Made by a program: the position numbers and the translations under genes
The notes under the pieces: model-generated
What the model was told of the DNA's origin: nothing
What the model saw: the letters and a program-made list of their open reading frames with translations, nothing else
Database searches by the model: none
Assembly (NCBI RefSeq): GCF_013409645.1
Contig: NZ_JACCBG010000001.1
Span: 3,966,001 to 4,030,000 of the forward strand
Reading direction: 5' to 3'
Source: Nocardioides panaciterrulae
GTDB lineage: Bacteria > Actinomycetota > Actinomycetes > Propionibacteriales > Nocardioidaceae
Length of the DNA: 64,000 nucleotides
Part shown: positions 1-64,000 of the stretch, in pieces
How the letters are laid out: each line of letters starts with the position of its first letter
How positions within the stretch are numbered: the first letter of the stretch is position 1

Positions 1-1
1 C

Positions 2-454
2 CACGGCCTGCCCGGGGTCGCGTTCGGCACCGAGCCGGTCCGCGCGGCCAGCATGCACCAGCCGCCGCGCTCCCCGCGCGAGTCGGTGCTGGGCGGCGGG
101 CTGGCCGCCCAGATCGGCTGGGTCGGCGCGTTGATCGGCGTGGTCAGCCTCGGCGTCGGCCTGTGGGCGCACGCGGTCGGCTGGCACGTCCAGTCGACGG
201 TCTTCCTCACCCTGGGGGTGGCCCAGCTGGGGGTGGCGCTGGCGCTGCGGGCCCCCGGGCGGAGGCCGCTGCTGCGCCCGCTGGACTACGCGGTGCTCGG
301 GGCGCTGCTGCTCCAGCTGGGCGGGGTCTACCTGCCCGTGCTGCGCCAGCTGCTCGGCACCCAGGCGCTCGCCCCCGCCGCCGCCGCCGCGGCCCTCGGG
401 CTCGCCGTCGTGCCCGGCCTCGCGGTGCTCCTCCGGGAGCGGCTGCGGCGCTGA
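2..454 (+). CDS. Cation-transporting P-type ATPase, C-terminal end (partial)
   Basis: The reading frame is open from the left edge of the window, so only the last 150 residues are seen. It begins with HGLPGVAFGTEP followed by a PPRSPRESVLGGG stretch, which resembles the segment after transmembrane helix 6 of Ca2+-type P-type ATPases, where TDGLP and MxxPPRxP motifs lie. Four hydrophobic segments follow, as expected for the cation ATPase C-terminal membrane domain. The phosphorylation and nucleotide-binding domains lie outside the window, so the transported ion (Ca2+, Mg2+ or other) cannot be assigned. Family membership is inferred from this C-terminal part alone. Confidence 0.8.
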   Translation, partial: HGLPGVAFGTEPVRAASMHQPPRSPRESVLGGGLAAQIGWVGALIGVVSLGVGLWAHAVGWHVQSTVFLTLGVAQLGVALALRAPGRRPLLRPLDYAVLGALLLQLGGVYLPVLRQLLGTQALAPAAAAAALGLAVVPGLAVLLRERLRR

Positions 455-460
455 GGCCGG

Positions 461-522
461 CCGCCCACGCGCCGCCCACGCGCCGCCCGCGCGCCGCCGC
501 GGCGGTCCGCCGGCGGTCCGGC
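461..522. repeat. Two short 11-bp tandem repeats after the ATPase gene
   Basis: Three copies of an 11-base unit (CCGCCCACGCG, the third with one change) run from 461 to 493. Two copies of another 11-base unit (GGCGGTCCGCC type) run from 501 to 522. They begin six bases after the ATPase stop codon. No coding role is evident. Confidence 0.7.
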
Positions 523-645
523 GGGGCGGACAAACCGGCCCACCCCGGGCGCCCACTGGCCCGGACCGCGTAGCGTGTGCCCGCAGACGTGACCTCCGGG
601 GCGCCGGGACCGGCGCTCCGACCTGACAGATCAAGAGGAGTACCC

Positions 646-924
646 ATGAAGAAGGACGAGTTCGTCCAGGCCATCGCCGAGTCCGCCGACCTGAGCAAGG
701 CCGACGCCGACCGCGCCCTCAAGGCCGTGGTCGACACCATCACCGCCGGCGTCGCCGGTGGCGACAAGATCCAGATCCCCGGCCTGGGCACCTTCGAGCC
801 CCGCGAGCGCAGCGCCCGCGAGGGTCGCAACCCGCAGACCGGTGCGACCATCCAGATCGCCGCGACCACGACTCCGGGCTTCAAGCCCGCGACCGCGTTC
901 AAGCAGGCCGTCGCCGGCTCGTGA
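646..924 (+). CDS. HU family DNA-binding protein
   Basis: A 92-residue nucleoid protein that bends and compacts DNA, normally as a dimer. The sequence has the full HU fold length without the long lysine/alanine-rich tail seen in mycobacterial HupB. The DNA-binding arm region carries GLGTFEPRERSAREGRNPQTG-like features near residues 48-68, with the conserved Arg-Asn-Pro-x-Thr-Gly tip. The start ATG at 646 is preceded by an AAGAGGAG ribosome-binding site. An in-frame upstream start would add 23 non-homologous residues and is rejected. The gene stands alone between an ATPase and a convergent DUF1876 gene and ends at a strong hairpin. Confidence 0.95.
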   Translation: MKKDEFVQAIAESADLSKADADRALKAVVDTITAGVAGGDKIQIPGLGTFEPRERSAREGRNPQTGATIQIAATTTPGFKPATAFKQAVAGS

Positions 925-951
925 CCTCCGAGGCCTGAACCGGCCTCCCGA

Positions 952-990
952 CAGGAGCCGCCTCCGCCCACCGGGCGGGGGCGGCTCCTG
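952..990. terminator. Bidirectional hairpin terminator between HU and DUF1876 genes
   Basis: An 11-bp perfect stem, CAGGAGCCGCC at 952-962 paired with GGCGGCTCCTG at 980-990, closes a loop that is itself GC-rich. It lies between two convergent genes, so it can serve both. There is no long U tract, which is common in high-GC actinobacteria. Confidence 0.7.
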
Positions 991-1007
991 TGCGTCCGGG
1001 CGGTCGC

Positions 1008-1277
1008 TCAGCGGTAGAGGTGCACCCGCTCGTGCGTCATCGAGCCGATGTCGTCGGCCGCGGTCTCGAGCAGCTTGTGCGCGAGGTCGGACAGCGCGCG
1101 GGCGGTGGCCAGCTCGTCGCCGATCTCGGGGACGTCGGGGTCGCTGGGGTTGCGGCGCGCGGTGCCCTCGCCGGAGAGCTCGCGCCCGGACTTCGCCGTG
1201 GTGAGCCGGGCCTCGGCGTGGGTGTGGTCCTCGTGCTCGCCGATGAAGATCTCGACCGACCAGGTGGTGGTGTGCAT
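1008..1277 (-). CDS. DUF1876 domain-containing protein
   Basis: An 89-residue acidic protein made almost entirely of a DUF1876 domain, a family widespread in actinobacteria and of unknown function. Recognisable family features are the N-terminal WSVEIFIGEHEDHTHAEARL strand, the DVPEIGDELATARALSDLAH segment near the middle and a His-rich end. The ATG at 1277 has a GGGAGA ribosome-binding site. It is convergent with the HU gene and shares its terminator. No enzymatic motif is seen. Confidence 0.85.
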   Translation of the reverse strand: MHTTTWSVEIFIGEHEDHTHAEARLTTAKSGRELSGEGTARRNPSDPDVPEIGDELATARALSDLAHKLLETAADDIGSMTHERVHLYR

Positions 1278-1348
1278 GGGGTCTCCCGGGGTGCGTGGGT
1301 GGTGCCTCCATTCGAGCGAGGCGCGGCCGCCCAGGGCAGGGACGAAGG

Positions 1349-2521
1349 TCACCCGGCTGACCGTCGACCGGCGAACGGTCCCCCGGCGCCGAACGCGAGC
1401 GCCGCGAACCGCTCGCCGATCCGCCGGTGCGTCGCCGCGTCGGGGTGCACCTCGTCGGGCAGCGGCAGCTCGGCGTAGTCGGCCGCGGCGTAGAGCTCCA
1501 GGCCGTCGAGGTGGTGCAGGTGCGGGTCGGCGACCGCGCGCTCGCGCACGATCCGGGCGAGCTCCTCGCGGATGACCGTGAGCGTCAGCCGGCCCGCCGC
1601 CACCTCCGCCGGGTCGCCGGTGGCCCGGAACCGCAGCTGTCCGGCGGCGAGCCCCTCGGGGTCGAACGCCAGCGGGCCGGGCGTCTGCTCCTGGACCCGG
1701 CAGTAGATCGCGGAGACGACCAGCAGCGGCGTGGTGGGGTGGCCCTCCCGGATCGTGTCGAGGAAGCCGTGCACGGCGGGCGCGAAGGCCCGCAGCCGCA
1801 TCAGGTCGGTGTTGACCACGTTGATGCCGATCTTGACGCTGATCAGGTCGGCGGGGGTGTCCCGCATCACCCGGGCCGTGAACGGGTCGAGCAGCGCGCC
1901 GCCGCCGAGCCCGAGGTTGACCAGCTCCACCCCGGCGTACGACGCCGCGAGGGCCGGCCAGGTGGTGCTCGGGCTGGCGGCGTCCGAACCGTGGCTGATC
2001 GAGCTGCCGTGGTGCAGCCAGACCGGGCGACCCGCGGCCGGGAGGGGCTCGACCGGGGCGTCGGTGCGCAGGGCGACCAGCTGCGTGGTCTCGTTGTGCG
2101 GCAGCCAGATCTCGACGTCCTTGACGTGATCGGGCAACCCCGCGAAGCGCACCGTGGCGACCGGCCCCGGCCGGTGCTCGGCCGCGCCGGTGGCCATCTC
2201 GATCTCGAGCGTGTCGCCGCCGGCGGCCGTGACCCGGCCGGCGAGGCGGCCGTCCACGAGCAGGTCGTAGACGCCGTCGGGGCGCGGCGGGGCCCCGGCG
2301 TACACCCGCTTGAGCGGCCGCGTGTCGAGCTCGACGACGGTGGCCCGGGTGCGCAGCGCCAGCCGCACCCCCGAGGGCTGGGACTCCGCCATCGCCAGCT
2401 GAGGATCGGCGCACTGGGCGCGGGCCCACGCCGGCAGCCGGTGCGGCAGCAGGCCGCGGCCGGTGTCTTCCAGCTCGGCGGCGCCGCGCAGCAGGTCGGG
2501 GGTGATCGGGGTCGTGATCAT
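1349..2521 (-). CDS. SGNH/GDSL family hydrolase
   Basis: A 390-residue protein with an N-terminal beta-rich region (about residues 45-150) and a C-terminal SGNH hydrolase domain. The nucleophile is the serine in GSSISHG near residue 174. The Gly and Asn blocks appear as NLGLGG near 202 and KIGINVVN near 229, and the catalytic Asp/His pair is in DEVHPDAATH near 358. This set predicts an esterase or lipase, and the two-domain layout recalls carbohydrate esterases. No signal peptide is seen, so it is probably cytoplasmic. Its ATG overlaps the stop codon of the upstream TetR gene by four bases, so the pair forms an operon and the regulator likely controls the hydrolase. The substrate is unknown. 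Confidence 0.88.
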   Translation of the reverse strand: MITTPITPDLLRGAAELEDTGRGLLPHRLPAWARAQCADPQLAMAESQPSGVRLALRTRATVVELDTRPLKRVYAGAPPRPDGVYDLLVDGRLAGRVTAAGGDTLEIEMATGAAEHRPGPVATVRFAGLPDHVKDVEIWLPHNETTQLVALRTDAPVEPLPAAGRPVWLHHGSSISHGSDAASPSTTWPALAASYAGVELVNLGLGGGALLDPFTARVMRDTPADLISVKIGINVVNTDLMRLRAFAPAVHGFLDTIREGHPTTPLLVVSAIYCRVQEQTPGPLAFDPEGLAAGQLRFRATGDPAEVAAGRLTLTVIREELARIVRERAVADPHLHHLDGLELYAAADYAELPLPDEVHPDAATHRRIGERFAALAFGAGGPFAGRRSAG

Positions 2522-3138
2522 TCGGGTCGGTCTCCTGTGTCGACGTTGGGGGCGCCAGTGGGGACGCCGGTGGGGGCGGGCCAGTGGCGGAGCAGCGCGT
2601 CGAGCGCGTCCATGATCCGCTCCCAGGACGCCTGGCTGTCGGGGGTGCTGTGGTCGAAGCCGCCGGCCGACTCCAAGGTGACGTAGCCGTTGAACACGCT
2701 GCCGAGCAGCCGGACCGCGTGGGTCTGGTCGGGCTCGGCCAGGTCGTAGGCGCGCAGGATCGCCCGGCTCATCTCGGCGTGCCGGACGCCCGCGCTGGCG
2801 GCGGCGGTCTCGGGGTCGAGCCGGAACCGCGCGGCGGCGTACCGCCCCGGGTGCTCGCGCGCGTAGTCGCGGTAGACGTCGCCGAGCGCGACCAGGGCGT
2901 CCCGGCCGGCCCGGCCGGCCAGCGCGAGCGCGGCCCGGTCGGCCAGCTCCTCCAGCGCGAGCAGCGCGATCCGGGTCTTGAGCTCCTGGGAGCTCGCGAG
3001 GTGCCAGTAGAGGCTCGCGGGCCTCACCTCGAACCGGCGGGCCAGCGCCGAGACGGTGACCTCGTCGAACCCGACCTCGTCGGCCAGCTCGGCCCCGGCC
3101 CGGACCAGTCGCTCGGCGGTCAGTCCACTGCGTGCCAC
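2518..3138 (-). CDS. TetR/AcrR family transcriptional regulator
   Basis: A 206-residue repressor-type protein. The N-terminal helix-turn-helix spans roughly residues 8-55 and includes the VTVSALARRFEVRPASLYWH recognition region. The C-terminal half resembles the WHG-type TetR ligand-binding domain. The start is GTG at 3138, and the 3' end overlaps the SGNH hydrolase start (ATGA). The AT-richer stretch at 3139-3190 upstream is the likely promoter and operator region, although no clear palindrome was found there. The ligand is unknown. Confidence 0.9.
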   Translation of the reverse strand: MARSGLTAERLVRAGAELADEVGFDEVTVSALARRFEVRPASLYWHLASSQELKTRIALLALEELADRAALALAGRAGRDALVALGDVYRDYAREHPGRYAAARFRLDPETAAASAGVRHAEMSRAILRAYDLAEPDQTHAVRLLGSVFNGYVTLESAGGFDHSTPDSQASWERIMDALDALLRHWPAPTGVPTGAPNVDTGDRPE

Positions 3139-3244
3139 GCCGTCCCCTATGCTCTGTTGGCGTTTCCCTAATGCTCGTAGATTAACACGGGTCGTGGCCG
3201 GCCTACCCCGGGCCTCGCGCCCGGGGCCGACCTAGGCTGGGGGC

Positions 3245-3505
3245 ATGATCGGATTCCTCGTCGCCGGGCTGGTCATCGGCGCGCTGGCCCGCCTCATCAA
3301 GCCCGGCAAGCAGAACCTCAGCATCCTCGCCACGCTCGGTCTGGGCCTGGTCGGCTCGCTCATCGGGGGCACGATCGCCTGGCTGCTCGGCACCGGCAGC
3401 ATCTGGGAGCTGAACATCCTCGGCTTCGTCCTCGCGGTGGTCGCGGCGGTCCTGCTGATCGGCACAGCCGAGGGCATGAGCGGCCGCAACCGCACCCACG
3501 TCTGA
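3245..3505 (+). CDS. GlsB/YeaQ/YmgE family stress-response membrane protein
   Basis: An 86-residue, three-helix membrane protein of the transglycosylase-associated family, which is often induced under stress although its biochemical role is not established. The sequence begins IGFLVAGLVIGALARLIKPG, the family hallmark, followed by a glycine-rich second helix (GLVGSLIGGTIAWLLG) and a third hydrophobic helix ending in a basic tail. It is monocistronic, divergent from the TetR gene and convergent with the esterase gene. Confidence 0.9.
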   Translation: MIGFLVAGLVIGALARLIKPGKQNLSILATLGLGLVGSLIGGTIAWLLGTGSIWELNILGFVLAVVAAVLLIGTAEGMSGRNRTHV

Positions 3506-3522
3506 AGGTCTCGCCGGCGAAA

Positions 3523-3556
3523 CGGGTGGGCGTCACCCGGACGTGACGGCCACCCG
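3523..3556. terminator. Bidirectional hairpin terminator
   Basis: A 14-bp stem with one mismatch (3523-3536 against 3543-3556) closes a six-base loop. It lies between the convergent GlsB-like and esterase genes. Confidence 0.65.
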
Positions 3557-3572
3557 GGTGACGTGCGCCAGG

Positions 3573-3611
3573 CCCGTCTGAGCAGCCCGTCTGAGCAGCC
3601 CGTCTGGTCAG
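3573..3611. repeat. 13-bp tandem repeat covering the esterase stop codon
   Basis: Two identical 13-base units (CCCGTCTGAGCAG at 3573 and 3586) are followed by a variant third copy at 3599. The third copy contains the TGA stop codon of the minus-strand esterase (3608-3610). Confidence 0.75.
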
Positions 3612-4513
3612 CCCGCCAGCGCGCGACCCAGGAACGCGACCTCGCGCGGCGCCCTCCGCCGCCAGTAGCCGATGTCGTGGTCACCGGGCTCGAAGCCGCC
3701 GGCCGGACGCTCGGCGAAGCCCGCCACGTAGTCCCGGGTCGACGCGTAGAACGGGTCCTCCTCCCCACAGTCGACCCGCAGCGCGATGCCGTCGAGGTCG
3801 GACCGGCGGGTCATCACCTCGACCGCCGCGAAGTCCCGGGCGTCGTCGTAGGCGCCCGGTGCGGTGTCGGCGTAGTCGTGCCACAGCGCCGGGCTCATGA
3901 CCGCGACGCCTGCCACCCGGCGCGCGCCGAGGGTGCCCGCGAGGTGCAGCGAGCCGAACCCGCCCATCGACCAGCCCAGGAACCCCAGGCGGCGGGTGTC
4001 GAGGCCGTGCCGGGTCAGCAGCGGCAGGAACTCCTGCAGCACCATCTTCTGAGGATCGTCGCCGTTGGCACGCGGGTGCCAGTAGGCCTCGCCGCCGTCC
4101 ACGCTGGCCAGGGCGTACGGCGAGCTCCCGGCCGCCACCGCCGCCGCGAGGAAGCTGCCCAGCGCGAGGTAGTCCGGCGCGAACGCCGACGTGTGGTCGC
4201 CCCCGCGGCCGTGCAGCACCACGGCCACGGGCAGGTGGTCCGGGGCATCGGGCGGCAGCGCGATGCTCCACCCGACCCGCTGCCCGAGCCGGGCCGGGGA
4301 GACGAAGGACCCGCTGGTCAGGGGTCCGGGCGGCACGTCGGGGACGGTGCCGTCGGGCCCGTCGAGGCCGAGCGTCCGGTGCAGCCAGCCGCGTCCCGGG
4401 AGGACCTCCTCCTCGACGCCGAGGGCGCCGGCGACCGCCACGCCGGCGACGGCACCACCGGCCACCAGCAGTCCGCGCCGGGAGAGCCCGGGACGGGGTC
4501 GCGATCCGCTCAC
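3608..4513 (-). CDS. Exported alpha/beta-hydrolase (putative esterase)
   Basis: A 301-residue protein with an N-terminal twin-arginine type signal: LSRRGLLVAGG followed by an alanine/valine-rich helix within the first 35 residues. The alpha/beta-hydrolase core contains an oxyanion-type VVLHGRGGDH motif and the nucleophile elbow GWSMGGFG, with Asp and His candidates in DCGEEDPF and GDHDIGYW near the end. This is the pattern of the D family esterase/antigen 85-like group. GTG at 4513 is preferred because it places the signal at the N terminus. A gene-long upstream extension overlaps the divergent GNAT gene. The substrate is unknown; a lipid ester or acyltransferase role is possible. Confidence 0.85.
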   Translation of the reverse strand: MSGSRPRPGLSRRGLLVAGGAVAGVAVAGALGVEEEVLPGRGWLHRTLGLDGPDGTVPDVPPGPLTSGSFVSPARLGQRVGWSIALPPDAPDHLPVAVVLHGRGGDHTSAFAPDYLALGSFLAAAVAAGSSPYALASVDGGEAYWHPRANGDDPQKMVLQEFLPLLTRHGLDTRRLGFLGWSMGGFGSLHLAGTLGARRVAGVAVMSPALWHDYADTAPGAYDDARDFAAVEVMTRRSDLDGIALRVDCGEEDPFYASTRDYVAGFAERPAGGFEPGDHDIGYWRRRAPREVAFLGRALAG

Positions 4514-4561
4514 GCGTCCATCATCCCCGGCCGGGCCCCGGCCGCCTGGAAGGATGACCGC

Positions 4562-5056
4562 GTGACCGAGACCGACTGGGCCGGCAAGATCCGGGATGCC
4601 CGTGAGGGAGACGTGCCGGCCGTCGTCGCGCTGTACGCCGACGATCCCCTCGGTCGGGCACGCGAACAGGCCGCCGAGCCGCTGCCCGCGTCGTACTGGA
4701 TCGCGTTCGAGGCGATCCGAGCCGACCCTCGGCACCGGCTCGTGGTCCTCGACGACGGCGAGATCGCGGCCACCTTGCAGTTGTCCTTCCTGCCCCACCT
4801 GGTCCGCGCGGGCACCGAGCGCGCCCAGATCGAGGCGGTCCGGGTCGCCTCCCACCGGCGCGGCACAGGGCTGGGGCGGGCGCTGCTCGGCTGGGCCGTG
4901 GAAGAGGCCCGCCAGCGCGGCTGCGGACTCGTCCAGCTGACCACCGATGCGGGCCGACCCGACGCCCACCGCGCCTACGAGGCGCTGGGGTTCACCGCCA
5001 CCCACGTCGGCATGAAGCTCGAGCTGGACCCGGCAGCAAGGCACGCCGCCCTCTAG
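4562..5056 (+). CDS. GNAT family N-acetyltransferase
   Basis: A 164-residue acetyl-CoA dependent acetyltransferase. Motif A for acetyl-CoA binding is present as VRVASHRRGTGLGRALLGWA near residues 97-116, and motif B as AHRAYEALGFT near the end. GTG at 4562 follows a GGAAGGA ribosome-binding site. The gene is divergent from the exported esterase with only 48 bases between starts, so the two share a promoter region. The substrate cannot be deduced. Confidence 0.9.
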   Translation: MTETDWAGKIRDAREGDVPAVVALYADDPLGRAREQAAEPLPASYWIAFEAIRADPRHRLVVLDDGEIAATLQLSFLPHLVRAGTERAQIEAVRVASHRRGTGLGRALLGWAVEEARQRGCGLVQLTTDAGRPDAHRAYEALGFTATHVGMKLELDPAARHAAL

Positions 5057-5115
5057 CATGCCGCCATGGTCCGTGGCCGCTCGTCGGTGCGCTCGAGGCG
5101 GCGCGCTGGCGAGGC

Positions 5116-5874
5116 GTGGTGCCGTCGGTGACGCTCACGCTGCAGTTCCACCCGAACTGGCCTCACGAGGGAGGCATGGTCATCGAGTCGATGGCCAAGA
5201 CGGGCATGTACCGGTCGCAGTTCGCCACCGGCATCTCCAACGGCGGGCTCACCGCGTTCGTGGGTGGGGATCGCTGGCACTGGGAGAGCCGTCTGTTCGC
5301 TGGCCGGTACGACGGCGTCCCGGGAGCCGAGCGGCCGGTGTACGGGGCCTGGAATCGTCGAGCCGACCCTTACGGCGGGGCGATCAGGTTCGGCTCGTCG
5401 TACGTGCGTCTTCGCGCCGAGGTGGTCGAGCGGTCCACGTTCTGTTTTCCGGACTCGGTGCACGAGCCCACTGACTTCGGGGCGGCTGATCTGTTGCCGC
5501 ACCTGTGCGCCCTGGCCGACGGGTCCGGGTTCGACGATCTCGACGACTGTGTCGAGGCGCAGGTGCACGGACCGGTTCGGTTCGGCACGGACGTTGAAGC
5601 GGTTGTGCTCGACCCGTGCTTCCAGGGCACCGAGGTTGAGGCTTCCGCTCGCCGGCTGGGTTGCGCGGTGGAGTTCCATCCAGGCTTCACGGCCTCCCCG
5701 TCGGCTTTCGACCCGGACTATCGGGGTTCCCACATCGTCGAGCTGGCTCGGTCACTGGGTGACGAACTGACCCCCGGCATCCTCGGAGACGCCGCACGCG
5801 CAGGCGTTCATGACCCGCAGTCCATCAAGAAGGTGTGGCACTGCCTCGCCCGGTTCGGACGACGCACCCGGTAG
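5116..5874 (+). CDS. DUF3626 domain-containing protein
   Basis: A 252-residue protein matching the DUF3626 family as remembered: VTLTLQFHPNW at the start, YRSQFATGISNGGLTAF near residue 35, RRLFAG-like and FGSSYVRLRAEVVERSTF segments, then an EPTDFG motif. The function of the family is not established. Codon use is less GC-biased than neighbouring genes (many GTT, GGT, GAT and TCG/TTC choices), which suggests horizontal acquisition. The called GTG at 5116 has no good ribosome-binding site. The frame stays open upstream into the end of the GNAT gene, so the N terminus is uncertain. It lies upstream of a 460-base gene-free stretch and tRNA-Ser. Confidence 0.7.
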   Translation: MVPSVTLTLQFHPNWPHEGGMVIESMAKTGMYRSQFATGISNGGLTAFVGGDRWHWESRLFAGRYDGVPGAERPVYGAWNRRADPYGGAIRFGSSYVRLRAEVVERSTFCFPDSVHEPTDFGAADLLPHLCALADGSGFDDLDDCVEAQVHGPVRFGTDVEAVVLDPCFQGTEVEASARRLGCAVEFHPGFTASPSAFDPDYRGSHIVELARSLGDELTPGILGDAARAGVHDPQSIKKVWHCLARFGRRTR

Positions 5875-5940
5875 GAAGCTCGCCCACCTGCTATCGAGTG
5901 GTCGCGGCTTGGATGAGCGCCATCACGTCGCCGGTCGGGC

Positions 5941-6211
5941 GAAGGTGCTGTGGACCGGCCCGGTCGACCGTGGCGGGCTCGGCGACTCGTTCAATTGCTC
6001 GAGTCTTGGGGGGTTACCGGCCAGTAGACCGGCTCGAGTCCAAACAATTGAACGGAACATGGGGACCCGGGGCAACCGGGCCACGGGCAGGTCAGGCGGG
6101 GTCGGTACGCCGGGCTCCCGGCGAGCCTGCCGACGAGTCCGGTCACGCTAGCCGGATCCGGCGGCGGCTGACATCGAGACTGCCCCCGGAAGGCGCTGTG
6201 GACCGGCCCGG
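5941..6211. repeat. 23-bp direct repeat pair (5941-5963 and 6189-6211)
   Basis: Two copies of a 23-base sequence, differing at one position (GAAGGTGCTG versus GAAGGCGCTG, then TGGACCGGCCCGG in both), are 248 bases apart. The segment between them contains the CAATTG inverted repeat. Confidence 0.7.
5988..6054. repeat. AT-rich inverted repeat with 10-bp arms
   Basis: CGTTCAATTG at 5988-5997 and CAATTGAACG at 6045-6054 are perfect inverted copies around a 47-base spacer. The spacer itself contains two CTCGAG palindromes. No associated gene is evident. Confidence 0.65.
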
Positions 6212-6250
6212 AGGCGCGCCCAGGGACCAGCGAACGCCTCCGGAAACGAG

Positions 6251-6295
6251 GAGAGCCGCCTCCGGTCCCGATTTCTCGGGCCGGAGGCGGCTCTC
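6251..6295 (-). terminator. Strong hairpin downstream of tRNA-Ser
   Basis: A 15-bp perfect stem (GAGAGCCGCCTCCGG at 6251-6265 against 6281-6295) continues inward with CCCG/CGGG. It sits 45 bases past the 3' end of the minus-strand tRNA gene and is the obvious terminator for it. Confidence 0.75.
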
Positions 6296-6339
6296 ACCGA
6301 CTCTCGTCGGTCCGGGCTCCGAATTTCGCCGGAACCCAT

Positions 6340-6429
6340 TGGCGGTGACGGAGGGATTTGAACCCTCGGTGGGCTTGCACCCACAAACGCTTTCGAGGCG
6401 TTCTCCTTAGGCCGCTCGGACACGTCACC
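6340..6429 (-). tRNA. tRNA-Ser (anticodon CGA)
   Basis: On the minus strand the sequence folds as a class II tRNA. The 7-bp acceptor stem is GGTGACG/CGTCACC and the D arm contains GAGCGGCC. The anticodon stem AACGC/GCGTT holds loop CTCGAAA with anticodon CGA. A long variable arm follows (TGTGGGTGCAAGCCCACC region), and the T arm has GGTTCAAATCC. The discriminator G and the CCA end are encoded (6340-6342). The long variable arm and the CGA anticodon identify a serine tRNA reading UCG. Confidence 0.95.
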
Positions 6430-6484
6430 GCCGCAGAATGTACCGGAGGCGCTCCGCGGCGAGAAATCGGCCTCCGGGGGCGGG

Positions 6485-8419
6485 TCAGCGCCCGCGGACC
6501 CAGGGGATGGTCAGCTCCGAGGGGTAGCGGGCGGACGCGTGCAGCGTCATCACCGTGAGCGAGCCGGGCGCCTCGGTGGCGCTCGGCGCGAGGTGCGGCA
6601 CGTCGAAGGCCTGGACCGCGATCCGCAGCCGGTGGCCCGGCTCGATGGCGGCCGTGGTCGGGAAGACCTCGACGTCGACCGGGACGACCCGGCCGTCCGC
6701 CACCGGCCTCCGGGAGGCGCGGGTGAACGGGTGGAACGGCTGGAGCACCTTGCCGTCGAGGTAGCGGGTGCGCGAGCGGTCGAGCGCCCGCTGCGAGAGC
6801 ACCTGCCAGCCGCCGGTCAGCCGGCTCACGGTGCCGTCGGGGGCCACGTCCTCGACGGCCACCGAGAGCATGCCGTCGCCGCCGACGCTGGAGGTGCACA
6901 GGTGCGCGTCGATCGGGCCGGCGAGGTGCACGGCGTGCTTGACGGGCCGGGTCTCGAACACCACGCCGGAGGAGTCGTCGGGCGCGTTGTCGGTGAAGCA
7001 GGGGTTGTCGGCCCAGACCGCGCTGGGCAGGCCGGCGGTCCACTGGTCGGCCGAGCGGGTGCACAGCCCCGAGACCGGCACCGGGAGCACGTCGGCGGTG
7101 CCGGGCCTCGCCGTACCCCGGGTCAGGACGCCGTGCTCGCCACCGGTGGTGGCGCTGCCCGAGAGCCGGTAGCTGCGGGCCCGGGCGCCGGCCGGCACCC
7201 ACCGGTCGGTGGTCCGCCACCGGTCGCTGCCGAGCTCGTAGCGGGTGACCGGCGCGATGTCGCGGTCCAGCCCCGGGTCGCGACGGCCGCGCAGCCAGTG
7301 GTCGAACCAGCGCAGCTGCAGCTCGGGGAGCGTGCCGTAGCCGGCGTCGGCGACGCCCTCGCCCGAGGAGCCCTGGAGATGGTTCCACGGCCCGACGATC
7401 AGGTGGGTCGGCACGCCGTTGCGCTGCAGGTGCTCGAACAGCATCGGCGTGCCGCGCTGGAACAGGTCGTACTCGCCACCGACCAGGAACGTCGGCACGT
7501 CGACCCGATCGATCACCCGCAGCGGCGAGCGCTCGCGGTAGAACGGCCCGTCGTACGCCGCGTCCCCGCCGAGCGCCGCGTCCAGCAGCAGCGGCGCGGT
7601 GAAGGTGCCCGCGCCGGAGAGGTGGTCCAGCAGCGTGCTGATCCCGGACTGCGGGTCGCTGCCGAGGGTGGCGGGCGGCACCACCCCGGTCGCGGTGACC
7701 AGGCCCAGCCACAGCGGGATGAACCCGACGTCGATCTGGCCGCCGGAGGCGACCACGTCGCGGTAGACGTCACCGGCCGGCACCTGCGGGAAGATCGCGT
7801 CGAGGCCCCGGGGGTGCTGGGCGGCGGTGAAGAGCTGGTTGATGCCCATGTACGACGGGCCGCTCATGCCCACGTGCCCGTTGCTCCACGAACGCCGGCG
7901 CGAGTGCGCCCACTCGACGATCTCCTTGCCGTCCCTGTTCTCCCGCGGGCCGAACGCGTCCCAGCTGCCCTCCGAGCTGCCGGTGCCGCGGGCGTCGACC
8001 ACCAGCTGGGCGTAGCCGCGACGCACCAGGTAGCCCGGGTCGGCGCCGGCGAGCCCCGAGGAGCCCTGCGCGGACTTGTTGTAGGCGGTGATCGTGACGA
8101 TCACCGGCAGCCGCCGGTCCACCGCGGTGCCGTCCGCGCGGGCGGGCAGGGTCAGGTCGCCGCGCAGGACGGTGCCGTCCGACATCGGGATCGCGAGGTC
8201 CTTCTCGGTCACGGTCCCCGGGTAGCGGGCCGGCCGCGGCTGCCAGCCGCTGGGCAGGTCGAGCCGCGGGCCGGCGTCCGCGGCGGCCCGGGCCGGCGAG
8301 CCCGGGTCGGCGTACGACGTGGTCGCCGCGGCGAGACCGCCGGTGAACAGCGTGGCGGCCGCGGCGAGCGCGGCGGCGGCACGGGCGGCGGCGCGGGCGG
8401 CAGGGCGGGTGCGGGTCAT
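6485..8419 (-). CDS. CocE/NonD family secreted hydrolase (X-Pro dipeptidyl-peptidase-like)
   Basis: A 644-residue secreted serine hydrolase. A Sec-type signal peptide (Arg-rich start, then AALAAAATLFTGGLAAATTSYA) covers about the first 37 residues. The alpha/beta-hydrolase domain follows, with GDLTLPAR, DARGTGSSEG and the nucleophile elbow MSGPSYMG. The acid is in VGGEYDLFQRG and the catalytic His in VGPWNHLQG. The last 230 residues form the jelly-roll X-Pro dipeptidyl-peptidase C-terminal domain. Such enzymes cleave esters, amides or N-terminal X-Pro dipeptides outside the cell; the substrate here is unknown. ATG at 8419 has a perfect AGGAGG site, which lies inside a hairpin (see 8421-8443). 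The gene is transcribed away from the 22-bp repeat array. Confidence 0.9.
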   Translation of the reverse strand: MTRTRPAARAAARAAAALAAAATLFTGGLAAATTSYADPGSPARAAADAGPRLDLPSGWQPRPARYPGTVTEKDLAIPMSDGTVLRGDLTLPARADGTAVDRRLPVIVTITAYNKSAQGSSGLAGADPGYLVRRGYAQLVVDARGTGSSEGSWDAFGPRENRDGKEIVEWAHSRRRSWSNGHVGMSGPSYMGINQLFTAAQHPRGLDAIFPQVPAGDVYRDVVASGGQIDVGFIPLWLGLVTATGVVPPATLGSDPQSGISTLLDHLSGAGTFTAPLLLDAALGGDAAYDGPFYRERSPLRVIDRVDVPTFLVGGEYDLFQRGTPMLFEHLQRNGVPTHLIVGPWNHLQGSSGEGVADAGYGTLPELQLRWFDHWLRGRRDPGLDRDIAPVTRYELGSDRWRTTDRWVPAGARARSYRLSGSATTGGEHGVLTRGTARPGTADVLPVPVSGLCTRSADQWTAGLPSAVWADNPCFTDNAPDDSSGVVFETRPVKHAVHLAGPIDAHLCTSSVGGDGMLSVAVEDVAPDGTVSRLTGGWQVLSQRALDRSRTRYLDGKVLQPFHPFTRASRRPVADGRVVPVDVEVFPTTAAIEPGHRLRIAVQAFDVPHLAPSATEAPGSLTVMTLHASARYPSELTIPWVRGR

Positions 8420-8420
8420 C

Positions 8421-8443
8421 GGGCCTCCTGGTCTCGGAGGCCC
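8421..8443 (-). promoter_or_regulatory. Hairpin covering the CocE ribosome-binding site
   Basis: In the mRNA, GGGCCTCC (8443-8436) is a perfect complement to GGAGGCCC (8428-8421), with a seven-base loop. The 3' arm contains most of the Shine-Dalgarno sequence and ends one base before the start codon. The structure would hide the ribosome-binding site and could tune translation. Confidence 0.55.
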
Positions 8444-8464
8444 AACGCGGCCGGGGTGGCCGAG

Positions 8465-8508
8465 GTCACGAGACGTGACGGGTGTCACGGCGGCGCCGCG
8501 GCGTCACG
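8465..8508. promoter_or_regulatory. Cluster of four GTCACG half-sites upstream of CocE gene
   Basis: GTCACG occurs at 8465, inverted as CGTGAC at 8474, again at 8484 and at 8503. Neighbouring sites form two short palindromes with three- and four-base spacers. The spacing of about one helical turn suggests an operator cluster for the CocE promoter. The binding protein is unknown. Confidence 0.35.
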
Positions 8509-8519
8509 ACCCCCGCGAA

Positions 8520-8707
8520 GCCCAACTCAACCCGGCAGGGGGCCCAACTCAACCCGGCGCGAGGCCCAACTCAACCCGGTGGGGGGCCCAACTCAACCCG
8601 GCGCGGGGCCCAACTCAACCCGGTGGGGGGCCCAACTCAACCCGGCGCGGGGCCCAACTCAACCCGGTGGAGGGCCCAACTCAACCCGGTGGGGGGCCCA
8701 ACTCAAC
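8520..8707. repeat. 22-bp tandem repeat array, about 8.5 copies
   Basis: Units starting at 8520, 8542, 8564, 8586, 8608, 8630, 8652, 8674 and 8696 share the core GCCCAACTCAACCCGG and keep an exact 22-base period. The last copy is partial. The six variable bases after the core alternate between CGCGGG and TGGGGG types in copies 2-6, suggesting expansion by 44-base duplications. On the minus strand the first unit supplies the TGA stop codon of the adjacent PLP enzyme gene. The same repeat recurs at 47839-47916. Confidence 0.92.
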
Positions 8708-9791
8708 GGGGGGTGAGCTGGAGGAGCTGCTCGAGCCGGGCGAGGTGGGGGGCGAGGTCCCAGCCCTGGGCGGCGACCCAGTCGTCGTCCCAGTACGTCG
8801 AGGCGTAGCGGTCGCCGCCGTCGCAGATCAGCGTGACGATCGAGCCGGGCTGGCCGGCGTCCCGCATCCGGACCGCGAGCGCGAGCGCGCCGACGAGGTT
8901 GGTGCCGGTCGAGGCGCCGACCCGACGCCCGACGACCCGCTCCACGACCCGCGTCGCCGCGACCGAGGCGGCGTCGGGCACCTCGAGGACCTCGTCGATC
9001 ACGCCGGGCTCGAACGACGGCTCCACCCGCGGCCGGCCGATCCCCTCGATCCGCGAGCCGGGGCCGGTGACCTCGCAGCTGCGCGTGCGCCAGGCCTCGG
9101 CGAAGACCGACCCCTCCGGGTCGACCACGGCCAGCCGGGTGCCGGTGCGGCGGTAGCGGCAGTAGCGCCCGATCGTCGCGCTGGTGCCGCCGGTGCCGGC
9201 GCCGACGACGATCCAGGCCGGCTCGGGGTGCCGCTCCAGGGCCAGCTGCTCGAAGATCGAGCAGGCGATGTTGTTGTTGCCGCGCCAGTCGGTCACCACC
9301 GAGGCGCGCCCGAACTGGTCCAGGTAGTGGTGGCCGGGCTGCCGGCCGAGCCGCTCGGCCTCGGCGTACATCTCCTCGGCCCGCTCCACGAGGTGGCAGC
9401 GCCCGCCGGCGCGCTCGATCAGGTCGAGCTTGGCTCGGGTGGTGGCGGCCGGCACGACCGCGACGAACTCCAGGCCGAGCATGCCGGCGAAGTACGCCTC
9501 GGAGATCGCGGTCGAGCCGCTGGTGGCGTCGACCAGCGTGGTGCCCTCGGTGATGTCGCCGTTGGCGAGCCCGAAGAGGAACAGCGAGCGCGCCAGCCGG
9601 TGCTTCAGCGAGCCGGTCGGGTGCACCGACTCGTCCTTGAGGTAGAGGTCGACGCCCCACGACCGCGGCAGCGGGAAGACGTGCAGGTGGGTGTCGGCGC
9701 TGCGGTTGCTGTCGGCCTCGATCCGGCGGATCGCCTCGGTCACCCAGGCGCGGGCGCGGTCGGCCTCGGAGGGCTGCGTCTCGGCGGGCAT
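8703..9791 (-). CDS. PLP-dependent cysteine synthase family protein (Cds1-like cysteine desulfhydrase)
   Basis: A 362-residue fold-type II PLP enzyme. The PLP-binding lysine lies in the segment [18 protein letters not shown] near residue 63, and the phosphate loop is VGAGTGGTS. The asparagine/serine region is VDATSGSTA. This arrangement, with the insertion [11 protein letters not shown] near the C terminus, resembles the mycobacterial L-cysteine desulfhydrase Cds1 rather than CysK. Cds1 degrades cysteine to pyruvate, ammonia and sulfide. ATG at 9791 is chosen over an upstream start 14 codons earlier because conservation begins near it. The stop codon is inside the 22-bp repeat array. Family membership is firm, but the exact reaction is inferred. 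Confidence 0.85.
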
Positions 9792-9861
9792 GCTGCGGAG
9801 CCTGCCAGATCCGGGTCGCGACGTGGCCGGCACCCGCCCGCTCGGGCCGGGTCCGGTCGGG

Positions 9862-10161
9862 TCAGGCCCGGTGCCGCAGGCCTTCCAGGACGGGGGCGGT
9901 CATCGTCGGCAGGAACTCGGTGATCGCGTAGGTCGCGACGCCGTGCACCGTGAACGGGTCGGTCCGCACGACCGCCTCGATCGCCTCCCGCTCGCCGGTG
10001 GCGAGGATGACGCCGCCGGTGCGCGGCTCCTTGCGCCCGGAGGCGAGGAACACGCCGGCGTCGTACTGACGCGCGAGGTACTCGCGGTGCGGCTCCAGCA
10101 GGGCGTCGATCTCGGCGAGGTCCGCGACGTAGTGGACGTCGAGGACGAACAGGCGCGACAT
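9862..10161 (-). CDS. YciI family protein
   Basis: A 99-residue YCII-domain protein with a ferredoxin-like alpha/beta fold. The family features are [21 protein letters not shown] at the N terminus, with a conserved His-Asp type pocket, and [13 protein letters not shown] followed by DPFTVHGVA near residue 70. YciI proteins are small and of uncertain enzymatic role, and some degrade chlorinated aromatics. The gene is divergent from the EamA exporter, with overlapping upstream regions. Confidence 0.85.
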
Positions 10162-10228
10162 GGGGCCGACCCTAGAGGTTCCCGACCTCGGCGCGGTAGC
10201 CGGTCTCGTGCCGGAGATACTGCCGACC

Positions 10229-11182
10229 GTGGCCACCGAGACCTCCCCGCCCGCCCGCACCGACCTGCGGGCCCGCGTCGGCCTCGCCCAGGTCTGCGCC
10301 GCGGGCCTGCTCTGGGGGACGATCGGGGTGTTCGTCCAGCTGGTCCACCGGCACGCGCCGCTGTCGGCGCTGACCATCGGCGGCTGGCGCGCGGTGGTCG
10401 CCGGCCTCGTCGTCGTCACGGCCGCCCTGGTGGCTCGTCGGGTCCCCGCCGTGCTGCTGCTGGTCCGCAGCCACGGCGGCCGGGTGGTGGCCGCGGGCCT
10501 GACCACCGCGGCCTTCCAGCTGTGCTACTTCGTCGCGGTCGTGGCCGTCGGCGTGAGCGTGGCGACGGTGGTGGCGCTCGGCCTGGCGCCGGTGCTGCTC
10601 GTCGCGGTGGACAGCGTCCGCCGTCGCGACGCCCGCGCGCTGCTGCAGCTGCCCGTCGTCGCGGCGGTTGCCGGCCTGGCCCTCGTCTGCGGCGGGTCGG
10701 GCGCGGGCACCACCGGCCCGCACCCGCTGCTGGGCGTCCTTACCGCCGTCGTCGCGGGGATCTCGTACGCCGCGGCCACGGCGCTGAGCGAGCCGCTCAG
10801 CCGCCGCACCGACCCGCTCAGCCTGGCCACCGCGACCATGGTGGTCGCGAGCGTGGCCATGGGCGCGTTCGGCCTGGTCGTCGCGGGGGTGCGCGGCGCG
10901 CCGGTGACCACCGCCGACCCCGTCGCGGTCGGCGGGCTGGTCTACCTCGGTGCGGTGACGATGGCGCTGGCCTACGGCCTGCTGTACGCCGGCCTCCGCA
11001 CCACCCCGAGCGGCGCGGCGCTGGTCGCCACGCTGCTCGAGCCGGTCGCCGCCGTCTCGCTGTCGGCGGTGTTCCTGGGCGAACGGCTGGGCGTGGCCGG
11101 GCTGGCCGGCTCGCTGCTCATCGTGCTCGCGATCGCCTCGCTGGGGCGGCGCTCCCGGCCGCCGCAGCCCGAGCCGCACTGA
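10229..11182 (+). CDS. EamA family DMT-superfamily transporter
   Basis: A membrane protein of about 317 residues with ten predicted hydrophobic segments arranged as two EamA repeats. The first repeat starts at LAQVCAAGLLWGTIGVFVQL and the second at LLGVLTAVVAGISYAAATAL. The end, GERLGVAGLAGSLLIVLAIA, is typical of the second repeat. Such proteins export amino acids, purines or other metabolites. GTG at 10229 is preferred, since an upstream ATG at 10160 would overlap the start of the divergent YciI gene. The substrate is unknown; the neighbouring cysteine enzyme makes an amino-acid metabolite a reasonable guess only. Confidence 0.85.
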   Translation: MATETSPPARTDLRARVGLAQVCAAGLLWGTIGVFVQLVHRHAPLSALTIGGWRAVVAGLVVVTAALVARRVPAVLLLVRSHGGRVVAAGLTTAAFQLCYFVAVVAVGVSVATVVALGLAPVLLVAVDSVRRRDARALLQLPVVAAVAGLALVCGGSGAGTTGPHPLLGVLTAVVAGISYAAATALSEPLSRRTDPLSLATATMVVASVAMGAFGLVVAGVRGAPVTTADPVAVGGLVYLGAVTMALAYGLLYAGLRTTPSGAALVATLLEPVAAVSLSAVFLGERLGVAGLAGSLLIVLAIASLGRRSRPPQPEPH

Positions 11183-11191
11183 CCCGGACGC

Positions 11192-11740
11192 TCACGCGCC
11201 CCGCTGGCAGCCCTCGGCGTCGACGTGCGGGCCGGTCCCCCGCGGGCACTGGGTGAACCCGACGCGCACGACCTCGCTGTAGGACTCGCCCGCCACCTGG
11301 TAGTCGACCCGGAGGTCCTTCACGGTGATGGGCTTGCTACCCGTGGGCGGGAGGACGACGGCGAGCACGGCGAACCGCCAGCGGTTCGCACCGCAGGTGC
11401 CGACCTCGCCCGAGGCGCCCTCCACCGGCACGTAGGCGGCCGGCACCGTGCCGTGACCGGCGCTCTGCCGGTCGAACGCCGGTCCGTCGGGCCAGGCGAC
11501 GCGGACGGTGACCGGCTGGTCCGTGCCCGAGGTGTGCAGCACCTCGACGCTGTCGAAGCTGACCGAGGCGGGCCCGTCCTGGACGCACAGCGGCACGCTG
11601 AAGTACGCCGCGCCGTCCTGGCCGCCCTCGACCTGGGCGAAGTGGTCCTCGAAGTCCACCGGGCCGTCGGCGGGGCCACCGGAGCAACCCGACACCGCGA
11701 GGAGGACACCCAGCAACAGCAGCCCTACAGATGCGCGCAC
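11192..11740 (-). CDS. Putative secreted lipoprotein of unknown function
   Basis: A 182-residue protein with a lipoprotein signal: MRASVGLLLLGVLLAVSGCSGG, where the cysteine at residue 19 is the lipidation site. The mature part is predicted beta-rich and carries paired cysteines (LCVQDGP and GTCGANRW, and FTQCPRG with EGCQRG near the end) that could form disulfides. No known domain is recognised. It is convergent with the EamA gene and downstream of the lut operon, but separated from lutC by a short gap. Confidence 0.75.
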   Translation of the reverse strand: MRASVGLLLLGVLLAVSGCSGGPADGPVDFEDHFAQVEGGQDGAAYFSVPLCVQDGPASVSFDSVEVLHTSGTDQPVTVRVAWPDGPAFDRQSAGHGTVPAAYVPVEGASGEVGTCGANRWRFAVLAVVLPPTGSKPITVKDLRVDYQVAGESYSEVVRVGFTQCPRGTGPHVDAEGCQRGA

Positions 11741-11753
11741 GGGAGCAAGGTAC

Positions 11754-12380
11754 CTAGGTGGTGATGATCACGTGCAGGTTGCGTGGCCCGTGCACGCCCT
11801 CGACCCGGTCCAGCTCGATGTCGCTGGTGGCCGAGGGCCCGCTGATCCAGGTCAGCGCCCGCCCCTGGCGCATGGCCGCACCGAGCTCCGCGACCGCGTC
11901 GGGCACGTCGAGCACGACCTGGTCGGCCCGCACCACGCACACGTGCCGGTCCGGCACGAGCGTGAGCGCGCGGCGGCCCTGGCCGGGTCCGTGGTCGAGG
12001 ACGATCGTGCCGGTCTCGGCGATCCCGACCCGCGCCTCGGTCACCACCGCGTCGACGTGGTCGAGCTCGGCGGCGGTCATCGCGTGGTCGACCGCGGCGC
12101 CCGCGACCTCGAAGCCCAGCCCCGGCGGCACGACCACGCTCGCCCCCGCCGGCAGCGCGGCCGCCACCGTCGCCTCGAGGTCGGCGGCGGCGCACCGCTC
12201 GACCACCGCGTGGTAGTCGGCGACCCGTTCGGCGAAGTGGGCGACCAGGGCCTCGCCCTCCAACGGGGTGCGCCGGGGCGGCTCGGGCAGGCCGCCGTGG
12301 GTCACGCCCTCGACGTCGGCGAGGGCCGAGCGCACCCGGCGCAGGACCTCCTCGCGGGCACCGTCACCTGCCCGGGTCAC
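11754..12380 (-). CDS. lutC: Lactate utilization protein C (LUD domain)
   Basis: A 208-residue LUD-domain protein, the third subunit of the LutABC complex that oxidises L-lactate to pyruvate. Family signatures visible are EARVGIAETGTIVLDHGPG near residue 125 and ISGPSATSDIELDRVEGVHG near the end, the latter diagnostic for LutC/YkgG. GTG at 12380 overlaps the stop codon of lutB by four bases (GTGA), so translation is coupled. It is the last gene of lutA-lutB-lutC. No lactate permease or FadR-type regulator lies next to the operon. Confidence 0.93.
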   Translation of the reverse strand: MTRAGDGAREEVLRRVRSALADVEGVTHGGLPEPPRRTPLEGEALVAHFAERVADYHAVVERCAAADLEATVAAALPAGASVVVPPGLGFEVAGAAVDHAMTAAELDHVDAVVTEARVGIAETGTIVLDHGPGQGRRALTLVPDRHVCVVRADQVVLDVPDAVAELGAAMRQGRALTWISGPSATSDIELDRVEGVHGPRNLHVIITT

Positions 12381-13918
12381 CGCTGCTCCTCCCGTCCGCC
12401 GTCGGTCCGCTTCCACCAGGCCCGGAACGACTCGCGCGGCGGCGCGGGGAGGTCCCGCGCTCCGGTCCACGCCGAGGCGCCCGGCCCTGGGATCCGCCCG
12501 GCCGCGCGCCGGCCGCCGGGCATCGTCGTACGCCCCAGCCGGCCGAGCACCCGCCCGGCCAGCCCCGAGGCCCGCTCGACCCAGGCCAGCCGGCGGGCGT
12601 CGGAGAACGCGTACGCCGCGGACCTCATCGCGACCGCCTCGGCCTTGGGGACCCGGTCGCCGCGGTGCGCGTCGACCACCTCGGTGCGCAGGTGCACCAG
12701 CACCTCGGGGATGTCGATGCGCACCGGGCAGGCTTCGAAGCAGGCGCCGCACAGCGAGGAGGCGTACGGCAGCGAGTCGATCTGCTCGTCGTGGCCCACC
12801 CCGCGCAGCAGCGGGTTGAGGATCGCGCCGATCGGGCCGGGGTAGACCGAGCCGTAGGCGTGCCCGCCGACCCGCTCGTAGACCGGGCAGACGTTCAGGC
12901 AAGCCGAGCAGCGGATGCAGCGCAGCGCCTGCCGGCCGACCTGGTCGGCCAGCGCCCGGGTCCGCCCGTTGTCCACCAGTACGACGTGCACCTCCTGCGG
13001 ACCGTCGCCGGGCGTGACCCCGGTCCACATGGACGTGTAGGGGTTCATCCGCTCGCCGGTGGACGAGCGCGGCAGCAGCCGAAGCAGCGGGTCGAGGCCG
13101 TCCCAGGTCGGCACGACCTTCTCGATGCCGACCACGCTGACCAGGACCTCGGGCAGGGTCAGGCACATCCGGCCGTTGCCCTCGGACTCCACCACGACCA
13201 GCGTGCCGGTCTCGGCGACCGCGAAGTTCGCGCCGGAGATCCCGACCTTCGCCCGCAGGAACTTCTCGCGCAGGTGCTGGCGCGCCGCGGCCGCGAGCAC
13301 CGCCGGCTCGTCGGTCAGGTCGTCGGGGGCGGCCCGGCCCGCAGCCGCCATCTTCTGCTTGAAGATCTCGCGGATCTCCGCGCGGTTGCGGTGGATCGCC
13401 GGCACCAGGATGTGGCTGGGCAGGTCGTCGCCGAGCTGCACGATCAGCTCGGCGAGGTCGGTCTCCCAGGCGGCGATGCCCTCCGCGGCGAGCGCCTCGT
13501 TGAGCCCGATCTCCTGGGTGGCCATCGACTTGACCTTGACGACCTCGTCGACGCCGTGGCCGCGGACGACCTCGGCCACGATCCGGCAGGCCTCCTCGGC
13601 GTCGCGGGCCCAGTGCACGACCGCGCCGTTGGCGGTCAGCGACGCCTCGAGGTCCAGCAGGTGCCGGTCGAGCTCGCGCAGCGCGGACTCCTTGACCGCC
13701 GCCCCGGCCAGCCGCAGCTGCTCCCAGCCCGACCCGGCCCCCTCGCCGCCGACCCCCTCCGCGCCGACGATGGACGCGTCGACCTCGTCGACCAGCCGCA
13801 GCCGCTTGTTGCGGATCGTGGTGGTGGCGTGCGCGAGGTTGTGCCGCAGCTGGCTGTCGGCCAGCGCGGCCCGGGCCGCGGTCGGGAAGGCCGGCATCCC
13901 GACGAACGTGGCGCTCAT
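12377..13918 (-). CDS. lutB: Iron-sulfur lactate utilization protein B
   Basis: A 513-residue subunit of the lactate-oxidising complex. The N-terminal two thirds form a LUD domain with AETGTLVVVESEGNGRMC near residue 235. The C-terminal part is ferredoxin-like, with two [4Fe-4S] motifs: CIRCSACLNVCP near residue 325 and CGACFEACP near 378, each followed by the cluster-completing proline context. Electrons from lactate would pass through these clusters to the respiratory chain. ATG at 13918 overlaps the lutA stop (ATGA), and the gene end overlaps lutC. The C-terminal 80 residues, rich in Arg and Pro, are variable in the family. Confidence 0.94.
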   Translation of the reverse strand: MSATFVGMPAFPTAARAALADSQLRHNLAHATTTIRNKRLRLVDEVDASIVGAEGVGGEGAGSGWEQLRLAGAAVKESALRELDRHLLDLEASLTANGAVVHWARDAEEACRIVAEVVRGHGVDEVVKVKSMATQEIGLNEALAAEGIAAWETDLAELIVQLGDDLPSHILVPAIHRNRAEIREIFKQKMAAAGRAAPDDLTDEPAVLAAAARQHLREKFLRAKVGISGANFAVAETGTLVVVESEGNGRMCLTLPEVLVSVVGIEKVVPTWDGLDPLLRLLPRSSTGERMNPYTSMWTGVTPGDGPQEVHVVLVDNGRTRALADQVGRQALRCIRCSACLNVCPVYERVGGHAYGSVYPGPIGAILNPLLRGVGHDEQIDSLPYASSLCGACFEACPVRIDIPEVLVHLRTEVVDAHRGDRVPKAEAVAMRSAAYAFSDARRLAWVERASGLAGRVLGRLGRTTMPGGRRAAGRIPGPGASAWTGARDLPAPPRESFRAWWKRTDGGREEQR

Positions 13919-14679
13919 CCTCCGACCACCTCCGCCAGGCCCGCAGGCTGGTCCTCGGTCGCGGCCAGGATCTCGGCGAGGTGCATGACCCGCACGCCGG
14001 ACTGCTGGCGCGAGAGCATCCCGCCGATGTGCATCAGGCAGGAGTTGTCGCCGGCGACCAGCACCTCCGCCCCCGTCTCGCGGACGTGGCGCGCCTTGTC
14101 GGCCCCCATCGCCACCGAGGTGTCGGCGTTCTTGACCGCGAAGGTGCCGCCGAAGCCGCAGCACTCCTCGGCCGCCGGCAGGTCGGTGAGCCGGATCCCG
14201 CGCACCTCCTCGAGCAGCCGCCGGGGCCGGTCCCCCACGCCGAGCAGCCGCAGCGAGTGGCAGGTCGGGTGGTAGGTCACCCGGTGCGGGAAGTAGGCGC
14301 CCACGTCGGTCACGCCGAGCACGTCGACGAGGAACTCCGAGAGCTCGTGGACCTTCGGGGCGGTCTGCGCCACCGCCTGTTGCAGGCCCGGGTGGCCCGA
14401 GCGGCGCGCGACGAGCGAGTGCTGGTGCCGGACCGAGCCGGCGCACGATCCCGAGGGGGCCACGACCGCGTCGTACCCCGCGAACGCGTCGACGAACGTC
14501 CGGACGACCGGCACCGCCTCGTCGAGGTAGCCGGTGTTGACCATCGGCTGGGCGCAGCAGGTCTGGGCCGCCGGGAAGTCGACGTCGACGCCGAGCCGTC
14601 TCAGCAGCCGCACCACTGCCCTCCCGGTGTCGGGGAACATCGCGTCATTGACGCAGGTCACCATCAGCGCGACACGCAT
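13915..14679 (-). CDS. lutA: Lactate utilization protein A (CCG-domain Fe-S oxidoreductase)
   Basis: A 254-residue protein with two cysteine-rich CCG-type domains, like the glycolate oxidase GlcF and heterodisulfide reductase families. The first is marked by AAQTCCAQPMVNTGY near residue 40 and the second by EECCGFGGTFAVK near 182, with NPTCH-type YHPTCH between them. It is the first gene of lutABC and overlaps lutB. ATG at 14679 gives the usual MRVALMVTCVND start. Alternative GTG/ATG codons up to 14694 are also in frame, and none has a clear ribosome-binding site. The upstream region holds an 11-bp tandem repeat. Confidence 0.93.
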   Translation of the reverse strand: MRVALMVTCVNDAMFPDTGRAVVRLLRRLGVDVDFPAAQTCCAQPMVNTGYLDEAVPVVRTFVDAFAGYDAVVAPSGSCAGSVRHQHSLVARRSGHPGLQQAVAQTAPKVHELSEFLVDVLGVTDVGAYFPHRVTYHPTCHSLRLLGVGDRPRRLLEEVRGIRLTDLPAAEECCGFGGTFAVKNADTSVAMGADKARHVRETGAEVLVAGDNSCLMHIGGMLSRQQSGVRVMHLAEILAATEDQPAGLAEVVGG

Positions 14680-14733
14680 GCGGCCCATCATCACCCGTCC
14701 GCGGCCGGAAGGCGACGCTCGGCACCCTCCGAA

Positions 14734-14766
14734 TCGAGCCCGAGTCGAGCCCGAGTCGAGCCCGTG
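14734..14766. repeat. 11-bp tandem repeat, three copies
   Basis: The unit TCGAGCCCGAG is repeated at 14734, 14745 and 14756, the last with one change. It lies between the lutA start and the end of the aldo/keto reductase gene, in the lut promoter region. Confidence 0.75.
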
Positions 14767-14822
14767 CTGATCGTGGCCCGTCCGTCGCCGGGGTCGGGGC
14801 GGCGCAGCGGGTGCTGCCGGAC

Positions 14823-15620
14823 CTAGCTCCGGCCGAGCGCGTCGATCGCGGCCATGTCCTCATCGGTCAGGGTGAACCCGCCGACGTCGGCGTTCGACCG
14901 GATGCGCTCGGGGTTGACCGACTTCGGGATCACGACGACGCCGTGCTGGAGGTGCCAGCGGATGATCACCTGGGCAGGCGTCCGGCCGACCCGCTCGGCG
15001 ATCTCGCCGATGGTCGGGGCGTCGAGGGTGCCCCCGCGCAGGGCGCTGTAGCCCTCGAGCACCACGTCGCGCGCACGGTGCTCGGCCAGCGTCTCGGCGT
15101 CGAACAGCAGCGGGCTCCACTCGATCTGGTTCACCGCGGGACGCACCTCGGTGGCCTTGGTGACCTCGTCGAGGAGCGAGGTGTCGAAGTTGCTCACCCC
15201 GATCTCCCGGGCCAGGCCGGCCTCGCGGGCCTCGACGAACGCGCGCCACAGGTCGACGTTCTCCGACCCGCCGGCCGACCAGTGGATGAGCCACAGGTCG
15301 ACGTGGTCGGTCTGCAGGAGGTCGAGGCTCTCGCGCAGGGTCGCGAGCTCGCGTCCGGCCCGGTCGGGCGGGCACTTGGTGGTGAGGAAGACGTCGTCGC
15401 GGGCCACGCCGCTCTCCGACAGGGCGCGACCGACCTCGCCCTCGTTCCCGTAGACCGTGGCGGTGTCGAGATGCCGGTAGCCCGCCTCGAGAGCGGCCGA
15501 CGTCGCACGAACGGCGTCGTCGCCCTTGATCTGCCAGGTCCCGAAGCCGAGGAGCGGCATGCGGGCGCCGTTGGCGAGGCTGACGGTGGCGTCGGGGACC
15601 TGGGGGTCGGTGGCAGTCAT
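14823..15620 (-). CDS. Aldo/keto reductase
   Basis: A 265-residue NADPH-dependent TIM-barrel oxidoreductase. The catalytic tetrad is visible: Asp in HLDTATVYGNE near residue 51, the Tyr of the same motif, Lys in FLTTKCPP near 81, and His in LWLIHWSAG near 113. The NADP-phosphate binding IPKSVNPERIRSN lies near residue 232. It belongs to the 2,5-diketo-gluconate reductase-like group (AKR5-type) by length and motifs. The substrate is not known. It is in the same direction as the upstream VOC gene but 66 bases away. Confidence 0.92.
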   Translation of the reverse strand: MTATDPQVPDATVSLANGARMPLLGFGTWQIKGDDAVRATSAALEAGYRHLDTATVYGNEGEVGRALSESGVARDDVFLTTKCPPDRAGRELATLRESLDLLQTDHVDLWLIHWSAGGSENVDLWRAFVEAREAGLAREIGVSNFDTSLLDEVTKATEVRPAVNQIEWSPLLFDAETLAEHRARDVVLEGYSALRGGTLDAPTIGEIAERVGRTPAQVIIRWHLQHGVVVIPKSVNPERIRSNADVGGFTLTDEDMAAIDALGRS

Positions 15621-15686
15621 GCCGCGATGCTAGGCACCCGGACCCAACCGGCTGCACGGGTGCCGGGACGACGGCGCGCGCAGCCG

Positions 15687-16394
15687 CTACTCCTCGGCAT
15701 GGTCGATCACGCAGAACTCGTTGCCGTCCGGGTCGCGCAGCACGACGAGGTCGGCGCCGACGGCGTCGAGAGGGCGGGGCGGGCCCAGCACCTGGGTCGC
15801 ACCGAGGTCCACGAGGCGCGCCACCTGGCCGGCCGGGTCACAGGTGTGCAGGTCGAGGCGCAGCCGGACCGGCTCGCTCGCCGGGACACCGGCCGCCTGC
15901 AGCGAGAGCGGAGGCCCCTCACCGGCGGGGTCCAGCAGCACCGTGCAGTCCGGATCGGGCTCGGGGTCGCGGGGGAGGTAGGCGAGGGCCGCGGTCCAGA
16001 AGGCCACCGCGCGGGCCATGTCGCGGACCCCGACCACGACCGGGGCCAGGTGGAGGTCCCCGACGCCGCCCGCCGACTGCTCAGCGTCGACCTCGTCGAC
16101 CAGGCCCAGCGCCACGTCCACGGCCCGCCGCAGGTCCGAGCGGGGGCCGGGGGTGAACAGGTAGCGGTCGTCGACGAAGCAGTGCCAGCCGGGGGCGATC
16201 TCGCCGGCCCACCCCGCACCGTGCCACTGCAGCACCGCGCGCACCACCTCGGCGGGCTCCGTCTCGGTGGCGGCCACGCCGGTGGCGGGGTCGATCTTGG
16301 TCAGCGACCGGCCGCCGTCCCTCTCGACGTAGGCGGCCACCAGGGTCCGCGCCGCCAGGTCGCGCAGCAGGCTTCGTGCGATGTGGGGATCCAT
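15687..16394 (-). CDS. VOC family (glyoxalase-like) protein with N-terminal extension
   Basis: A 235-residue protein whose C-terminal 120 residues form a vicinal-oxygen-chelate domain, with HLAPVVVGVRDMARAVAFWTAA near residue 115 and the closing VLRDPDGNEFCVIDH. The N-terminal 105 residues are a separate domain with a WHGAGWAGEIAPGWHCFVDD stretch, not recognised here. VOC proteins bind metal and act as isomerases, dioxygenases or resistance proteins, and no specific role can be assigned. ATG at 16394 follows an AGAGGA ribosome-binding site. The gene is divergent from a DHA2 exporter. Confidence 0.82.
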   Translation of the reverse strand: MDPHIARSLLRDLAARTLVAAYVERDGGRSLTKIDPATGVAATETEPAEVVRAVLQWHGAGWAGEIAPGWHCFVDDRYLFTPGPRSDLRRAVDVALGLVDEVDAEQSAGGVGDLHLAPVVVGVRDMARAVAFWTAALAYLPRDPEPDPDCTVLLDPAGEGPPLSLQAAGVPASEPVRLRLDLHTCDPAGQVARLVDLGATQVLGPPRPLDAVGADLVVLRDPDGNEFCVIDHAEE

Positions 16395-16539
16395 GTCAGG
16401 TCCTCTCCTTCGCGAACCTTGTCGGTGCCCACTGCGCGAGAACCCATGCGGGGGTACGGGGTCGCGACCGTCCCACGGCACCGACGCCGTGGGTGGGCGC
16501 GCCTAGACTTGGCCGGACCCCCGAGCCAGGAGCACCGCC

Positions 16540-18081
16540 ATGTCTGCGACCAGCAAGACCGACCTGCCCGACCACATCGACGCCGCCGTCCTGAAGATCG
16601 CCGGCGTGGTGGTCCTCGGGGCGATCATGTCCATCCTGGACATCACGGTGGTCAACGTGGCGCTGCCGACGTTCCAGACGGTCTTCGGGTCCGACGGCAA
16701 CCCGATCGCCTACTCGACGGTCGCGTGGACGGTGACGGCGTACACGCTCGCGCTGGCCACGGTCATCCCGATGACCGGCTGGGCGGCCGACCGCTTCGGC
16801 ACCAAGCGGCTCTACATGACCGCGATCGCGCTGTTCGTCGGCGGCTCGGTGCTCTGCGCGGCCTCGTGGAGCATCGGCGCGCTGATCGGCTTCCGGGTGC
16901 TGCAGGGGCTCGGCGGCGGCATGCTGATGCCGCTCGGCATGACGATCATGACCCGGGCGGCGGGCCCGCACCGGATGGGCCGCCTGATGGCGATCCTCGG
17001 GGTCCCGATGCTGCTCGGGCCGATCCTCGGCCCGATCCTCGGCGGCTGGCTGATCGAGGTCGCGAGCTGGCACTGGATCTTCCTCATCAACGCCCCGATC
17101 GGCCTGGTCGCGCTGATCTACGCCTGGCGAGTGCTGCCCCGGGACACCCCGGAGCCGTCGGAGTCCTTCGACTTCCTCGGCATGGCGCTGATGTCGCCGG
17201 GGCTCGCGCTGTTCCTGTTCGGCGTCTCCTCGATCCCCTCCGAGGGCACCGCCGCGGCGCCGCGGGTCTGGATCTCGATGCTGATCGGCCTCGTGCTGAT
17301 GGTGCTCTTCGTCTTCCACTCCTTCCGCCCCGCGCACCCGCTCCTCGACCTGCGGCTGTTCCGGAACCGCAACCTCACGGTCTCGATCATCACGATGTTC
17401 CTGTTCGCCGCGGCCTTCTTCGGCGGGCTGCTGCTGGTGCCGACCTACTTCCAGGAGGTCCGCGGGGAGTCGACGCTGCAGGCCGGGCTGCTGGTGGCCC
17501 CGCAGGGCATCGGCGCGATGATCACGATGCCGATCGCGGGGTCCCAGGTGGACAAGCACCCCATCGGCCGGATCGTGCCGTTCGGGCTGGTCTTCATCCT
17601 GATCGGCATGTTCGGGCTGACCCAGATCACCGCGACCACGCCGTACCCGCTCATCATCGCCGAGCTGTTCGTGATGGGCCTGGGGATGGGCGCCACGATG
17701 ATGCCGCTGTTCACCTCCGCGCTGAAGACGCTGCGGGCCCACGAGGTCGCGCGCGGCTCGACGCTGCTGAACATCACCCAGCAGATCGCCAGCTCGGTCG
17801 GGGTCGCGACCATGTCGGTGCTGCTGACCAACCACCTCCAGGCCTCCTCGCTCGCCGGGCCGGCGATGGCGTCGTTGCGGAGCCCTGCCAACGCCACGGG
17901 CCTCTCGCCGGCCGCGATCGCGAAGGGGCTGGAGGACGCCGCCGCGGCGTTCGCCGACACCTACTGGGTGGCGTGGGTGCTGGTGCTGCTGACGGTGGTG
18001 CCGGCGCTGTTCCTGCCCCGCAAGCACGAGGAGATGCACGTGCTCGACGAGGAGAGCGTCCCGCCGGTCTCCGTGCACTGA
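16540..18081 (+). CDS. DHA2 family MFS multidrug efflux transporter
   Basis: A 513-residue membrane protein with 14 predicted helices. Motif D1 appears as LDITVVNVALPTFQ near residue 35, motif A as GWAADRFGTKRL near 80 and antiporter motif C as LGPILGPILGGW near 162. These features define the EmrB/QacA drug:H+ antiporter group. ATG at 16540 follows an AGGAG ribosome-binding site. It stands alone, divergent from the VOC gene. No local regulator is seen. It probably exports hydrophobic or cationic compounds; the substrate is not predictable. Confidence 0.92.
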   Translation: MSATSKTDLPDHIDAAVLKIAGVVVLGAIMSILDITVVNVALPTFQTVFGSDGNPIAYSTVAWTVTAYTLALATVIPMTGWAADRFGTKRLYMTAIALFVGGSVLCAASWSIGALIGFRVLQGLGGGMLMPLGMTIMTRAAGPHRMGRLMAILGVPMLLGPILGPILGGWLIEVASWHWIFLINAPIGLVALIYAWRVLPRDTPEPSESFDFLGMALMSPGLALFLFGVSSIPSEGTAAAPRVWISMLIGLVLMVLFVFHSFRPAHPLLDLRLFRNRNLTVSIITMFLFAAAFFGGLLLVPTYFQEVRGESTLQAGLLVAPQGIGAMITMPIAGSQVDKHPIGRIVPFGLVFILIGMFGLTQITATTPYPLIIAELFVMGLGMGATMMPLFTSALKTLRAHEVARGSTLLNITQQIASSVGVATMSVLLTNHLQASSLAGPAMASLRSPANATGLSPAAIAKGLEDAAAAFADTYWVAWVLVLLTVVPALFLPRKHEEMHVLDEESVPPVSVH

Positions 18082-18092
18082 ACCGGGCCGGG

Positions 18093-18098
18093 TGTCGG
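18093..18098 (+). promoter_or_regulatory. Candidate ECF42-type -35 element
   Basis: TGTCGG lies about 80 bases upstream of the DGPF gene. As remembered, ECF42 promoters use a TGTCGA-like -35 element, so this could be the autoregulated promoter of the pair. No matching -10 element was fixed with confidence. Confidence 0.25.
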
Positions 18099-18174
18099 AT
18101 CGACGCGACGCAGTTCGTTGCAGGGGTGAGCGGACGCCCACCAGGGGCGGCCCCGATCACAGGAGATGATCTGG

Positions 18175-18498
18175 ATGAAGTACCTGGTTTCCGTGATCGA
18201 TGACGGCACCGGCCGGGCCACCCCGACCGAGGAGGCCGACATCGACGCGTTCAACGACCGGCTCCGGACCGACGGCCACTGGGTCTTCGCCGGCGGTCTC
18301 GGCTCGCCCGACCCGGCCACCGTCGTCGACAACCGGGGCGCCGAGCCGGTGTTCACCGACGGCCCGTTCGTAGAGGCGAAGGAGCACCTCGCCGGCTTCT
18401 GGATCATCGAGGCCGCCGACCTCGACGTGGCGCTGAAGCTCGCAGCCGACGGCTCGAAGGCCTGCAACCGGAAGATCGAGGTGCGTCCGTTCCTGTGA
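18175..18498 (+). CDS. DGPF-domain (YciI-related) protein, partner of ECF42 sigma factor
   Basis: A 107-residue YCII-like protein with the diagnostic DGPFVEAKEHLAGFWIIEA segment near residue 66. Such DGPF proteins are encoded next to ECF42 sigma factors in many actinobacteria, and their role is unclear. ATG at 18175 is preferred to the ATG at 18166, which directly abuts the AGGAG site. The gene overlaps the downstream sigma-factor gene by four bases (GTGA), so the two are co-translated. The conserved pairing supports a functional link, possibly a target or modulator of the sigma factor. Confidence 0.88.
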   Translation: MKYLVSVIDDGTGRATPTEEADIDAFNDRLRTDGHWVFAGGLGSPDPATVVDNRGAEPVFTDGPFVEAKEHLAGFWIIEAADLDVALKLAADGSKACNRKIEVRPFL

Positions 18499-19724
18499 AC
18501 GGCGACGGGGTCCGGGAGGTGATCATCCGGACCCACCACGAGGAGTGGGCGCGGGTGGTCGCCGCCCTGACCAGGCGTTTCGGTGACCTCGACATCGCCG
18601 AGGAGGCGGCCGCCGAAGCCTTCGCCACCGCCGTCGAGCGGTGGCCGGCCGACGGCGTACCCCCCAACCCCGGCGCCTGGCTGACCACCACCGCCAACCG
18701 GAAGGCCATCGACCGGATCCGGCGCGAGAGCAAGCGCGCCGACAAGCAGCGGGAGGCGCAGATGTCCTACGACGAGCCGCCCCGGCCCGCCGGGGCCATC
18801 GAGGACGAGCGGCTCCGGCTGATCTTCACCTGCTGTCACCCGGCGCTCGCGATGGAGGCCCGGGTGGCGCTGACGCTGCGCCTCCTGGGCGGCCTGACCG
18901 TGCCCGAGATCGCCCGCGCCTTCCTGGTGCAGGAGGCCACGATGGGACGGCGGATCACCCGCGCGAAGGCCAAGATCAAGGCCACCCGCCTCCCCTACCG
19001 GGTGCCTGGCGCCGAGGACCTGCCGGCCCGCGTCACCGGCGTGCTCGCCGTGCTCTTCCTCGTCTTCAACGAGGGCTACCTGGCCAGCGGCCCCGACACC
19101 GATCCGGTACGTCGGGACCTGACCGCCGAGGCGATCCGGCTCACTCGCATGGTGCGGGCCCTCCTGCCCGAGGACGGCGAGGTGGCCGGGCTGCTGGCGC
19201 TGATGCTGCTCACCGAGGCCCGTCGCACCGCCCGGGTCTCGGCGAGCGGCGAGCTGGTCACCCTGGACGAGCAGTACCGGGACCTCTGGGACGCGGCCCT
19301 GATCGCCGAGGGACATCGGCTGGTGCGCGACCGCCTGGCCTCCGGGGTCGCTCCGGGCCGCTACCAGATCCTCGCCGCGATCAACGCCGTGCACACGTCC
19401 GCCCGCGACGCACGCGACACCGACTGGTCGCAGGTCGTCGCCCTCTACGACCAGCTCGTCCGCCTGCACCCCACGCCGATCGTCGCCCTCAACCGGGCCG
19501 TCGCGGTGGGCGAGCTCGACGGCCCGGAGCCGGCGCTGGCGCTCGTCGACCGACTCCGGGACCAGCTGGCCGGCTATCACGCCTTCCACGCGACCCGCGC
19601 CGACCTGTTGCGCCGGCTGGGCCGCCCTCAGCAGGCGCGCGCGGCGTACGACGAGGCCATCGCGCTGGCGGGGAACACCGCCGAGACCGCCTACCTGACC
19701 CGCCGACGCGACCAGCTGGGGTAG
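18495..19724 (+). CDS. ECF42-type RNA polymerase sigma factor with C-terminal extension
   Basis: A 409-residue sigma factor. Region sigma2 covers about residues 10-75 (WARVVAALTRRFGDLDIAEEA), and region sigma4 about 110-165, with LRLLGGLTVPEIARAFLVQE as helix-turn-helix. The remaining 230 residues are an all-helical TPR-like/DUF6596 extension typical of group ECF42. In this group no anti-sigma factor is encoded nearby, and the extension is thought to control activity. GTG at 18495 overlaps the DGPF gene. The genes it transcribes beyond its own operon are unknown. Confidence 0.92.
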   Translation: MNGDGVREVIIRTHHEEWARVVAALTRRFGDLDIAEEAAAEAFATAVERWPADGVPPNPGAWLTTTANRKAIDRIRRESKRADKQREAQMSYDEPPRPAGAIEDERLRLIFTCCHPALAMEARVALTLRLLGGLTVPEIARAFLVQEATMGRRITRAKAKIKATRLPYRVPGAEDLPARVTGVLAVLFLVFNEGYLASGPDTDPVRRDLTAEAIRLTRMVRALLPEDGEVAGLLALMLLTEARRTARVSASGELVTLDEQYRDLWDAALIAEGHRLVRDRLASGVAPGRYQILAAINAVHTSARDARDTDWSQVVALYDQLVRLHPTPIVALNRAVAVGELDGPEPALALVDRLRDQLAGYHAFHATRADLLRRLGRPQQARAAYDEAIALAGNTAETAYLTRRRDQLG

Positions 19725-19734
19725 CGAGGCCCGG

Positions 19735-21381
19735 TCAGAACGTGTCCCGCCGGCGCAGCGGCCGCGGCCGGCCGTCCGGGTCGTGCAGCGCGAGGTACGA
19801 CGGCAGCGCCAGCGCCGCCGCGAGCGGACGCAGGCGGGGCGTCTGCAGCGAACGGAGCCGGCCCGGCGGTCGCGGCCCTCGACACCCGCCCTCGTGCCAG
19901 GCGTCGAGAGCACGCGCGGTCGCGGCGTACTGCTCGAACATGCCGGCCGGGTCGACGCAGTCGGCCATCACCCGCAGCAGCGAGGCGTCCTCGTCCTCGT
20001 CGACCCGGGCGTCGAACGGGCGGTCCAGGTGCTCCGCGGCCAGGGACAGCCGGAGCCGCAGCGGATAGGCCCCGTGCATCCCGCCGTCCTCGTCGCGGTG
20101 GACGGCGCGGTCGACGACGGTCGCGGACAGCTCCGAGTCGTGGGTCCACGACCGGCGGTTGAAGTTGTCGGAGCCGACGGACACCCACAGGTCGTCGACG
20201 ACGCAGACCTTGGCGTGCACGTACACCGGCGTGCCGGCGTGGTTCTCGAGGCCGTAGAACGCCACCCGCCCGCGGCCGGCCTTCGTCATCTCGGCCATCG
20301 CCCGGCGCCGGCCGAGCAGCTGCGGCGGACGCGACAGGCCGGCCAGGTCCGGGTGCAGCGGCACGACGGCGATCACGTGCAGGCCGGGATCGCGACGCAG
20401 GGCCTCGGTGAACAGATCACCCACGTGGTCGCCCCACAGGTACTGGTCCTCGACGTACACGAGCCGCTGCGCCTGCCCGAGCGCCTTGACGTAGCCCCGG
20501 GCCACGCTGCGCTCCCCGCCCCTGGCGAACGGGTAGTCCCGGCCGTGCCGCAGGTTGGGATAGGTGCGCAGGATCTGGACGACGTGCGTGCCGCCCTCGA
20601 CCGGGGGAGGCGGCGGCGCCTGCGCCGGCAGCGGGTCGGGCGAGGTGTCCAGGTCGCGGACCCGGTCCATGAACATGCGCACGGGGTTGCGGCTCAGCGG
20701 GGTCGGGTCCTCCCACCGCTCCCGGAACACGGTCTCCACGTCGAAGACGGCCGGTCCCTGGATCGCGGCCATCACGTCGTGCCACGGCGGGGTGGGGCCG
20801 TACTCCTTCGCGAGGTCCATGGCCTGCGGGTCACCGTGGTGGTCGGCGTCGTCGCGGCGCGAGTGGCACAGGTCGATCCCGCCGACGAAGGCGATGTCTC
20901 GCGACGGCTCCCCACGGTGCCGGATCACCACGAACTTCTGGTGGTGCGAGCCGCCGGTCCGCACCCGCATGTCCAGCAGGGCCTCGGCCCCCCGCTGCTG
21001 CAGCTGCTGCCCCAGCCGTCGGTTCTGCCGCGCGGTGAACCCGAGCTTCTCCCAGTGCGAGCGCCACACGAGACCGCGCACGTCGACGCCCCGCTCGTCC
21101 GCGCGGCCCAGCACCTCGGCGACCTCGCTGCCCGGCTCCCCGGTCAGGCGCTCGTCCGCGTCGCCCTGCCAGTCGGTGAAGAGCACCAGGTCACCGGCGC
21201 GGGTGGCCTCGAGGCGCTCGTAGAGCTCGGCGAAGTAGGTCGCCCCGTGCACGAGCGCGCGGACCAGGTTGCCCTCCGACCACGCCTGCTCCCCCGGGTG
21301 CTGCGCGTCGATCCGCGTGCTGTGGTTGTCCCGCTCCCCCTTGGTCAGCAGCCAGCCGGTCGGCGTCCACTCGTCTTCCAT
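19735..21381 (-). CDS. Phospholipase D-like domain protein
   Basis: A 548-residue protein with two HKD-type regions. The first, GGSHHQKFVVIRHRGEP near residue 150, has His and Lys but Arg where the canonical Asp stands; an Asp follows in SRDIAFVGG, as in related proteins I recall. The second, VYVHAKVCVVDDLWVSVGSDN near residue 400, is fully canonical. The pair would form one active site for phosphodiester cleavage or transfer, as in phospholipase D or cardiolipin synthase. No signal peptide or membrane helix is seen, so it may act at the inner membrane face. The end is convergent with the sigma-factor gene. The start at 21381 (ATG) could instead be GTG at 21390. Confidence 0.85.
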   Translation of the reverse strand: MEDEWTPTGWLLTKGERDNHSTRIDAQHPGEQAWSEGNLVRALVHGATYFAELYERLEATRAGDLVLFTDWQGDADERLTGEPGSEVAEVLGRADERGVDVRGLVWRSHWEKLGFTARQNRRLGQQLQQRGAEALLDMRVRTGGSHHQKFVVIRHRGEPSRDIAFVGGIDLCHSRRDDADHHGDPQAMDLAKEYGPTPPWHDVMAAIQGPAVFDVETVFRERWEDPTPLSRNPVRMFMDRVRDLDTSPDPLPAQAPPPPPVEGGTHVVQILRTYPNLRHGRDYPFARGGERSVARGYVKALGQAQRLVYVEDQYLWGDHVGDLFTEALRRDPGLHVIAVVPLHPDLAGLSRPPQLLGRRRAMAEMTKAGRGRVAFYGLENHAGTPVYVHAKVCVVDDLWVSVGSDNFNRRSWTHDSELSATVVDRAVHRDEDGGMHGAYPLRLRLSLAAEHLDRPFDARVDEDEDASLLRVMADCVDPAGMFEQYAATARALDAWHEGGCRGPRPPGRLRSLQTPRLRPLAAALALPSYLALHDPDGRPRPLRRRDTF

Positions 21382-21466
21382 AGAACTCACCCGCCCAGCA
21401 TGCCCGGCCCGGGGCTGCGGCACTCCCGGGGCCGGCATGCCGCAGCCGGCGGGGTTCACGAATCTG

Positions 21467-21820
21467 TCAGCCGGGCAGCCGGTCGCCGCGCCGCTCGACC
21501 AGCACCGCGGGCGCGGTGAGCCGCCACGCCTCGAAGGCGAGCTCGGCCAGCTCGTCACGCTCGACGCCGGCCAGCCGGACCACCACCCAGCCGAAGCCAC
21601 GCGTCGTGAACTGCACCTCGAACGTCTCCGGGCGCTCGGCGACCAGGGCGAGCTGTTCGGCGAGGGTCTGCTTGAGCCCCACCGTGCCGGTGGGCTCCCA
21701 GAGGTAGCCGAACGTGTGGCCGCTCACCGCCATCCGCCAGTAGCGGCCGTTATCGGCACGGGTGACCTCCGGCAGCTGGTCGGCCAGCTCGAAGAAGTCC
21801 GCGATGCTGCAGCCGGTCAC
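21467..21820 (-). CDS. MmcQ/YjbR family protein
   Basis: A 117-residue protein of the MmcQ/YjbR family, which has a CyaY-like fold and is often annotated as DNA-binding without proof. Features are FELADQLPEVTRADN at the start, the RMAVSGHTFGYL strand and the GFGWVVVRLAGVERDELAELA C-terminal part. GTG at 21820 follows an AGGA site. It is upstream of the phospholipase D-like gene in the same direction, with an 85-base gap. A second member of the family lies at 28089-28391. Confidence 0.8.
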   Translation of the reverse strand: MTGCSIADFFELADQLPEVTRADNGRYWRMAVSGHTFGYLWEPTGTVGLKQTLAEQLALVAERPETFEVQFTTRGFGWVVVRLAGVERDELAELAFEAWRLTAPAVLVERRGDRLPG

Positions 21821-21882
21821 CCGGTCATCCTGCCAGCACCTGCCGACGTAGGCTCACGACGCCGAGACGACAGGAGTGCGAC

Positions 21883-22224
21883 ATGGTGGCGAGCCGAACC
21901 GCTCGGGAGAAGAAGGCGGCGGCCGAGGCCGGCCCGCTGGCGCGGGTGAAGATCGACCTGGGCGCGGACCAGCAGTTCGTCTACAAGATCAGCTGCACGA
22001 CCTGCGTCCTCAAGGGCGACCGCAGCTGGTCGGCCTACCGTCCCGGCGACGACAACGGCTTCATGGCCGCGATGGACCGCTGGATCTTCCACCTGCACGA
22101 GAAGCATCCCGACGCCGAGGCGCCGTGCCTGGCCTTCCTGCCGGCCGCCCAGCAGCGCCTCCACGAGCGGCGCGAGCAGCGGGCGGCCGACCCGACCGCC
22201 GTCCCCGACGAGAACGCCACCTGA
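21883..22224 (+). CDS. Small Cys/His-containing protein of unknown function
   Basis: A 113-residue soluble protein not recognised as a known family. It has a basic N terminus (SRTAREKKAAAEAG), then a CTTC pair at the end of a predicted strand (ISCTTCVLKG) and an HLHEKHPDAEAPC segment about 50 residues later. The CxxC plus HxxxH arrangement could bind zinc, but this is only inference. The C terminus is Arg-rich and helical. It is preceded by a weak ribosome-binding site (AGGAGTGCGAC before ATG). It is not in an operon. Confidence 0.65.
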   Translation: MVASRTAREKKAAAEAGPLARVKIDLGADQQFVYKISCTTCVLKGDRSWSAYRPGDDNGFMAAMDRWIFHLHEKHPDAEAPCLAFLPAAQQRLHERREQRAADPTAVPDENAT

Positions 22225-22345
22225 GGAGTCCGGACCTCGGTCACGTTCATCCGGGCAAGGAGGCGCGCAACGGCGACTGAGCCTCCGGGTGGCTGAGTCG
22301 TTCCTCCCCGGCCATGGACGGAGTATCGCCCGGCCGTCGGCCGGG

Positions 22346-22687
22346 TCACCAGCCGAGCTCGCGCAGCCGCGCGTCCCCGATGCCGAAGTGGTGGCCGACC
22401 TCGTGGACCACGGTCCGGCGAACCTGCTCCACGACCTCGTTCTCGGTGCCGCAGACCGCACAGATCGCGCGGCGGTAGATCGTGATCCGGTCGGGGAGGG
22501 CGCCGGCGTACGCCGTGGTGCGGCTGGTCAGGGGGATGCCGCGGTAGAGGCCCAGCAGGCCCGGCGGCCCGGGACCGTGCTCCACGGTCACGGCGACGTT
22601 GTCCATGAGCTCGCCGAGCTCCGCAGGCAGCCCGTCGAGCGCCTCCGTGACCATCTCCTCGAACCGCTCGGGAGCGACCTCGACCAT
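22346..22687 (-). CDS. Metallopeptidase family protein (zincin-like)
   Basis: A 113-residue minimal zincin with the motif HEVGHHFGIGD near residue 95, where HExxH binds the metal and a downstream Asp completes the site. The N terminus, FEEMVTEALDGLPAELGELMDNVAVTVE, matches the Zincin_1 (PF06262) family, which is conserved in actinobacteria. Paired cysteines in ICAVCGTENEVV near residue 78 are typical too. Substrates are unknown. Convergent genes leave about 120 bases downstream without a gene. Confidence 0.9.
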   Translation of the reverse strand: MVEVAPERFEEMVTEALDGLPAELGELMDNVAVTVEHGPGPPGLLGLYRGIPLTSRTTAYAGALPDRITIYRRAICAVCGTENEVVEQVRRTVVHEVGHHFGIGDARLRELGW

Positions 22688-22723
22688 GGGTCCGATTCTC
22701 CGCCAAGCCCCCAGGAACCCCGG

Positions 22724-22741
22724 GGCCCCGGACCCGGGGCC
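22724..22741 (-). terminator. GC-rich hairpin after a small membrane-protein gene
   Basis: GGCCCCG at 22724-22730 pairs with CGGGGCC at 22735-22741 across a four-base loop. It lies just past the stop codon of the minus-strand gene at 22764-23012 and may end its transcript. There is no U tract. Confidence 0.4.
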
Positions 22742-22763
22742 TCCGGACCCCGGGAGCCGCCGG

Positions 22764-23012
22764 CTAGAACGCCACGAACCAGGCGGCCGCGGTCACGACC
22801 GTGCCGAGCAGCAGGCCGACGCCGAACCAGTGCCACTCCGGCACCGCCCACAGCATGCAGGCGATCAGGCCCGCGGCGATCCCGCCGACCGCGACCCCGA
22901 GCAGCAGGTCGTTGACCCAGGCGAGGAAGACCAGGGTGCCGGCCAGGACGCCCGCCAGCACGCCGGCGACGGGGCCAGCCGGCCGGCTACCTACCGTCCT
23001 GGGTGTCGTCAC
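22764..23012 (-). CDS. Small integral membrane protein of unknown function
   Basis: An 82-residue protein with about three hydrophobic segments: GPVAGVLAGVLAGTLVFLAW, LLGVAVGGIAAGLIACMLWA and GVGLLLGTVVTAAAWFVAF. Charged residues are limited to the N terminus and short loops. The composition and length fit a small actinobacterial membrane protein; no family is recognised. GTG at 23012 is the only reasonable start. It is divergent from the secreted protein gene at 23101. Confidence 0.65.
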   Translation of the reverse strand: MTTPRTVGSRPAGPVAGVLAGVLAGTLVFLAWVNDLLLGVAVGGIAAGLIACMLWAVPEWHWFGVGLLLGTVVTAAAWFVAF

Positions 23013-23100
23013 AGCTCGATCATGCCGCGTTCCTCATGTTCGCGTCGCGACGGACCGATAGAGCCCTTGGAACCACTGCCGGTCGTCTTGGGAGTTCGTC

Positions 23101-24660
23101 ATGTCGATGCCTGTTCGGGTGCGGGCTGTCTCGGTCGTGGCACTCGCCGCGTTCGCTCCGGCGCTCGCCCCCGCCGTCGCTCCCGGCGCCCTGCTCGCGT
23201 CGGCCGGTTCCGCGGTCGCCGCGACCACCACCGGCTCGTTGTCGGTGACCCCGGCCCGCTACATCGCCGGGCAGGCGGTCCGGTTCCGCGGGCACCTCGG
23301 CAACCGGGCTCGCGCCGTGCACCTGCAGTCGAACATGAACCGCCCCGGGGACACCTGGGTCGACGTGCCCGACTCGGCGTTCCGCACCGACGACACCGGC
23401 GACTTCGACTTCTCGTTCCGCGCGCCCGCGATGTTCAACCTCAGCTACCGCGTGGTCGCAGGCGGCAGGGCGACCCCGTCGTACCTGTTCACCGCGAGCC
23501 CCCAGGAGCTGACCCTCACCCCGCTCGGCGGGGATCCCGAGTACCCGTTCTACCGCGTGCCCGCCGGCACCCCGTTCACCGCGGTGGTCGACACCACCCC
23601 CTCGGTGCGCGGCACCTTCGGCACCCCGCCACCGATCCCCGGCCGGACCGTGACGCTGCAGGAGCGGACCGCCCCGGACCGGTGGGAGACCATCGGGACC
23701 GGCACCACCGACGCCGACGGCCGGGCCCTGTTCACCGTGACCGCGCCGGCCTCGGGGACCGAGGTGCTCCGCGCCCGCCAGGAGCGGTGGACCGAGGGCG
23801 GGAGCGAGATCGGCTGGTTCGCGTCGTTCCCCGCCTACTTCGCGGTCTCCGGGGACGGCACCGTCGACGAACCGAGCACCCACGCGACGGTCCGCGACCG
23901 GACCCCGCAGTCGCCGTACCGTCCCACGGCCTCCCAGCACTACCGGTGGGGGCGGGTCCGGTACGACTTCGCCTGGGAGCACGGGCAGGACCTCGACTCG
24001 CCCCCGTCGAAGGGCGATGTCCGCGGCGGCCGCTGGCGCGACACCTCCGACGGCACCGGGCGGGCCACGCCGTTCAACGGCGGACTGGTGCTGCAGAGCA
24101 AGCTCCGGCACGTCGGTCCGGGCGACCGGGGCACGACCACCGCGACCATGCACGGCGCCGCGCAGCGGTACGGCCGGTGGGAGTTCCGCCTCCAGGGCCG
24201 CACCTGGGAGACCGGCGCCCAGCCCTACCGGTTCCGGCTCGAGCTCGTCCCGGCCCACTCGGAGGTCACCGACTGCTCCCCGCAGAGCATCGTGCTGGCC
24301 GACGTGACCATGGGGTCACCCGGGCTGGCGTTCGGCGTGCGATCCCAGAGCGCCGGCACCGTGTGGCAGCGGCGCCTGGCCCACGTGCGCCTGGCCGACC
24401 AGCCGTTCAACGTCGCCGTCGAGGTCGCCAAGGGCCACCTCACCTGGTTCCGCGACGGCAAGCCGATCGGCAGCGTGACCGACGATCGCGCCCAGCTCGG
24501 GGTCAAGCTGGTGCCGCGGCTGAGCCTGATCGGCGAGCCCGACGTCGAGATGAACGGCGCGCAGGTCAACTCCGACTGGCAGCGGTCCTGGACGCTGCGT
24601 CACGGCCGGCAGGTCACGAGCCGGAGGGCGCTGCCCAGCGCCCCCTACTCCAGCTGCTGA
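23101..24660 (+). CDS. Secreted protein with C-terminal GH16-like beta-sandwich
   Basis: A 519-residue secreted protein. A Sec-type signal with an Ala-rich core covers about the first 40 residues. Residues 45-250 look like two immunoglobulin-like repeats (VTPARYIAGQAVRFRGHLGNRA and VTLQERTAPDRWETIGTGTTD). The last 230 residues resemble a concanavalin/GH16 fold: HGAAQRYGRWEFRLQGRTW, then FNVAVEVAKGHLTWFRDGKPIG, as in GH16 where an active-site strand follows. The expected ExDxxE catalytic motif is missing; the matching strand reads SIVLADVTMGSPG. It may therefore bind polysaccharide rather than cut it. The function is inference. Confidence 0.65.
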   Translation: MSMPVRVRAVSVVALAAFAPALAPAVAPGALLASAGSAVAATTTGSLSVTPARYIAGQAVRFRGHLGNRARAVHLQSNMNRPGDTWVDVPDSAFRTDDTGDFDFSFRAPAMFNLSYRVVAGGRATPSYLFTASPQELTLTPLGGDPEYPFYRVPAGTPFTAVVDTTPSVRGTFGTPPPIPGRTVTLQERTAPDRWETIGTGTTDADGRALFTVTAPASGTEVLRARQERWTEGGSEIGWFASFPAYFAVSGDGTVDEPSTHATVRDRTPQSPYRPTASQHYRWGRVRYDFAWEHGQDLDSPPSKGDVRGGRWRDTSDGTGRATPFNGGLVLQSKLRHVGPGDRGTTTATMHGAAQRYGRWEFRLQGRTWETGAQPYRFRLELVPAHSEVTDCSPQSIVLADVTMGSPGLAFGVRSQSAGTVWQRRLAHVRLADQPFNVAVEVAKGHLTWFRDGKPIGSVTDDRAQLGVKLVPRLSLIGEPDVEMNGAQVNSDWQRSWTLRHGRQVTSRRALPSAPYSSC

Positions 24661-24665
24661 GACAC

Positions 24666-24685
24666 CCGCACCGGGGTCGGTGCGG
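24666..24685. terminator. Hairpin terminator between convergent genes
   Basis: CCGCACC at 24666-24672 pairs with GGTGCGG at 24679-24685 across a six-base loop, immediately after the secreted-protein stop codon. Confidence 0.5.
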
Positions 24686-24699
24686 CAGGCGGAGGCCGG

Positions 24700-26232
24700 T
24701 CAGCGCAGGGCCATGGAGCCGGAGAGGTCCGGCTCCCAGGGCAGGCTCGCGTCCTCGGCGATGCGCTTGTCGATCGCGGCCGCGACGTCCTCGGGCCACG
24801 GGGCGGTGCGCCGGGTCTGCATGTCGACGTGCAGGAAGATCTCCTCCATCACGAAGCTGACCCGCCGGTGCGACTCGTCGAGCAGGTAGACCAGGGCGTG
24901 CACGGCCCGCTCCGAACGCCCGAGCAGCCGCACCCGCGCCGACATCCGGTCGCCGGTGCGCAGCTCGGCGAGGTACCTCAGGTGGTGTTCGGCGGAGAAG
25001 CACGCGTGCCCGCTGGCCGGCCAGTTCTGCGGGATCCCCAGCGCGACCAGGGACTCGTCCAGCCCCTCGCTGGCGATGCCGGTGTAGTGACGGACGTTGA
25101 GGTGGCCGTTGACGTCCTCGAAGGCGATCGGCACGGGCTGTTCGGCGTACGCCGGCATCCCGGCGAGCTGCTCGTACGTGGGGTGGGGTGCTCTCACGGG
25201 CGTGACCCTACCGGGACCGGCCGGATCCGCTACCGCGACGGCGTGGACACACGTCCGGGCCCTCGGCTCGTAGCCCAGGCCCGCGTAGAGCCGCAGCGCC
25301 CCCGAGGAGTTGGCGGTGTCCACGCTCAGCGCCGCCGCCTCCAGGCCGGAGGCGGCGAACCGTCGCAGGGACTCGCGCAGGAGGGCGCCGGCGATGCCCC
25401 GGTGGCGGTGGGTCGCCGCGACGGCCAGCTCGTCGGTATAGCCCTCCGGGACGCCGGTCGCCTCCCAGTCCTGTTCGTAGGCGCAGTTCAGCGCGGCTCC
25501 GACCACCGCGTCGGTCTCCTCGTCGAGCGCGAGGACCGACCACCCGGGCCGGAACGCCCGGGCGGTCACCGCTTCCTGCCACATCTGCGGAGTCCGGTCC
25601 ACATGACCCCAGTGGTCGCGGAACGCGGCGTCCACCATCGCGTGGATCTCCTCGCTGCGCGCGCTGTCCCAGTCGACGACGCGTACGCCGGGGACGGCCG
25701 GGACTGCGAGATCCACCCCCAGCGGGCGGGCCATCTCGAAGAAGTAGCGCTCCACCGCCAGCCCGTGACGCTCGGCCAGGTCGCGGACGTCGGCCTGGTC
25801 CACGGGCGCGTGCAGGCGCATCACCAGTGGCCCGAACCCCTCGCGCCGGGTGGCCCGGTCCCAGGCCAGGCCGTGCGCCAGCTGCCACCGCAGCACCGCC
25901 GTGCCGAGGCCCTCGCCCCGGCGGTCCGGCCGGACCGCGCCCCCGAGGTGGACGCCCCGCCTCTCGGTCACGACCCGGTTGCAGCCGGCCCAGGCCACCG
26001 CGACGACCCGACCCGTCTCGTCGGAGCCGACCAGCGTGTCCTCCTCGGGTCGGGACCGCGGAGAGTCCCAGAACTCCTCCAGCCCCGCGAGTGACCGGCG
26101 CTCCGGGTTCGCGTCGTACGCCTCGCACTCGGCGTAGAACTCGGCGACGGCGGGGAGGCGGTCCCGCTCGAGCGGCGCCCAGGTCAGGCCCGGAAAGGCT
26201 TCCAGCGCGGCACGGGCGTCACGCTCACTCAT
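24700..26232 (-). CDS. Fusion of two GNAT acetyltransferase domains and a hotdog thioesterase
   Basis: A 510-residue protein in one uninterrupted frame. The first GNAT domain spans about 15-170, with acetyl-CoA motif AVRPDRRGEGLGTAVLRW. The second covers about 180-330, with motif AATHRHRGIAGALLRESL and SGALRLYAGLGY. After a short linker, residues 345-490 form an acyl-CoA thioesterase/4HBT hotdog domain with FEDVNGHLNVRHYTGIASEG, where the Asp/Asn-His block is typical. Tandem GNAT proteins are known, such as mycothiol synthase, but fusion to a thioesterase is unusual. An internal GTG near 25195 could start a separate thioesterase. The ATG overlaps the DedA gene end by 8 bases. Substrates are unknown. 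Confidence 0.8.
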   Translation of the reverse strand: MSERDARAALEAFPGLTWAPLERDRLPAVAEFYAECEAYDANPERRSLAGLEEFWDSPRSRPEEDTLVGSDETGRVVAVAWAGCNRVVTERRGVHLGGAVRPDRRGEGLGTAVLRWQLAHGLAWDRATRREGFGPLVMRLHAPVDQADVRDLAERHGLAVERYFFEMARPLGVDLAVPAVPGVRVVDWDSARSEEIHAMVDAAFRDHWGHVDRTPQMWQEAVTARAFRPGWSVLALDEETDAVVGAALNCAYEQDWEATGVPEGYTDELAVAATHRHRGIAGALLRESLRRFAASGLEAAALSVDTANSSGALRLYAGLGYEPRARTCVHAVAVADPAGPGRVTPVRAPHPTYEQLAGMPAYAEQPVPIAFEDVNGHLNVRHYTGIASEGLDESLVALGIPQNWPASGHACFSAEHHLRYLAELRTGDRMSARVRLLGRSERAVHALVYLLDESHRRVSFVMEEIFLHVDMQTRRTAPWPEDVAAAIDKRIAEDASLPWEPDLSGSMALR

Positions 26233-26845
26233 CCTCGGCCTGCTTGCGCCGGCGCCGGCGGACCCGCCACACGACCAGCGCGACGATCACCACGACCGCG
26301 ACGACGACCGCCGCACCCTCGCCGATGGAGGAGGCGACCTTCTGGTAGGAGGCGCCGGCGAAGTAGCCGACCAGGCAGAAGGTGATGCCCCAGCTGATCC
26401 CGCCGAGGGCGTTCCAGAACAGGAACGTCGGGTAGTGCATCTTGCTGAGACCGGCCAGCCCCGGCATCACGGCCCGGAAGAACGCGGTCCACCGGCCGAG
26501 GAAGACCGCGGGCCCGCCCCGCCGGCGGAGCAGGTCCTGCGCCTTGTCGAGCCGGCCCTGGTGCTTGCGGAGGATCTTCAGCTCCAGCACGCGCCGGCCC
26601 AGGTGCTTGCCGACCTCGTACCCGACCGTGTCGCCGACGACCGCGCTGACCACGACGACCACGATGAGCGTGCCGATGTTCAGGTGGCCCCGGCTCGCCA
26701 GGAAGCCGCCGAGCAGCACGGCCGTCTCGCCGGGAAGGACGAAGCCGACGAAGACGGCGGCCTCGCCGAAGGTCAGCAGGGCGATGATCGTGTAGGCGAC
26801 CGCGGGCGGCACGGACCGGATCGCGTCCAACACGCTCTGCATCAT
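26225..26845 (-). CDS. DedA family integral membrane protein
   Basis: A 206-residue membrane protein of the DedA/VTT family, linked to lipid scrambling and flipping of undecaprenyl phosphate and to membrane homeostasis. Typical features are FVLPGETAVLLGGFLASRG near residue 37, GDTVGYEVGKHLGRR near 70 and FLGRWTAFFRAVMPGLAG near 118, which carry the conserved Gly and Arg residues. A basic C-terminal tail (RVRRRRRKQAEDE) faces the cytoplasm. The stop codon lies inside the start region of the GNAT-thioesterase gene, so the two are likely co-transcribed. The first of two adjacent ATG codons at 26845 is used. Confidence 0.93.
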   Translation of the reverse strand: MMQSVLDAIRSVPPAVAYTIIALLTFGEAAVFVGFVLPGETAVLLGGFLASRGHLNIGTLIVVVVVSAVVGDTVGYEVGKHLGRRVLELKILRKHQGRLDKAQDLLRRRGGPAVFLGRWTAFFRAVMPGLAGLSKMHYPTFLFWNALGGISWGITFCLVGYFAGASYQKVASSIGEGAAVVVAVVVIVALVVWRVRRRRRKQAEDE

Positions 26846-26960
26846 TCCGAGGAATGTACCTGCGGCTCCCGCGCGGACGGCCGCACATCGACGGCCCGCC
26901 GCGGTCGTAGATCCCCCACCGGCCACCGCACGCGGACCGGGACTGTGGCAATCTGCGGAG

Positions 26961-28082
26961 GTGAGCCTTCCCCGCCCCGACATCGATCCCGACGGCCTGC
27001 TCGAGTACTCGGTGGTCTTCACAGACCGGTCCTTGAACCACATGTCCGAACGCTTCGTCGGGGTGATGCAGGACATCATCGACGTGCTGCGCACGACCTA
27101 CGCTGCCGAGACGGTCGCGGTCGTCCCAGGTGGCGGCACCTACGCGATGGAAGCCGTCGCCCGACAGCTGGCGACGGGGCGGCGCTGCCTCGTCGTACGC
27201 AACGGGCTGTTCTCCTACCGCTGGTCGCAGATCTTCGACGCCGGCGCGGTGGCCGCCGAGACGACCGTCTGCAGCGCCCGCCCGGTGTCCGATGAGCGCC
27301 ACGCGCCCTGGGCTCCGGCTCCGGTCGACGAGGTGATCGAGACCATCGAGCGCGTCCGTCCCGAGGTCGTCTTCGCGGCGCACGTGGAGACCGCAGCCGG
27401 CATGGTGCTGCCCGACGACTACGTCCGCAGGGTCGCCGCGGCGACCCATGCAGCCGGCGGGCTGTTCGTCCTCGACTGCATCGCCTCGGGGGCGCTGTGG
27501 GTAGACATGACCGAGCTCGGCGTCGACGTGCTGCTCAGCGCCCCCCAGAAGGGATGGAGCGGCTCGCCGTGCGCGGGTTACGTGATGCTCAGTGCGGCCG
27601 GACGGGCCCAGGTCATGGCGACGACCTCGACCAGCTTCGCGGTCGACCTGCAGAAGTGGCTGACGATCACCGAGGCCTACACCCAGGGCCAGACCCCCTA
27701 CCACGCCACGATGCCCACGGACACGCTCGCGCACGACGCGGCGCTCATGCTCGAGACCCGCGACGCGGGACTCGGCGAGCTGCGCCAGGCACAGCTCTCC
27801 CTCGGCACGCGGGTCCGCGCCGTGCTCGCGGAGCTCGGCTTCGCCTCCGTCGCCGCCGAGGCGTTCGCCGCCCCGAGCGTCGTGGTCGCCTACACCGACG
27901 ATCCCGAGATCCGCAGCGGCGCGAGGTTCAAGGCGCAGGGCCTCCAGGTGGCCGCCGGCGTCCCGCTGATGTGCGGCGAGGGCGCGGACTTCTCCACCTT
28001 CCGGGTGGGGCTCTTCGGCCTCGACAAGCTCACCGACGTCGAGGGGACCGTGGCGCGGCTCAGAGCCCACCTCGGGCACTGA
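26961..28082 (+). CDS. Class V aminotransferase (alanine-glyoxylate aminotransferase-like)
   Basis: A 373-residue PLP enzyme of the class V aminotransferase group. The PLP-binding lysine is in LLSAPQKGWSGSPC near residue 197. Substrate and cofactor contacts are in VVPGGGTYAMEAV near 57 and LFVLDCIASGALWVDM near 172. The N terminus, DPDGLLEYSVVFTDRSLNHMS, is characteristic of an actinobacterial subgroup. It should transfer an amino group from alanine, serine or a related donor to a 2-oxo acid such as glyoxylate. GTG at 26961 follows GGAG with almost no spacing, so the exact start is uncertain. It is monocistronic. Confidence 0.88.
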   Translation: MSLPRPDIDPDGLLEYSVVFTDRSLNHMSERFVGVMQDIIDVLRTTYAAETVAVVPGGGTYAMEAVARQLATGRRCLVVRNGLFSYRWSQIFDAGAVAAETTVCSARPVSDERHAPWAPAPVDEVIETIERVRPEVVFAAHVETAAGMVLPDDYVRRVAAATHAAGGLFVLDCIASGALWVDMTELGVDVLLSAPQKGWSGSPCAGYVMLSAAGRAQVMATTSTSFAVDLQKWLTITEAYTQGQTPYHATMPTDTLAHDAALMLETRDAGLGELRQAQLSLGTRVRAVLAELGFASVAAEAFAAPSVVVAYTDDPEIRSGARFKAQGLQVAAGVPLMCGEGADFSTFRVGLFGLDKLTDVEGTVARLRAHLGH

Positions 28083-28088
28083 CCCGGC

Positions 28089-28391
28089 CTAGCGGTGCTG
28101 CATCGCCCAGGCCAGGTCGATCGCCCTGCGAACCGCCCCGGGTTCCGCATGAGCGAGATAGGCCTCGAGCTTGTGGTGAGCCTCCATGCGAGGCGGTACG
28201 CCGAAGCTGTCCGGGTAGGTCTCGAGCAGCGACTCCCGCTCGCTCATCGGGACGCGGATCACCAGCGTGTCCTGGTCATGCAGGCGCACGACCAAGCGGT
28301 CATCGACGTACCAGGCCGGTCGCGCCTCGGTCCCCTTGCGCTTGACCCCGGGCAGCGACTCCGCGTACCGACCGACTTCGTCAGGGGTCAT
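28089..28391 (-). CDS. MmcQ/YjbR-like protein
   Basis: A 100-residue protein with the fold and layout of the MmcQ/YjbR group: [22 protein letters not shown] at the start, the [22 protein letters not shown] strand pair and [13 protein letters not shown] near the end. It is shorter than the copy at 21467-21820 and the two differ in sequence. No catalytic residues are recognised. It is convergent with the aminotransferase gene, with six bases between the two stop codons. Confidence 0.75.
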
Positions 28392-28502
28392 GAGCAGGAG
28401 CCTAGGCGCGCGAGAAGCCTGACGTCTCCGGGTAGTCTTCTCACGGCCTCGTCGGCCTCCCTGTTCCAGTCGATCCCGAGCGCCTCCTGGGAGGAGCAGA
28501 CC

Positions 28503-28973
28503 ATGGAAGCAAGACCGCCGGTCCCGCCCTTCGGCCGTGACGACGCGATCAAGAAGGTGCGCGGCGCGGAGGACGCTTGGAACACTCGCGACCCGGAGCG
28601 AGTGGCGCTCGCGTACAGCCCGGACAGCCGATGGCGCAACCGTTCGGAGTTCCTCACCGGTCGTGCCGCCATCGTGGAGTTCCTGACGCGGAAGTGGGCC
28701 AAGGAGCTCGACTACCGGCTGATCAAGGAGATGTGGGCTTTCGACAGGGACCGCATCGCGGTCCGGTTCGCCTACGAGTGGCACGACGCCGAGGGCTCGT
28801 GGTTCCGCTCCTACGGCAACGAGAACTGGCTGTTCGACGAGTACGGGCTGATGATGCGACGCCATGCCAGCATCAACGACGTCCCGATCGACGAGGGGCA
28901 GCGGAAGTTCCACTGGGACCTGGGCGGACCGCGCCCGGCGGACCATCCCGGGCTGAGCGACCTCGACCTGTGA
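28503..28973 (+). CDS. Nuclear transport factor 2 family protein (DUF1348)
   Basis: A 156-residue protein of the SnoaL/NTF2 fold group, DUF1348 branch. Hallmarks are [25 protein letters not shown] at the start, then [40 protein letters not shown] and the end [21 protein letters not shown]. The cone-shaped fold can bind small ligands, but no catalytic role is established for this branch. ATG at 28503 follows a GGGAGGA ribosome-binding site. It stands alone between an MmcQ-like gene and a membrane-protein gene. Confidence 0.9.
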
Positions 28974-29084
28974 CCTGAGCCGACCCGGGCGCAGCGCTCG
29001 GGCCTCTTGGGGCTGACCAAGGCAACGGCACCCGGTGACTCATGGGGGGCACGCTGCGGCTCAGGGGTTCGTACCATCCGAATC

Positions 29085-29561
29085 ATGGACTGGGCCGGGT
29101 GGGCGGTGTTCGGACTGGTGGCCACCTCGGTGCTGACCGCGGTCATGACCACCGCGCAGCTCGCCGGCCTCACGCGCCTGGACCTCCCGCTCGTGCTCGG
29201 CACGATCCTGACCGAGGACCCGGACCGGGCCCGGCTCGCCGGCTTCGTCATCCACCTCGGCGTCGGTCAGGTCTTCGCCCTCGGCTACGCCTTGGTGTTC
29301 GCGCTGCTGCACCGGGCCACGTGGTGGCTCGGTGGGCTGCTGGGACTCCTGCACGTGGCCGTGGTGCTGATGGTGCTGCTGCCGGTGCTGCCAGGACTGC
29401 ATCCGCGGATGGCCTCGCACCGGGCCGGCCCGGTGAGTCGAGCGGTGCTGGAACCGCCGGGCCTGTTGGGCTTGAACTACGGCGTCCAGACGCCGGTCGT
29501 CGCTTTGGCCGCCCACCTCGTGTACGGCGCCGCGCTCGGTCTGCTGCTCCAGGCTCGATGA
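29085..29561 (+). CDS. Multi-pass membrane protein of unknown function
   Basis: A 158-residue protein with four predicted transmembrane segments: VFGLVATSVLTAVMTTAQLAG, GFVIHLGVGQVFALGYALVF, LLGLLHVAVVLMVLLPVLPG and PVVALAAHLVYGAALGLLLQ. The layout, with a conserved TDLPLVLGTILT-like loop and a HP-rich turn before the last helix, recalls small actinobacterial membrane proteins without a named role. ATG at 29085 is chosen as the first start that begins at a hydrophobic segment. The GH15 gene begins two bases after its stop codon, so they are likely co-transcribed. Confidence 0.7.
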   Translation: MDWAGWAVFGLVATSVLTAVMTTAQLAGLTRLDLPLVLGTILTEDPDRARLAGFVIHLGVGQVFALGYALVFALLHRATWWLGGLLGLLHVAVVLMVLLPVLPGLHPRMASHRAGPVSRAVLEPPGLLGLNYGVQTPVVALAAHLVYGAALGLLLQAR

Positions 29562-29562
29562 G

Positions 29563-31341
29563 ATGACACCCATCGCCGACTACGGCCTGCTCGGGGACAC
29601 CCGCACGGCCGCCCTGTCCTCGAGCGACGGCTCGCTGGACTGGATGTGTGTGCCCCGGTTCGACGGCGAACCCGTCTTCGGTCGTCTGGTCGGGGGATCC
29701 GCCGCCGGAAGCTTCCGGCTCGGACCCGCCGTACCGCTCCCGGTCGCCGACCGCCGCTACCGGGAGCACACCGCGACCCTGCAGACCTCGTGGGCCGCAC
29801 CAGACGGGCGCCTCACGCTGACCGAGGGCATGGTGGCCGACGTCGGCGGCCAGCTGCTGCCTGCCACCCTGCTGGTGCGCCGGCTCTCCGCCGAGGGCGC
29901 GCCCGCACGAGCGCGGGTCCACTTCGACCCCCGGCTCGGTGAACGGCATCGCCCGCCCCGGGTCCGGCGCCGCGGCACGGACCTGGTGTGCGAGTGGGGG
30001 ACGCTGGCCCTGTCCCTGACCTGTGAGGAGGGGGCGGCCCTCGAGGTGGGGAGGTCGACGACGCTCACGGTCAGCCCGGGGCGGCCCGTGACCTTCGTGG
30101 TCACGATCGCCCATCGCGAGCCCCTCGTCCACGTCAGTCCGGACGCGGCGTGGGCCCTGCTGGAGGCGGACGGGTCCCGCTGGGCGGCCTGGGCCGGACG
30201 GGTCGACCCGGACCTACCGTTCCGCGACGCCGTCATCCGCAGTCTCCTCACCCTGCGCCTCCTCACCTACTCGCCCTCGGGCGCGCCGGTCGCCGCCCCG
30301 ACCACGTCACTGCCAGAACAGCCGGGTGGACTCCGCAACTGGGACTACCGCTACGCCTGGCCCCGCGACGCGAGCATCGGGGTCGCGGCGTTTCTCGGGG
30401 CCGGCCTGGGCGACGAGGCCCGCGGCTTCTTGTGGTGGCTCCTGCACGCGAGCCGGCTGCAACGTCCCAGGTTGCCGGTGCTGCTCACGTTGGACGGACG
30501 CCTGCCACCGGCCGAACGGAGCCTGCGCGGCTGGCCCGGCTACGCGGCCAGCACGCCGGTCCGCGTGGGCAACGGCGCCGCCGACCAGCACCAGCTCGAC
30601 GGCTACGGCTGGGTCGTCGACGCGGCCTGGGTCATGGTTCGGGCTGGGCACCCCCTGTACTCAGAGACATGGCGGGCCATCCGCGGCTTCGTCGACCGGG
30701 TCTCGGAGCGGTGGAGCGAGCCGGACGCCGGGATCTGGGAGATCCGCGGGGACGCCGTGCAGCACGTCCACTCCAAGCTGATGGCCTGGCTGGCGGTCGA
30801 CCGCGGGCTGCGCATCGCCGAGACACATCGCCTCTCGGACCGCCGGCGTCGACGCTGGCTCGCCGCGCGAGACGCGATCGGCGTCGACGTCAGGGCGGCG
30901 GGGTACAGCTCGGCCCTCGGCAGCTACACCCGCAGCTATGGCTCACCGGACCTGGACGCGGCGCTGCTCGTCCTGCCACTGGTCGGCCTTGAGGACCCTC
31001 ACTCCAGCCGGGTACGGGGCACGGTGGATGCCATTCGTGAGCGGCTCTCCGCAGGCGGACCGTTGCTCTTCCGCTACCCGCCGGGCCGGGACGGGCTCGA
31101 CGGGACCGAAGGCGCGTTCCTGCCGTGCTCGTTCTGGTTGGTCCGGGCCCTCGCCTGCACCGGCCGGCGAGACGAGGCCCTCCGGGTCTTCCAGGACCTG
31201 CTCGCACGTGCCAGCTCGCTCGGGCTGTACGCCGAGGAGATGGACCCGACGACCGGCGCGCATCTGGGCAACTTCCCGCAGGCACTGACCCACGCCGCAC
31301 TGGTGCAGGCCGCCCTGGCCCTCCGCGAGCCCGAAGCGTAG
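29563..31341 (+). CDS. GH15 family glucoamylase/trehalase-like hydrolase
   Basis: A 592-residue glycoside hydrolase of family 15. The N-terminal domain starts MTPIADYGLLGDTRTAALSS, typical of the trehalase-like cap found in actinobacterial GH15 enzymes. The (alpha/alpha)6 barrel contains RNWDYRYAWPRDAS near residue 262, which positions the substrate. Candidate catalytic glutamates lie in AGIWEIRG near 390 and in EGAFLPCSFWLV near 518. Such enzymes hydrolyse alpha-1,4/1,6-glucan ends or trehalose. The gene directly follows a small membrane-protein gene. With mal and glg/tre genes in this window it fits an alpha-glucan and trehalose theme. The substrate is unresolved. Confidence 0.9.
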   Translation: MTPIADYGLLGDTRTAALSSSDGSLDWMCVPRFDGEPVFGRLVGGSAAGSFRLGPAVPLPVADRRYREHTATLQTSWAAPDGRLTLTEGMVADVGGQLLPATLLVRRLSAEGAPARARVHFDPRLGERHRPPRVRRRGTDLVCEWGTLALSLTCEEGAALEVGRSTTLTVSPGRPVTFVVTIAHREPLVHVSPDAAWALLEADGSRWAAWAGRVDPDLPFRDAVIRSLLTLRLLTYSPSGAPVAAPTTSLPEQPGGLRNWDYRYAWPRDASIGVAAFLGAGLGDEARGFLWWLLHASRLQRPRLPVLLTLDGRLPPAERSLRGWPGYAASTPVRVGNGAADQHQLDGYGWVVDAAWVMVRAGHPLYSETWRAIRGFVDRVSERWSEPDAGIWEIRGDAVQHVHSKLMAWLAVDRGLRIAETHRLSDRRRRRWLAARDAIGVDVRAAGYSSALGSYTRSYGSPDLDAALLVLPLVGLEDPHSSRVRGTVDAIRERLSAGGPLLFRYPPGRDGLDGTEGAFLPCSFWLVRALACTGRRDEALRVFQDLLARASSLGLYAEEMDPTTGAHLGNFPQALTHAALVQAALALREPEA

Positions 31342-31481
31342 TTCCGGCGGCTCTCCTCCTCGTCGACAGGCCCTTGGCGCTGTCGGCCTGCTCGACGCCG
31401 CCGGCGCTCGGTGATTCGGCACGAGGGGCGGAGCGTACTGTGCGACTTGACGAGCCCGCCCTCTCTCCAGAAGGCCCCACC

Positions 31482-32840
31482 ATGGACGCAACACCTGGTC
31501 GCCGCAACCGCACACGTCGACTGGCCACCGCTGTCGCGACGATCCTCGGTCTGGCCTGCGTGCCCGTGCTGCTGGCGCCGACGACGGCGTACGCCCGGGG
31601 TGGGGGCGGCGGCCACGGGTTCGGAGGCGGCGGCGGCGGTCACTTCGGCGGCGGCGGGGGTGGCCTCATCTTCTTCGGTAGCGGCGGCACTGGTGGGGGG
31701 AGCGGCACCGGCCTGGTCATCCTCATCCTGCTGGTCGTGGCGTACATGCTGATCAAGAGCTGGTTGCAGCGTCGCCAGACCAGCCGCACCATGAACACCA
31801 CGTCGGACCGGGTGGCTCACCGCTCCGACAAGGAGGCCGGTGCACGGGCCGCGCGCGTGCAGGCCCAGGTCGACGCACTGGCCGACACCGACGCCACCTT
31901 CGACGTGGAAGCACTCAAGCAGCGCGCCGTCACCCTCTACGTCACGGCCCAGCGGGCCTGGACCGCCCGCGACGACGCGACGCTCAGGACGATTCTCGCG
32001 CCGGCTCTGTACGGCAAGTGGACCGAGCAGCTGCACGCCTACGAGGCGCGCGGTGAGGTCAACGTCGTCGAGATCGTCCGGGGCCCGGCCGTGGAGATGG
32101 TCAACGTGGCCAACCGCACCGGGGAGTCCGATGACACGGTGACCTTCCGGATCACCGCAACGCTGAACGACTACGTCCTCAACGGTTGGTCCGGAGCGCA
32201 TTCGACCCGCAAGGACCGCTCGACCCGACCGGTCGAGTACTGGACGCTGCGCAAGAACCACGGCGGCGAGTGGATCGTCGCGTCGATCGAGCAGGCCGAG
32301 GACGGCAGTCACCACCTCACCGACGCGATCGAGCTCGACACGTGGAGCCAGAAGTCAGTGGCGCGCGACGCCATGCTCGAGGTCGCCGACCGTACGTCGG
32401 CGGCGCGGGTGTCCGACGTGCTGTCCCTGACCAACATCTCGTGGGCCGACGACGCCGACAAGGCGGCCGGTGACCTGAGTCTTGTCGACGCACGCTTCGA
32501 CAAGTCGGTGCTCGAGGTGGCCATCGCCCAGTTCCTCGAGGAGTGGCAGATGAACGACGGCAGCCTGGACTTCACCGCCGTCCGCACCGCGAACCGGACC
32601 GTCATGCGCACCGCCACGGTCCACGACATCGAGGTGCGCGAGCTCGTCTCGCGCGAGCCGATCGTCTTCCGGGTCATGGTCGCGGCGCAGGGGATCTACT
32701 ACGAGGTCGACCGCAGGACCGAGGAGGTCGTCGCGGGCGACGCCCACGCGAGCCGAGCGGTGCGGTTCACCTTCACGATGCGCCTGGCCGATGACTCCGC
32801 GGCAGGGTGGACGGTGACCGGGGTGCAGGCGGCCGGCTGA
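31482..32840 (+). CDS. Tim44-like domain membrane protein with glycine-rich segment
   Basis: A 452-residue protein. A signal-like hydrophobic helix covers about residues 12-35, followed by a Gly-rich, His-containing stretch (ARGGGGGHGFGGGGGGH) of about 30 residues. A transmembrane helix, LVILILLVVAYMLIKSWL, comes next. The remaining soluble part has a Tim44/TIM44-like region, with ALKQRAVTLYVTAQRAWTAR near residue 145 and EYWTLRKNHGGEWIVASI near 250. In bacteria this domain acts as an inner-membrane or exported anchor of unclear role. The C-terminal 170 residues are a second domain not recognised. It stands alone. Confidence 0.75.
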   Translation: MDATPGRRNRTRRLATAVATILGLACVPVLLAPTTAYARGGGGGHGFGGGGGGHFGGGGGGLIFFGSGGTGGGSGTGLVILILLVVAYMLIKSWLQRRQTSRTMNTTSDRVAHRSDKEAGARAARVQAQVDALADTDATFDVEALKQRAVTLYVTAQRAWTARDDATLRTILAPALYGKWTEQLHAYEARGEVNVVEIVRGPAVEMVNVANRTGESDDTVTFRITATLNDYVLNGWSGAHSTRKDRSTRPVEYWTLRKNHGGEWIVASIEQAEDGSHHLTDAIELDTWSQKSVARDAMLEVADRTSAARVSDVLSLTNISWADDADKAAGDLSLVDARFDKSVLEVAIAQFLEEWQMNDGSLDFTAVRTANRTVMRTATVHDIEVRELVSREPIVFRVMVAAQGIYYEVDRRTEEVVAGDAHASRAVRFTFTMRLADDSAAGWTVTGVQAAG

Positions 32841-32918
32841 CCGCGTCCGGGTCCGCATCCACAGGCGAGCTGGTCGCAGGTCCCCGGGCTGTCGGTGGCC
32901 GGTCCTAGGGTCTGGGAC

Positions 32919-34370
32919 ATGATCGAGACCGGGCACCACACGGGGACGGGCCAGCCGGCCGAGCACCCCGCGCTGGCGTCCGAGACGCTGCCCGGCGCCG
33001 AGGAGGTCGAGGGCTGGATCCAGCGTCTCCAGCACGACGGCGAGCCCCTCGACGACGCCGCGCGGATCGACCTGATCCGGGCCCTGGAGCGCCTGACGTG
33101 CGCGGCTGGGGCCGCGCAGGCGGTGCTCACCGGCGAGTTCGAGGCCTCCCAACGCGCCCGGGCCGCCGCGGCCGGCGTACCCACCGCCCGACAGCACCGC
33201 GGGATCGCGGCCCAGATCGCCCTGGCCCGCCGCGAATCACCCCACCGCGGGCAACAGCACCTCCGGCTCGCCCGCGTGCTGCGTGACGAGCTCCCGCACA
33301 CCATGGCCGCCTTCCGGGCCGGGCGGATCACCGAATGGCGGGCCACCTCGATCGCCCGCGAGACCGACTGCCTGACCCTCGCCGACCGGCAACGGGTCGA
33401 CGCCGACATCGCCGGCGACCCCGAGGCCCTCGAGGCCCTGGGCGACGGGGAGCTGGTCGCCGCGGTCAGACACCACGCCTGCACCCTCGACCCCGCCTCG
33501 GTCGCCGCCCGGCGCCGCCGCGCCGAGTCCGACCGCCACACCACCCTGCGCCCGGCCCCCGACACCATGACCTGGTTCTCCGCCCTGCTCCCGGTCAAGG
33601 ACGGCGTCTCCGTCCACGCCGCCCTGCTCCGCGAGGCCGACCACCTCAAGGCCACCGGCGACCCCCGCAGCCGGGGACAGCTCATGGCCGACACCCTCGT
33701 CCACCGGGTCCTGCACCCCCACCTGGCCGCCGTCGCCAGCGGCGACCAGCTCCCCCTCACCCTCAACGTGCTGGTCCCCGACACCGTCCTGCTCGGCCAC
33801 GGCAGCACCGACCAGGACGCCGACACGGCCGGTGGCTACCTCGAGGGCCACGGCCACGTCCCCGCCGACCTGCTCCTCGAGCTCGTCGCCGCCCGCCTCG
33901 AGGCCGGCCTCGAGGTCTGGGTCCGCCGCCTCTACGCCACGCCCGCCACCGGGGCACTGGTCGCGATGGACTCCCGCGCCCGGCTCTTCCCCCCGGGGCT
34001 GGCCGGCTTCCTCCGGCTCCGCGACCGGACCTGCCGCACGCCCTGGTGCGACGCGCCCATCCGCCACCTCGACCACGCCCAGGACCACGACCAGGGCGGC
34101 CCCACCAGCGCCGCCAACGGGCAGGGCCTCTGCGAGGCCTGCAACCACGCCAAACAGGCACGCGGCTGGCGCGCCCGACCACGACCCGGCCCCCGACACA
34201 CCATCGAGACCATCACTCCCACCGGTCACACCTACCGCTCCACCGCGCCACCAGCCCGCGCTCGACCCGCCCGGCACCGTCCGCGGCCGAGCAGGCCGGC
34301 CACCCACCAGCCCAAGCTGCACCTGGTCTACGGGGGACCCGAGCTCGCCCTCGCCCTCGAGGTTGCCTGA
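32919..34370 (+). CDS. DUF222 and HNH endonuclease domain protein
   Basis: A 483-residue protein with an N-terminal helical DUF222 domain (about 30-300) and a C-terminal HNH nuclease domain. The HNH site is visible: CRTPWCDAPIRHLDHAQDHDQ, then GLCEACNHAKQA, where two Cys pairs bind zinc and His residues form the catalytic core near residues 368-415. This is the mycobacterial 13E12-like repeat family, often present in several copies per actinobacterial genome. It could act as a homing-type or restriction endonuclease, but its function is unproved. ATG at 32919 is used; an upstream in-frame start would add eight residues. No second copy is present in this window. Confidence 0.9.
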   Translation: MIETGHHTGTGQPAEHPALASETLPGAEEVEGWIQRLQHDGEPLDDAARIDLIRALERLTCAAGAAQAVLTGEFEASQRARAAAAGVPTARQHRGIAAQIALARRESPHRGQQHLRLARVLRDELPHTMAAFRAGRITEWRATSIARETDCLTLADRQRVDADIAGDPEALEALGDGELVAAVRHHACTLDPASVAARRRRAESDRHTTLRPAPDTMTWFSALLPVKDGVSVHAALLREADHLKATGDPRSRGQLMADTLVHRVLHPHLAAVASGDQLPLTLNVLVPDTVLLGHGSTDQDADTAGGYLEGHGHVPADLLLELVAARLEAGLEVWVRRLYATPATGALVAMDSRARLFPPGLAGFLRLRDRTCRTPWCDAPIRHLDHAQDHDQGGPTSAANGQGLCEACNHAKQARGWRARPRPGPRHTIETITPTGHTYRSTAPPARARPARHRPRPSRPATHQPKLHLVYGGPELALALEVA

Positions 34371-34431
34371 GCCTGCTCACCGGCCCGTGCGGTGCCGGTG
34401 CGGTGGCGGGGTCAGCGCCGTGGCGACGGAC

Positions 34432-35739
34432 TCACTGGTCCTCGATGTCGTCGTCGAGCTTCGGCATCAGCTGGGTCTCCGCGTCCGGCTCCGCCTCGGC
34501 GAACGGCGAGGGCTGCCGCCGGCGGGCGGCGTGCGGCCGCAGGGGCGCGGGCCGGGTGCGGACCGGACGGCGCAGCTGCAGCTGGCGTCGCACCCGGTGC
34601 TCGAGGTCCAGCTCCTGCTGCACCCGCTTGACCGAGGAGAGCACGGACGCGTGCAGCTCGCGCAGGTCCGGGTCGGTCTCGGCCATCACCAGCTCCTCGA
34701 GCCGGCTGCGCGCCTCCGGCAGCCCGTCCATCGCCGCTCGCAGCGCTCCGAAGTCCGCGGAGCCCATCTTCCGCGCCGGCGCCGCCTCCAGCCGCACCAG
34801 CTCCCCGAAGGCGTCGACCGCGGCCGCGAGCTCGCGGAACGTCTGCACCAGGCCCAGCACCACGTCCTCCGCCGTGTCCTCCGCCGTCCAGGCCGCGCCG
34901 CCCGAGGTGGCGTCGGCGAGCGCGCGGTACATCGAGCGCACCGTGACCGCCGTGTGCTCCAGCGCCTCCAGACCGTGCCGCAGCCCGGGCCCGAGGTCGG
35001 CCGTGCCGACGGCTCGCACGTTGAGCCGGCGGCCCTGCTCGGCGTGCAGCACGGTGGCCCCCACCCGCGGTACGTCGTGGTGCGTGATCCGGCGTGCGTC
35101 GCCCAGCCACGCGGCGGCGGCCGCGCCCACCGGCTGGTGCTCGGTGGCCAACTGCTCCAGCGCGTCCGCCGACCTGCTCAGCAGGTCGCTGACCGCGTCG
35201 GCGAGCCCCTCGATCGCCCGTCCGGCGTCGGCGGTGGGGATCCGGGGCGGCACGAGCAGGTTCGCCGCGATCCCGACCGCGGCGCCGACCAGCGTCTCCG
35301 CGATCCGCTGCCAGGCGGCGGACTCCGCGCTCAGCACGCCCACGCCGAGCACGAGCATGCCGCTGATCGCGACCTCGATCAGGTTCGACTGCAGCCGCAG
35401 CGCCTGGCCGATCAGGAGCGAGACGAAGATCAGGATCGCCAGGCTCCACCACTCCAGCGGTACGACGGAGGCGAACCCCACCGCCAGCGACACGCCGGTC
35501 ACGACCGCGATCACCCGGTCCAGCCCGCTGGCCAGCAGCGAGACCGGCGTGACCTGGACGACCAGCATCGCGGTCAGCGGCGCCAACAGTGGCTGGGTGC
35601 CCGGGAAGATCAGCGTGCCGACGACGTAGCTCGCGGTCGCTGCGCTCGTGATCCGCAGCGACCAGAGCAGCGCGCCGCGCCCTTCGCTGCGCACCCGCCT
35701 CAACTCGCGGGAGACCCGTCCTCGCCACCGCTCGCGCAC
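34432..35739 (-). CDS. FUSC family membrane protein (aromatic acid exporter-like)
   Basis: A 435-residue protein with about six hydrophobic helices in the first 190 residues, including LRITSAATASYVVGTLIFPG and LEWWSLAILIFVSLLIGQAL. A cytoplasmic half, predicted helical and rich in Glu and Arg, follows, with a coiled-coil-like region near 300-390. This matches the FUSC/aromatic acid exporter (ArAE) superfamily seen in YccS and AaeB. GTG at 35739 is the first possible start, because the frame has a stop just upstream. It is convergent with the DUF222-HNH gene. The substrate is unknown. Confidence 0.85.
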   Translation of the reverse strand: MRERWRGRVSRELRRVRSEGRGALLWSLRITSAATASYVVGTLIFPGTQPLLAPLTAMLVVQVTPVSLLASGLDRVIAVVTGVSLAVGFASVVPLEWWSLAILIFVSLLIGQALRLQSNLIEVAISGMLVLGVGVLSAESAAWQRIAETLVGAAVGIAANLLVPPRIPTADAGRAIEGLADAVSDLLSRSADALEQLATEHQPVGAAAAAWLGDARRITHHDVPRVGATVLHAEQGRRLNVRAVGTADLGPGLRHGLEALEHTAVTVRSMYRALADATSGGAAWTAEDTAEDVVLGLVQTFRELAAAVDAFGELVRLEAAPARKMGSADFGALRAAMDGLPEARSRLEELVMAETDPDLRELHASVLSSVKRVQQELDLEHRVRRQLQLRRPVRTRPAPLRPHAARRRQPSPFAEAEPDAETQLMPKLDDDIEDQ

Positions 35740-35851
35740 GTTCCATCATGACGCACCGGCGCCGGGGTGACCCCGCCCTCGTCCGGGGCGGACGAGGCGG
35801 GCGGCCGGACCGGCCAGGGAGGATCTGGACAACCGACCGCGGGAGGCCGCG

Positions 35852-35929
35852 ATGTTCTACCTGCTGATCTTCGCGGCTCTGGCGATCCTGTGCGTGGTCG
35901 CCGTGCTCGTGCGCAACGCCCGCCGCTGA
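35852..35929 (+). CDS. 25-residue single-helix membrane peptide (putative)
   Basis: A tiny reading frame encodes MFYLLIFAALAILCVVAVLV followed by RNARR and a stop. A GGGAGG ribosome-binding site at 35841-35846 has good spacing to the ATG. The product would be a single transmembrane helix with a positive C terminus. It lies alone on the plus strand, between two minus-strand genes (FUSC and tadA). Small membrane proteins of this kind are easily missed. Whether it is expressed cannot be told from sequence. Confidence 0.5.
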   Translation: MFYLLIFAALAILCVVAVLVRNARR

Positions 35930-35944
35930 GTCGGCGGCCCCGCA

Positions 35945-36451
35945 CTAGACCTCGGCGGCCCCGGCGCGATGGGCCCGGAAGAACTCCTCGAGCAGCGCGG
36001 TCGACTCCTCCGCGAGCACGCCGGGGACCACCTCGGGACGGTGGTTGAGCCGCCGGTCCCGCACGACGTCCCACAGGCTGCCGACCGCGCCGGCCTTGGG
36101 ATCCCAGGCGCCGAAAACGATCCGGTCGACCCGGCTCAGCACCGCCGCACCGGCACACATCGTGCACGGCTCCAGGGTCACCACCAGCGTGCAGCCGTCC
36201 AGCCGCCACTCCCCGCGCGCCTGGGCGGCTGCGCGCAGCGCGACCACCTCGGCGTGGCCGGTCGGGTCCGCGTCGGCCTCCCGGACGTTGCGGCCGCGGC
36301 CGACCAGAGGCCCGGAGGGGTCCACGACCACGGCGCCGATCGGGACGTCACCGGTGGCCAGTGCCGCGCGCGCCTCCTCCAGGGCGGCGCGCATGGGTTC
36401 GTGCCAGGCTGCGGCCCGGGCGTCGGCCCGGCCGTCGTACGGCGTCGGCAT
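35945..36451 (-). CDS. tadA: tRNA adenosine(34) deaminase TadA
   Basis: A 168-residue zinc deaminase that converts adenosine 34 of tRNA-Arg(ACG) to inosine. The zinc site and catalytic glutamate are HAEVVALRAAA near residue 67 and PCTMCAGAAV near 97, where HAE and PCxxC are diagnostic. The C-terminal GSLWDVVRDRRLNHRPEVVPGVL matches TadA. The downstream position of the tRNA-adenosine-deaminase-associated protein gene strengthens the assignment. ATG at 36451 gives a longer N terminus than the conserved core, and an internal ATG 19 codons later is possible. Confidence 0.95.
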   Translation of the reverse strand: MPTPYDGRADARAAAWHEPMRAALEEARAALATGDVPIGAVVVDPSGPLVGRGRNVREADADPTGHAEVVALRAAAQARGEWRLDGCTLVVTLEPCTMCAGAAVLSRVDRIVFGAWDPKAGAVGSLWDVVRDRRLNHRPEVVPGVLAEESTALLEEFFRAHRAGAAEV

Positions 36452-36457
36452 CCGACC

Positions 36458-36943
36458 TCAGGCGTTGGCGAGGCCGACGGCCTCGTCGAAGAGCGCGCCG
36501 AAGCCGAGGCGGCGGGCCACCTCGGAGAGCATCTCGTCGGGGTAGAGGTCCACGTCGTCGAGGAGCACGGCCATGTCCATGGCGTTCATGCCCAGGTCGC
36601 CGACCAGGTCGAGGTCGCCGGCGGGCACCTGCTCGTCCTCGTCCTCGACGTCGGGCAGGTGGAGGAAGTCCACGACCGAGCTCGCCAGCTCCCACTCGTC
36701 GGCGGCGGTCACGTCGGAGAGCAGCACCCGGGTGCTGGGGCCGGCGACCCGGACGATCACGAAGAAGTCCTCGTCGATCGCGATCATGCCGAGCGCCCCG
36801 GTGTCCCCGGGCAGCCGGCGCAGCGCGTGGGCGAGCGTGGTGACGTCCTCGAACACGTCCGGCGCGAGCTCCTGCACCTGCCAGTCACCCTCCTCGCGGT
36901 AGGCGGCCAGGGCGAAGTCGACTGCGTCGATCTGGTCGGCCAT
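36458..36943 (-). CDS. tRNA adenosine deaminase-associated protein
   Basis: A 161-residue acidic protein conserved beside tadA in actinobacteria. Recognisable segments are [21 protein letters not shown] at the start and [21 protein letters not shown] near residue 58. An acidic loop ([21 protein letters not shown]) follows, then [21 protein letters not shown]-like residues at the end. No enzyme motif is known. ATG at 36943 follows a strong AGGAGGAG ribosome-binding site. tadA follows six bases after its stop codon, so the two form an operon. Confidence 0.92.
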
Positions 36944-37091
36944 CCGGACTCCTCCTCGTCCCCCTGCCAAGCGCTCTGTGCGGCACCCTGCGAAACACCC
37001 TCAGCCTGACAGACGCCGCCGGGTCGGCCAACCCCCTTTCGACCCATTCCGGCGTGTCCCGTTGCGCCCGTCTCCACTAGGGTTCTGGGCC

Positions 37092-37733
37092 ATGCGCACC
37101 CACGTCGTCGACCACCCGCTCGTCGCCCACAAGCTCACCGTCCTGCGCGACGAGACGACCGACTCGCCGACCTTCCGCCGGCTGGCCGACGAGCTGGTGA
37201 CGCTGCTGGCCTACGAGGCGACCCGCGACGTGCGCGTCGAGCCCGTCGAGATCACCACGCCGGTCTCCCCCACCACGGGCGTCCGGCTGGCCACCCCCAA
37301 GCCGATGGTGGTGCCGATCCTGCGCGCCGGCCTCGGCATGCTCGACGGGATGATGCGGCTGCTGCCGACGGCCGAGGTGGGCTTCCTGGGGATGGTGCGC
37401 AACGAGGAGACGCTCGAGGCCTCGACGTACGCCGAGCGGCTGCCCGAGGACCTCTCCGGGCGCCAGTGCTACGTGCTCGACCCGATGCTGGCGACCGGCG
37501 GCACCCTGGCCGCGGCCATCCGGTTCCTCACCGACCGGGGCGCCGACCACATCACCGCGATCTGCCTGCTCGCCGCCCCCGAGGGCTGCCGGCGGCTCGA
37601 GGACGACCTGTCCGGCCTGGCCGTGCCGGTGACGGTCGTGACCGCCGCGCTCGACGAGAAGCTCAACGAGAAGGGCTACATCGTCCCCGGGCTCGGCGAC
37701 GCGGGCGACCGGCTCTACGGCGTGGCCGGCTGA
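37092..37733 (+). CDS. upp: Uracil phosphoribosyltransferase
   Basis: A 213-residue enzyme that salvages uracil, converting it with PRPP to UMP. The PRPP-binding region is [22 protein letters not shown] near residue 128, and [18 protein letters not shown] near residue 68 forms the flexible active-site loop. The uracil-binding end, [19 protein letters not shown], is diagnostic for Upp. ATG at 37092 begins the conserved [16 protein letters not shown] sequence. It is divergent from the tadA operon. It is monocistronic. Confidence 0.96.
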
Positions 37734-37740
37734 GGCGGCC

Positions 37741-37914
37741 TCAGGTCGGGAAGATCGGCACCTTCCCGGTGGCGATCAGCACCAGCAGCACGACCACGAC
37801 CAGCCCCAGGGCGGCGTAGGTCCACTCCTTGCTGACCCGACTCTCGTCCGACTCGGGCTCGTCGTAGCGGTGCCCGTCGGGGCGCGCGAAGCGCTCCTCG
37901 TCCTGCTCAGCCAT
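37741..37914 (-). CDS. Small single-pass membrane protein of unknown function
   Basis: A 57-residue protein with an acidic N-terminal part (MAEQDEERFARPDGHRYDEP) and one transmembrane helix (YAALGLVVVVLLVLIATGKV) followed by PIFPT. The topology is probably N-in with a short external end. No family is recognised. It lies between upp and the MFS gene and faces away from the latter. Confidence 0.65.
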   Translation of the reverse strand: MAEQDEERFARPDGHRYDEPESDESRVSKEWTYAALGLVVVVLLVLIATGKVPIFPT

Positions 37915-37943
37915 GCCCCTCCAACGAGCGCGAGGCTCCGGGG

Positions 37944-39161
37944 TCACTCGGTGACGTCGACCGGTTCGGTCCGGCCGGTCCGGCCGATGGCGTCGCGGAG
38001 CCGCGCCGCGATGTAGGCGGCGCCCAGGGCGACCACGGCCGCGATCACCAGGAAGATCTGCCGGTAGCTCAGCACGCTGACCAGCACCGACCCCACCGCC
38101 AGCGAGACCGCCTGCGGGGTGGCCATCAGCACCTCGACCGCGCCGCTGACCCGGCCGATCAGCTCGCGCGGGCTGCGCCGCTGCATCAGCGTCATGAACG
38201 AGACGAAGGTGACCGGGAGGCCGAACCCCATCACCACCAGGCAGCCCAGGACCGCGCCGATGCTCGGGGCGAGCGCGGCGCCCAGGGTGGCGACGGCCAG
38301 CAGGCCCAGCCCCACCACCAGCGCGCCGACCTCGCTCACCGCCCGCACCACGCGGCTGCTGAGCAGGCCACCGGCCACGGCGCCGACGCCCTGCACGGTC
38401 ACCAGGAACCCGGCGTACGTCGCGGGCCGGTCGAAGGCGTCGAGCAGCGCGTAGATGGAGGCCTCGAAGAACCCGATCACCAGGATCATCGCCCCGAAGC
38501 CGACCAGCACGTGCTTGAGCACCCGGTCGGTGCCGAGGAACCGCAGGCCGGCGGTCAGCTGCTCGCGGAAGGGCGTCTCGTCGGGCACGAGCGGCTGCTC
38601 CTCCACCCGGATGGCGGCGATCAGGCCGGCGGCGACCAGGAAGCTGGCCGCGTCGGCCACGGCCACGGCCCAGCCGCCGACCGCCGCGAACAGACCCGCG
38701 CCGACGAGCGGGCCGAAGAGCCGGTAGCCCTCCTTGGTGGTCTGCAGCGCCGCGTTCGCCTCGACCAGCAGGTGGTCGGGCATCAGGTCCTTCAGCAGCC
38801 CGTTGAGGGCTGCCGGCAGCACCACGAAGCTGATGCCGTAGGCGAACGCGACGAGCCAGATCAGCCACAGGTCCCCGGCGTCCCGCACCAGCACCAGCGG
38901 CAGCACCGCCGCTGCGGAGGCGGCGCTGCCCCAGACCAGCACCGTCCGGCGGGGCAGCCGGTCGACCCAGACGCCGAGCACCGGCGCTCCCATCGCCGGG
39001 ACCACCATGAAGAAGAAGGTCAGCCCGGCCAGCGCGTTGGAGCCGGTGAGCGTCTTCACCCACATGCTCAGCACCAGCAGCATGATCGAGTCGCCGAGCA
39101 TCGACGTCGACAGGCCGGCGTACAGCAGGGCGAAGCCGGGCCGCGCGAACGCGGCCCTCAC
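37944..39161 (-). CDS. MFS transporter
   Basis: A 405-residue membrane protein with about 12 helices. It resembles the enterobactin/macrolide exporter-type MFS group, with GDSIMLLVLSMWVKTLTGSN near residue 25 and VWVDRLPRRTVLVWG as motif A-like. The TTKEGYRLFGPLVGAGLF segment near 145 is typical too. GTG at 39161 overlaps the stop codon of the regulator gene by four bases, so the two are co-translated. The regulator likely represses this exporter. The transported compound is unknown. Confidence 0.88.
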   Translation of the reverse strand: MRAAFARPGFALLYAGLSTSMLGDSIMLLVLSMWVKTLTGSNALAGLTFFFMVVPAMGAPVLGVWVDRLPRRTVLVWGSAASAAAVLPLVLVRDAGDLWLIWLVAFAYGISFVVLPAALNGLLKDLMPDHLLVEANAALQTTKEGYRLFGPLVGAGLFAAVGGWAVAVADAASFLVAAGLIAAIRVEEQPLVPDETPFREQLTAGLRFLGTDRVLKHVLVGFGAMILVIGFFEASIYALLDAFDRPATYAGFLVTVQGVGAVAGGLLSSRVVRAVSEVGALVVGLGLLAVATLGAALAPSIGAVLGCLVVMGFGLPVTFVSFMTLMQRRSPRELIGRVSGAVEVLMATPQAVSLAVGSVLVSVLSYRQIFLVIAAVVALGAAYIAARLRDAIGRTGRTEPVDVTE

Positions 39162-39739
39162 GGCGTGGGCTCCTGGCCCGGGATGTAGGTGGGCACGCCC
39201 CACGCCACCAGCTCGCAGAGTCGGGAGCCGGGCGGACGGGCGGCGGCGTCCTCGAACCGGCCGAGGAACCGGAGGACGACCTCGGCGATCTCGGCGTTGA
39301 GCTCGCCCAGCTCCTCGGCGGTCACCCACACCATGTTCTGCGCGCTCCTGGAGGCCTCGCGCCACTCCCGCGGCTCCTCGGCCGCACGCTCGTCGGCCTC
39401 GCGGAGGCGCGCCAGCGAGCGGTTCAGCACCAGCTCCGAGAGGGCCAGCGCCGCCCGCCGACCCTCCGGGGTCTCGTCGGCGTCCTTCCACGAGAACCCG
39501 ATCTGCACCATCTGCCATGGGCGACGCCGCCCGCCGGCGGACGGCGCCTCCTCGACGAAACCGTGCTCGGCGAGCTTGCGCAGGTGCCAGGAGCAGTTGG
39601 CCGGCGACTCGTCCAGCCGCTCGGCCAGCTCGGTCGCGGTCAGCGGACCGTCGAGGCTGAGCTGCTCGACGATGGCGATGCGCACCGGGTGGGCGAGCGC
39701 GGTGAGCTCGCGGGGGTCAGAGAGGCGTCGCCCAGTCAC
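39158..39739 (-). CDS. ArsR-like winged-helix transcriptional regulator
   Basis: A 193-residue DNA-binding protein. The winged helix-turn-helix covers about residues 10-75: LTALAHPVRIAIVEQLSLDG, then TATELAERLDESPANCSWHL as recognition helix and the KLAEHGFVEEAPSAGGRRR wing. The remaining part is helical and probably mediates dimerisation or ligand binding. No metal-binding ELCVCD-type motif is present, so it is not a classic metal sensor. GTG at 39739 lies four bases after an 18-bp palindrome. The gene is upstream of and overlaps the MFS gene. Confidence 0.85.
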   Translation of the reverse strand: MTGRRLSDPRELTALAHPVRIAIVEQLSLDGPLTATELAERLDESPANCSWHLRKLAEHGFVEEAPSAGGRRRPWQMVQIGFSWKDADETPEGRRAALALSELVLNRSLARLREADERAAEEPREWREASRSAQNMVWVTAEELGELNAEIAEVVLRFLGRFEDAAARPPGSRLCELVAWGVPTYIPGQEPTP

Positions 39740-39742
39740 CCA

Positions 39743-39760
39743 TCGAAAGTATCCTTTCGA
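39743..39760. promoter_or_regulatory. Palindromic operator upstream of the ArsR-like gene
   Basis: TCGAAAG-TATC-CTTTCGA is a perfect 7-4-7 inverted repeat. A third half-site overlaps it, making CTTTCGAAAG at 39754-39763. It covers the likely ribosome-binding site and promoter end of the regulator gene, which fits autoregulation. Confidence 0.55.
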
Positions 39761-39788
39761 AAGACCTCTTGCAATAGGTCGGTCGCGG

Positions 39789-41168
39789 TCACAGCGCCTT
39801 GACGGCGTTGAGCAGCTTGCCGAGCGACTCCTTGGCGTCGCCGAAGAGCAGCGTGGTCTTCGGGTCGAAGAGCAGCTCGTTCTCGATGCCGGCGAAGCCG
39901 GGGCGCATCGACCGCTTCATGAACACGACCTGCTTCGCCTCGTCGGCGTTGAGGATCGGCATGCCGTAGATCGGGGCGCCCGGCGTGGTCTTGGCGGCCG
40001 GGTTGACCACGTCGTTGGCGCCGACCACCAGGACCACGTCGGTGTGCTTGAACTCGCCGTTGATCTCGTCCATCTCGACCAGCTGCTCGTAGGGCACCTG
40101 GGCCTCGGCGAGCAGCACGTTCATGTGGCCGGGCATCCGGCCGGCGACCGGGTGGATGGCGTAGTCGACCCGGGTGCCCCGGCCGCTGAGCACGTCGACC
40201 AGCTCGCGCAGCGTGTGCTGGGCCTGGGCCACGGCCAGGCCGTAGCCCGGCACGATGATCACCCGGTCGGCGTAGCCGAGCAGGATCGCGACATCCTCCG
40301 GCCCGGCGGACCTCACGGGCCGGTCGGAGGCCACGCCGGCGCCGAGCGTGGAGCCACCCTTGAGCGCACCGAAGAGGATGTTGGCCACCGAGCGGCCCAT
40401 CGCCTTGGCCATCAGCAGGGTCAGGAAGGTGCCGGAGGCGCCGACCAGCGTGCCGGCGACCAGCAGCAGCGTGTTCTGCAGGATGTAGCCGCCGGCGGCC
40501 ACGGTCAGGCCGGTGAACGCGTTGAGCAGCGAGATCACGATCGGGACGTCGGCGCCGCCGACCGGCAGCACCAGCAGCAGGCCGAGCAGCAGCCCGAGCA
40601 GCCCGAGGACGACCCCGATCCACACCGCGGGGCTCGTCACGGTCAGGACGCCGAGCACCAGCGCGGCCACCAGGCCGGCGCCGAAGACGATCGGCAGGCC
40701 GACGAAGACCACCGGCCGGGAGGTCATCAGCTCCTGCAGCTTGGCGAAGGTGACCACCGAGCCCGCGAACGAGATCGCGCCTACCGCGATCGTGAACGCG
40801 GTCGCGGCCAGCGTGAACCAGCCCACGGAGCCGGAGTCCGGCACCAGCTCCTTGAGCTCCAGCAGCGCCACCAGCGCCGCGGCGCCACCACCGACGCCGT
40901 TGAACAGCGCCACCATCTGCGGCATCTGGGTCATCTGCACCCGCCGCGCGCCGACGACCCCGCCGACCGTGCCGACCGCGATCGCCAGCAGGATCAGCGG
41001 GACGTGGTGGAGGTCGAGGTAGAGGAACGGTACGACGACCGCGACGACCGCCGCCGCGGCACCGAGCAGGTTCCCGGTGCGGGCCGTGCGCGGACCCGAG
41101 AGGCCCTTGAGCGCGAGGATGAAGCAGACCGCGCAGGCGAGGTAGACGAGCTGGACCCAGGTCGGCAT
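39789..41168 (-). CDS. pntB: NAD(P)(+) transhydrogenase beta subunit
   Basis: A 459-residue subunit of proton-translocating transhydrogenase, which transfers hydride from NADH to NADP+ using the proton gradient. The N-terminal 260 residues form membrane domain dII, with many Gly/Val-rich helices. The C-terminal domain dIII binds NADP(H): VIIVPGYGLAVAQAQHTLREL near residue 300, and VVLVVGANDVVNPAAKT near 390. These are diagnostic. The pntA2 stop and pntB start share one base (TGATG), so the operon is tightly coupled. It is the last gene of pntA1-pntA2-pntB. Confidence 0.95.
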   Translation of the reverse strand: MPTWVQLVYLACAVCFILALKGLSGPRTARTGNLLGAAAAVVAVVVPFLYLDLHHVPLILLAIAVGTVGGVVGARRVQMTQMPQMVALFNGVGGGAAALVALLELKELVPDSGSVGWFTLAATAFTIAVGAISFAGSVVTFAKLQELMTSRPVVFVGLPIVFGAGLVAALVLGVLTVTSPAVWIGVVLGLLGLLLGLLLVLPVGGADVPIVISLLNAFTGLTVAAGGYILQNTLLLVAGTLVGASGTFLTLLMAKAMGRSVANILFGALKGGSTLGAGVASDRPVRSAGPEDVAILLGYADRVIIVPGYGLAVAQAQHTLRELVDVLSGRGTRVDYAIHPVAGRMPGHMNVLLAEAQVPYEQLVEMDEINGEFKHTDVVLVVGANDVVNPAAKTTPGAPIYGMPILNADEAKQVVFMKRSMRPGFAGIENELLFDPKTTLLFGDAKESLGKLLNAVKAL

Positions 41169-41512
41169 CAGACCGCACCTCCCGCGGAGCCACCGGTGGT
41201 GGACCCAGTGGTGGGCCCAGTGGCGGCGGGCTTCTTGCGGCGCGTGAACATCTGCAGCATCCGGTCGGTGACCACGAAGCCGCCGACCATGTTCACCGCG
41301 GCGAGCACGATCGCCACCAGCCCGACCACCAGCGCCACGGTGCTGTCGGTGGCGCCGGTGACCAGCACCGCACCGAGCAGGATGATGCCGTGGATCGCGT
41401 TGGCGCCCGACATCAGCGGCGTGTGCAGCGTCGAGGAGACCTTCGAGATCACCTCGATGCCGACGAAGATCGACAGCACGAAGATCGTCAGCCAGACGAC
41501 GGGCTCGCTCAT
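41168..41512 (-). CDS. pntA2: NAD(P) transhydrogenase alpha subunit, membrane part (PntA2)
   Basis: A 114-residue protein corresponding to the C-terminal membrane part of the alpha subunit, which is a separate polypeptide in many actinobacteria and Rhodospirillum-type systems. It has about three hydrophobic helices (VVWLTIFVLSIFVGIEVISKV, HGIILLGAVLVTG and ALVVGLVAIVLAAVNMVGGF) and the conserved HTPLMSGANAIHG loop near residue 31. Its tail is Thr/Gly-rich and variable. ATG at 41512 overlaps the pntA1 end (ATGA). It joins pntB to form the proton channel. Confidence 0.93.
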   Translation of the reverse strand: MSEPVVWLTIFVLSIFVGIEVISKVSSTLHTPLMSGANAIHGIILLGAVLVTGATDSTVALVVGLVAIVLAAVNMVGGFVVTDRMLQMFTRRKKPAATGPTTGSTTGGSAGGAV

Positions 41513-42648
41513 GCGCTCTCCCCTTCCAGGGCCAGCCGGGTGGGCTCGTGGCGGATCGCGCCGTCGTGGGTGACGCAGGCGCCGGCGACGATCTCGTCGT
41601 CGAAGTCGGGGGCGAACCGGACCTCGCCGTCCTCCTCGCGGGTCATCAGCGCGACGAGGTTGACGACGTTCTGGGCGTAGAGGCGCGAGGCCGGCCCGGG
41701 CATCTGGCTGGGCACGTTGCGCCCGCCCCACACCTGCGCGTCGCCGATCCGGACCACCTCCCCCGGCTCGGAGCCCTGGACGTTGCCGCCGGACTCGGCG
41801 GCCAGGTCGACGACCACCGCGCCGGGCCCCATCTGCTCGACCATCTGCCGGGTGACCAGCACCGGGGCCTGCCGGCCGGGCACCGCGGCGGTGGTGATCA
41901 GCGCGTCGGCGGCGGCGATGTAGGGCGTGAGCAGCTCGCGCTGCCGGGCGGCCCGGTCCTCGGTCATCTCCCGGGCGTAGCCGCCGGACCCCTCGAGCGT
42001 CTCGAGCTCGAGGTCGATCGACTGCGCGCCCACCGAGCGGATCTCCTCCGCCGCGGCCGCGCGCACGTCGTAGGCCTTGACCACCGCGCCCAGCCGGCGG
42101 GCGGTCGCGATCGCCTGCAGCCCGGCCACGCCCGCCCCGAGCACGACGACCTCGGCGGGCGGCACGGTGCCGGCCGCGGTCATGTTGAGCGGGAAGAAGC
42201 GGCGCAGCATCCCGGCCGCCACGATCGCGCACCGGTAGCCGGCGACCAGCGCCTGCGAGCTCAGCGCGTCCATCGACTGGGCGCGGGAGATCCGCGGCAC
42301 CAGCTCCATCGCGAACGAGGTCACCCCGCAGTCGCGCAGGTCGCGCACCGCGTCGGGCTCCTGCTGGGTCGGCAGGAACGAGATCGTCGCGGCGCCCGGC
42401 CTCAGCCTCCTGATCGACGCGGTGGGCAGCGGCTGCACCGACACCACGACGTCCGCGACGGCGAGCGCGTCGGCGTCCACACTGGCCCCGGCCTCGGCGT
42501 ACTCCCGGTCGGCGATGAGCGCGTGGTGCCCGGCCTCGGGCTCCACCAGCACCTCGTACCCGAGCGTGGTCAGCTTCCCGACCAGCTCCGGCACCACCGC
42601 CACCCGGGCCTCGCCCTGGCGGGTCTCCCTGGCAACTGCGATCCTCAC
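41509..42648 (-). CDS. pntA1: NAD(P) transhydrogenase alpha subunit, soluble part (PntA1)
   Basis: A 379-residue NAD(H)-binding dI subunit. It begins with VRIAVARETRQGEARVAVVPE, shared with alanine dehydrogenase-like proteins. The NAD fold is VVVLGAGVAGLQAIATARRLGA near residue 165, and VDLAAESGGNVQGS near 265 is a family signature, as is the NVPSQMPGPASRLYAQN segment near 310. GTG at 42648 or TTG at 42657 could start the gene. GTG is preferred because it begins the conserved strand. The gene order A1-A2-B with overlaps defines one operon. Confidence 0.94.
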   Translation of the reverse strand: MRIAVARETRQGEARVAVVPELVGKLTTLGYEVLVEPEAGHHALIADREYAEAGASVDADALAVADVVVSVQPLPTASIRRLRPGAATISFLPTQQEPDAVRDLRDCGVTSFAMELVPRISRAQSMDALSSQALVAGYRCAIVAAGMLRRFFPLNMTAAGTVPPAEVVVLGAGVAGLQAIATARRLGAVVKAYDVRAAAAEEIRSVGAQSIDLELETLEGSGGYAREMTEDRAARQRELLTPYIAAADALITTAAVPGRQAPVLVTRQMVEQMGPGAVVVDLAAESGGNVQGSEPGEVVRIGDAQVWGGRNVPSQMPGPASRLYAQNVVNLVALMTREEDGEVRFAPDFDDEIVAGACVTHDGAIRHEPTRLALEGESA

Positions 42649-42690
42649 CCGCCGCAACCTAGGGCAGATCCGCCGCCCCGAACAGGGGGC

Positions 42691-43287
42691 TCAGTCCTGC
42701 TGGACGTGAGGGTCACCACGTCGGCGGCCGAGCGCGAACTCCTCGACCACCTCGTAGCGGGGCCGGCCGCGGGGGCCCTCGCCGAGGTGGGAGGCGACCA
42801 GGGTGAGCCGGTCGACGGTCCAGGCGGGGCCGGCGTAGGCGTCGAGGAGGCGCACCCAGTTCGAGACCTCGGCGGGCCGGCCGAGGCGGGCGACCGTGAC
42901 GTGCGGCGTGAACCGCTTGCCGGCCACCTCGACCCCCGACCGGGCCGCCGCGGCGCGGGCGCCGGTCGCCAGCCGGCGGACCTCGGTGCGTCCGGCGTCG
43001 TCGAGCTCCAGGCCCGCCCAGACCACCCGGGCGCGGCCGACGTGGGGGAAGGCGCCGCCGCCGGCGATCCTGGTGCCGAGGGGCGTACGCCGGGCCGCGG
43101 CCCGCTCCAGCCGTTCGCCGAGCTCGTCGAGCCGGCGCTCCTCGACGTCGGCGAGGAACGCCAGCGTCACGTGCAGCTGCTCGGCGGCCGTCCACCGGAG
43201 CTCCGCGGCCTCGCGCCGCGGCTCGAGGAACTCCTCGAGGTGCTCGAGCACCTCACGGGGCGGCACCAGTGCCACGAACATCCGCAC
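42691..43287 (-). CDS. thpR: RNA 2',3'-cyclic phosphodiesterase
   Basis: A 198-residue protein of the 2H phosphoesterase superfamily (LigT/ThpR). The two HxTx motifs that make the active site are HVTLAFLADVEE near residue 39 and HVTVARLGRPAE near 126. Such enzymes open 2',3'-cyclic phosphates on RNA ends and can ligate tRNA half molecules in vitro. The start begins MRMFVALVPP, typical of the family. It is not coupled to the neighbouring pnt or mal genes. Confidence 0.92.
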   Translation of the reverse strand: MRMFVALVPPREVLEHLEEFLEPRREAAELRWTAAEQLHVTLAFLADVEERRLDELGERLERAAARRTPLGTRIAGGGAFPHVGRARVVWAGLELDDAGRTEVRRLATGARAAAARSGVEVAGKRFTPHVTVARLGRPAEVSNWVRLLDAYAGPAWTVDRLTLVASHLGEGPRGRPRYEVVEEFALGRRRGDPHVQQD

Positions 43288-43362
43288 GGGTCCGACGGTA
43301 GCCCCAGCGTGGAGCGTCCGGGCGGCTCACCGCAGGTCGGGCCGGCCCGGGTCAGCCCCGGG

Positions 43363-44283
43363 TCAGCCCTTGGTGCCGCCCGCGGTGAGGCCGGCGACCA
43401 GGTGCTTCTGGGCGATGAAGAACACCAGGCCGGCGGGGATCGTGATCAGCACCGCCCCGGCCGTGAGCAGCTCCCAGCGCGGCTGGAACTGCGGCACGAA
43501 CTGCTGCAGGCCCGCGCCGAGGGTGTAGTGGTCGTCGGTCTGCATGAACGCGATCGCGTAGGCGACCTCGCCCCACGCCGTGAGGAACGTGTAGAACGCG
43601 GTCACGGCCAGCCCGGGGCGGGCCAGCGGAAGCACCACCCGCCAGAACGTCCGGAACGGGCCGAGGCCGTCGAGGGCGGCCGCCTCGTCGAGCTCCTTGG
43701 GGATCGTGTCGAAGTAGCCGCGCAGCATCCAGGCGCAGAACGGCACCGCCACCGTGCAGTAGGCGATGACCAGCGACGCCTTGGTGTCGATCAGGCCGAG
43801 CTTGGCCATGATCGTGTAGATCGGCACGATCAGGATCGCCACCGGGAACATCTGGGTCAGCAGGAAGACCCACATCAGCCCCCGCCGGCCGGGGAAGTTG
43901 AACCGGCTCATCGCGTAACCCGCCAGGGCCGACATCGAGATGCCGATCACCATCGTGAACGCCGCGACGATGACGGAGTTGAGGAACCACGACGGGAAGT
44001 TCGTGTGGAACAGCACCTGGCGGTAGTTGTCCAGGGACGGGTCGGCGATCAGCTGGATCTGCGAGCTGCGGATCTCCGAGGCGGGCTTGAACGAGCTGAG
44101 CAGCACCCAGGCCACCGGGAACAACGCGATGAACGTCGCGAGCGCCAGCGTGCCGTGCAGGGCCAGGCTCGCCAGCGGTGAGCGCTGCGAGCGGCGACGC
44201 ACCTGCTTCGTCCGGCCGGTCCCCCGGTCCGGGCCTGGGCCGGCGACCTCCGGCAGCACCTCGATGGCGCGCGGCGAGCTCAT
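43363..44283 (-). CDS. Maltose/sugar ABC transporter permease (MalG-like)
   Basis: A 306-residue inner-membrane permease with six predicted helices. The EAA loop, DEAAALDGLGPFRTFWRVVLPLARPG near residue 205, contacts the ATPase. Features such as YAMSRFNFPGRRGLMWVFLL and FNTSVIVAAFTMVI-type helices match the MalG subgroup. The ATG shares one base with the stop of the MalF-like gene. It is the last gene of malE-malF-malG. No ATPase is encoded here, so a shared MsiK-type ATPase elsewhere is likely. Confidence 0.93.
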   Translation of the reverse strand: MSSPRAIEVLPEVAGPGPDRGTGRTKQVRRRSQRSPLASLALHGTLALATFIALFPVAWVLLSSFKPASEIRSSQIQLIADPSLDNYRQVLFHTNFPSWFLNSVIVAAFTMVIGISMSALAGYAMSRFNFPGRRGLMWVFLLTQMFPVAILIVPIYTIMAKLGLIDTKASLVIAYCTVAVPFCAWMLRGYFDTIPKELDEAAALDGLGPFRTFWRVVLPLARPGLAVTAFYTFLTAWGEVAYAIAFMQTDDHYTLGAGLQQFVPQFQPRWELLTAGAVLITIPAGLVFFIAQKHLVAGLTAGGTKG

Positions 44284-45311
44284 CAGAACACCTCTCCCTG
44301 CTTGGCGAGGACCCGGCGGTAGATGCCGGCGTAGAGGGTCAGCATCGAGAGGATCAGGACGCCGTAGGTCGCGGCCAGCGAGTAGTTGCGCACGCCCTCG
44401 AACGCCGCGCGGAACGCGCCGGTCACCAGGATCTCGGTCTGCCCGGCCGGCTGGCCGCGGGTGACGAAGTAGATGATCGGGAACATGTTGAAGGTCCAGA
44501 TCGTGCCCAGCAGGATCACCGTCGAGCTGACCGGGCGCAGCCCCGGGAGCGTGATGTTCACGAATCGCTGCCACGGGGTGGCGCCGTCGATCTCGGCCGC
44601 CTCGTAGAGCTCCCCGGGGATCGCCTGGAGTCCGCCCAGCAGCGCCACCATCATGAACGGCACGCCCAGCCAGACGTTGGTGGTGATCGCGGTGAACAAC
44701 GAGGTCCAGCGGTTGGCGTACCACTCCACCGGGTCCAGGCCCAGGTGCGGCAGCACCGCGTTGATCAGGCCGAACTGCTGGTCGAAGAGGAAGCGCCAGG
44801 CGAAGGCCGCCACGAACGCCGGGACCGCCCAGGGCACGATCAGCGCCACCCGGTAGAACGCCCGGCCGCGCATGTTCCGGTTCAGCATCACCGCGAGGCC
44901 GAGCCCGATCGCGAAGTGCAGGACCACGCAGCTGACCGTCCAGACCAGGGTGTTGCTGAACTGCAGCCAGAACTGGCCGCGGTGCCCGCTGAGCACGTCG
45001 ATGTAGTTGTCCAGGCCGACGAACTTCGCCGCGTGCGGGTTCGGCGTGCAGGTCTCGGCGCCGCCGAGGACCTTGGTGCAGATCTCGCTGCGCTGGTTGG
45101 ACTCGTTGAGGTTCGTGAACGACTGGTAGACACCCTGCACCAGCGGGAAGAGCACGAGCAGCCCGAGCACCGCGACGGTCGGCAGCACCATCGCCCACGC
45201 GTACCAGTGCCGGTCGAAGCTGCGGCGCAGGCGGCCCCGCTCACGTCGCGTACGACGGGTCCCGGGCTCGGGTGGCGCGGTGGGTTCGGGCGTGACATCG
45301 GTGACGGACAT
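44283..45311 (-). CDS. Maltose/sugar ABC transporter permease (MalF-like)
   Basis: A 342-residue permease with a first cytoplasmic Arg-rich region (RRTRRERGRLRRSFDRHWYA), then six helices. The EAA loop is YEAAEIDGATPWQRFVNITLPGL near residue 248, and the conserved PWAVPAFVAAFAWRFLFD segment lies near 155. Its large loop, with two cysteines (TKVLGGAETCTPNPHA), is typical for actinobacterial MalF. ATG at 45311 follows the malE gene by 82 bases. It makes the transmembrane channel with the MalG-like protein. The sugar specificity is inferred from the operon type only. Confidence 0.93.
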   Translation of the reverse strand: MSVTDVTPEPTAPPEPGTRRTRRERGRLRRSFDRHWYAWAMVLPTVAVLGLLVLFPLVQGVYQSFTNLNESNQRSEICTKVLGGAETCTPNPHAAKFVGLDNYIDVLSGHRGQFWLQFSNTLVWTVSCVVLHFAIGLGLAVMLNRNMRGRAFYRVALIVPWAVPAFVAAFAWRFLFDQQFGLINAVLPHLGLDPVEWYANRWTSLFTAITTNVWLGVPFMMVALLGGLQAIPGELYEAAEIDGATPWQRFVNITLPGLRPVSSTVILLGTIWTFNMFPIIYFVTRGQPAGQTEILVTGAFRAAFEGVRNYSLAATYGVLILSMLTLYAGIYRRVLAKQGEVF

Positions 45312-45393
45312 CGGGTCTCCAGTGAACTGCGGGTTCAGGCGGGGGGCGCCGCCCGCGGGGCCCGGCGCACCGGGCCCCGCGGACGACCGGGGG

Positions 45394-46695
45394 TCACTGG
45401 ACGGAGTAGTCCGGGACCACGTCGGACTTGAACGAGGCGGCGGCCTCGTCCAGCGCCTTCTTCGGGTCCACGCCCTGCACCATGACCTTGGTGCCCATCA
45501 CGTCGAGCGGCGCGAAGAACAGGCCGCCCTCGGGGATCCACGGACGCGGGTGCGCGACCTTCATCGCGTCCTGCCACATCGAGACCTTCTCGTTGGTCAC
45601 CTTGGCGTAGGCCGACTCGACCGTCGGCAGGGTGCCGAGCTGGTCGGCGGTGAACGCCTCGGAGTCGGCCGAGGTCATGAACTTCACGAACGCGATCGCG
45701 GCCTGGGCCTTGTTCTCGTCCATGCCGGAGTAGATGACGTAGTTGTGACCGCCCACCGGGGCGCCCGCGCCCGCGGAGCCGGCCGGGACCGGGGCGACAC
45801 CCAGGTTGTCCAGGCCGCCGAAGCCCTTGGCGCTCTCCACGGCGGAGACCGTCCACGGGCCGTTGATCATCATCGCGACCTTGCCGTCCTGGAAGAGGGT
45901 CTGCAGCGTCGCGTCGGCATCGTTGGCGACCGGCTTGACCGACGCGCCGCTCTGCACGAGGTCCTGGGCGGTCTGCATGCCCTTGACGTTCGCGTCGCTG
46001 TTCACGACGATCTTCTTGGCGTCGGTGTCGACCAGGTCGCCGCCCTCGCCGTAGATGAACGGCAGCAGGTAGTAGCCGCCGCTGCCGAGCGCGATCGCGG
46101 TCGCGCCGGTCTTCTTCTTGATGATCGGCGCCTCCTGCTTCAGCTCGTCCCAGGTGGTGGGGACGTCGACGCCGGCCTCATCGAGCAGCTTCTTGTTGTA
46201 CATCAGGCCCAGGGTGTCGGTGACCTGCGGGACGCCGTACGTCTTGCCGCCGTAGACGTTGCTCGACAGCGGGGCCGAGAGGTAGTCGTTGCCCTCCAGC
46301 AGCGGGGTGCCGTCGAGCGAGTAGAGGTAGCCGAGCGAGGCGAACTCCGAGGTCCAGGCGACCTCCGAGCGCAGGATGTCGGGGGCACCGGAGCCCGACT
46401 GGGCGGCCGTCTTGAACTTGTTCTGCGCCTCGCCGAACGGGACCATCTGGTGGTCGATCTTGACGTTCGGGTACTGCTCGTTGAACTTCTTGATCAGCTC
46501 GTCGTAGACCGGACCCTCGGTGCTCGGGTCCGAGGTGTCCCACCAGGTCAGGTCGGCCTTGAGGCTGGCCGGGTCGGTGCTGCTCGCGGCGGGCTGGTTC
46601 GCCGAGGACTTCTCGTCCGAGCTGTTCCCGCCGCAGGCGGCGAGGACGAGGGCGAGCGCGGCGGTGCCGGCCAGCGCAGGCAAGGTGCGGCGCAT
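45394..46695 (-). CDS. Maltose/sugar ABC transporter substrate-binding lipoprotein (MalE-like)
   Basis: A 433-residue lipoprotein. The signal, MRRTLPALAGTAALALVLAACGG, has its lipidation cysteine at residue 21. The mature part shows the extracellular solute-binding family 1 fold, with DLTWWDTSDPSTEGPVYDEL near residue 49 and VAMMINGPWTVSAVESAKGF near 275. Several features (YGVPQVTDTLGLMYNKKLL, PVPAGSAGAGAPVGGHNYVI) match actinobacterial maltose-binding proteins. ATG at 46695 follows an AAGGGA site. The gene is divergent from a LacI regulator with operator half-sites between them. Maltose or maltodextrin is the likely ligand. Confidence 0.93.
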   Translation of the reverse strand: MRRTLPALAGTAALALVLAACGGNSSDEKSSANQPAASSTDPASLKADLTWWDTSDPSTEGPVYDELIKKFNEQYPNVKIDHQMVPFGEAQNKFKTAAQSGSGAPDILRSEVAWTSEFASLGYLYSLDGTPLLEGNDYLSAPLSSNVYGGKTYGVPQVTDTLGLMYNKKLLDEAGVDVPTTWDELKQEAPIIKKKTGATAIALGSGGYYLLPFIYGEGGDLVDTDAKKIVVNSDANVKGMQTAQDLVQSGASVKPVANDADATLQTLFQDGKVAMMINGPWTVSAVESAKGFGGLDNLGVAPVPAGSAGAGAPVGGHNYVIYSGMDENKAQAAIAFVKFMTSADSEAFTADQLGTLPTVESAYAKVTNEKVSMWQDAMKVAHPRPWIPEGGLFFAPLDVMGTKVMVQGVDPKKALDEAAASFKSDVVPDYSVQ

Positions 46696-46736
46696 GAAGG
46701 TGCTCCCTTGGGTTGTGATGAAGGTCGCGTGACGTT

Positions 46737-46775
46737 AGCAAGAACTTTGCAAGAAATGGAAGCTCTTGCAGAAAG
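46737..46775. promoter_or_regulatory. Operator half-sites between malE and its LacI regulator
   Basis: The region holds GCAAGAA at 46738 and again 11 bases later at 46749, and the inverted TCTTGC at 46764. GCAAGA (46749-46754) and TCTTGC form an inverted pair with a nine-base spacer. Such CTTGCA-like half-sites resemble those reported for LacI-family maltose regulators in Streptomyces, so repression of malE and of the regulator gene is plausible. Confidence 0.6.
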
Positions 46776-46800
46776 CCGGCCGATCGAGTTTCATTGGCGG

Positions 46801-47817
46801 GTGGCAACCCTGGCCGAGATCGCCGTCGAGGCGGGCGTGAGCGAAGCGACGGTCAGTCGCGTCCTCAACGACAAGCCCGGGGTCAGCGAGGCCGCGCGCC
46901 AGTCCGTGCTGGTGGCCCTCGACCTGCTCGGCTACGAGCGCCCGACCCGGTTGCGGCGGCGCAGCTCGGGCCTGGTCGGGGTCGTGGTCCCCGAGCTGGA
47001 CAACCCGATCTTCCCGGCGTTCGCGCAGGTCATCGACGACGCCCTCTCCTCGCGCCGCTACACGCCGGTGCTGTGCACCCAGTCGCCCGGCGGGATCTCG
47101 GAGGACGAGTACGTCGAGTCGCTGCTCGACCACGGGGTCGCCGGCATCATCTTCGTCTCCGGCCGACACGCGGACCGGGCCGCCGACCACGAGCGCTACC
47201 ACGCGCTGATCGCCCGGGGGCTGCCCGTGGTGTTCGTCAACGGCCACGCCGAGGAGCTCGACGCCCCGTTCCTCTCCACCGACGAGCACGAGGCGATGAC
47301 GCTGGCGGTCTCGCACCTCGCCGAGCTCGGCCACACCCGGATCGGGCTGGCCATCGGGCCGCGCCGCTACGTGCCGGCGCTGCGCAAGCGGGAAGGGTTC
47401 GTGGCCGCGCTGGGCCGCCGCCTGGGCCAGTCGCCCGAGGAGGCGGAGGGCTGGATCGAGGAGGCGCTCTACTCCCTCGAGGGCGGGGCCGCCGCCACCC
47501 GCCGGCTGCTGGAGCGCGGGGCCACCGCGGTCGTCTGCGGGTCGGACCCGATGGCGCTGGGCGCCGTACGCGCGGTGCGCGAGGCCGGCCGGGAGGTGCC
47601 CGGCGACGTCTCGGTGGTCGGCTTCGACGACTCCAGGCTCACCCAGTTCTTCGACCCGCCGCTGACCACGGTGCGCCAACCCGTCCAGGTGATGGGGCAG
47701 GCGGCCGTCGCCGCGCTCGCCGACGCGATCGAGGGCCAGCCGACCCCCTCCCACGAGTACCTGTTCCGCCCCGAGCTCGTCGTCCGCTCCACCACCGGCC
47801 GCGCCCCCACCGGTTGA
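46801..47817 (+). CDS. LacI family transcriptional regulator of the maltose operon
   Basis: A 338-residue repressor. The helix-turn-helix and hinge are VATLAEIAVEAGVSEATVSRVLNDKPGVS at the start. The effector domain has GVVVPELDNPIFPAFAQVIDD near residue 58, GHTRIGLAIGPRRYVPALRKR near 178 and SVVGFDDSRLTQFFDPPLTT near 280. GTG at 46801 is chosen because it begins the usual LacI start. A longer frame from ATG at 46756 would place the operator half-sites inside the gene. Divergence from malE indicates control of sugar import. Its stop precedes a 22-bp repeat array. Confidence 0.93.
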   Translation: MATLAEIAVEAGVSEATVSRVLNDKPGVSEAARQSVLVALDLLGYERPTRLRRRSSGLVGVVVPELDNPIFPAFAQVIDDALSSRRYTPVLCTQSPGGISEDEYVESLLDHGVAGIIFVSGRHADRAADHERYHALIARGLPVVFVNGHAEELDAPFLSTDEHEAMTLAVSHLAELGHTRIGLAIGPRRYVPALRKREGFVAALGRRLGQSPEEAEGWIEEALYSLEGGAAATRRLLERGATAVVCGSDPMALGAVRAVREAGREVPGDVSVVGFDDSRLTQFFDPPLTTVRQPVQVMGQAAVAALADAIEGQPTPSHEYLFRPELVVRSTTGRAPTG

Positions 47818-47838
47818 GGCGGGCCTCCCCGGCAGGGA

Positions 47839-47916
47839 CGCCAGCTCAACCCGGTGGCAAGCCCAACTCAACCCGGTGGCGGGCCCAACTCAACCCGGTG
47901 GCGGGCCCAACTCAAC
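47839..47916. repeat. 22-bp tandem repeat array, about 3.5 copies (second locus)
   Basis: Units start at 47839, 47861, 47883 and 47905. The first is degenerate; the second and third are identical (GCCCAACTCAACCCGG then TGGCGG), and the last is cut after GCCCAACTCAAC. The period is exactly 22. On the minus strand the repeat provides the TGA stop codon of the VIT1-type gene, as the array at 8520-8707 does for its neighbour. Confidence 0.9.
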
Positions 47917-48652
47917 CGATCTGGGTGCCGATCGCCGCGCCGATGAGATAGGTGACCACCATCGCGAACAGGCCGCCACCCACGTTGCGCAGGACCGCCG
48001 CCCGGGTCGAGCCGTAGCCGAACTTCGCGCTCATCCAGCCGGTGAGGGCGAGGGCGAGGACCACGGTGACCACGGTGACCGGGACCCGGGCGCCGGTGGC
48101 CACCAGCGCGATCGTGAGCAGGGGGAGCAGGGCCCCGACCGTGAACGACAGCATCGAGGCCCAGGCGGCGTGCCAGGGGTTGGTGAGGTCGTCGGGGTCG
48201 ATGCCGAGCTCGGCCTCGGCGTGCGCCCGCAGCGCGTCGTGCTCGGTGAGCTGGCGGGCGACCTCGAGGGCGAGGTCCTCGCTGAGCCCCTTCCCGATGT
48301 AGAGGCCGGCCAGCTCGGACAGCTCCTCCTCCGGCTCCTCCTCGAGCTCGCGGCGCTCCTTCTCCAGCAGCGCGTGCTCGGAGTCGCGCTGGGTGCTGAC
48401 CGAGACGTACTCCCCCGCCCCCATGCTCAGCGCGCCGGCGGCGAGCCCCGCGACCCCGGCGATCAGGATCGAGGTCCGGTCGCTGGTGGCCCCCGCGACG
48501 CCGACCACGATGCCCGCGGTCGACACGATCCCGTCGTTGGCGCCCAGGACGCCGGCGCGCAGCCAGTTCAGCCGGTTGCCGATGCCGCCCTCGTGGGGCT
48601 CGTCCTCGTGGGGGCCGGCCTGCAGGTCCGCCGGGACGGGGTCAGAGGTCAT
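47912..48652 (-). CDS. VIT1/CCC1 family transporter (iron/manganese type)
   Basis: A 246-residue membrane protein of the VIT1/CCC1 family, which moves Fe2+ or Mn2+ across membranes. Family signatures are WLRAGVLGANDGIVSTAGIVVG near residue 29, and the Met/Gly-rich AAGALSMGAGEYVSVSTQRDSE near 73. A cytoplasmic helical insert with many Glu (LLEKERRELEEEPEEELSEL) corresponds to the metal-binding domain. Two further helices follow near the C terminus (LSFTVGALLPLLTIALVATG and NVGGGLFAMVVTYLIGAAIG). ATG at 48652 is used. The stop codon lies within the 22-bp repeat. Confidence 0.92.
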   Translation of the reverse strand: MTSDPVPADLQAGPHEDEPHEGGIGNRLNWLRAGVLGANDGIVSTAGIVVGVAGATSDRTSILIAGVAGLAAGALSMGAGEYVSVSTQRDSEHALLEKERRELEEEPEEELSELAGLYIGKGLSEDLALEVARQLTEHDALRAHAEAELGIDPDDLTNPWHAAWASMLSFTVGALLPLLTIALVATGARVPVTVVTVVLALALTGWMSAKFGYGSTRAAVLRNVGGGLFAMVVTYLIGAAIGTQIG

Positions 48653-48707
48653 GGGGCGATCCTTGTCGGCGGCGCGGGGCCTCGCAAGCAAGGCAAGCCT
48701 GGGCTGA

Positions 48708-49853
48708 TCAGAGGCCGAGGTCGCGGCCGATCAGCTCCTTCATGATCTCGTTGGAGCCGGCCCAGATCTTCGAGACCCGGGCGTCGCGCCAGGCGCGGGC
48801 CACGCGGTACTCGTTCATGAAGCCGTAGCCGCCGTGCAGCTGCACGCAGTGGTCGAGGACCTCGTTCTGCACCTGCGAGGTCCACCACTTGGCCTTCGCG
48901 GCGTCGATCGGGGTCAGCTCGCCGGCGGCGTGGGCGACCACGCACTCGTCGACGTAGGCCTGGGTGACGTCGACCTGGGTGACCAGCTCGGCGAGCAGGA
49001 ACTTGTTGTGCTGGAAGGACCCCACGGGCGCCCCGAAGGCCTTGCGCTCCTTCACGTAGTCCAGGGTTTCCAGCAGGATCTGCTTCGCGTGGGCGAGGTT
49101 GGAGATCGCGCAGCCGAGCCGCTCCTGCGGCAGGTTCTGCATCATGTGGATGAAGCCGTTGTCGAGCTCGCCGACGATGTCGTCGTCGCTGACCCGGAGG
49201 TTCTCGAAGAACAGCTCGGCGGTGTCGGACTCGTCCTGGCCGACCTTGTCGAGCTTGCGGCCGCGGGAGAACCCCTCGGCCTTCGTCTCGACGCCGAAGA
49301 GGGTGATGCCGCGCGCCTTCTTCTCCGGGGAGGTGCGCGCCGCGACCACCACCAGGTCGGCGGAGTAGCCGTTGGTGATGAAGGTCTTGGAGCCGTTGAG
49401 CACCCAGCCGTCGCCGTCGCGGACCGCCGTGGTCTTCAGCGCCGCGAGGTCGGACCCGCCGGACGGCTCGGTCATACCGATCGCGGCCAGGATCTCCCCG
49501 CTCGCGACGCCGGGCAGCCAGCGCTCGCGCTGCGCCGGCGTGGTCAGCTCGACGAGGTACGGCGCCACGATGTCGGCGTGGATGCCCACGCACGAGCCGA
49601 GGGCGGCGTTGACCTTGTTCAGCTCCTCGAGCAGCACCGCGTTGAAGCGGTAGTCACCGGCGGCCACCCCGCCGTACTCCTCGGGGATCTCGAGGCCGAG
49701 GAAGCCCTGCTTGCCCGCCTCCAGCCAGAACTCGCGCGGCAGCGCCTTGTCCCGGGCGTGCTGCTCGACGTGCGGGAGCACCGACCGCTCGAGGAACTCG
49801 CGGACGGACGCACGGAAGGCCTCGTGGTCCTCGTCGTAGATGGAGCGCTTCAT
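48708..49853 (-). CDS. Acyl-CoA dehydrogenase family protein
   Basis: A 381-residue FAD enzyme that introduces a double bond in an acyl-CoA. FAD and substrate motifs are IGMTEPSGGSDLAALKT near residue 131 and ITNGYSADLVVVAAR near 160. The C-terminal FAD-binding region is LHGGYGFMNEYRVARAWRDA near 345, followed by IWAGSNEIMKELIGRDLGL. A Glu in PQERLGCA near residue 246 may be the catalytic base, as in isovaleryl- and long-chain type enzymes, because the medium-chain-type position reads AGSNEI instead of EGT. Monocistronic in this window, so the chain length preference is unknown. Confidence 0.9.
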   Translation of the reverse strand: MKRSIYDEDHEAFRASVREFLERSVLPHVEQHARDKALPREFWLEAGKQGFLGLEIPEEYGGVAAGDYRFNAVLLEELNKVNAALGSCVGIHADIVAPYLVELTTPAQRERWLPGVASGEILAAIGMTEPSGGSDLAALKTTAVRDGDGWVLNGSKTFITNGYSADLVVVAARTSPEKKARGITLFGVETKAEGFSRGRKLDKVGQDESDTAELFFENLRVSDDDIVGELDNGFIHMMQNLPQERLGCAISNLAHAKQILLETLDYVKERKAFGAPVGSFQHNKFLLAELVTQVDVTQAYVDECVVAHAAGELTPIDAAKAKWWTSQVQNEVLDHCVQLHGGYGFMNEYRVARAWRDARVSKIWAGSNEIMKELIGRDLGL

Positions 49854-49904
49854 GCCGCGGATCCTACTGCCGAGTAGGAAGCGCGCCCGAGGCGGCCGAG
49901 GCCG

Positions 49905-51395
49905 TCAGTCGGCCTCCGGCTCCTCGACCCGGGCCGGCATCAGCGCCGCCGCCGCGACCATCGCGACCGCCACGACGGTCGAGGCGATGAACACCGCGTG
50001 CACGGCCGGCTCCAGCACGCCGGCCGGCAGGTGCTGCAGGTCCGTCGGGGCGCCGTGGAGGCGCCGGGCGACCACGCCGTTGGCGATCGCCCCGAACACC
50101 GCGACGCCGACCGCGCTGCCCACGGAGCGGGCGAACATCGAGGTCCCGGTGACCACGCCGCGCGAGCGCCAGGTCACCGAGGACTGGGCGGCCACGACCG
50201 AGGGGCTGACCACGAAGCCCAGCCCCACCCCGATCAGGAAGCAGGCCAGCGCCAGGTGCAGCACGGTGCTGGAGCCGTCGACGGTGAGCAGCACCGCCGA
50301 GCCGACCACCGCGAACGCCGAGCCCATCAGCATCGTGGCCCGGAAGCCGACGGTGAGGTAGAAGCGGCCGGCCACCGAGGCCGCGATCGGCCAGCCGATC
50401 GTCATCGCCGCGAGCGCGAACCCGGCCACGACCGCGCCGGTGCCGAGCACGCCCTGCGCGAAGAGCGGCACGTACGACGAGAGCCCGAGCGTGAGCGCGC
50501 CCGCGACCAGCGCCGCGGCGTTGGTGGCGTTGAGCACCCGGCGCCCCAGCACCCACATCGGCAGCACCGGCTCGGCCGCCCGCCGCTCGACCGCGACGAA
50601 CGCGGTGAGCAGCACCGCCGAGGCGACGAACAGCGACACGCTGATCGCCGAGCCCCAGCCCCAGCGCACCCCGCCCTCGAGCAGCGCCAGCAGCAGCACG
50701 GTGCCGCCCAGCGCGAGCAGCGTCGCGCCGGCGTAGTCGATGCGGTGCCGCTTGCGCTCGAGCCGCTCGTGGAAGTTCCGGCTCAGCATCCAGACGGCGG
50801 CGACGCCGATCGGCAGGTTGACGAAGAAGATCCACCGCCACGACAGGTAGTCGGCGAAGAACCCGCCCAGCGTCGGCCCGACGAGGGAGGCGGCCGCCCA
50901 CACGCTGGCGATGTAGCCCTGCACCTTGGCGCGTTCGGCGGTGGAGTAGATGTCGCCGATGATCGTCATGCCGACCGGCTGCACCGCACCGGCCCCGAGG
51001 CCCTGGAGCACCCGGAAGACGATCAGCGCCGCCATGCTCCAGGCCACCCCGCACAGCAGCGACCCCACGACGAACAGCCCGATCCCGACGAGCATGATCG
51101 GCTTGCGCCCGACCAGGTCCGAGAGCTTGCCGTAGAGGGGGACCGAGACGGCCTGGGCGAGCAGGTAGACCGAGAACAGCCACGGGAACTGGGTGAAGCC
51201 GCCGAGGTCGGAGACCACCGCCGGGACCGCCGTGGCGAGGATCGTGGCGTCGATCGCGACCAGCCCGGTGCTGAGCATGACCGCCAGCAGGACCGGGCCG
51301 CGCTCGCTGCGCAGGCCGACCGAGGCGCGGGAGATGCCGGGGGCGGGAGGCGAGGCGGTCACGAGGGATCGAACCGCGACCCGCCGGCGATTCAT
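49905..51395 (-). CDS. MFS transporter, 14-helix DHA2-like
   Basis: A 496-residue exporter with 14 hydrophobic segments. Motif D1 is LVAIDATILATAVPAVVSDL near residue 49, motif A is GKLSDLVGRKPIMLVG near 91 and antiporter motif C is ASLVGPTLGGFFADYLSW near 173. The end is acidic (EEPEAD). ATG at 51395 is preferred; GTG at 51401 would add two residues. It is divergent from glgX, with 141 bases between starts. It probably exports a drug-like or hydrophobic compound. It differs in sequence from the DHA2 gene at 16540-18081. Confidence 0.9.
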   Translation of the reverse strand: MNRRRVAVRSLVTASPPAPGISRASVGLRSERGPVLLAVMLSTGLVAIDATILATAVPAVVSDLGGFTQFPWLFSVYLLAQAVSVPLYGKLSDLVGRKPIMLVGIGLFVVGSLLCGVAWSMAALIVFRVLQGLGAGAVQPVGMTIIGDIYSTAERAKVQGYIASVWAAASLVGPTLGGFFADYLSWRWIFFVNLPIGVAAVWMLSRNFHERLERKRHRIDYAGATLLALGGTVLLLALLEGGVRWGWGSAISVSLFVASAVLLTAFVAVERRAAEPVLPMWVLGRRVLNATNAAALVAGALTLGLSSYVPLFAQGVLGTGAVVAGFALAAMTIGWPIAASVAGRFYLTVGFRATMLMGSAFAVVGSAVLLTVDGSSTVLHLALACFLIGVGLGFVVSPSVVAAQSSVTWRSRGVVTGTSMFARSVGSAVGVAVFGAIANGVVARRLHGAPTDLQHLPAGVLEPAVHAVFIASTVVAVAMVAAAALMPARVEEPEAD

Positions 51396-51536
51396 TCCCA
51401 CCGATTGGTTCAGGCGCGCCCGGAGCGGGTAAGAGGAGGCAGATCGCGCGGGGATGGCCCCGTGCGGTCGTGTGCTTTGATCGTTCCAAAGTGGGCTCCC
51501 TCAGGGGCCCGCCCCCTCTTCGCGAAAGTGACTCCG

Positions 51537-53726
<2,190 letters not shown>

Positions 53727-53734
53727 GCGGGTCG

Positions 53735-56077
53735 ATGCGCGCACCGACCAGCACCTACCGGCTCCAGGTCACCGCCGACCACGACCTGCACGAGGCGGCC
53801 CGGCGACTGCCCTACCTCCACGCGCTGGGCGTCGACTGGGTCTACCTCTCGCCGATCCTGGCCGCCGAGCCCGGCAGCGACCACGGCTACGACGTGGTCG
53901 CGCACGACCGGGTCGACGCGTCCCGCGGCGGCGCCGAGGGGCTCGCCGCGGTCTCGGCCGAGGCGCGGCGGCTCGGCATGGGCGTGCTCGTCGACATCGT
54001 CCCGAACCACGTCGGGGTGGCGACCCCCGTCGAGTGCGGCTGGTGGTGGGACCTGCTGCGCCGGGGCCGCGGCTCGGCGTACGCCCCCGCCTTCGACGTC
54101 GACTGGGCGGCCGGCGACGGCCGGATCCGGATCCCCGTGGTCGGCGACGACGACCTGCTGCCCGACGGCGGGATCGCCCACCTCACGGTGGTGGGCGACG
54201 AGCTGCGCTACCACGACAACCGCTACCCGCTGGCCGACGGGACGGGCGCGGCGGACGGGACGGACCCCGACGCGGTGCACGCGCGCCAGCACTACGAGCT
54301 GGTGTCCTGGCGGCGCGCGGACGCCGAGCTGAACTACCGGCGCTTCTTCGCCGTCAACACCCTGGCCGGGGTGCGGGTGGAGGACCCGGAGGTCTTCGCC
54401 GCCTCCCACGTGGAGATCCGGCGCTGGTTCGACCAGGGGCTGGTCGACGGGCTGCGCGTCGACCACCCCGACGGCCTGCGCGACCCGCGGGGGTACCTCG
54501 AGGACCTCGCCGGGCTCACCGGCGAGGGCTACGTGCTGGTGGAGAAGATCATCGAGCCCGGCGAGGAGCTGCCGCGGTCCTGGGCGACCGCCGGGACGAC
54601 CGGCTACGACGCGCTGGCCCACGTCGACCGGGTGCTCACCGACCCCGCGGCACAGCCCGCGCTGGACGCGCTCGAGGCCCGGCTGCGCGGCGCGCCCGTG
54701 GACTGGCCGCAGCTGGTGCACGACCGCAAGCGCGAGGTCGCCGACGGGATGCTGCAGTCGGAGGTGCGGCGGATCGTGCGGGAGTGCCTGCCGCTGGTCG
54801 AGCAGGGCGCCTCGGCCGAGGGAGTGCTGCGCGACGCGGTCGCCGAGCTGCTGGCCTGCTTCCCGGTCTACCGCTCCTACCTGCCGGAGGGACGCGAGCA
54901 CCTCGACCAGGCGTTCGCCGGCGCCCGGGAGCGGCGGCCGGACCTGGCCGCGGCGTACGACCTCCTCGAGCCGCTCCTCGGCGACCCCGCCGCGGACCCC
55001 GCCAGGCGGTTCCAGCAGACCAGCGGGATGGTGATGGCCAAGGGCGTGGAGGACTGCGCGTTCTACCGCTACTCCCGCCTGACCTCGCTCAACGAGGTCG
55101 GCGGCGACCCGGAGGTCTTCTCGCTGGCGCCGGAGCGCTTCCACGAGCTGATGGGCGAGCGGCAGCGCGACTGGCCGCACGCGATGACCACGCTGTCGAC
55201 CCACGACACCAAGCGCGGGGAGGACGTGCGGGCCCGGGTCACCGCGCTGGCCGAGGCGCCCGCGGAGTGGGAGGCCGCGCTCGACCGGCTGCTCGAGCTC
55301 GCCCCGGTGCCCGACCCGGGGTTCGCCGCCCTGCTGTGGCAGGCCGCGCTGGGCGCCTGGCCGCTGTCGCGGGAGCGGCTGCACGCCTACGCCGAGAAGG
55401 CGATGCGCGAGGCCGGCGACCGCACCACCTGGACCGCGCCGGACGAGACCTACGAGAAGGCCGTGCACGCCGCCGTCGACGCGGCGTACGACGACCCGCG
55501 GGTGCGCGAGGTGCTCACCGGGCTGGTCGACTCGGTGGCCGGCGCCGGCTGGAGCAACGCGGTGGCCGCGAAGCTGCTCTCGATCACGATGCCCGGCGTG
55601 CCGGACGTCTACCAGGGCAGCGAGCTGTGGGAGCAGAGCCTGGTCGACCCCGACAACCGCCGCCCGGTCGACTTCGAGCGGCGCGTCCGCCTGCTCGACG
55701 AGCTCCGGGCCGGCGCCCGGCCCGGGCTGACCGCCGGGGCCGACGACCCGGGCACCGCCAAGCTGCGGGTCGTGCACACCGCCCTCACGCTCCGGCGCGA
55801 CCGGGCCGACCTGTTCACGTCGTACGCCGGCCTGGCCGCCACCGGCCCGGCCGCCGGCCACGCGCTCGCGTTCGACCGCGGCGGGGCGCTCACCGTGGTG
55901 ACCCGGCTGCCCCGGGGGCTGGCCGCGCGGGGCGGCTGGGCCGACACCGTGCTCCCGCTGCCGGCCGGCCGCTGGACGTCCGCCCTCGGACCGGGTCGCG
56001 GCCTCGAGGGCGACGTACGCCTCGCCGACCTGCTGGCCGAGCTGCCCGTGGCGCTGCTGACGAAGGAGGATGCATGA
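53735..56077 (+). CDS. treY: Malto-oligosyltrehalose synthase
   Basis: A 780-residue GH13 enzyme that rearranges the reducing end of maltodextrin to a trehalose unit. Family features are [20 protein letters not shown] at the start, [20 protein letters not shown] near residue 35 and [14 protein letters not shown] near 85. The active-site block is [19 protein letters not shown] near 235, where D is the nucleophile, and [12 protein letters not shown] follows with the acid. The C-terminal part has the [14 protein letters not shown] and [14 protein letters not shown] segments. The stop overlaps treZ (ATGA). Together these make trehalose from glycogen. Confidence 0.96.
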
Positions 56078-57849
56078 CACCCCGTTCGACCTCCCGCGGA
56101 CGCTTCGACGTGTGGGCCCCGAGGCCCCAGCGGGTCCGGCTGGCCCTCGGCGACCCGGCCGAGGTCGTCGAGATGGTCCGCGGCACCGACGACTGGTGGG
56201 CCCCGGCCGAGCCGGTGCCCGACGTGTGGGACCAGGACATCGACTACGGCTACCTGCTCGACGACGACACCACGCCGCTGCCCGACCCCCGCTCGCGCCG
56301 CCAGCCCGACGGCGTGCACGGCCGCTCGCGGACCTTCCGCCCCGACGCGTTCTCCTGGACGGACCGCGGCTGGACCGGCCGGCAGCTGCCCGGCTCGGTG
56401 ATCTACGAGCTGCACCTGGGCACGTTCACCCCCGAGGGCACCCTCGACGCCGCCCTGGGCCGGCTCGACCACCTGGTCTCGATCGGGGTCGACTTCGTCG
56501 AGCTGATGCCGGTCAACGCCTTCAACGGCCGCCACAACTGGGGGTACGACGGGGTCCTGTGGGGCGCGGTGCACGAGCCGTACGGCGGCCCCGAGGCCTA
56601 CCAGCGGCTCGTCGACGGCTGCCACGCGGCCGGGCTCGGCGTGATCCAGGACGTCGTCTACAACCACCTCGGACCCTCGGGCAACTACCTGCCCCGCTTC
56701 GGTCCGTACCTCTCCAGCGAGGGCGCGAACACCTGGGGCGACCACCTCAACCTCGACGGGGCGGGCGCGGCGGAGGTGCGGCGCTACATCCTCGACAACG
56801 TGCGGATGTGGCTGGCGGACTACCACGTCGACGCGCTCCGGCTCGACGCCGTGCACGCGCTGTCGGACTCCTCGCCGACCCACCTGCTCGAGGAGATGGC
56901 GGTCGAGGCGGCCGCGCTGTCGGCCCACCAGCGCCGGCCGCTGACGCTGATCGCCGAGTCCGACCTCAACGACCCGCGGCTGGTCACCCCGCGCGAGGCG
57001 CGCGGCTACGGGCTGGACGCGCAGTGGAGCGACGACTTCCACCACGCGGTGCACGTGGCGCTGACCCGGGAGACCTCCGGCTACTACGCCGACTTCGAGC
57101 CGCTGTCGGCACTGGCCAAGGTCTGCGAGCGGGGCTTCTTCCACGACGGCACGTACTCCTCGTTCCGTGGCCGCGACCACGGCGCCCCGATCGCCACCGA
57201 CGTGATGCCCACCTGGCGGCTGGTGGTCTGCAACCAGAACCACGACCAGATCGGCAACCGGGCGCGCGGCGACCGGCTCACCGAGGTGCTCGACGACCAC
57301 CAGCTCGGCTGCGCGGCGATGCTGACGCTGGCCGGGCCGTTCACCCCGATGCTGTTCATGGGCGAGGAGTGGGCGGCGTCGACGCCGTTCCAGTTCTTCA
57401 CCTCCCACCCCGAGCCCGAGCTGGGCCGGGCCACCGCGGAGGGCCGGATCAAGGAGTTCGAGCGGATGGGCTGGGACCCCGCGGTGGTCCCCGACCCCCA
57501 GGACCCCGCGACCTTCGAGCGGTCGAAGCTGGACTGGGACGAGGTCGGCCGGGGCCGGCACGCCCGGCTGCTCGAGGCCTACCGGCGGCTCGCCCACCTG
57601 CGCCGCACCCGTCCCGAGCTCACCGACCCCGCCTTCGGCTCGGTCTCGTGCGCGGTCGACGAGGCGTCCCGGTCCTTCGTGATGCGCCGCGGTGCGCTGA
57701 CGATGGCGGTCAACTTCGGCGACGCCCCCGCCACCCTCCCCGTCGACGCTGCTGCGGGGCTGCTGTTCACCACCGGCGACGGCGTCGACCTCGAGGACGG
57801 CGTGCTCTCGCTGCCGCCGCACGCCGGGGCGCTGGTGGCGCCGGCCTAG
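56074..57849 (+). CDS. treZ: Malto-oligosyltrehalose trehalohydrolase
   Basis: A 591-residue GH13 enzyme that releases trehalose from maltooligosyl-trehalose. The N-terminal beta domain begins [19 protein letters not shown]. Barrel motifs are [16 protein letters not shown] near residue 191, nucleophile in [16 protein letters not shown] near 252, acid in [15 protein letters not shown] near 292 and [14 protein letters not shown] near 388, with [15 protein letters not shown] near 428. ATG at 56074 follows an AAGGAGGA ribosome-binding site inside treY. It ends the operon. The three enzymes form the TreY-TreZ trehalose route. Confidence 0.96.
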
Positions 57850-57886
57850 GCTGCGCCGCCTCCCCCGGCGTCGCCGGGCAGGGTCG

Positions 57887-58858
57887 TCAGAGGTCCAGCA
57901 CCAGCCGCGGGCAGCTCGGGTCGGCCCGGGACACGCAGACGAACATCACGTCGTGGGCCGCCCGCTCCTCCGGGGTGAGCAGCGAGTCGCGGTGGTCGAC
58001 CCGGCCGCCCAGCACGCCGGTCTCGCAGGTCCCGCAGGTGCCCTCGGTGCACGAGGACAAGATGTTGACCCCGGCGTCCTCGAGCACCCGCAGCACCGAG
58101 GTGTCGGCCGGCACCGCCAGCACCCGACCGGAGTCGGCCAGCTCGACCTCGAAGGCCACGTCCCCGGAGGAGTCCGTCTGCTCGCGCGGGCTGAACCGCT
58201 CCAGGTGCAGCGCGCCCGGCCCGCGGTCGGCGCACCGCTCCTCGACCGCGCGCAGCAGCGGCTCCGGGCCGCAGCAGTAGACGAGCTCGTCGTCGCCCGC
58301 CCCGGCCAGCACCTCCCCGAGCGGCAGCTGGCCGACCTCGTCCTGCGGGTGCAGCCGGACGCGGCCGCCGTACGTCGCGGTCAGCTCCTCGGCGAAGCAC
58401 ATCGAGCGCCGGCTGCGACCGCCGTACTCCAGCCGCCAGTCGGCCCCCGCCGCGTCGGCCGCGGCGATCATCGGCAGCAGCGGCGTGATCCCGATGCCGC
58501 CGGCGACGAAGACATAGCGCGGCGCGGGGACGAGCGGGAAGTGGTTGCGGGGCCCGCGGACCGCCACCGTGTCGCCGACGGCCAGCTTGTCGTGGACCCA
58601 GCTCGACCCGCCGCGGCCCGCCGGCTCGCGGAGCACCGCCACCCGCCAGCGGTCCCGGTCCGAGGGCGACCCGCACAGCGAGTACTGCCGGACCAGCCCC
58701 TCGTCGAGCTCCAGGTCGACGTGCGCGCCGGGCGTCCAGGGCGGCAGCTCGCCGCCGTCCGCGCGCCGCAGCTCCAGGACGCGTACGCCGTCGACCGGCT
58801 CGAGGAGGGCGTCGACGTGCAGGGTCAGCTCGTGCTCCTGGTCGGTGCTGCGGCTCAT
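57887..58858 (-). CDS. PDR/VanB-type oxidoreductase (reductase of a Rieske oxygenase)
   Basis: A 323-residue electron-transfer protein. The flavin-binding beta barrel has the RQYSLCGSPSDRDRW motif near residue 60, and the NAD(P)H domain contains VAGGIGITPLLPMIAAAD near 118. The C-terminal plant-type [2Fe-2S] ferredoxin has CTEGTCGTCETG near 270 and a last cysteine in FVCVSRADPS near 305. It accepts electrons from NAD(P)H and feeds the Rieske oxygenase in the same operon. ATG at 58858 overlaps the stop of the 81-residue gene. Similarity to VanB is by layout, and the true substrate of the system is unknown. Confidence 0.9.
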   Translation of the reverse strand: MSRSTDQEHELTLHVDALLEPVDGVRVLELRRADGGELPPWTPGAHVDLELDEGLVRQYSLCGSPSDRDRWRVAVLREPAGRGGSSWVHDKLAVGDTVAVRGPRNHFPLVPAPRYVFVAGGIGITPLLPMIAAADAAGADWRLEYGGRSRRSMCFAEELTATYGGRVRLHPQDEVGQLPLGEVLAGAGDDELVYCCGPEPLLRAVEERCADRGPGALHLERFSPREQTDSSGDVAFEVELADSGRVLAVPADTSVLRVLEDAGVNILSSCTEGTCGTCETGVLGGRVDHRDSLLTPEERAAHDVMFVCVSRADPSCPRLVLDL

Positions 58859-59100
58859 CGCGACACCAGCTCCCGCTGGTCGCTCGGGGCCGGGGCGTCG
58901 GAGCCGCCCTCGCCGGAGGCGTCGTCGTGCTGGTCGGGGTGCGCGAGCAGCCACTCCCACAGCTCGATCGGGTCCTCGCTCTCGTGCGGCGCGCCGCACC
59001 AGCAGTAGCCGACCAGCACGTCGGTGTTGAGCTTCCACACCACCCGGTAGACGGTCCGGCCGGTGAGCATCCGCTCCGGGGCGGGCAGGTCGGCGGTCAT
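58855..59100 (-). CDS. Small protein coupled between Rieske oxygenase and reductase
   Basis: An 81-residue protein whose start overlaps the oxygenase stop and whose stop overlaps the reductase start, each by four bases. It has a short conserved-looking core: RTVYRVVWKLNTDVLVGYCW and then CGAPHESEDPIELWEWLLAH. The CWC and His residues could bind a metal or act structurally, but no family is recognised. The C-terminal 25 residues are polar. The tight coupling suggests a role with the oxygenase complex, for example as an accessory factor. This is inference. Confidence 0.7.
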   Translation of the reverse strand: MTADLPAPERMLTGRTVYRVVWKLNTDVLVGYCWCGAPHESEDPIELWEWLLAHPDQHDDASGEGGSDAPAPSDQRELVSR

Positions 59101-60155
59101 CGCGCGGTCACGGGGGCCGGCTGCTCCTCACCGTCCTTCACCATCGCCGCCAGCAGGCGGCGCGCGGCGAGCCCGCCGGTGTCGATGTTGATGCTCAGCT
59201 CCTGGTAGTTCTCCTTCTCGCCCTCGACCACCTGCTCGAGCACGTCGAGCGCCACCACGTCCTGCAGCACGACGGTCCGGTTGTTCTCGGCGAGGAAGTC
59301 CGAGACCTCCTGGTCCTCGAGCGCGAAGTCGCGCGCGACCATCCAGAAGTCGTGGGTGGAGTGCTCGGTCTCCGGGGTGATCGCGTAGACGACCTCGACG
59401 TGGAAGGCCCGGTCGTCCGGACCGTCCGCCGGCGGCTCCACGCCGACGGGGGCGATCCGGCTGTGCAGCAGGTAGAGGCACGGCGGGTGGTACTCGATGT
59501 CCTGCCAGCGGGTGATCCGGCCCTCGATGCCCGTGGACCTCGCATAGAACGGCGGGCAGGCGGCGTCGGCCATGTGCCGGCTGACGTAGACGACCCGGGC
59601 GTCCTCGTCGACCTCGGTGGTGATCGGGGTCTCGGCGACCTCGGGGGTGCCGATGTAGCCGCCGTGCAGGTAGGTCTCGTGGGAGAGGTCCATCAGGTTG
59701 TCGACCAGCAGCCCGTAGCGCGCCTGCAGCGGCTCCATCCCCCGCACCGTCGTGTAGTCGGGCGAGTCCAGCCAGGGCGCCCGCGGGAGCAGCGCGTCGT
59801 CGACGCGGTCCTGCTCGCCGATCCAGACCCACACCAGGCTGTCGACCTCGCGCACCTCGAACGCGGGCACCCGCGCGGTGCGCGGGATCCGCTTCTGGCC
59901 GGGCGCGGCCACGCAGCCGCCGGTCCGGTCGTAGGTGAACCCGTGGTAGCCGCAGATGATCTGGTCGTCCTTGAGGTGGCTCAGCGACAGCGGGTAGCGG
60001 CGGTGCACGCAGCGGTCGGCCAGCGCGACGACCTCGCCGTCGGAGGTGCGGTAGAAGACCAGCGGCTCGCCGCAGATGGTCCGTCCGAGGAGTCCGTCGG
60101 TGATCTCGCGCGAGTACGCCGCGACGTACCACTGGTTGAGGGGCCAACTCGGCAT
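59097..60155 (-). CDS. Aromatic ring-hydroxylating Rieske oxygenase, alpha subunit
   Basis: A 352-residue oxygenase of the VanA-like type. The Rieske [2Fe-2S] cluster site is RCVHRRYPLSLSHL then ICGYHGFTYDR near residues 47-75 (Cys-x-His and Cys-x2-His). The mononuclear iron site includes DNLMDLSHETYLH near 162, in which Asp and two His bind iron. VanA-like enzymes O-demethylate methoxyaromatics or hydroxylate aromatic acids. ATG at 60155 follows a CAGGAG ribosome-binding site. It starts a three-gene operon, divergent from an IclR regulator. The substrate cannot be deduced from sequence. Confidence 0.9.
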   Translation of the reverse strand: MPSWPLNQWYVAAYSREITDGLLGRTICGEPLVFYRTSDGEVVALADRCVHRRYPLSLSHLKDDQIICGYHGFTYDRTGGCVAAPGQKRIPRTARVPAFEVREVDSLVWVWIGEQDRVDDALLPRAPWLDSPDYTTVRGMEPLQARYGLLVDNLMDLSHETYLHGGYIGTPEVAETPITTEVDEDARVVYVSRHMADAACPPFYARSTGIEGRITRWQDIEYHPPCLYLLHSRIAPVGVEPPADGPDDRAFHVEVVYAITPETEHSTHDFWMVARDFALEDQEVSDFLAENNRTVVLQDVVALDVLEQVVEGEKENYQELSINIDTGGLAARRLLAAMVKDGEEQPAPVTAR

Positions 60156-60227
60156 GGCTGCTCCTGGAGGGTCGGGGTCGGGACTCCCGAACCGTGACCC
60201 ACGCCACCCCCTCCGTGGCACTGTTGT

Positions 60228-60242
60228 TTCCGATGAACGGAA
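60228..60242. promoter_or_regulatory. Candidate IclR operator
   Basis: TTCCGATGAACGGAA is a perfect 5-5-5 inverted repeat at 60228-60242, in the gap between the divergent oxygenase and IclR genes. Short palindromes of this size are typical for IclR-family binding sites, so joint control of both genes is plausible. Confidence 0.45.
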
Positions 60243-60278
60243 GCATTTCACGTACGCCGGGGTGCGGGGCGCGGGCCG

Positions 60279-61061
60279 ATGCCGGCCGGTGACCCCCGCT
60301 CGCTGAGCCTGAAGACGCTTGACGTGCTGTCGGCGTTCTCCACCGACCGCGCGCGGCTCACGCTCTCCGAGCTGAGCCGGGCCAGCGGGCTCTCGCTCAC
60401 CACGACCCATCGCATCGTCAGCGACCTGGTCGGCTGGGGGGCGCTGGAGCACAGCGCGCGCGGCGGCTACCAGGTCGGCCTGCGGTTGTGGGAGATCGCC
60501 TCGCTGGCGCCGCGGGGGCTTCCGCTGCGCGAGCTGGCGCTGCCGGCGATGGAGGACCTCTACGAGGCGACCCACGAGAACGTCCAGCTCGCGGTGCGCG
60601 AGGGCCTCGAGGTCGTGTACGTCGAGCGGCTGACCGGCCGCGGCGCGGTCCGGGTGCTCACCCGGGTGGGCGGCCGGTTCTCGCTGCACTCGACCGGGGT
60701 CGGCCTGGTGCTGCTCGCGCACGCCCCCGACGAGGTGCAGGAGGAGGTGCTGGCCGGTCCGCTGCGCCGGTGGACCGATCGGACGATCACGGACCCGGCG
60801 CGGCTGCGCGCCACGCTCGCGGAGATCCGCCAGACCGGGGTGGCGATCAGCGACCGGCAGGTCACCGACGACGCGCTCTCGGTCGCCTGCCCGGTCCGCG
60901 ACCGCAGCGACGCAGTGGTCGCGGCCCTGTCGGTGGTGATGCACGCCGACGGCGCCTCGGCCCGGGCCGCGGCCCCCGCCGTACGGGCCGCGAGCCGCAG
61001 CATCTCCCGGGCCCTCGGGCACCCGGGCGCGCAGCGGCGTCCGTCCGGGTTGCCTGGGTAG
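60279..61061 (+). CDS. IclR family transcriptional regulator
   Basis: A 260-residue regulator. The N-terminal winged helix covers about residues 9-70 (LKTLDVLSAFSTDRARLTLS, then GLSLTTTHRIVSDLVGWGAL). The effector-binding domain follows, with VQLAVREGLEVVYVERLTG near residue 99 and HSTGVGLVLLAHAPDEVQEE near 137. IclR proteins respond to small aromatic or organic acids. Divergence from the Rieske operon makes it the likely regulator of that operon. ATG at 60279 is used. The stop lies inside a long inverted repeat. The ligand is unknown. Confidence 0.92.
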   Translation: MPAGDPRSLSLKTLDVLSAFSTDRARLTLSELSRASGLSLTTTHRIVSDLVGWGALEHSARGGYQVGLRLWEIASLAPRGLPLRELALPAMEDLYEATHENVQLAVREGLEVVYVERLTGRGAVRVLTRVGGRFSLHSTGVGLVLLAHAPDEVQEEVLAGPLRRWTDRTITDPARLRATLAEIRQTGVAISDRQVTDDALSVACPVRDRSDAVVAALSVVMHADGASARAAAPAVRAASRSISRALGHPGAQRRPSGLPG

Positions 61062-61122
61062 TCCGTGACGTTCTGGCCCCTCCGGGCCCGCGGAAGGGGC
61101 CAGAACGTCACGGACTACCCAG
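61054..61122. repeat. Perfect 28-bp inverted repeat between convergent reading frames
   Basis: The arms 61054-61081 and 61095-61122 are perfectly complementary and enclose a 13-base GC-rich loop. The left arm holds the IclR stop codon (61059-61061). The right arm holds the TGA of a 62-codon minus-strand frame. The structure could act as a two-way terminator, but its length and exactness are unusual. Confidence 0.85.
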
Positions 61123-61296
61123 CCGACCGCCCCCAGCCAGGACCTCCTCCACCCACACCGGCACCAGCTCACCGGCGAACCCCTGCCGGGCCTCGTGGAA
61201 GAGTTGGCTGACCTCGCTGGGCTGGAGGTTGGGCTCCAGGGTCCTGACGCCGTGGCCGACGGCAAACTGCACGAAGCCGGCCGCGTGAGCAGTCAC
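61108..61296 (-). CDS. Possible 62-residue protein coupled to the PucR gene
   Basis: A short frame starts with GTG at 61296, overlapping the PucR stop by four bases (GTGA), as co-translated genes do. The product, with segments AGFVQFAVGHGVRTLEP and FHEARQGFAGELVPVWVEEV, is not recognised. It may be a real small protein, or the remnant of a larger enzyme C terminus. It ends inside the long inverted repeat. Its base usage is gene-like. Confidence that it is expressed is low. Confidence 0.4.
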   Translation of the reverse strand: MTAHAAGFVQFAVGHGVRTLEPNLQPSEVSQLFHEARQGFAGELVPVWVEEVLAGGGRLGSP

Positions 61297-62930
61297 CGCG
61301 GCGTGAGGATGCGCAACTGCAGCATCGCCGCGAACCGTTGCTCGGGGTCGGCGAGGTCGATCCCGCTGACCTCCTCGAGCCGTCGCAGCCGGTACCGCAA
61401 CGTGTTGGGGTGGATGAAGAGACCCGCCGCAGCGGCCCGCACGTCACCGAGCGCGTCGAGCCACGCTCTGAGCGTCTCGACCAGGCCGGAGTCGTTGCGC
61501 TCGTCGTAGTCGAGCAGGACGCTGATCGGGCCCACCGGCCGCTCGCCGCGCACGGCCGCGAGGTCGCGCAGCTCGAGCACGAGCGACTGGGTGTGCACGT
61601 CGGACAGGCGGGCCACCCGGCGCTGCTCGTGGCCCTCGCGCAGCACCCGGAGCACCCGGGTCGCCACCGCCCGCGAGGCGGTGACGCCGGAGACCTCGGA
61701 GCCGACCGGCCCGACGGCGACGACGGCCGGGAGCCGGGCACCGACACGCTCGCAGAACTCCTCCGCCAGCCGTGCCGCCCGCTGCTCGGCGTCCCCGTCG
61801 TCGACCTGGACGGGCAACAGCGAGTGCACGATCCCGCCCACGACCGCCACCGCGGAGGTCGGGACCGACGCGGAGAGGTGCACGGCGAGCGCGTCGGCGA
61901 CCCGCTCGAGGGCCCCCGTCGCCGGCATCGGCTCGTCGGTCTCCGCGCGGAGGGACGCCGCGAGGACGACCAGCCGCCGGCCGGCCAGCCCGAGCCGGGC
62001 GAGCGCGTCCCGGGCGCCCGGGCCGCCCTCGAGGACGGTCGCGACGAGGTCGGTGCGCAGGCGCCGCTGCACGTCGGCGCCGGCCCGGACGCGAAGCATG
62101 TGGAGCGCGACCAGCTTGGCGGCGTCCTGCAGCGCCGCCGCCCTCTCCTCCGTCACCTCGCCGTCCATGGCGGCCCAGATCGACCCCAGTACCTCGTCGC
62201 CGGCGCGGACCGCGATCGCGACCCGCTGCTTGTTGATCGACGCGGCGCCCAGGTGCGCGGGGTCGACCACCACCGGCCGGTGCTCGCGGTAGAGCTCCCG
62301 GAAGACGCCGAGCTCGGTCAGCATCCGGGCGTAGCGCTCCGGCACCTGCCGGCCGATGATCGTCTCGACGCGGGACTGGTCCGCCTCGTCCTGCCGGCCG
62401 GAGAAGGCGAGCACGCGCGAGCTCCGGTCCTCGATGGTGACCGGGGCGTCCAGCAGGGCACCTACCGCGTTGGCGACCGCGAACAGGTCCCCCGATGGCA
62501 GCCCGCCGATCGACTCCGGCTCCGCCGGACCGATGTCGCCCTCCGCCAGGACCGAGCGCAGCAGCGCGGTCAGCTGCGCCCAGGTCGCACCGCGGCGCAG
62601 CCCCAGCAGGGCGAGACCGGACTCGACGACCCCGTCGCGCAGCTCCGGCGTGAGCGCCACCGGCGAGCGCACGACCAGCCCGACGGCGCCCCGCCGGCCG
62701 ACGTCGCGCACCAGCTCGGGGAGGTCCGCCGCGCGGATCCCGACCCCGAGCACCAGCGCCGCCGGTGGCTGCACCGGCTCGTCGTCGGGGTCGTGGATCA
62801 CGATCCCGCCGATCTCGCCGTCGTGCTCGGGGTCGCCCGCGAGCAGCTCGAGCAGCGAGTCGCCCAGGTCATGGAGGACCCGGCCCAGGCTCGCACGGGG
62901 TCGATGACTCACGGGCTCCAGCGTATTCAT
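61293..62930 (-). CDS. PucR family transcriptional regulator
   Basis: A 545-residue regulator. The N-terminal part (about 35-160) resembles a PucR-type ligand domain, with GVGIRAADLPELVRDVGRRG. A central GAF-like segment (SNKQRVAIAVRAGDEVLGSIW-type residues) follows around 240. The C-terminal helix-turn-helix of the PucR/CdaR family is LFIHPNTLRYRLRRLEEVSGI near 505. ATG at 62930 follows an AAGGAG ribosome-binding site. The gene lies 71 bases downstream of the enolase-superfamily gene in the same direction, so it could regulate that gene or be co-transcribed. The ligand is unknown. Confidence 0.9.
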   Translation of the reverse strand: MNTLEPVSHRPRASLGRVLHDLGDSLLELLAGDPEHDGEIGGIVIHDPDDEPVQPPAALVLGVGIRAADLPELVRDVGRRGAVGLVVRSPVALTPELRDGVVESGLALLGLRRGATWAQLTALLRSVLAEGDIGPAEPESIGGLPSGDLFAVANAVGALLDAPVTIEDRSSRVLAFSGRQDEADQSRVETIIGRQVPERYARMLTELGVFRELYREHRPVVVDPAHLGAASINKQRVAIAVRAGDEVLGSIWAAMDGEVTEERAAALQDAAKLVALHMLRVRAGADVQRRLRTDLVATVLEGGPGARDALARLGLAGRRLVVLAASLRAETDEPMPATGALERVADALAVHLSASVPTSAVAVVGGIVHSLLPVQVDDGDAEQRAARLAEEFCERVGARLPAVVAVGPVGSEVSGVTASRAVATRVLRVLREGHEQRRVARLSDVHTQSLVLELRDLAAVRGERPVGPISVLLDYDERNDSGLVETLRAWLDALGDVRAAAAGLFIHPNTLRYRLRRLEEVSGIDLADPEQRFAAMLQLRILTPR

Positions 62931-63001
62931 GCGCGGGGGGACTCCTTGCCCGGCCTCGGTGACAGCCGCCCGGCCGCGGGAGGCGCGAGCCGGCGTACGA
63001 C

Positions 63002-64000
63002 TCAGAGCGCGATCCACTCCGTGGCGGTCGTGACCTCCTCGAGCACGTCGGGGACCGGCGTGACGCCCAGGCCCGGCCCGTCCGGGACGTCCATGTAGCC
63101 CTCGGAGATCGTCAGCGCCTCGGTGATGTCGGTGCGGTAGAACCGGTCGGAGGCCGAGATGTCGCCCGGCAGCGTGAATCCGGGCAGCGCGCCCAGGGCG
63201 GCGTTCGCGGCCCGGCCCAGACCGGTCTCGACCATCCCGCCGCACCACACGGCGAGCCCGTGGGCCGCGGCCAGGTCGTGGATGCGGACCGCCTCGAGGT
63301 AGCCGCCGACCCGACCCGGCTTGATGTTGATGATCGAGCACGCGCCGAGCGAGATGGCGGCGGCGGCGGTCTGCGCCGACACGATCGACTCGTCGAGGCA
63401 GACGGGCGTGCGGATCTGCCGCGCGAGCTCGGCGTGACCGAGCACGTCCTCCTCCTCGAGCGGCTGCTCGATGAGCAGCAGGTCGAACGCGTCCAGCCGG
63501 GCGAGGTGCCGCGCGTCCCGCAGCGTGTACGCCGTGTTCGCGTCGACCTGGAGGAGCAGGTCGTCACCGAAGCGCTCGCGGACGGCGCGTACCGGCTCCA
63601 CGTCCCAGCCCGGCTCGATCTTCAGCTTGATCCGGACGTAGCCGGCATCGAGGTAGCCGCCCACCACGTCGAGCAGGGCCGGGATGCTGTCGTGGATGCC
63701 GACCGAGACGCCCGACGGGACGCGGTCGTGGACCGCCCCCAGCTCGCGGGCCCACGACCGGCCGGCCGCGCGCAGCTCCGCGTCGAGCACCGCCATCTCG
63801 AGGGCCGCCTTGGCCATCCTGTGGCCCTTGAACTTGTGCAGCACGGCGTTGACGGCGGGCGCCCCGTGCCGCTGCAGCTCCTCGGCGGCGTCCGAGAGGG
63901 CCGGTAGCAGGAACCGGCGCAGCACGTCGGCCGTCGCGTCGACGTACTCGGAGGAGTAGAGCGGGTCCGCCATGGCGACGCACTCCCCCCAGCCCTCACC
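63002..64000 (-). CDS. Enolase-superfamily enzyme, o-succinylbenzoate synthase/N-succinylamino-acid racemase type (partial)
   Basis: The frame is open to the window edge, so the start of the gene is missing. The visible 332 residues begin GEGWGECVAMADPLYSSEY, a hallmark of the OSBS/NSAR group. The catalytic residues are visible: Lys-x-Lys in VRIKLKIEPGWD, metal-binding Asp in LLLQVDANTAYT, Glu in LLIEQPLEEEDV, Asp in PVCLDESIVSAQ, and Lys in IINIKPGRVGGY. The enzyme removes a proton next to a carboxylate, making o-succinylbenzoate for menaquinone or racemising N-acylamino acids. No men genes are seen nearby and a PucR regulator is downstream, so racemisation is the more likely role. Confidence 0.88.
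   Translation of the reverse strand, partial: GEGWGECVAMADPLYSSEYVDATADVLRRFLLPALSDAAEELQRHGAPAVNAVLHKFKGHRMAKAALEMAVLDAELRAAGRSWARELGAVHDRVPSGVSVGIHDSIPALLDVVGGYLDAGYVRIKLKIEPGWDVEPVRAVRERFGDDLLLQVDANTAYTLRDARHLARLDAFDLLLIEQPLEEEDVLGHAELARQIRTPVCLDESIVSAQTAAAAISLGACSIINIKPGRVGGYLEAVRIHDLAAAHGLAVWCGGMVETGLGRAANAALGALPGFTLPGDISASDRFYRTDITEALTISEGYMDVPDGPGLGVTPVPDVLEEVTTATEWIAL

Follow-up and report, generated by a model that had tools for sequence, protein, structure and literature searches.

Gene-end arrays of a 22-bp repeat in Nocardioides panaciterrulae share their repeat word with the flanks of a predicted chromosomal nuclease gene

Tandem units dispersed between genes, some of them overlapping stop codons, are known from the MIRU of mycobacteria and from BIME/REP elements at 3' ends. 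MIRU units are about 50-100 bp long, longer than the 22-bp units described here, and we know of no nuclease linked to them. Passages of two papers describe REP sequences as dispersed short extragenic repeats accompanied by RAYT genes, with a proposed within-genome spread of non-autonomous copies (PMC3116915; PMC8266576), and part of a third defines the REP unit as a palindrome of 20-40 bp with a tetranucleotide tag (PMC3733652). Among site-specific nucleases, the EDxHD enzyme I-Bth0305I is described as a multi-domain protein that forms a dimer on its target, which spans nearly 60 bp (PMC3943268). Here we analyse a 22-bp array in a 64,000-nucleotide stretch of the N. panaciterrulae chromosome, referred to throughout as the window (Table 1). 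We consider it probable (roughly 0.6) that the dispersed repeat word seen here in a gene-less copy belongs to a nuclease gene on the chromosome, and that the nuclease drove the spread of this word.

Tandem Repeats Finder placed the array at 8520-8707 of the window with a period of 22, 8.5 copies and 90% matches. The 16-base core GCCCAACTCAACCCGG is present in eight exact copies at 22-base spacing from 8520 to 8674, and a ninth unit start at 8696 carries two mismatches to it, which bears out the nine unit starts at an exact 22-base period given in the preliminary description; the nine units span 8520-8711. With up to three mismatches allowed, the window holds 13 matches to GCCCAACTCAACCCGG where 1.07 are expected, a count reached in 0/100 shuffles. 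Two further details had been read correctly: C-type and T-type endings take turns over the final six bases of copies 2-6 (C, T, C, T, C), and the array begins in the minus-strand TGA (8705-8703) of the Cds1-like gene, a pyridoxal-phosphate-dependent enzyme of the PALP family. The units repeat directly, and their core CCCAACTCAACCC has mirror rather than inverted symmetry, so the read-backwards control in our genome search has no independence for it. A tRNA-Ser(cga) lies at 6340-6429 of the window; in the relative G138, a tRNA-Ser-like sequence recognized by eye directly follows the Cds1 orthologue, whereas in the window the CocE-like gene intervenes.

Table 1. Locations of the arrays, neighbouring genes and nuclease genes; plain coordinates are window positions, and word 1 is the repeat word of the window arrays.
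Feature	Location	Strand	Remarks
Word-1 gene-less array	8520..8711	-	Nine 22-bp unit starts; sense GTTGAGTTGGGCC(N9) on minus strand
TGA stop of PALP-family gene	8703..8705	-	Within GTTGAGTT core of terminal unit; core-to-stop distance -5
PALP gene, pyridoxal-phosphate-dependent enzyme (Cds1-like)	8703..9791	-	Pfam PF00291 8.9e-49; upstream sense gene
X-Pro dipeptidyl-peptidase S15 / CocE-like gene	6485..8419	-	Pfam PF02129 1.2e-50; next downstream of array
Second word-1 array in window	47839..47920	-	Three units and one degenerate; between convergent genes
TGA stop of VIT1 gene	47912..47914	-	Within terminal unit of second array
VIT1 family gene	47912..48652	-	Pfam PF01988 1.7e-69; ends in second array
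LacI-family regulator	46801..47817	+	Pfam PF13377/PF00356; convergent neighbour across second array
Nuclease gene, 300 aa	G000:C1:3916092-3916991		About 49 kb before window; between two convergent genes
Nuclease paralogue with second-family word	G000:C1:3697750-3698607		
Second-family locus	L264:4030-4287		
Second-family locus	L264:7375-7513		
Second-family locus	L265:18279-18709		
Second-family locus	L269:14210-14287		
Second-family locus	L270:5132-5422		
Second-family locus	L272:1213-1383		

The source genome of the window (G000; one contig of 4,270,706 bases) contains 71 exact occurrences of GCCCAACTCAACC, both directions together, and 102 tandem pairs of the word-1 core. We analysed 32 arrays among the matches listed of these 102, a set from which arrays at the genome end may be absent and from which one array at L198, a match to a second repeat family, was excluded; genes around the arrays were called with a home-made codon-position finder. 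The preliminary description had held that a repeat found only at 8520 and 47839 would amount to chance duplication, and the repeat occurs far more widely than that. Replication slippage that produced chance tandem duplications at individual sites, without any linked enzyme, would fit the alternating copies 2-6, as expected from 44-base duplications, but it does not account for the recurrence of this unit at the ends of dozens of unrelated genes across the genome or for the agreement, across genomes, between the word and the nuclease flank described below. We therefore reject local slippage as a full explanation and rate it extremely improbable; slippage may still change the copy number of an array.

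Among the matches listed, 15 of the 32 arrays lie between convergent genes, 10 between a sense gene and another in the same direction, 5 in antisense tandem context and 2 in divergent regions. The first core falls at -5 to +6 nt of the stop in 20 of the 25 listed arrays with an upstream sense gene, where uniform placement in the same spaces gave a mean of 6.8 and a maximum of 14 in 20,000 simulations, and in seven of these 25 the core's own TGA is the stop codon. The stop-codon link that the preliminary description had noted for the window array is real and general in this genome. Seven of the 32 listed arrays, two of them in divergent regions, have no upstream sense gene, which counts against our reading. 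Genes for Ku and an ATP-dependent DNA ligase lie close together in the source genome (L208:1471-2457 and 313-1305), and a word-1 array begins 5 nt after the Ku stop codon. For comparison with other species we sampled 30 loci from 16 other genomes, which reduced to 24 distinct arrays when duplicates were counted once by hand. Of these, 8/24 were at -5 to +6 and 14/24 at -5 to +30 of a sense stop, and five had no upstream sense gene. One, a GTCGAGT array at L309 in another species, departs from the gene-end rule by lying within a called gene. These arrays are anchored less tightly at stops than those of the source genome, which again counts against the model. Across the genus genomes, opposed arrays no more than 500 bp apart pointed inward in 26 cases and outward in 0 by hand count among the matches listed.

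This position could indicate that the arrays are host-selected 3'-end elements, terminators or insulators that work as RNA hairpins or protein roadblocks, and that the nuclease gene is a passenger that settled between convergent genes already carrying such arrays. Arrays do lie behind stops in the sense direction, often with convergent genes on either side (15/32 among the matches listed), and inward array pairs could form long hairpins. When the one-sided window array was folded alone, however, RNA from both strands was less stable than dinucleotide shuffles (z about +2), with a sense-strand z of +2.04 and 198/200 shuffles at least as stable. An intrinsic terminator hairpin is thus unsupported for this array, the only one folded, and the transcript-end structure proposed in the preliminary description did not hold up there; its interpretation as a whole is partly supported. 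A host-selected element also sits poorly with the lack, in G138, of five gene-less arrays at alignable sites, and a passenger gene leaves unexplained why nuclease paralogues have different words, each common to its own two flanks, and why the flank word predicts the genome-wide word. We regard this alternative as quite unlikely.

Arrays turn over between species, each represented in our comparisons by one genome. By its Cds1 gene (88% identity), G138 is the closest relative among the orthologues searched, and no GTYGAGT array was found behind the Cds1 gene in any of the other 29 orthologues read. Several of these orthologues have other repeats behind the gene, including an inverted repeat in G138. 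This other gene-end repeat is a long inverted repeat with the ends TGTAACGCGGTGTCC...GGACACCGCGTTACA at L234, downstream of the G138 Cds1 orthologue, and it also occurs at L255 (a variant), L256 and L258, at the same gene end in several species. Five gene-less arrays of the source genome could be aligned to G138 on both flanks (L194, L197, L200, the first array of L213 and the window array), and all five are absent there; two-sided alignment reached a minority of the 32 arrays in the DNA fetched, and L201, with one neighbour only in the G138 stretch, was excluded from the five. At L197 and the window array, the source-genome interval also holds extra sequence or a gene relative to G138. The arrays beside the nuclease gene, two further two-sided matches outside the five, have degenerate counterparts in G138. 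A cassette travelling with its gene was also considered and dropped, because both L194 neighbours are present in G138 without the array.

In the matches listed from 196 genus genomes, GTYGAGT is found again as the core, with species-specific spacers that differ from genome to genome. A loose tandem pattern with the core ACTCRAC had at least one match in 119/196 genomes, where single matches are often chance, and 10 to 116 matches in 28/196. Exact CCCAACTCAACCC was not found in 36 same-genus genomes and occurred three times in 2/21 genomes of the same order. In a class-wide draw of 394 genomes (20 of this genus by count), background only was seen outside the genus, with at most 10 matches per genome, and a pattern scan of public genomes returned, among the matches listed, only single-match stretches. 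One genome from another family of the class carries a 24-bp tandem array with a similar ACTCGAC core (G408:C104:79174-79276).

The same gene of about 300 amino acids was found between inward arrays in G034, in G151 and in the source genome, where it is flanked by inward-pointing arrays of the window word. Pfam matches at the C-terminus of its product are MTES_1575 (1.8e-9, just under the family cut-off) and DUF559 (above cut-off), and N-terminal residues 12-188 match AbiEi profiles (PADLOC AbiEi 1.6e-13), with Pfam AbiEi_4 below cut-off in two of three proteins and absent from the third. The structure predicted from a 54-sequence alignment has a pLDDT of 94.2 and a pTM of 0.91. Residues 196-299 of the model match the catalytic domain of I-Bth0305I (3r3p) with Z 12.6 and an rmsd of 2.4 A over 95 residues (Foldseek E 0.02, prob 1.00; profile match E 0.026) and Vsr with Z 9.9, and the N-terminal part matches the AbiEi structure 6y8q (Foldseek E 2.2e-5) in a loose superposition (rmsd 8.0). 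Scores intermediate between those of I-Bth0305I and Vsr were obtained for two mitoribosomal chains and the endonuclease-like 3hrl, so a similar fold is by itself insufficient to assign function. In the alignment, E200 is conserved in 65/65 copies and D232, H250 and D259 in 64/65 each, four residues that we read as those of the putative EDxHD motif; together with E243 and D245 they are kept in 63-65 of 65 copies. According to this modelling, the protein is an AbiEi-like N-terminal part joined to a predicted nuclease of the EDxHD homing-endonuclease/Vsr fold. The preliminary description had suggested a protein array on a period of two helical turns, which agrees with the conserved core and the period of 21-22, and also with a repeat-linked protein bearing a predicted DNA-binding part.

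A protein search of the 196 genus genomes, scoring at most 12 candidates per genome, found 135 with a match at E<=1e-40. We read 51 loci: 30 best hits, 20 picked by hand (paralogues and array-rich genomes) and one found via arrays. The score for inverted repeats between upstream and downstream flanks exceeded the 95th percentile of 200 control genes at 49/51 nuclease loci and the control maximum at 45/51; among the best-protein-hit loci alone, 29/30 were above the 95th percentile. The two failures were L377 and L354, the latter with a truncated downstream flank. In the test for a tandem period of 20-24, the upstream flank passed at 44/51 loci and the downstream flank at 40/51. Measured against 32 genes in the same convergent context (maximum 32), 38/51 nuclease loci exceeded the maximum; the 13/51 that do not exceed the one high gene of this control count against the model. 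Outside the genus, the nuclease was matched in 12/60 genomes at 15 loci, of which 12 passed the same 95th percentile and L401, L402 and L403 failed, with tandem periods of 21, 22, 32 or 33 in the flanks of most. Below 1e-60, a nuclease match is present in 26/28 genomes with at least 10 array matches, and many array-poor genomes also have one, so nuclease presence does not discriminate and only the flank word does. Three array-bearing genomes count against the linkage to a nuclease: G160 (58 array matches) and G111 (7) have no nuclease match at E<=1e-40, and G182 (43) has a weak match only.

The word itself follows the nuclease. Each of the three nuclease paralogues of the source genome has a word of its own. 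That of the first is the window word, that of the second belongs to a second dispersed family (GCCGAGTCGGCGCTCGTTGAC), which had turned up independently in random stretches, and that of the third is weaker and was recognised by eye. This family has the core GCCGAGTCGGCGCTCGTTGAC with the odd palindrome GCCGAGTCGGC and lies mostly behind stop codons. In G003, the nuclease word is the word behind the Cds1 gene. The 26 genomes with GTYGAGT nuclease flanks (at least two units in the flanks, flank matches being subtracted from the array counts) have more genome-wide arrays than 13 others (Mann-Whitney p=1.5e-6), each of which has at most four. Four genomes, G138, G001, G004 and G089, have GTYGAGT flanks yet almost no dispersed arrays, which counts against the model. 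In a forward test, the flank word of G131, G060, G073, G015 and G011 was searched in the 196 genomes and matched 11, including all five predicted (G060 45 matches, G134 44, G011 35, G073 32, G131 18, G090 11, G015 7, G092 6, G001 5, G031 2, G081 1); none was found in the source genome. Of the genomes not predicted, G134, G090, G092, G001 and G081 have nuclease matches and G031 (84% complete) has none despite the word, and within the set of 39 genomes whose flanks were read, the unpredicted matches are limited to G001 and G081. Protein identity and word sharing were modestly correlated over 49/51 loci (L354 and L374 left out, shared-site loci included), with a Mantel rho of 0.28 that 0/999 permutations reached.

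The nuclease reading frame is open in 65/66 copies. The exception, in G138, was considered as a pseudogene and this was dropped, since other genes of that assembly are frameshifted too and the broken frame is no evidence either way; L374, whose frame is broken, was omitted from the alignments. Nuclease gene pairs are shared between species and genera, and the genes at these shared sites look vertically inherited. No nuclease relatives were found in the plasmid, phage and viral collections searched, and with the inheritance at shared sites this gives no sign of the gene itself moving. At the same gene pair, the nuclease gene can stand in opposite orientations in different species (L342 versus L343 and L398; L372 and L404 versus L390), as would result from a flip of the gene between the inverted arrays around it. 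A search for nuclease gene pairs without the nuclease gene gave two ambiguous cases. The motif TCCACAG/CTGTGGA, which we take to resemble a DnaA box, occurs within 300 bp upstream of 60/66 nuclease genes and of 16/400 control genes (for example at L342, L373 and L404).

These features could also belong to an AbiE-type defence or regulatory protein whose binding sites (operators, chromosomal anchors or decoys) are the arrays, copied passively by recombination. AbiEi proteins recognise inverted repeats in the promoter from which they are expressed, and the N-terminal match to AbiEi models (1.6e-13) and to an AbiEi structure, the gene pairs shared between species and genera and the 65/66 open frames are all in keeping with such a role. 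Against it, 53/66 copies stand between convergent neighbours, and judged by this gene orientation an operon with an AbiEii toxin is unlikely at those sites. Operators alone would also leave unexplained the gene-less arrays at dozens of other gene ends and the arrays on both sides of the gene. We consider this explanation unlikely, while granting it some weight.

Our preferred reading, nuclease-driven spread, would work in several steps. The nuclease most likely drives the spread or homogenisation of its repeats, a role also proposed for RAYTs with REPs. It would bind the 22-bp unit through its AbiEi-like part and cut DNA at or near the unit, and broken arrays would then be repaired from sister arrays by gene conversion or end joining, so that the word expands, contracts and becomes homogenised. 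Array pieces caught in breaks elsewhere could seed new gene-less arrays, and a terminal unit could replace a stop codon. Arrays may survive between convergent stop codons because this space is harmless, and end joining is available in principle, as Ku and an ATP-dependent ligase are encoded in the source genome. We know of no route by which a lone endonuclease inserts short arrays at unrelated sites, which counts against this scheme. More tentatively, and at somewhat less than even odds, we propose a new selfish or domesticated class, in which an AbiEi-EDxHD fusion nuclease would recognise a self-defined word of 21-22 bp (sometimes 32-33 bp), drive its expansion and genome-wide concerted evolution, and seed gene-less arrays between convergent stops. 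The word would drift along with each nuclease lineage, giving species, and paralogues within a genome, repeat dialects of their own.

Our results suggest that the repeats and the predicted nuclease form a so far unreported kind of enzyme-linked repeat system. We found no paper on a nuclease-repeat association among the matches listed in the open-access literature, a scope that leaves subscription journals mostly outside; the same literature gave one match on MIRU with translational coupling and none on REP with trans-translation. If the reading is true, it explains a large set of species-specific gene-end repeats in one branch of the Actinobacteria, and it adds a second, independent solution besides REP/RAYT by which a chromosomal enzyme gene maintains or spreads short non-coding repeats. 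The dozens of natural pairings of nuclease and word would open protein-DNA specificity and concerted evolution to direct testing, and such pairs may also be a source of new sequence-specific nucleases.

We compared the system with several described ones. DNA-uptake-sequence dialects were considered and dropped because the copies lie in arrays between genes. The integron attC core is GTTRRRY, which GTTGAGT fits, but GTCGAGT is common among the cores and the units are arranged in direct tandem, and attC was dropped as well. The protein resembles I-Bth0305I and the Vsr-fold nucleases (Pfam MTES_1575, DUF559) in its predicted nuclease fold and conserved acidic and His residues, and differs from them in its fusion to an AbiEi-like part, in the own-word arrays on either side of its gene and in the dispersed gene-less arrays associated with it; no intron or intein was noticed. 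With the AbiEi antitoxin of type IV toxin-antitoxin systems it shares the N-terminal profile match (12-188) and the similarity to 6y8q; unlike that antitoxin, it has a C-terminal nuclease domain, and most copies stand alone between convergent genes.

The likeness to REP/REPIN-RAYT systems lies in dispersed short extragenic repeats, opposed copies forming inverted pairs, and groups of repeats near a specific enzyme gene. As in those systems the repeats are linked to an enzyme, with own-word flanks at 49/51 nuclease loci, but the enzyme is a different and unrelated one. The Y1 (HUH) transposase family (PF01797) had 0 matches in the source genome and matched 1/196 genus genomes, and the same search detected the family in 5/14 control genomes. 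Membership of the REP/RAYT family is rejected on the lack of a Y1 match in the source genome and on the unit, which is a direct repeat of 21-22 bp and not a tagged palindrome. The arrays described here differ from REP sequences, finally, in that they start at stop codons.
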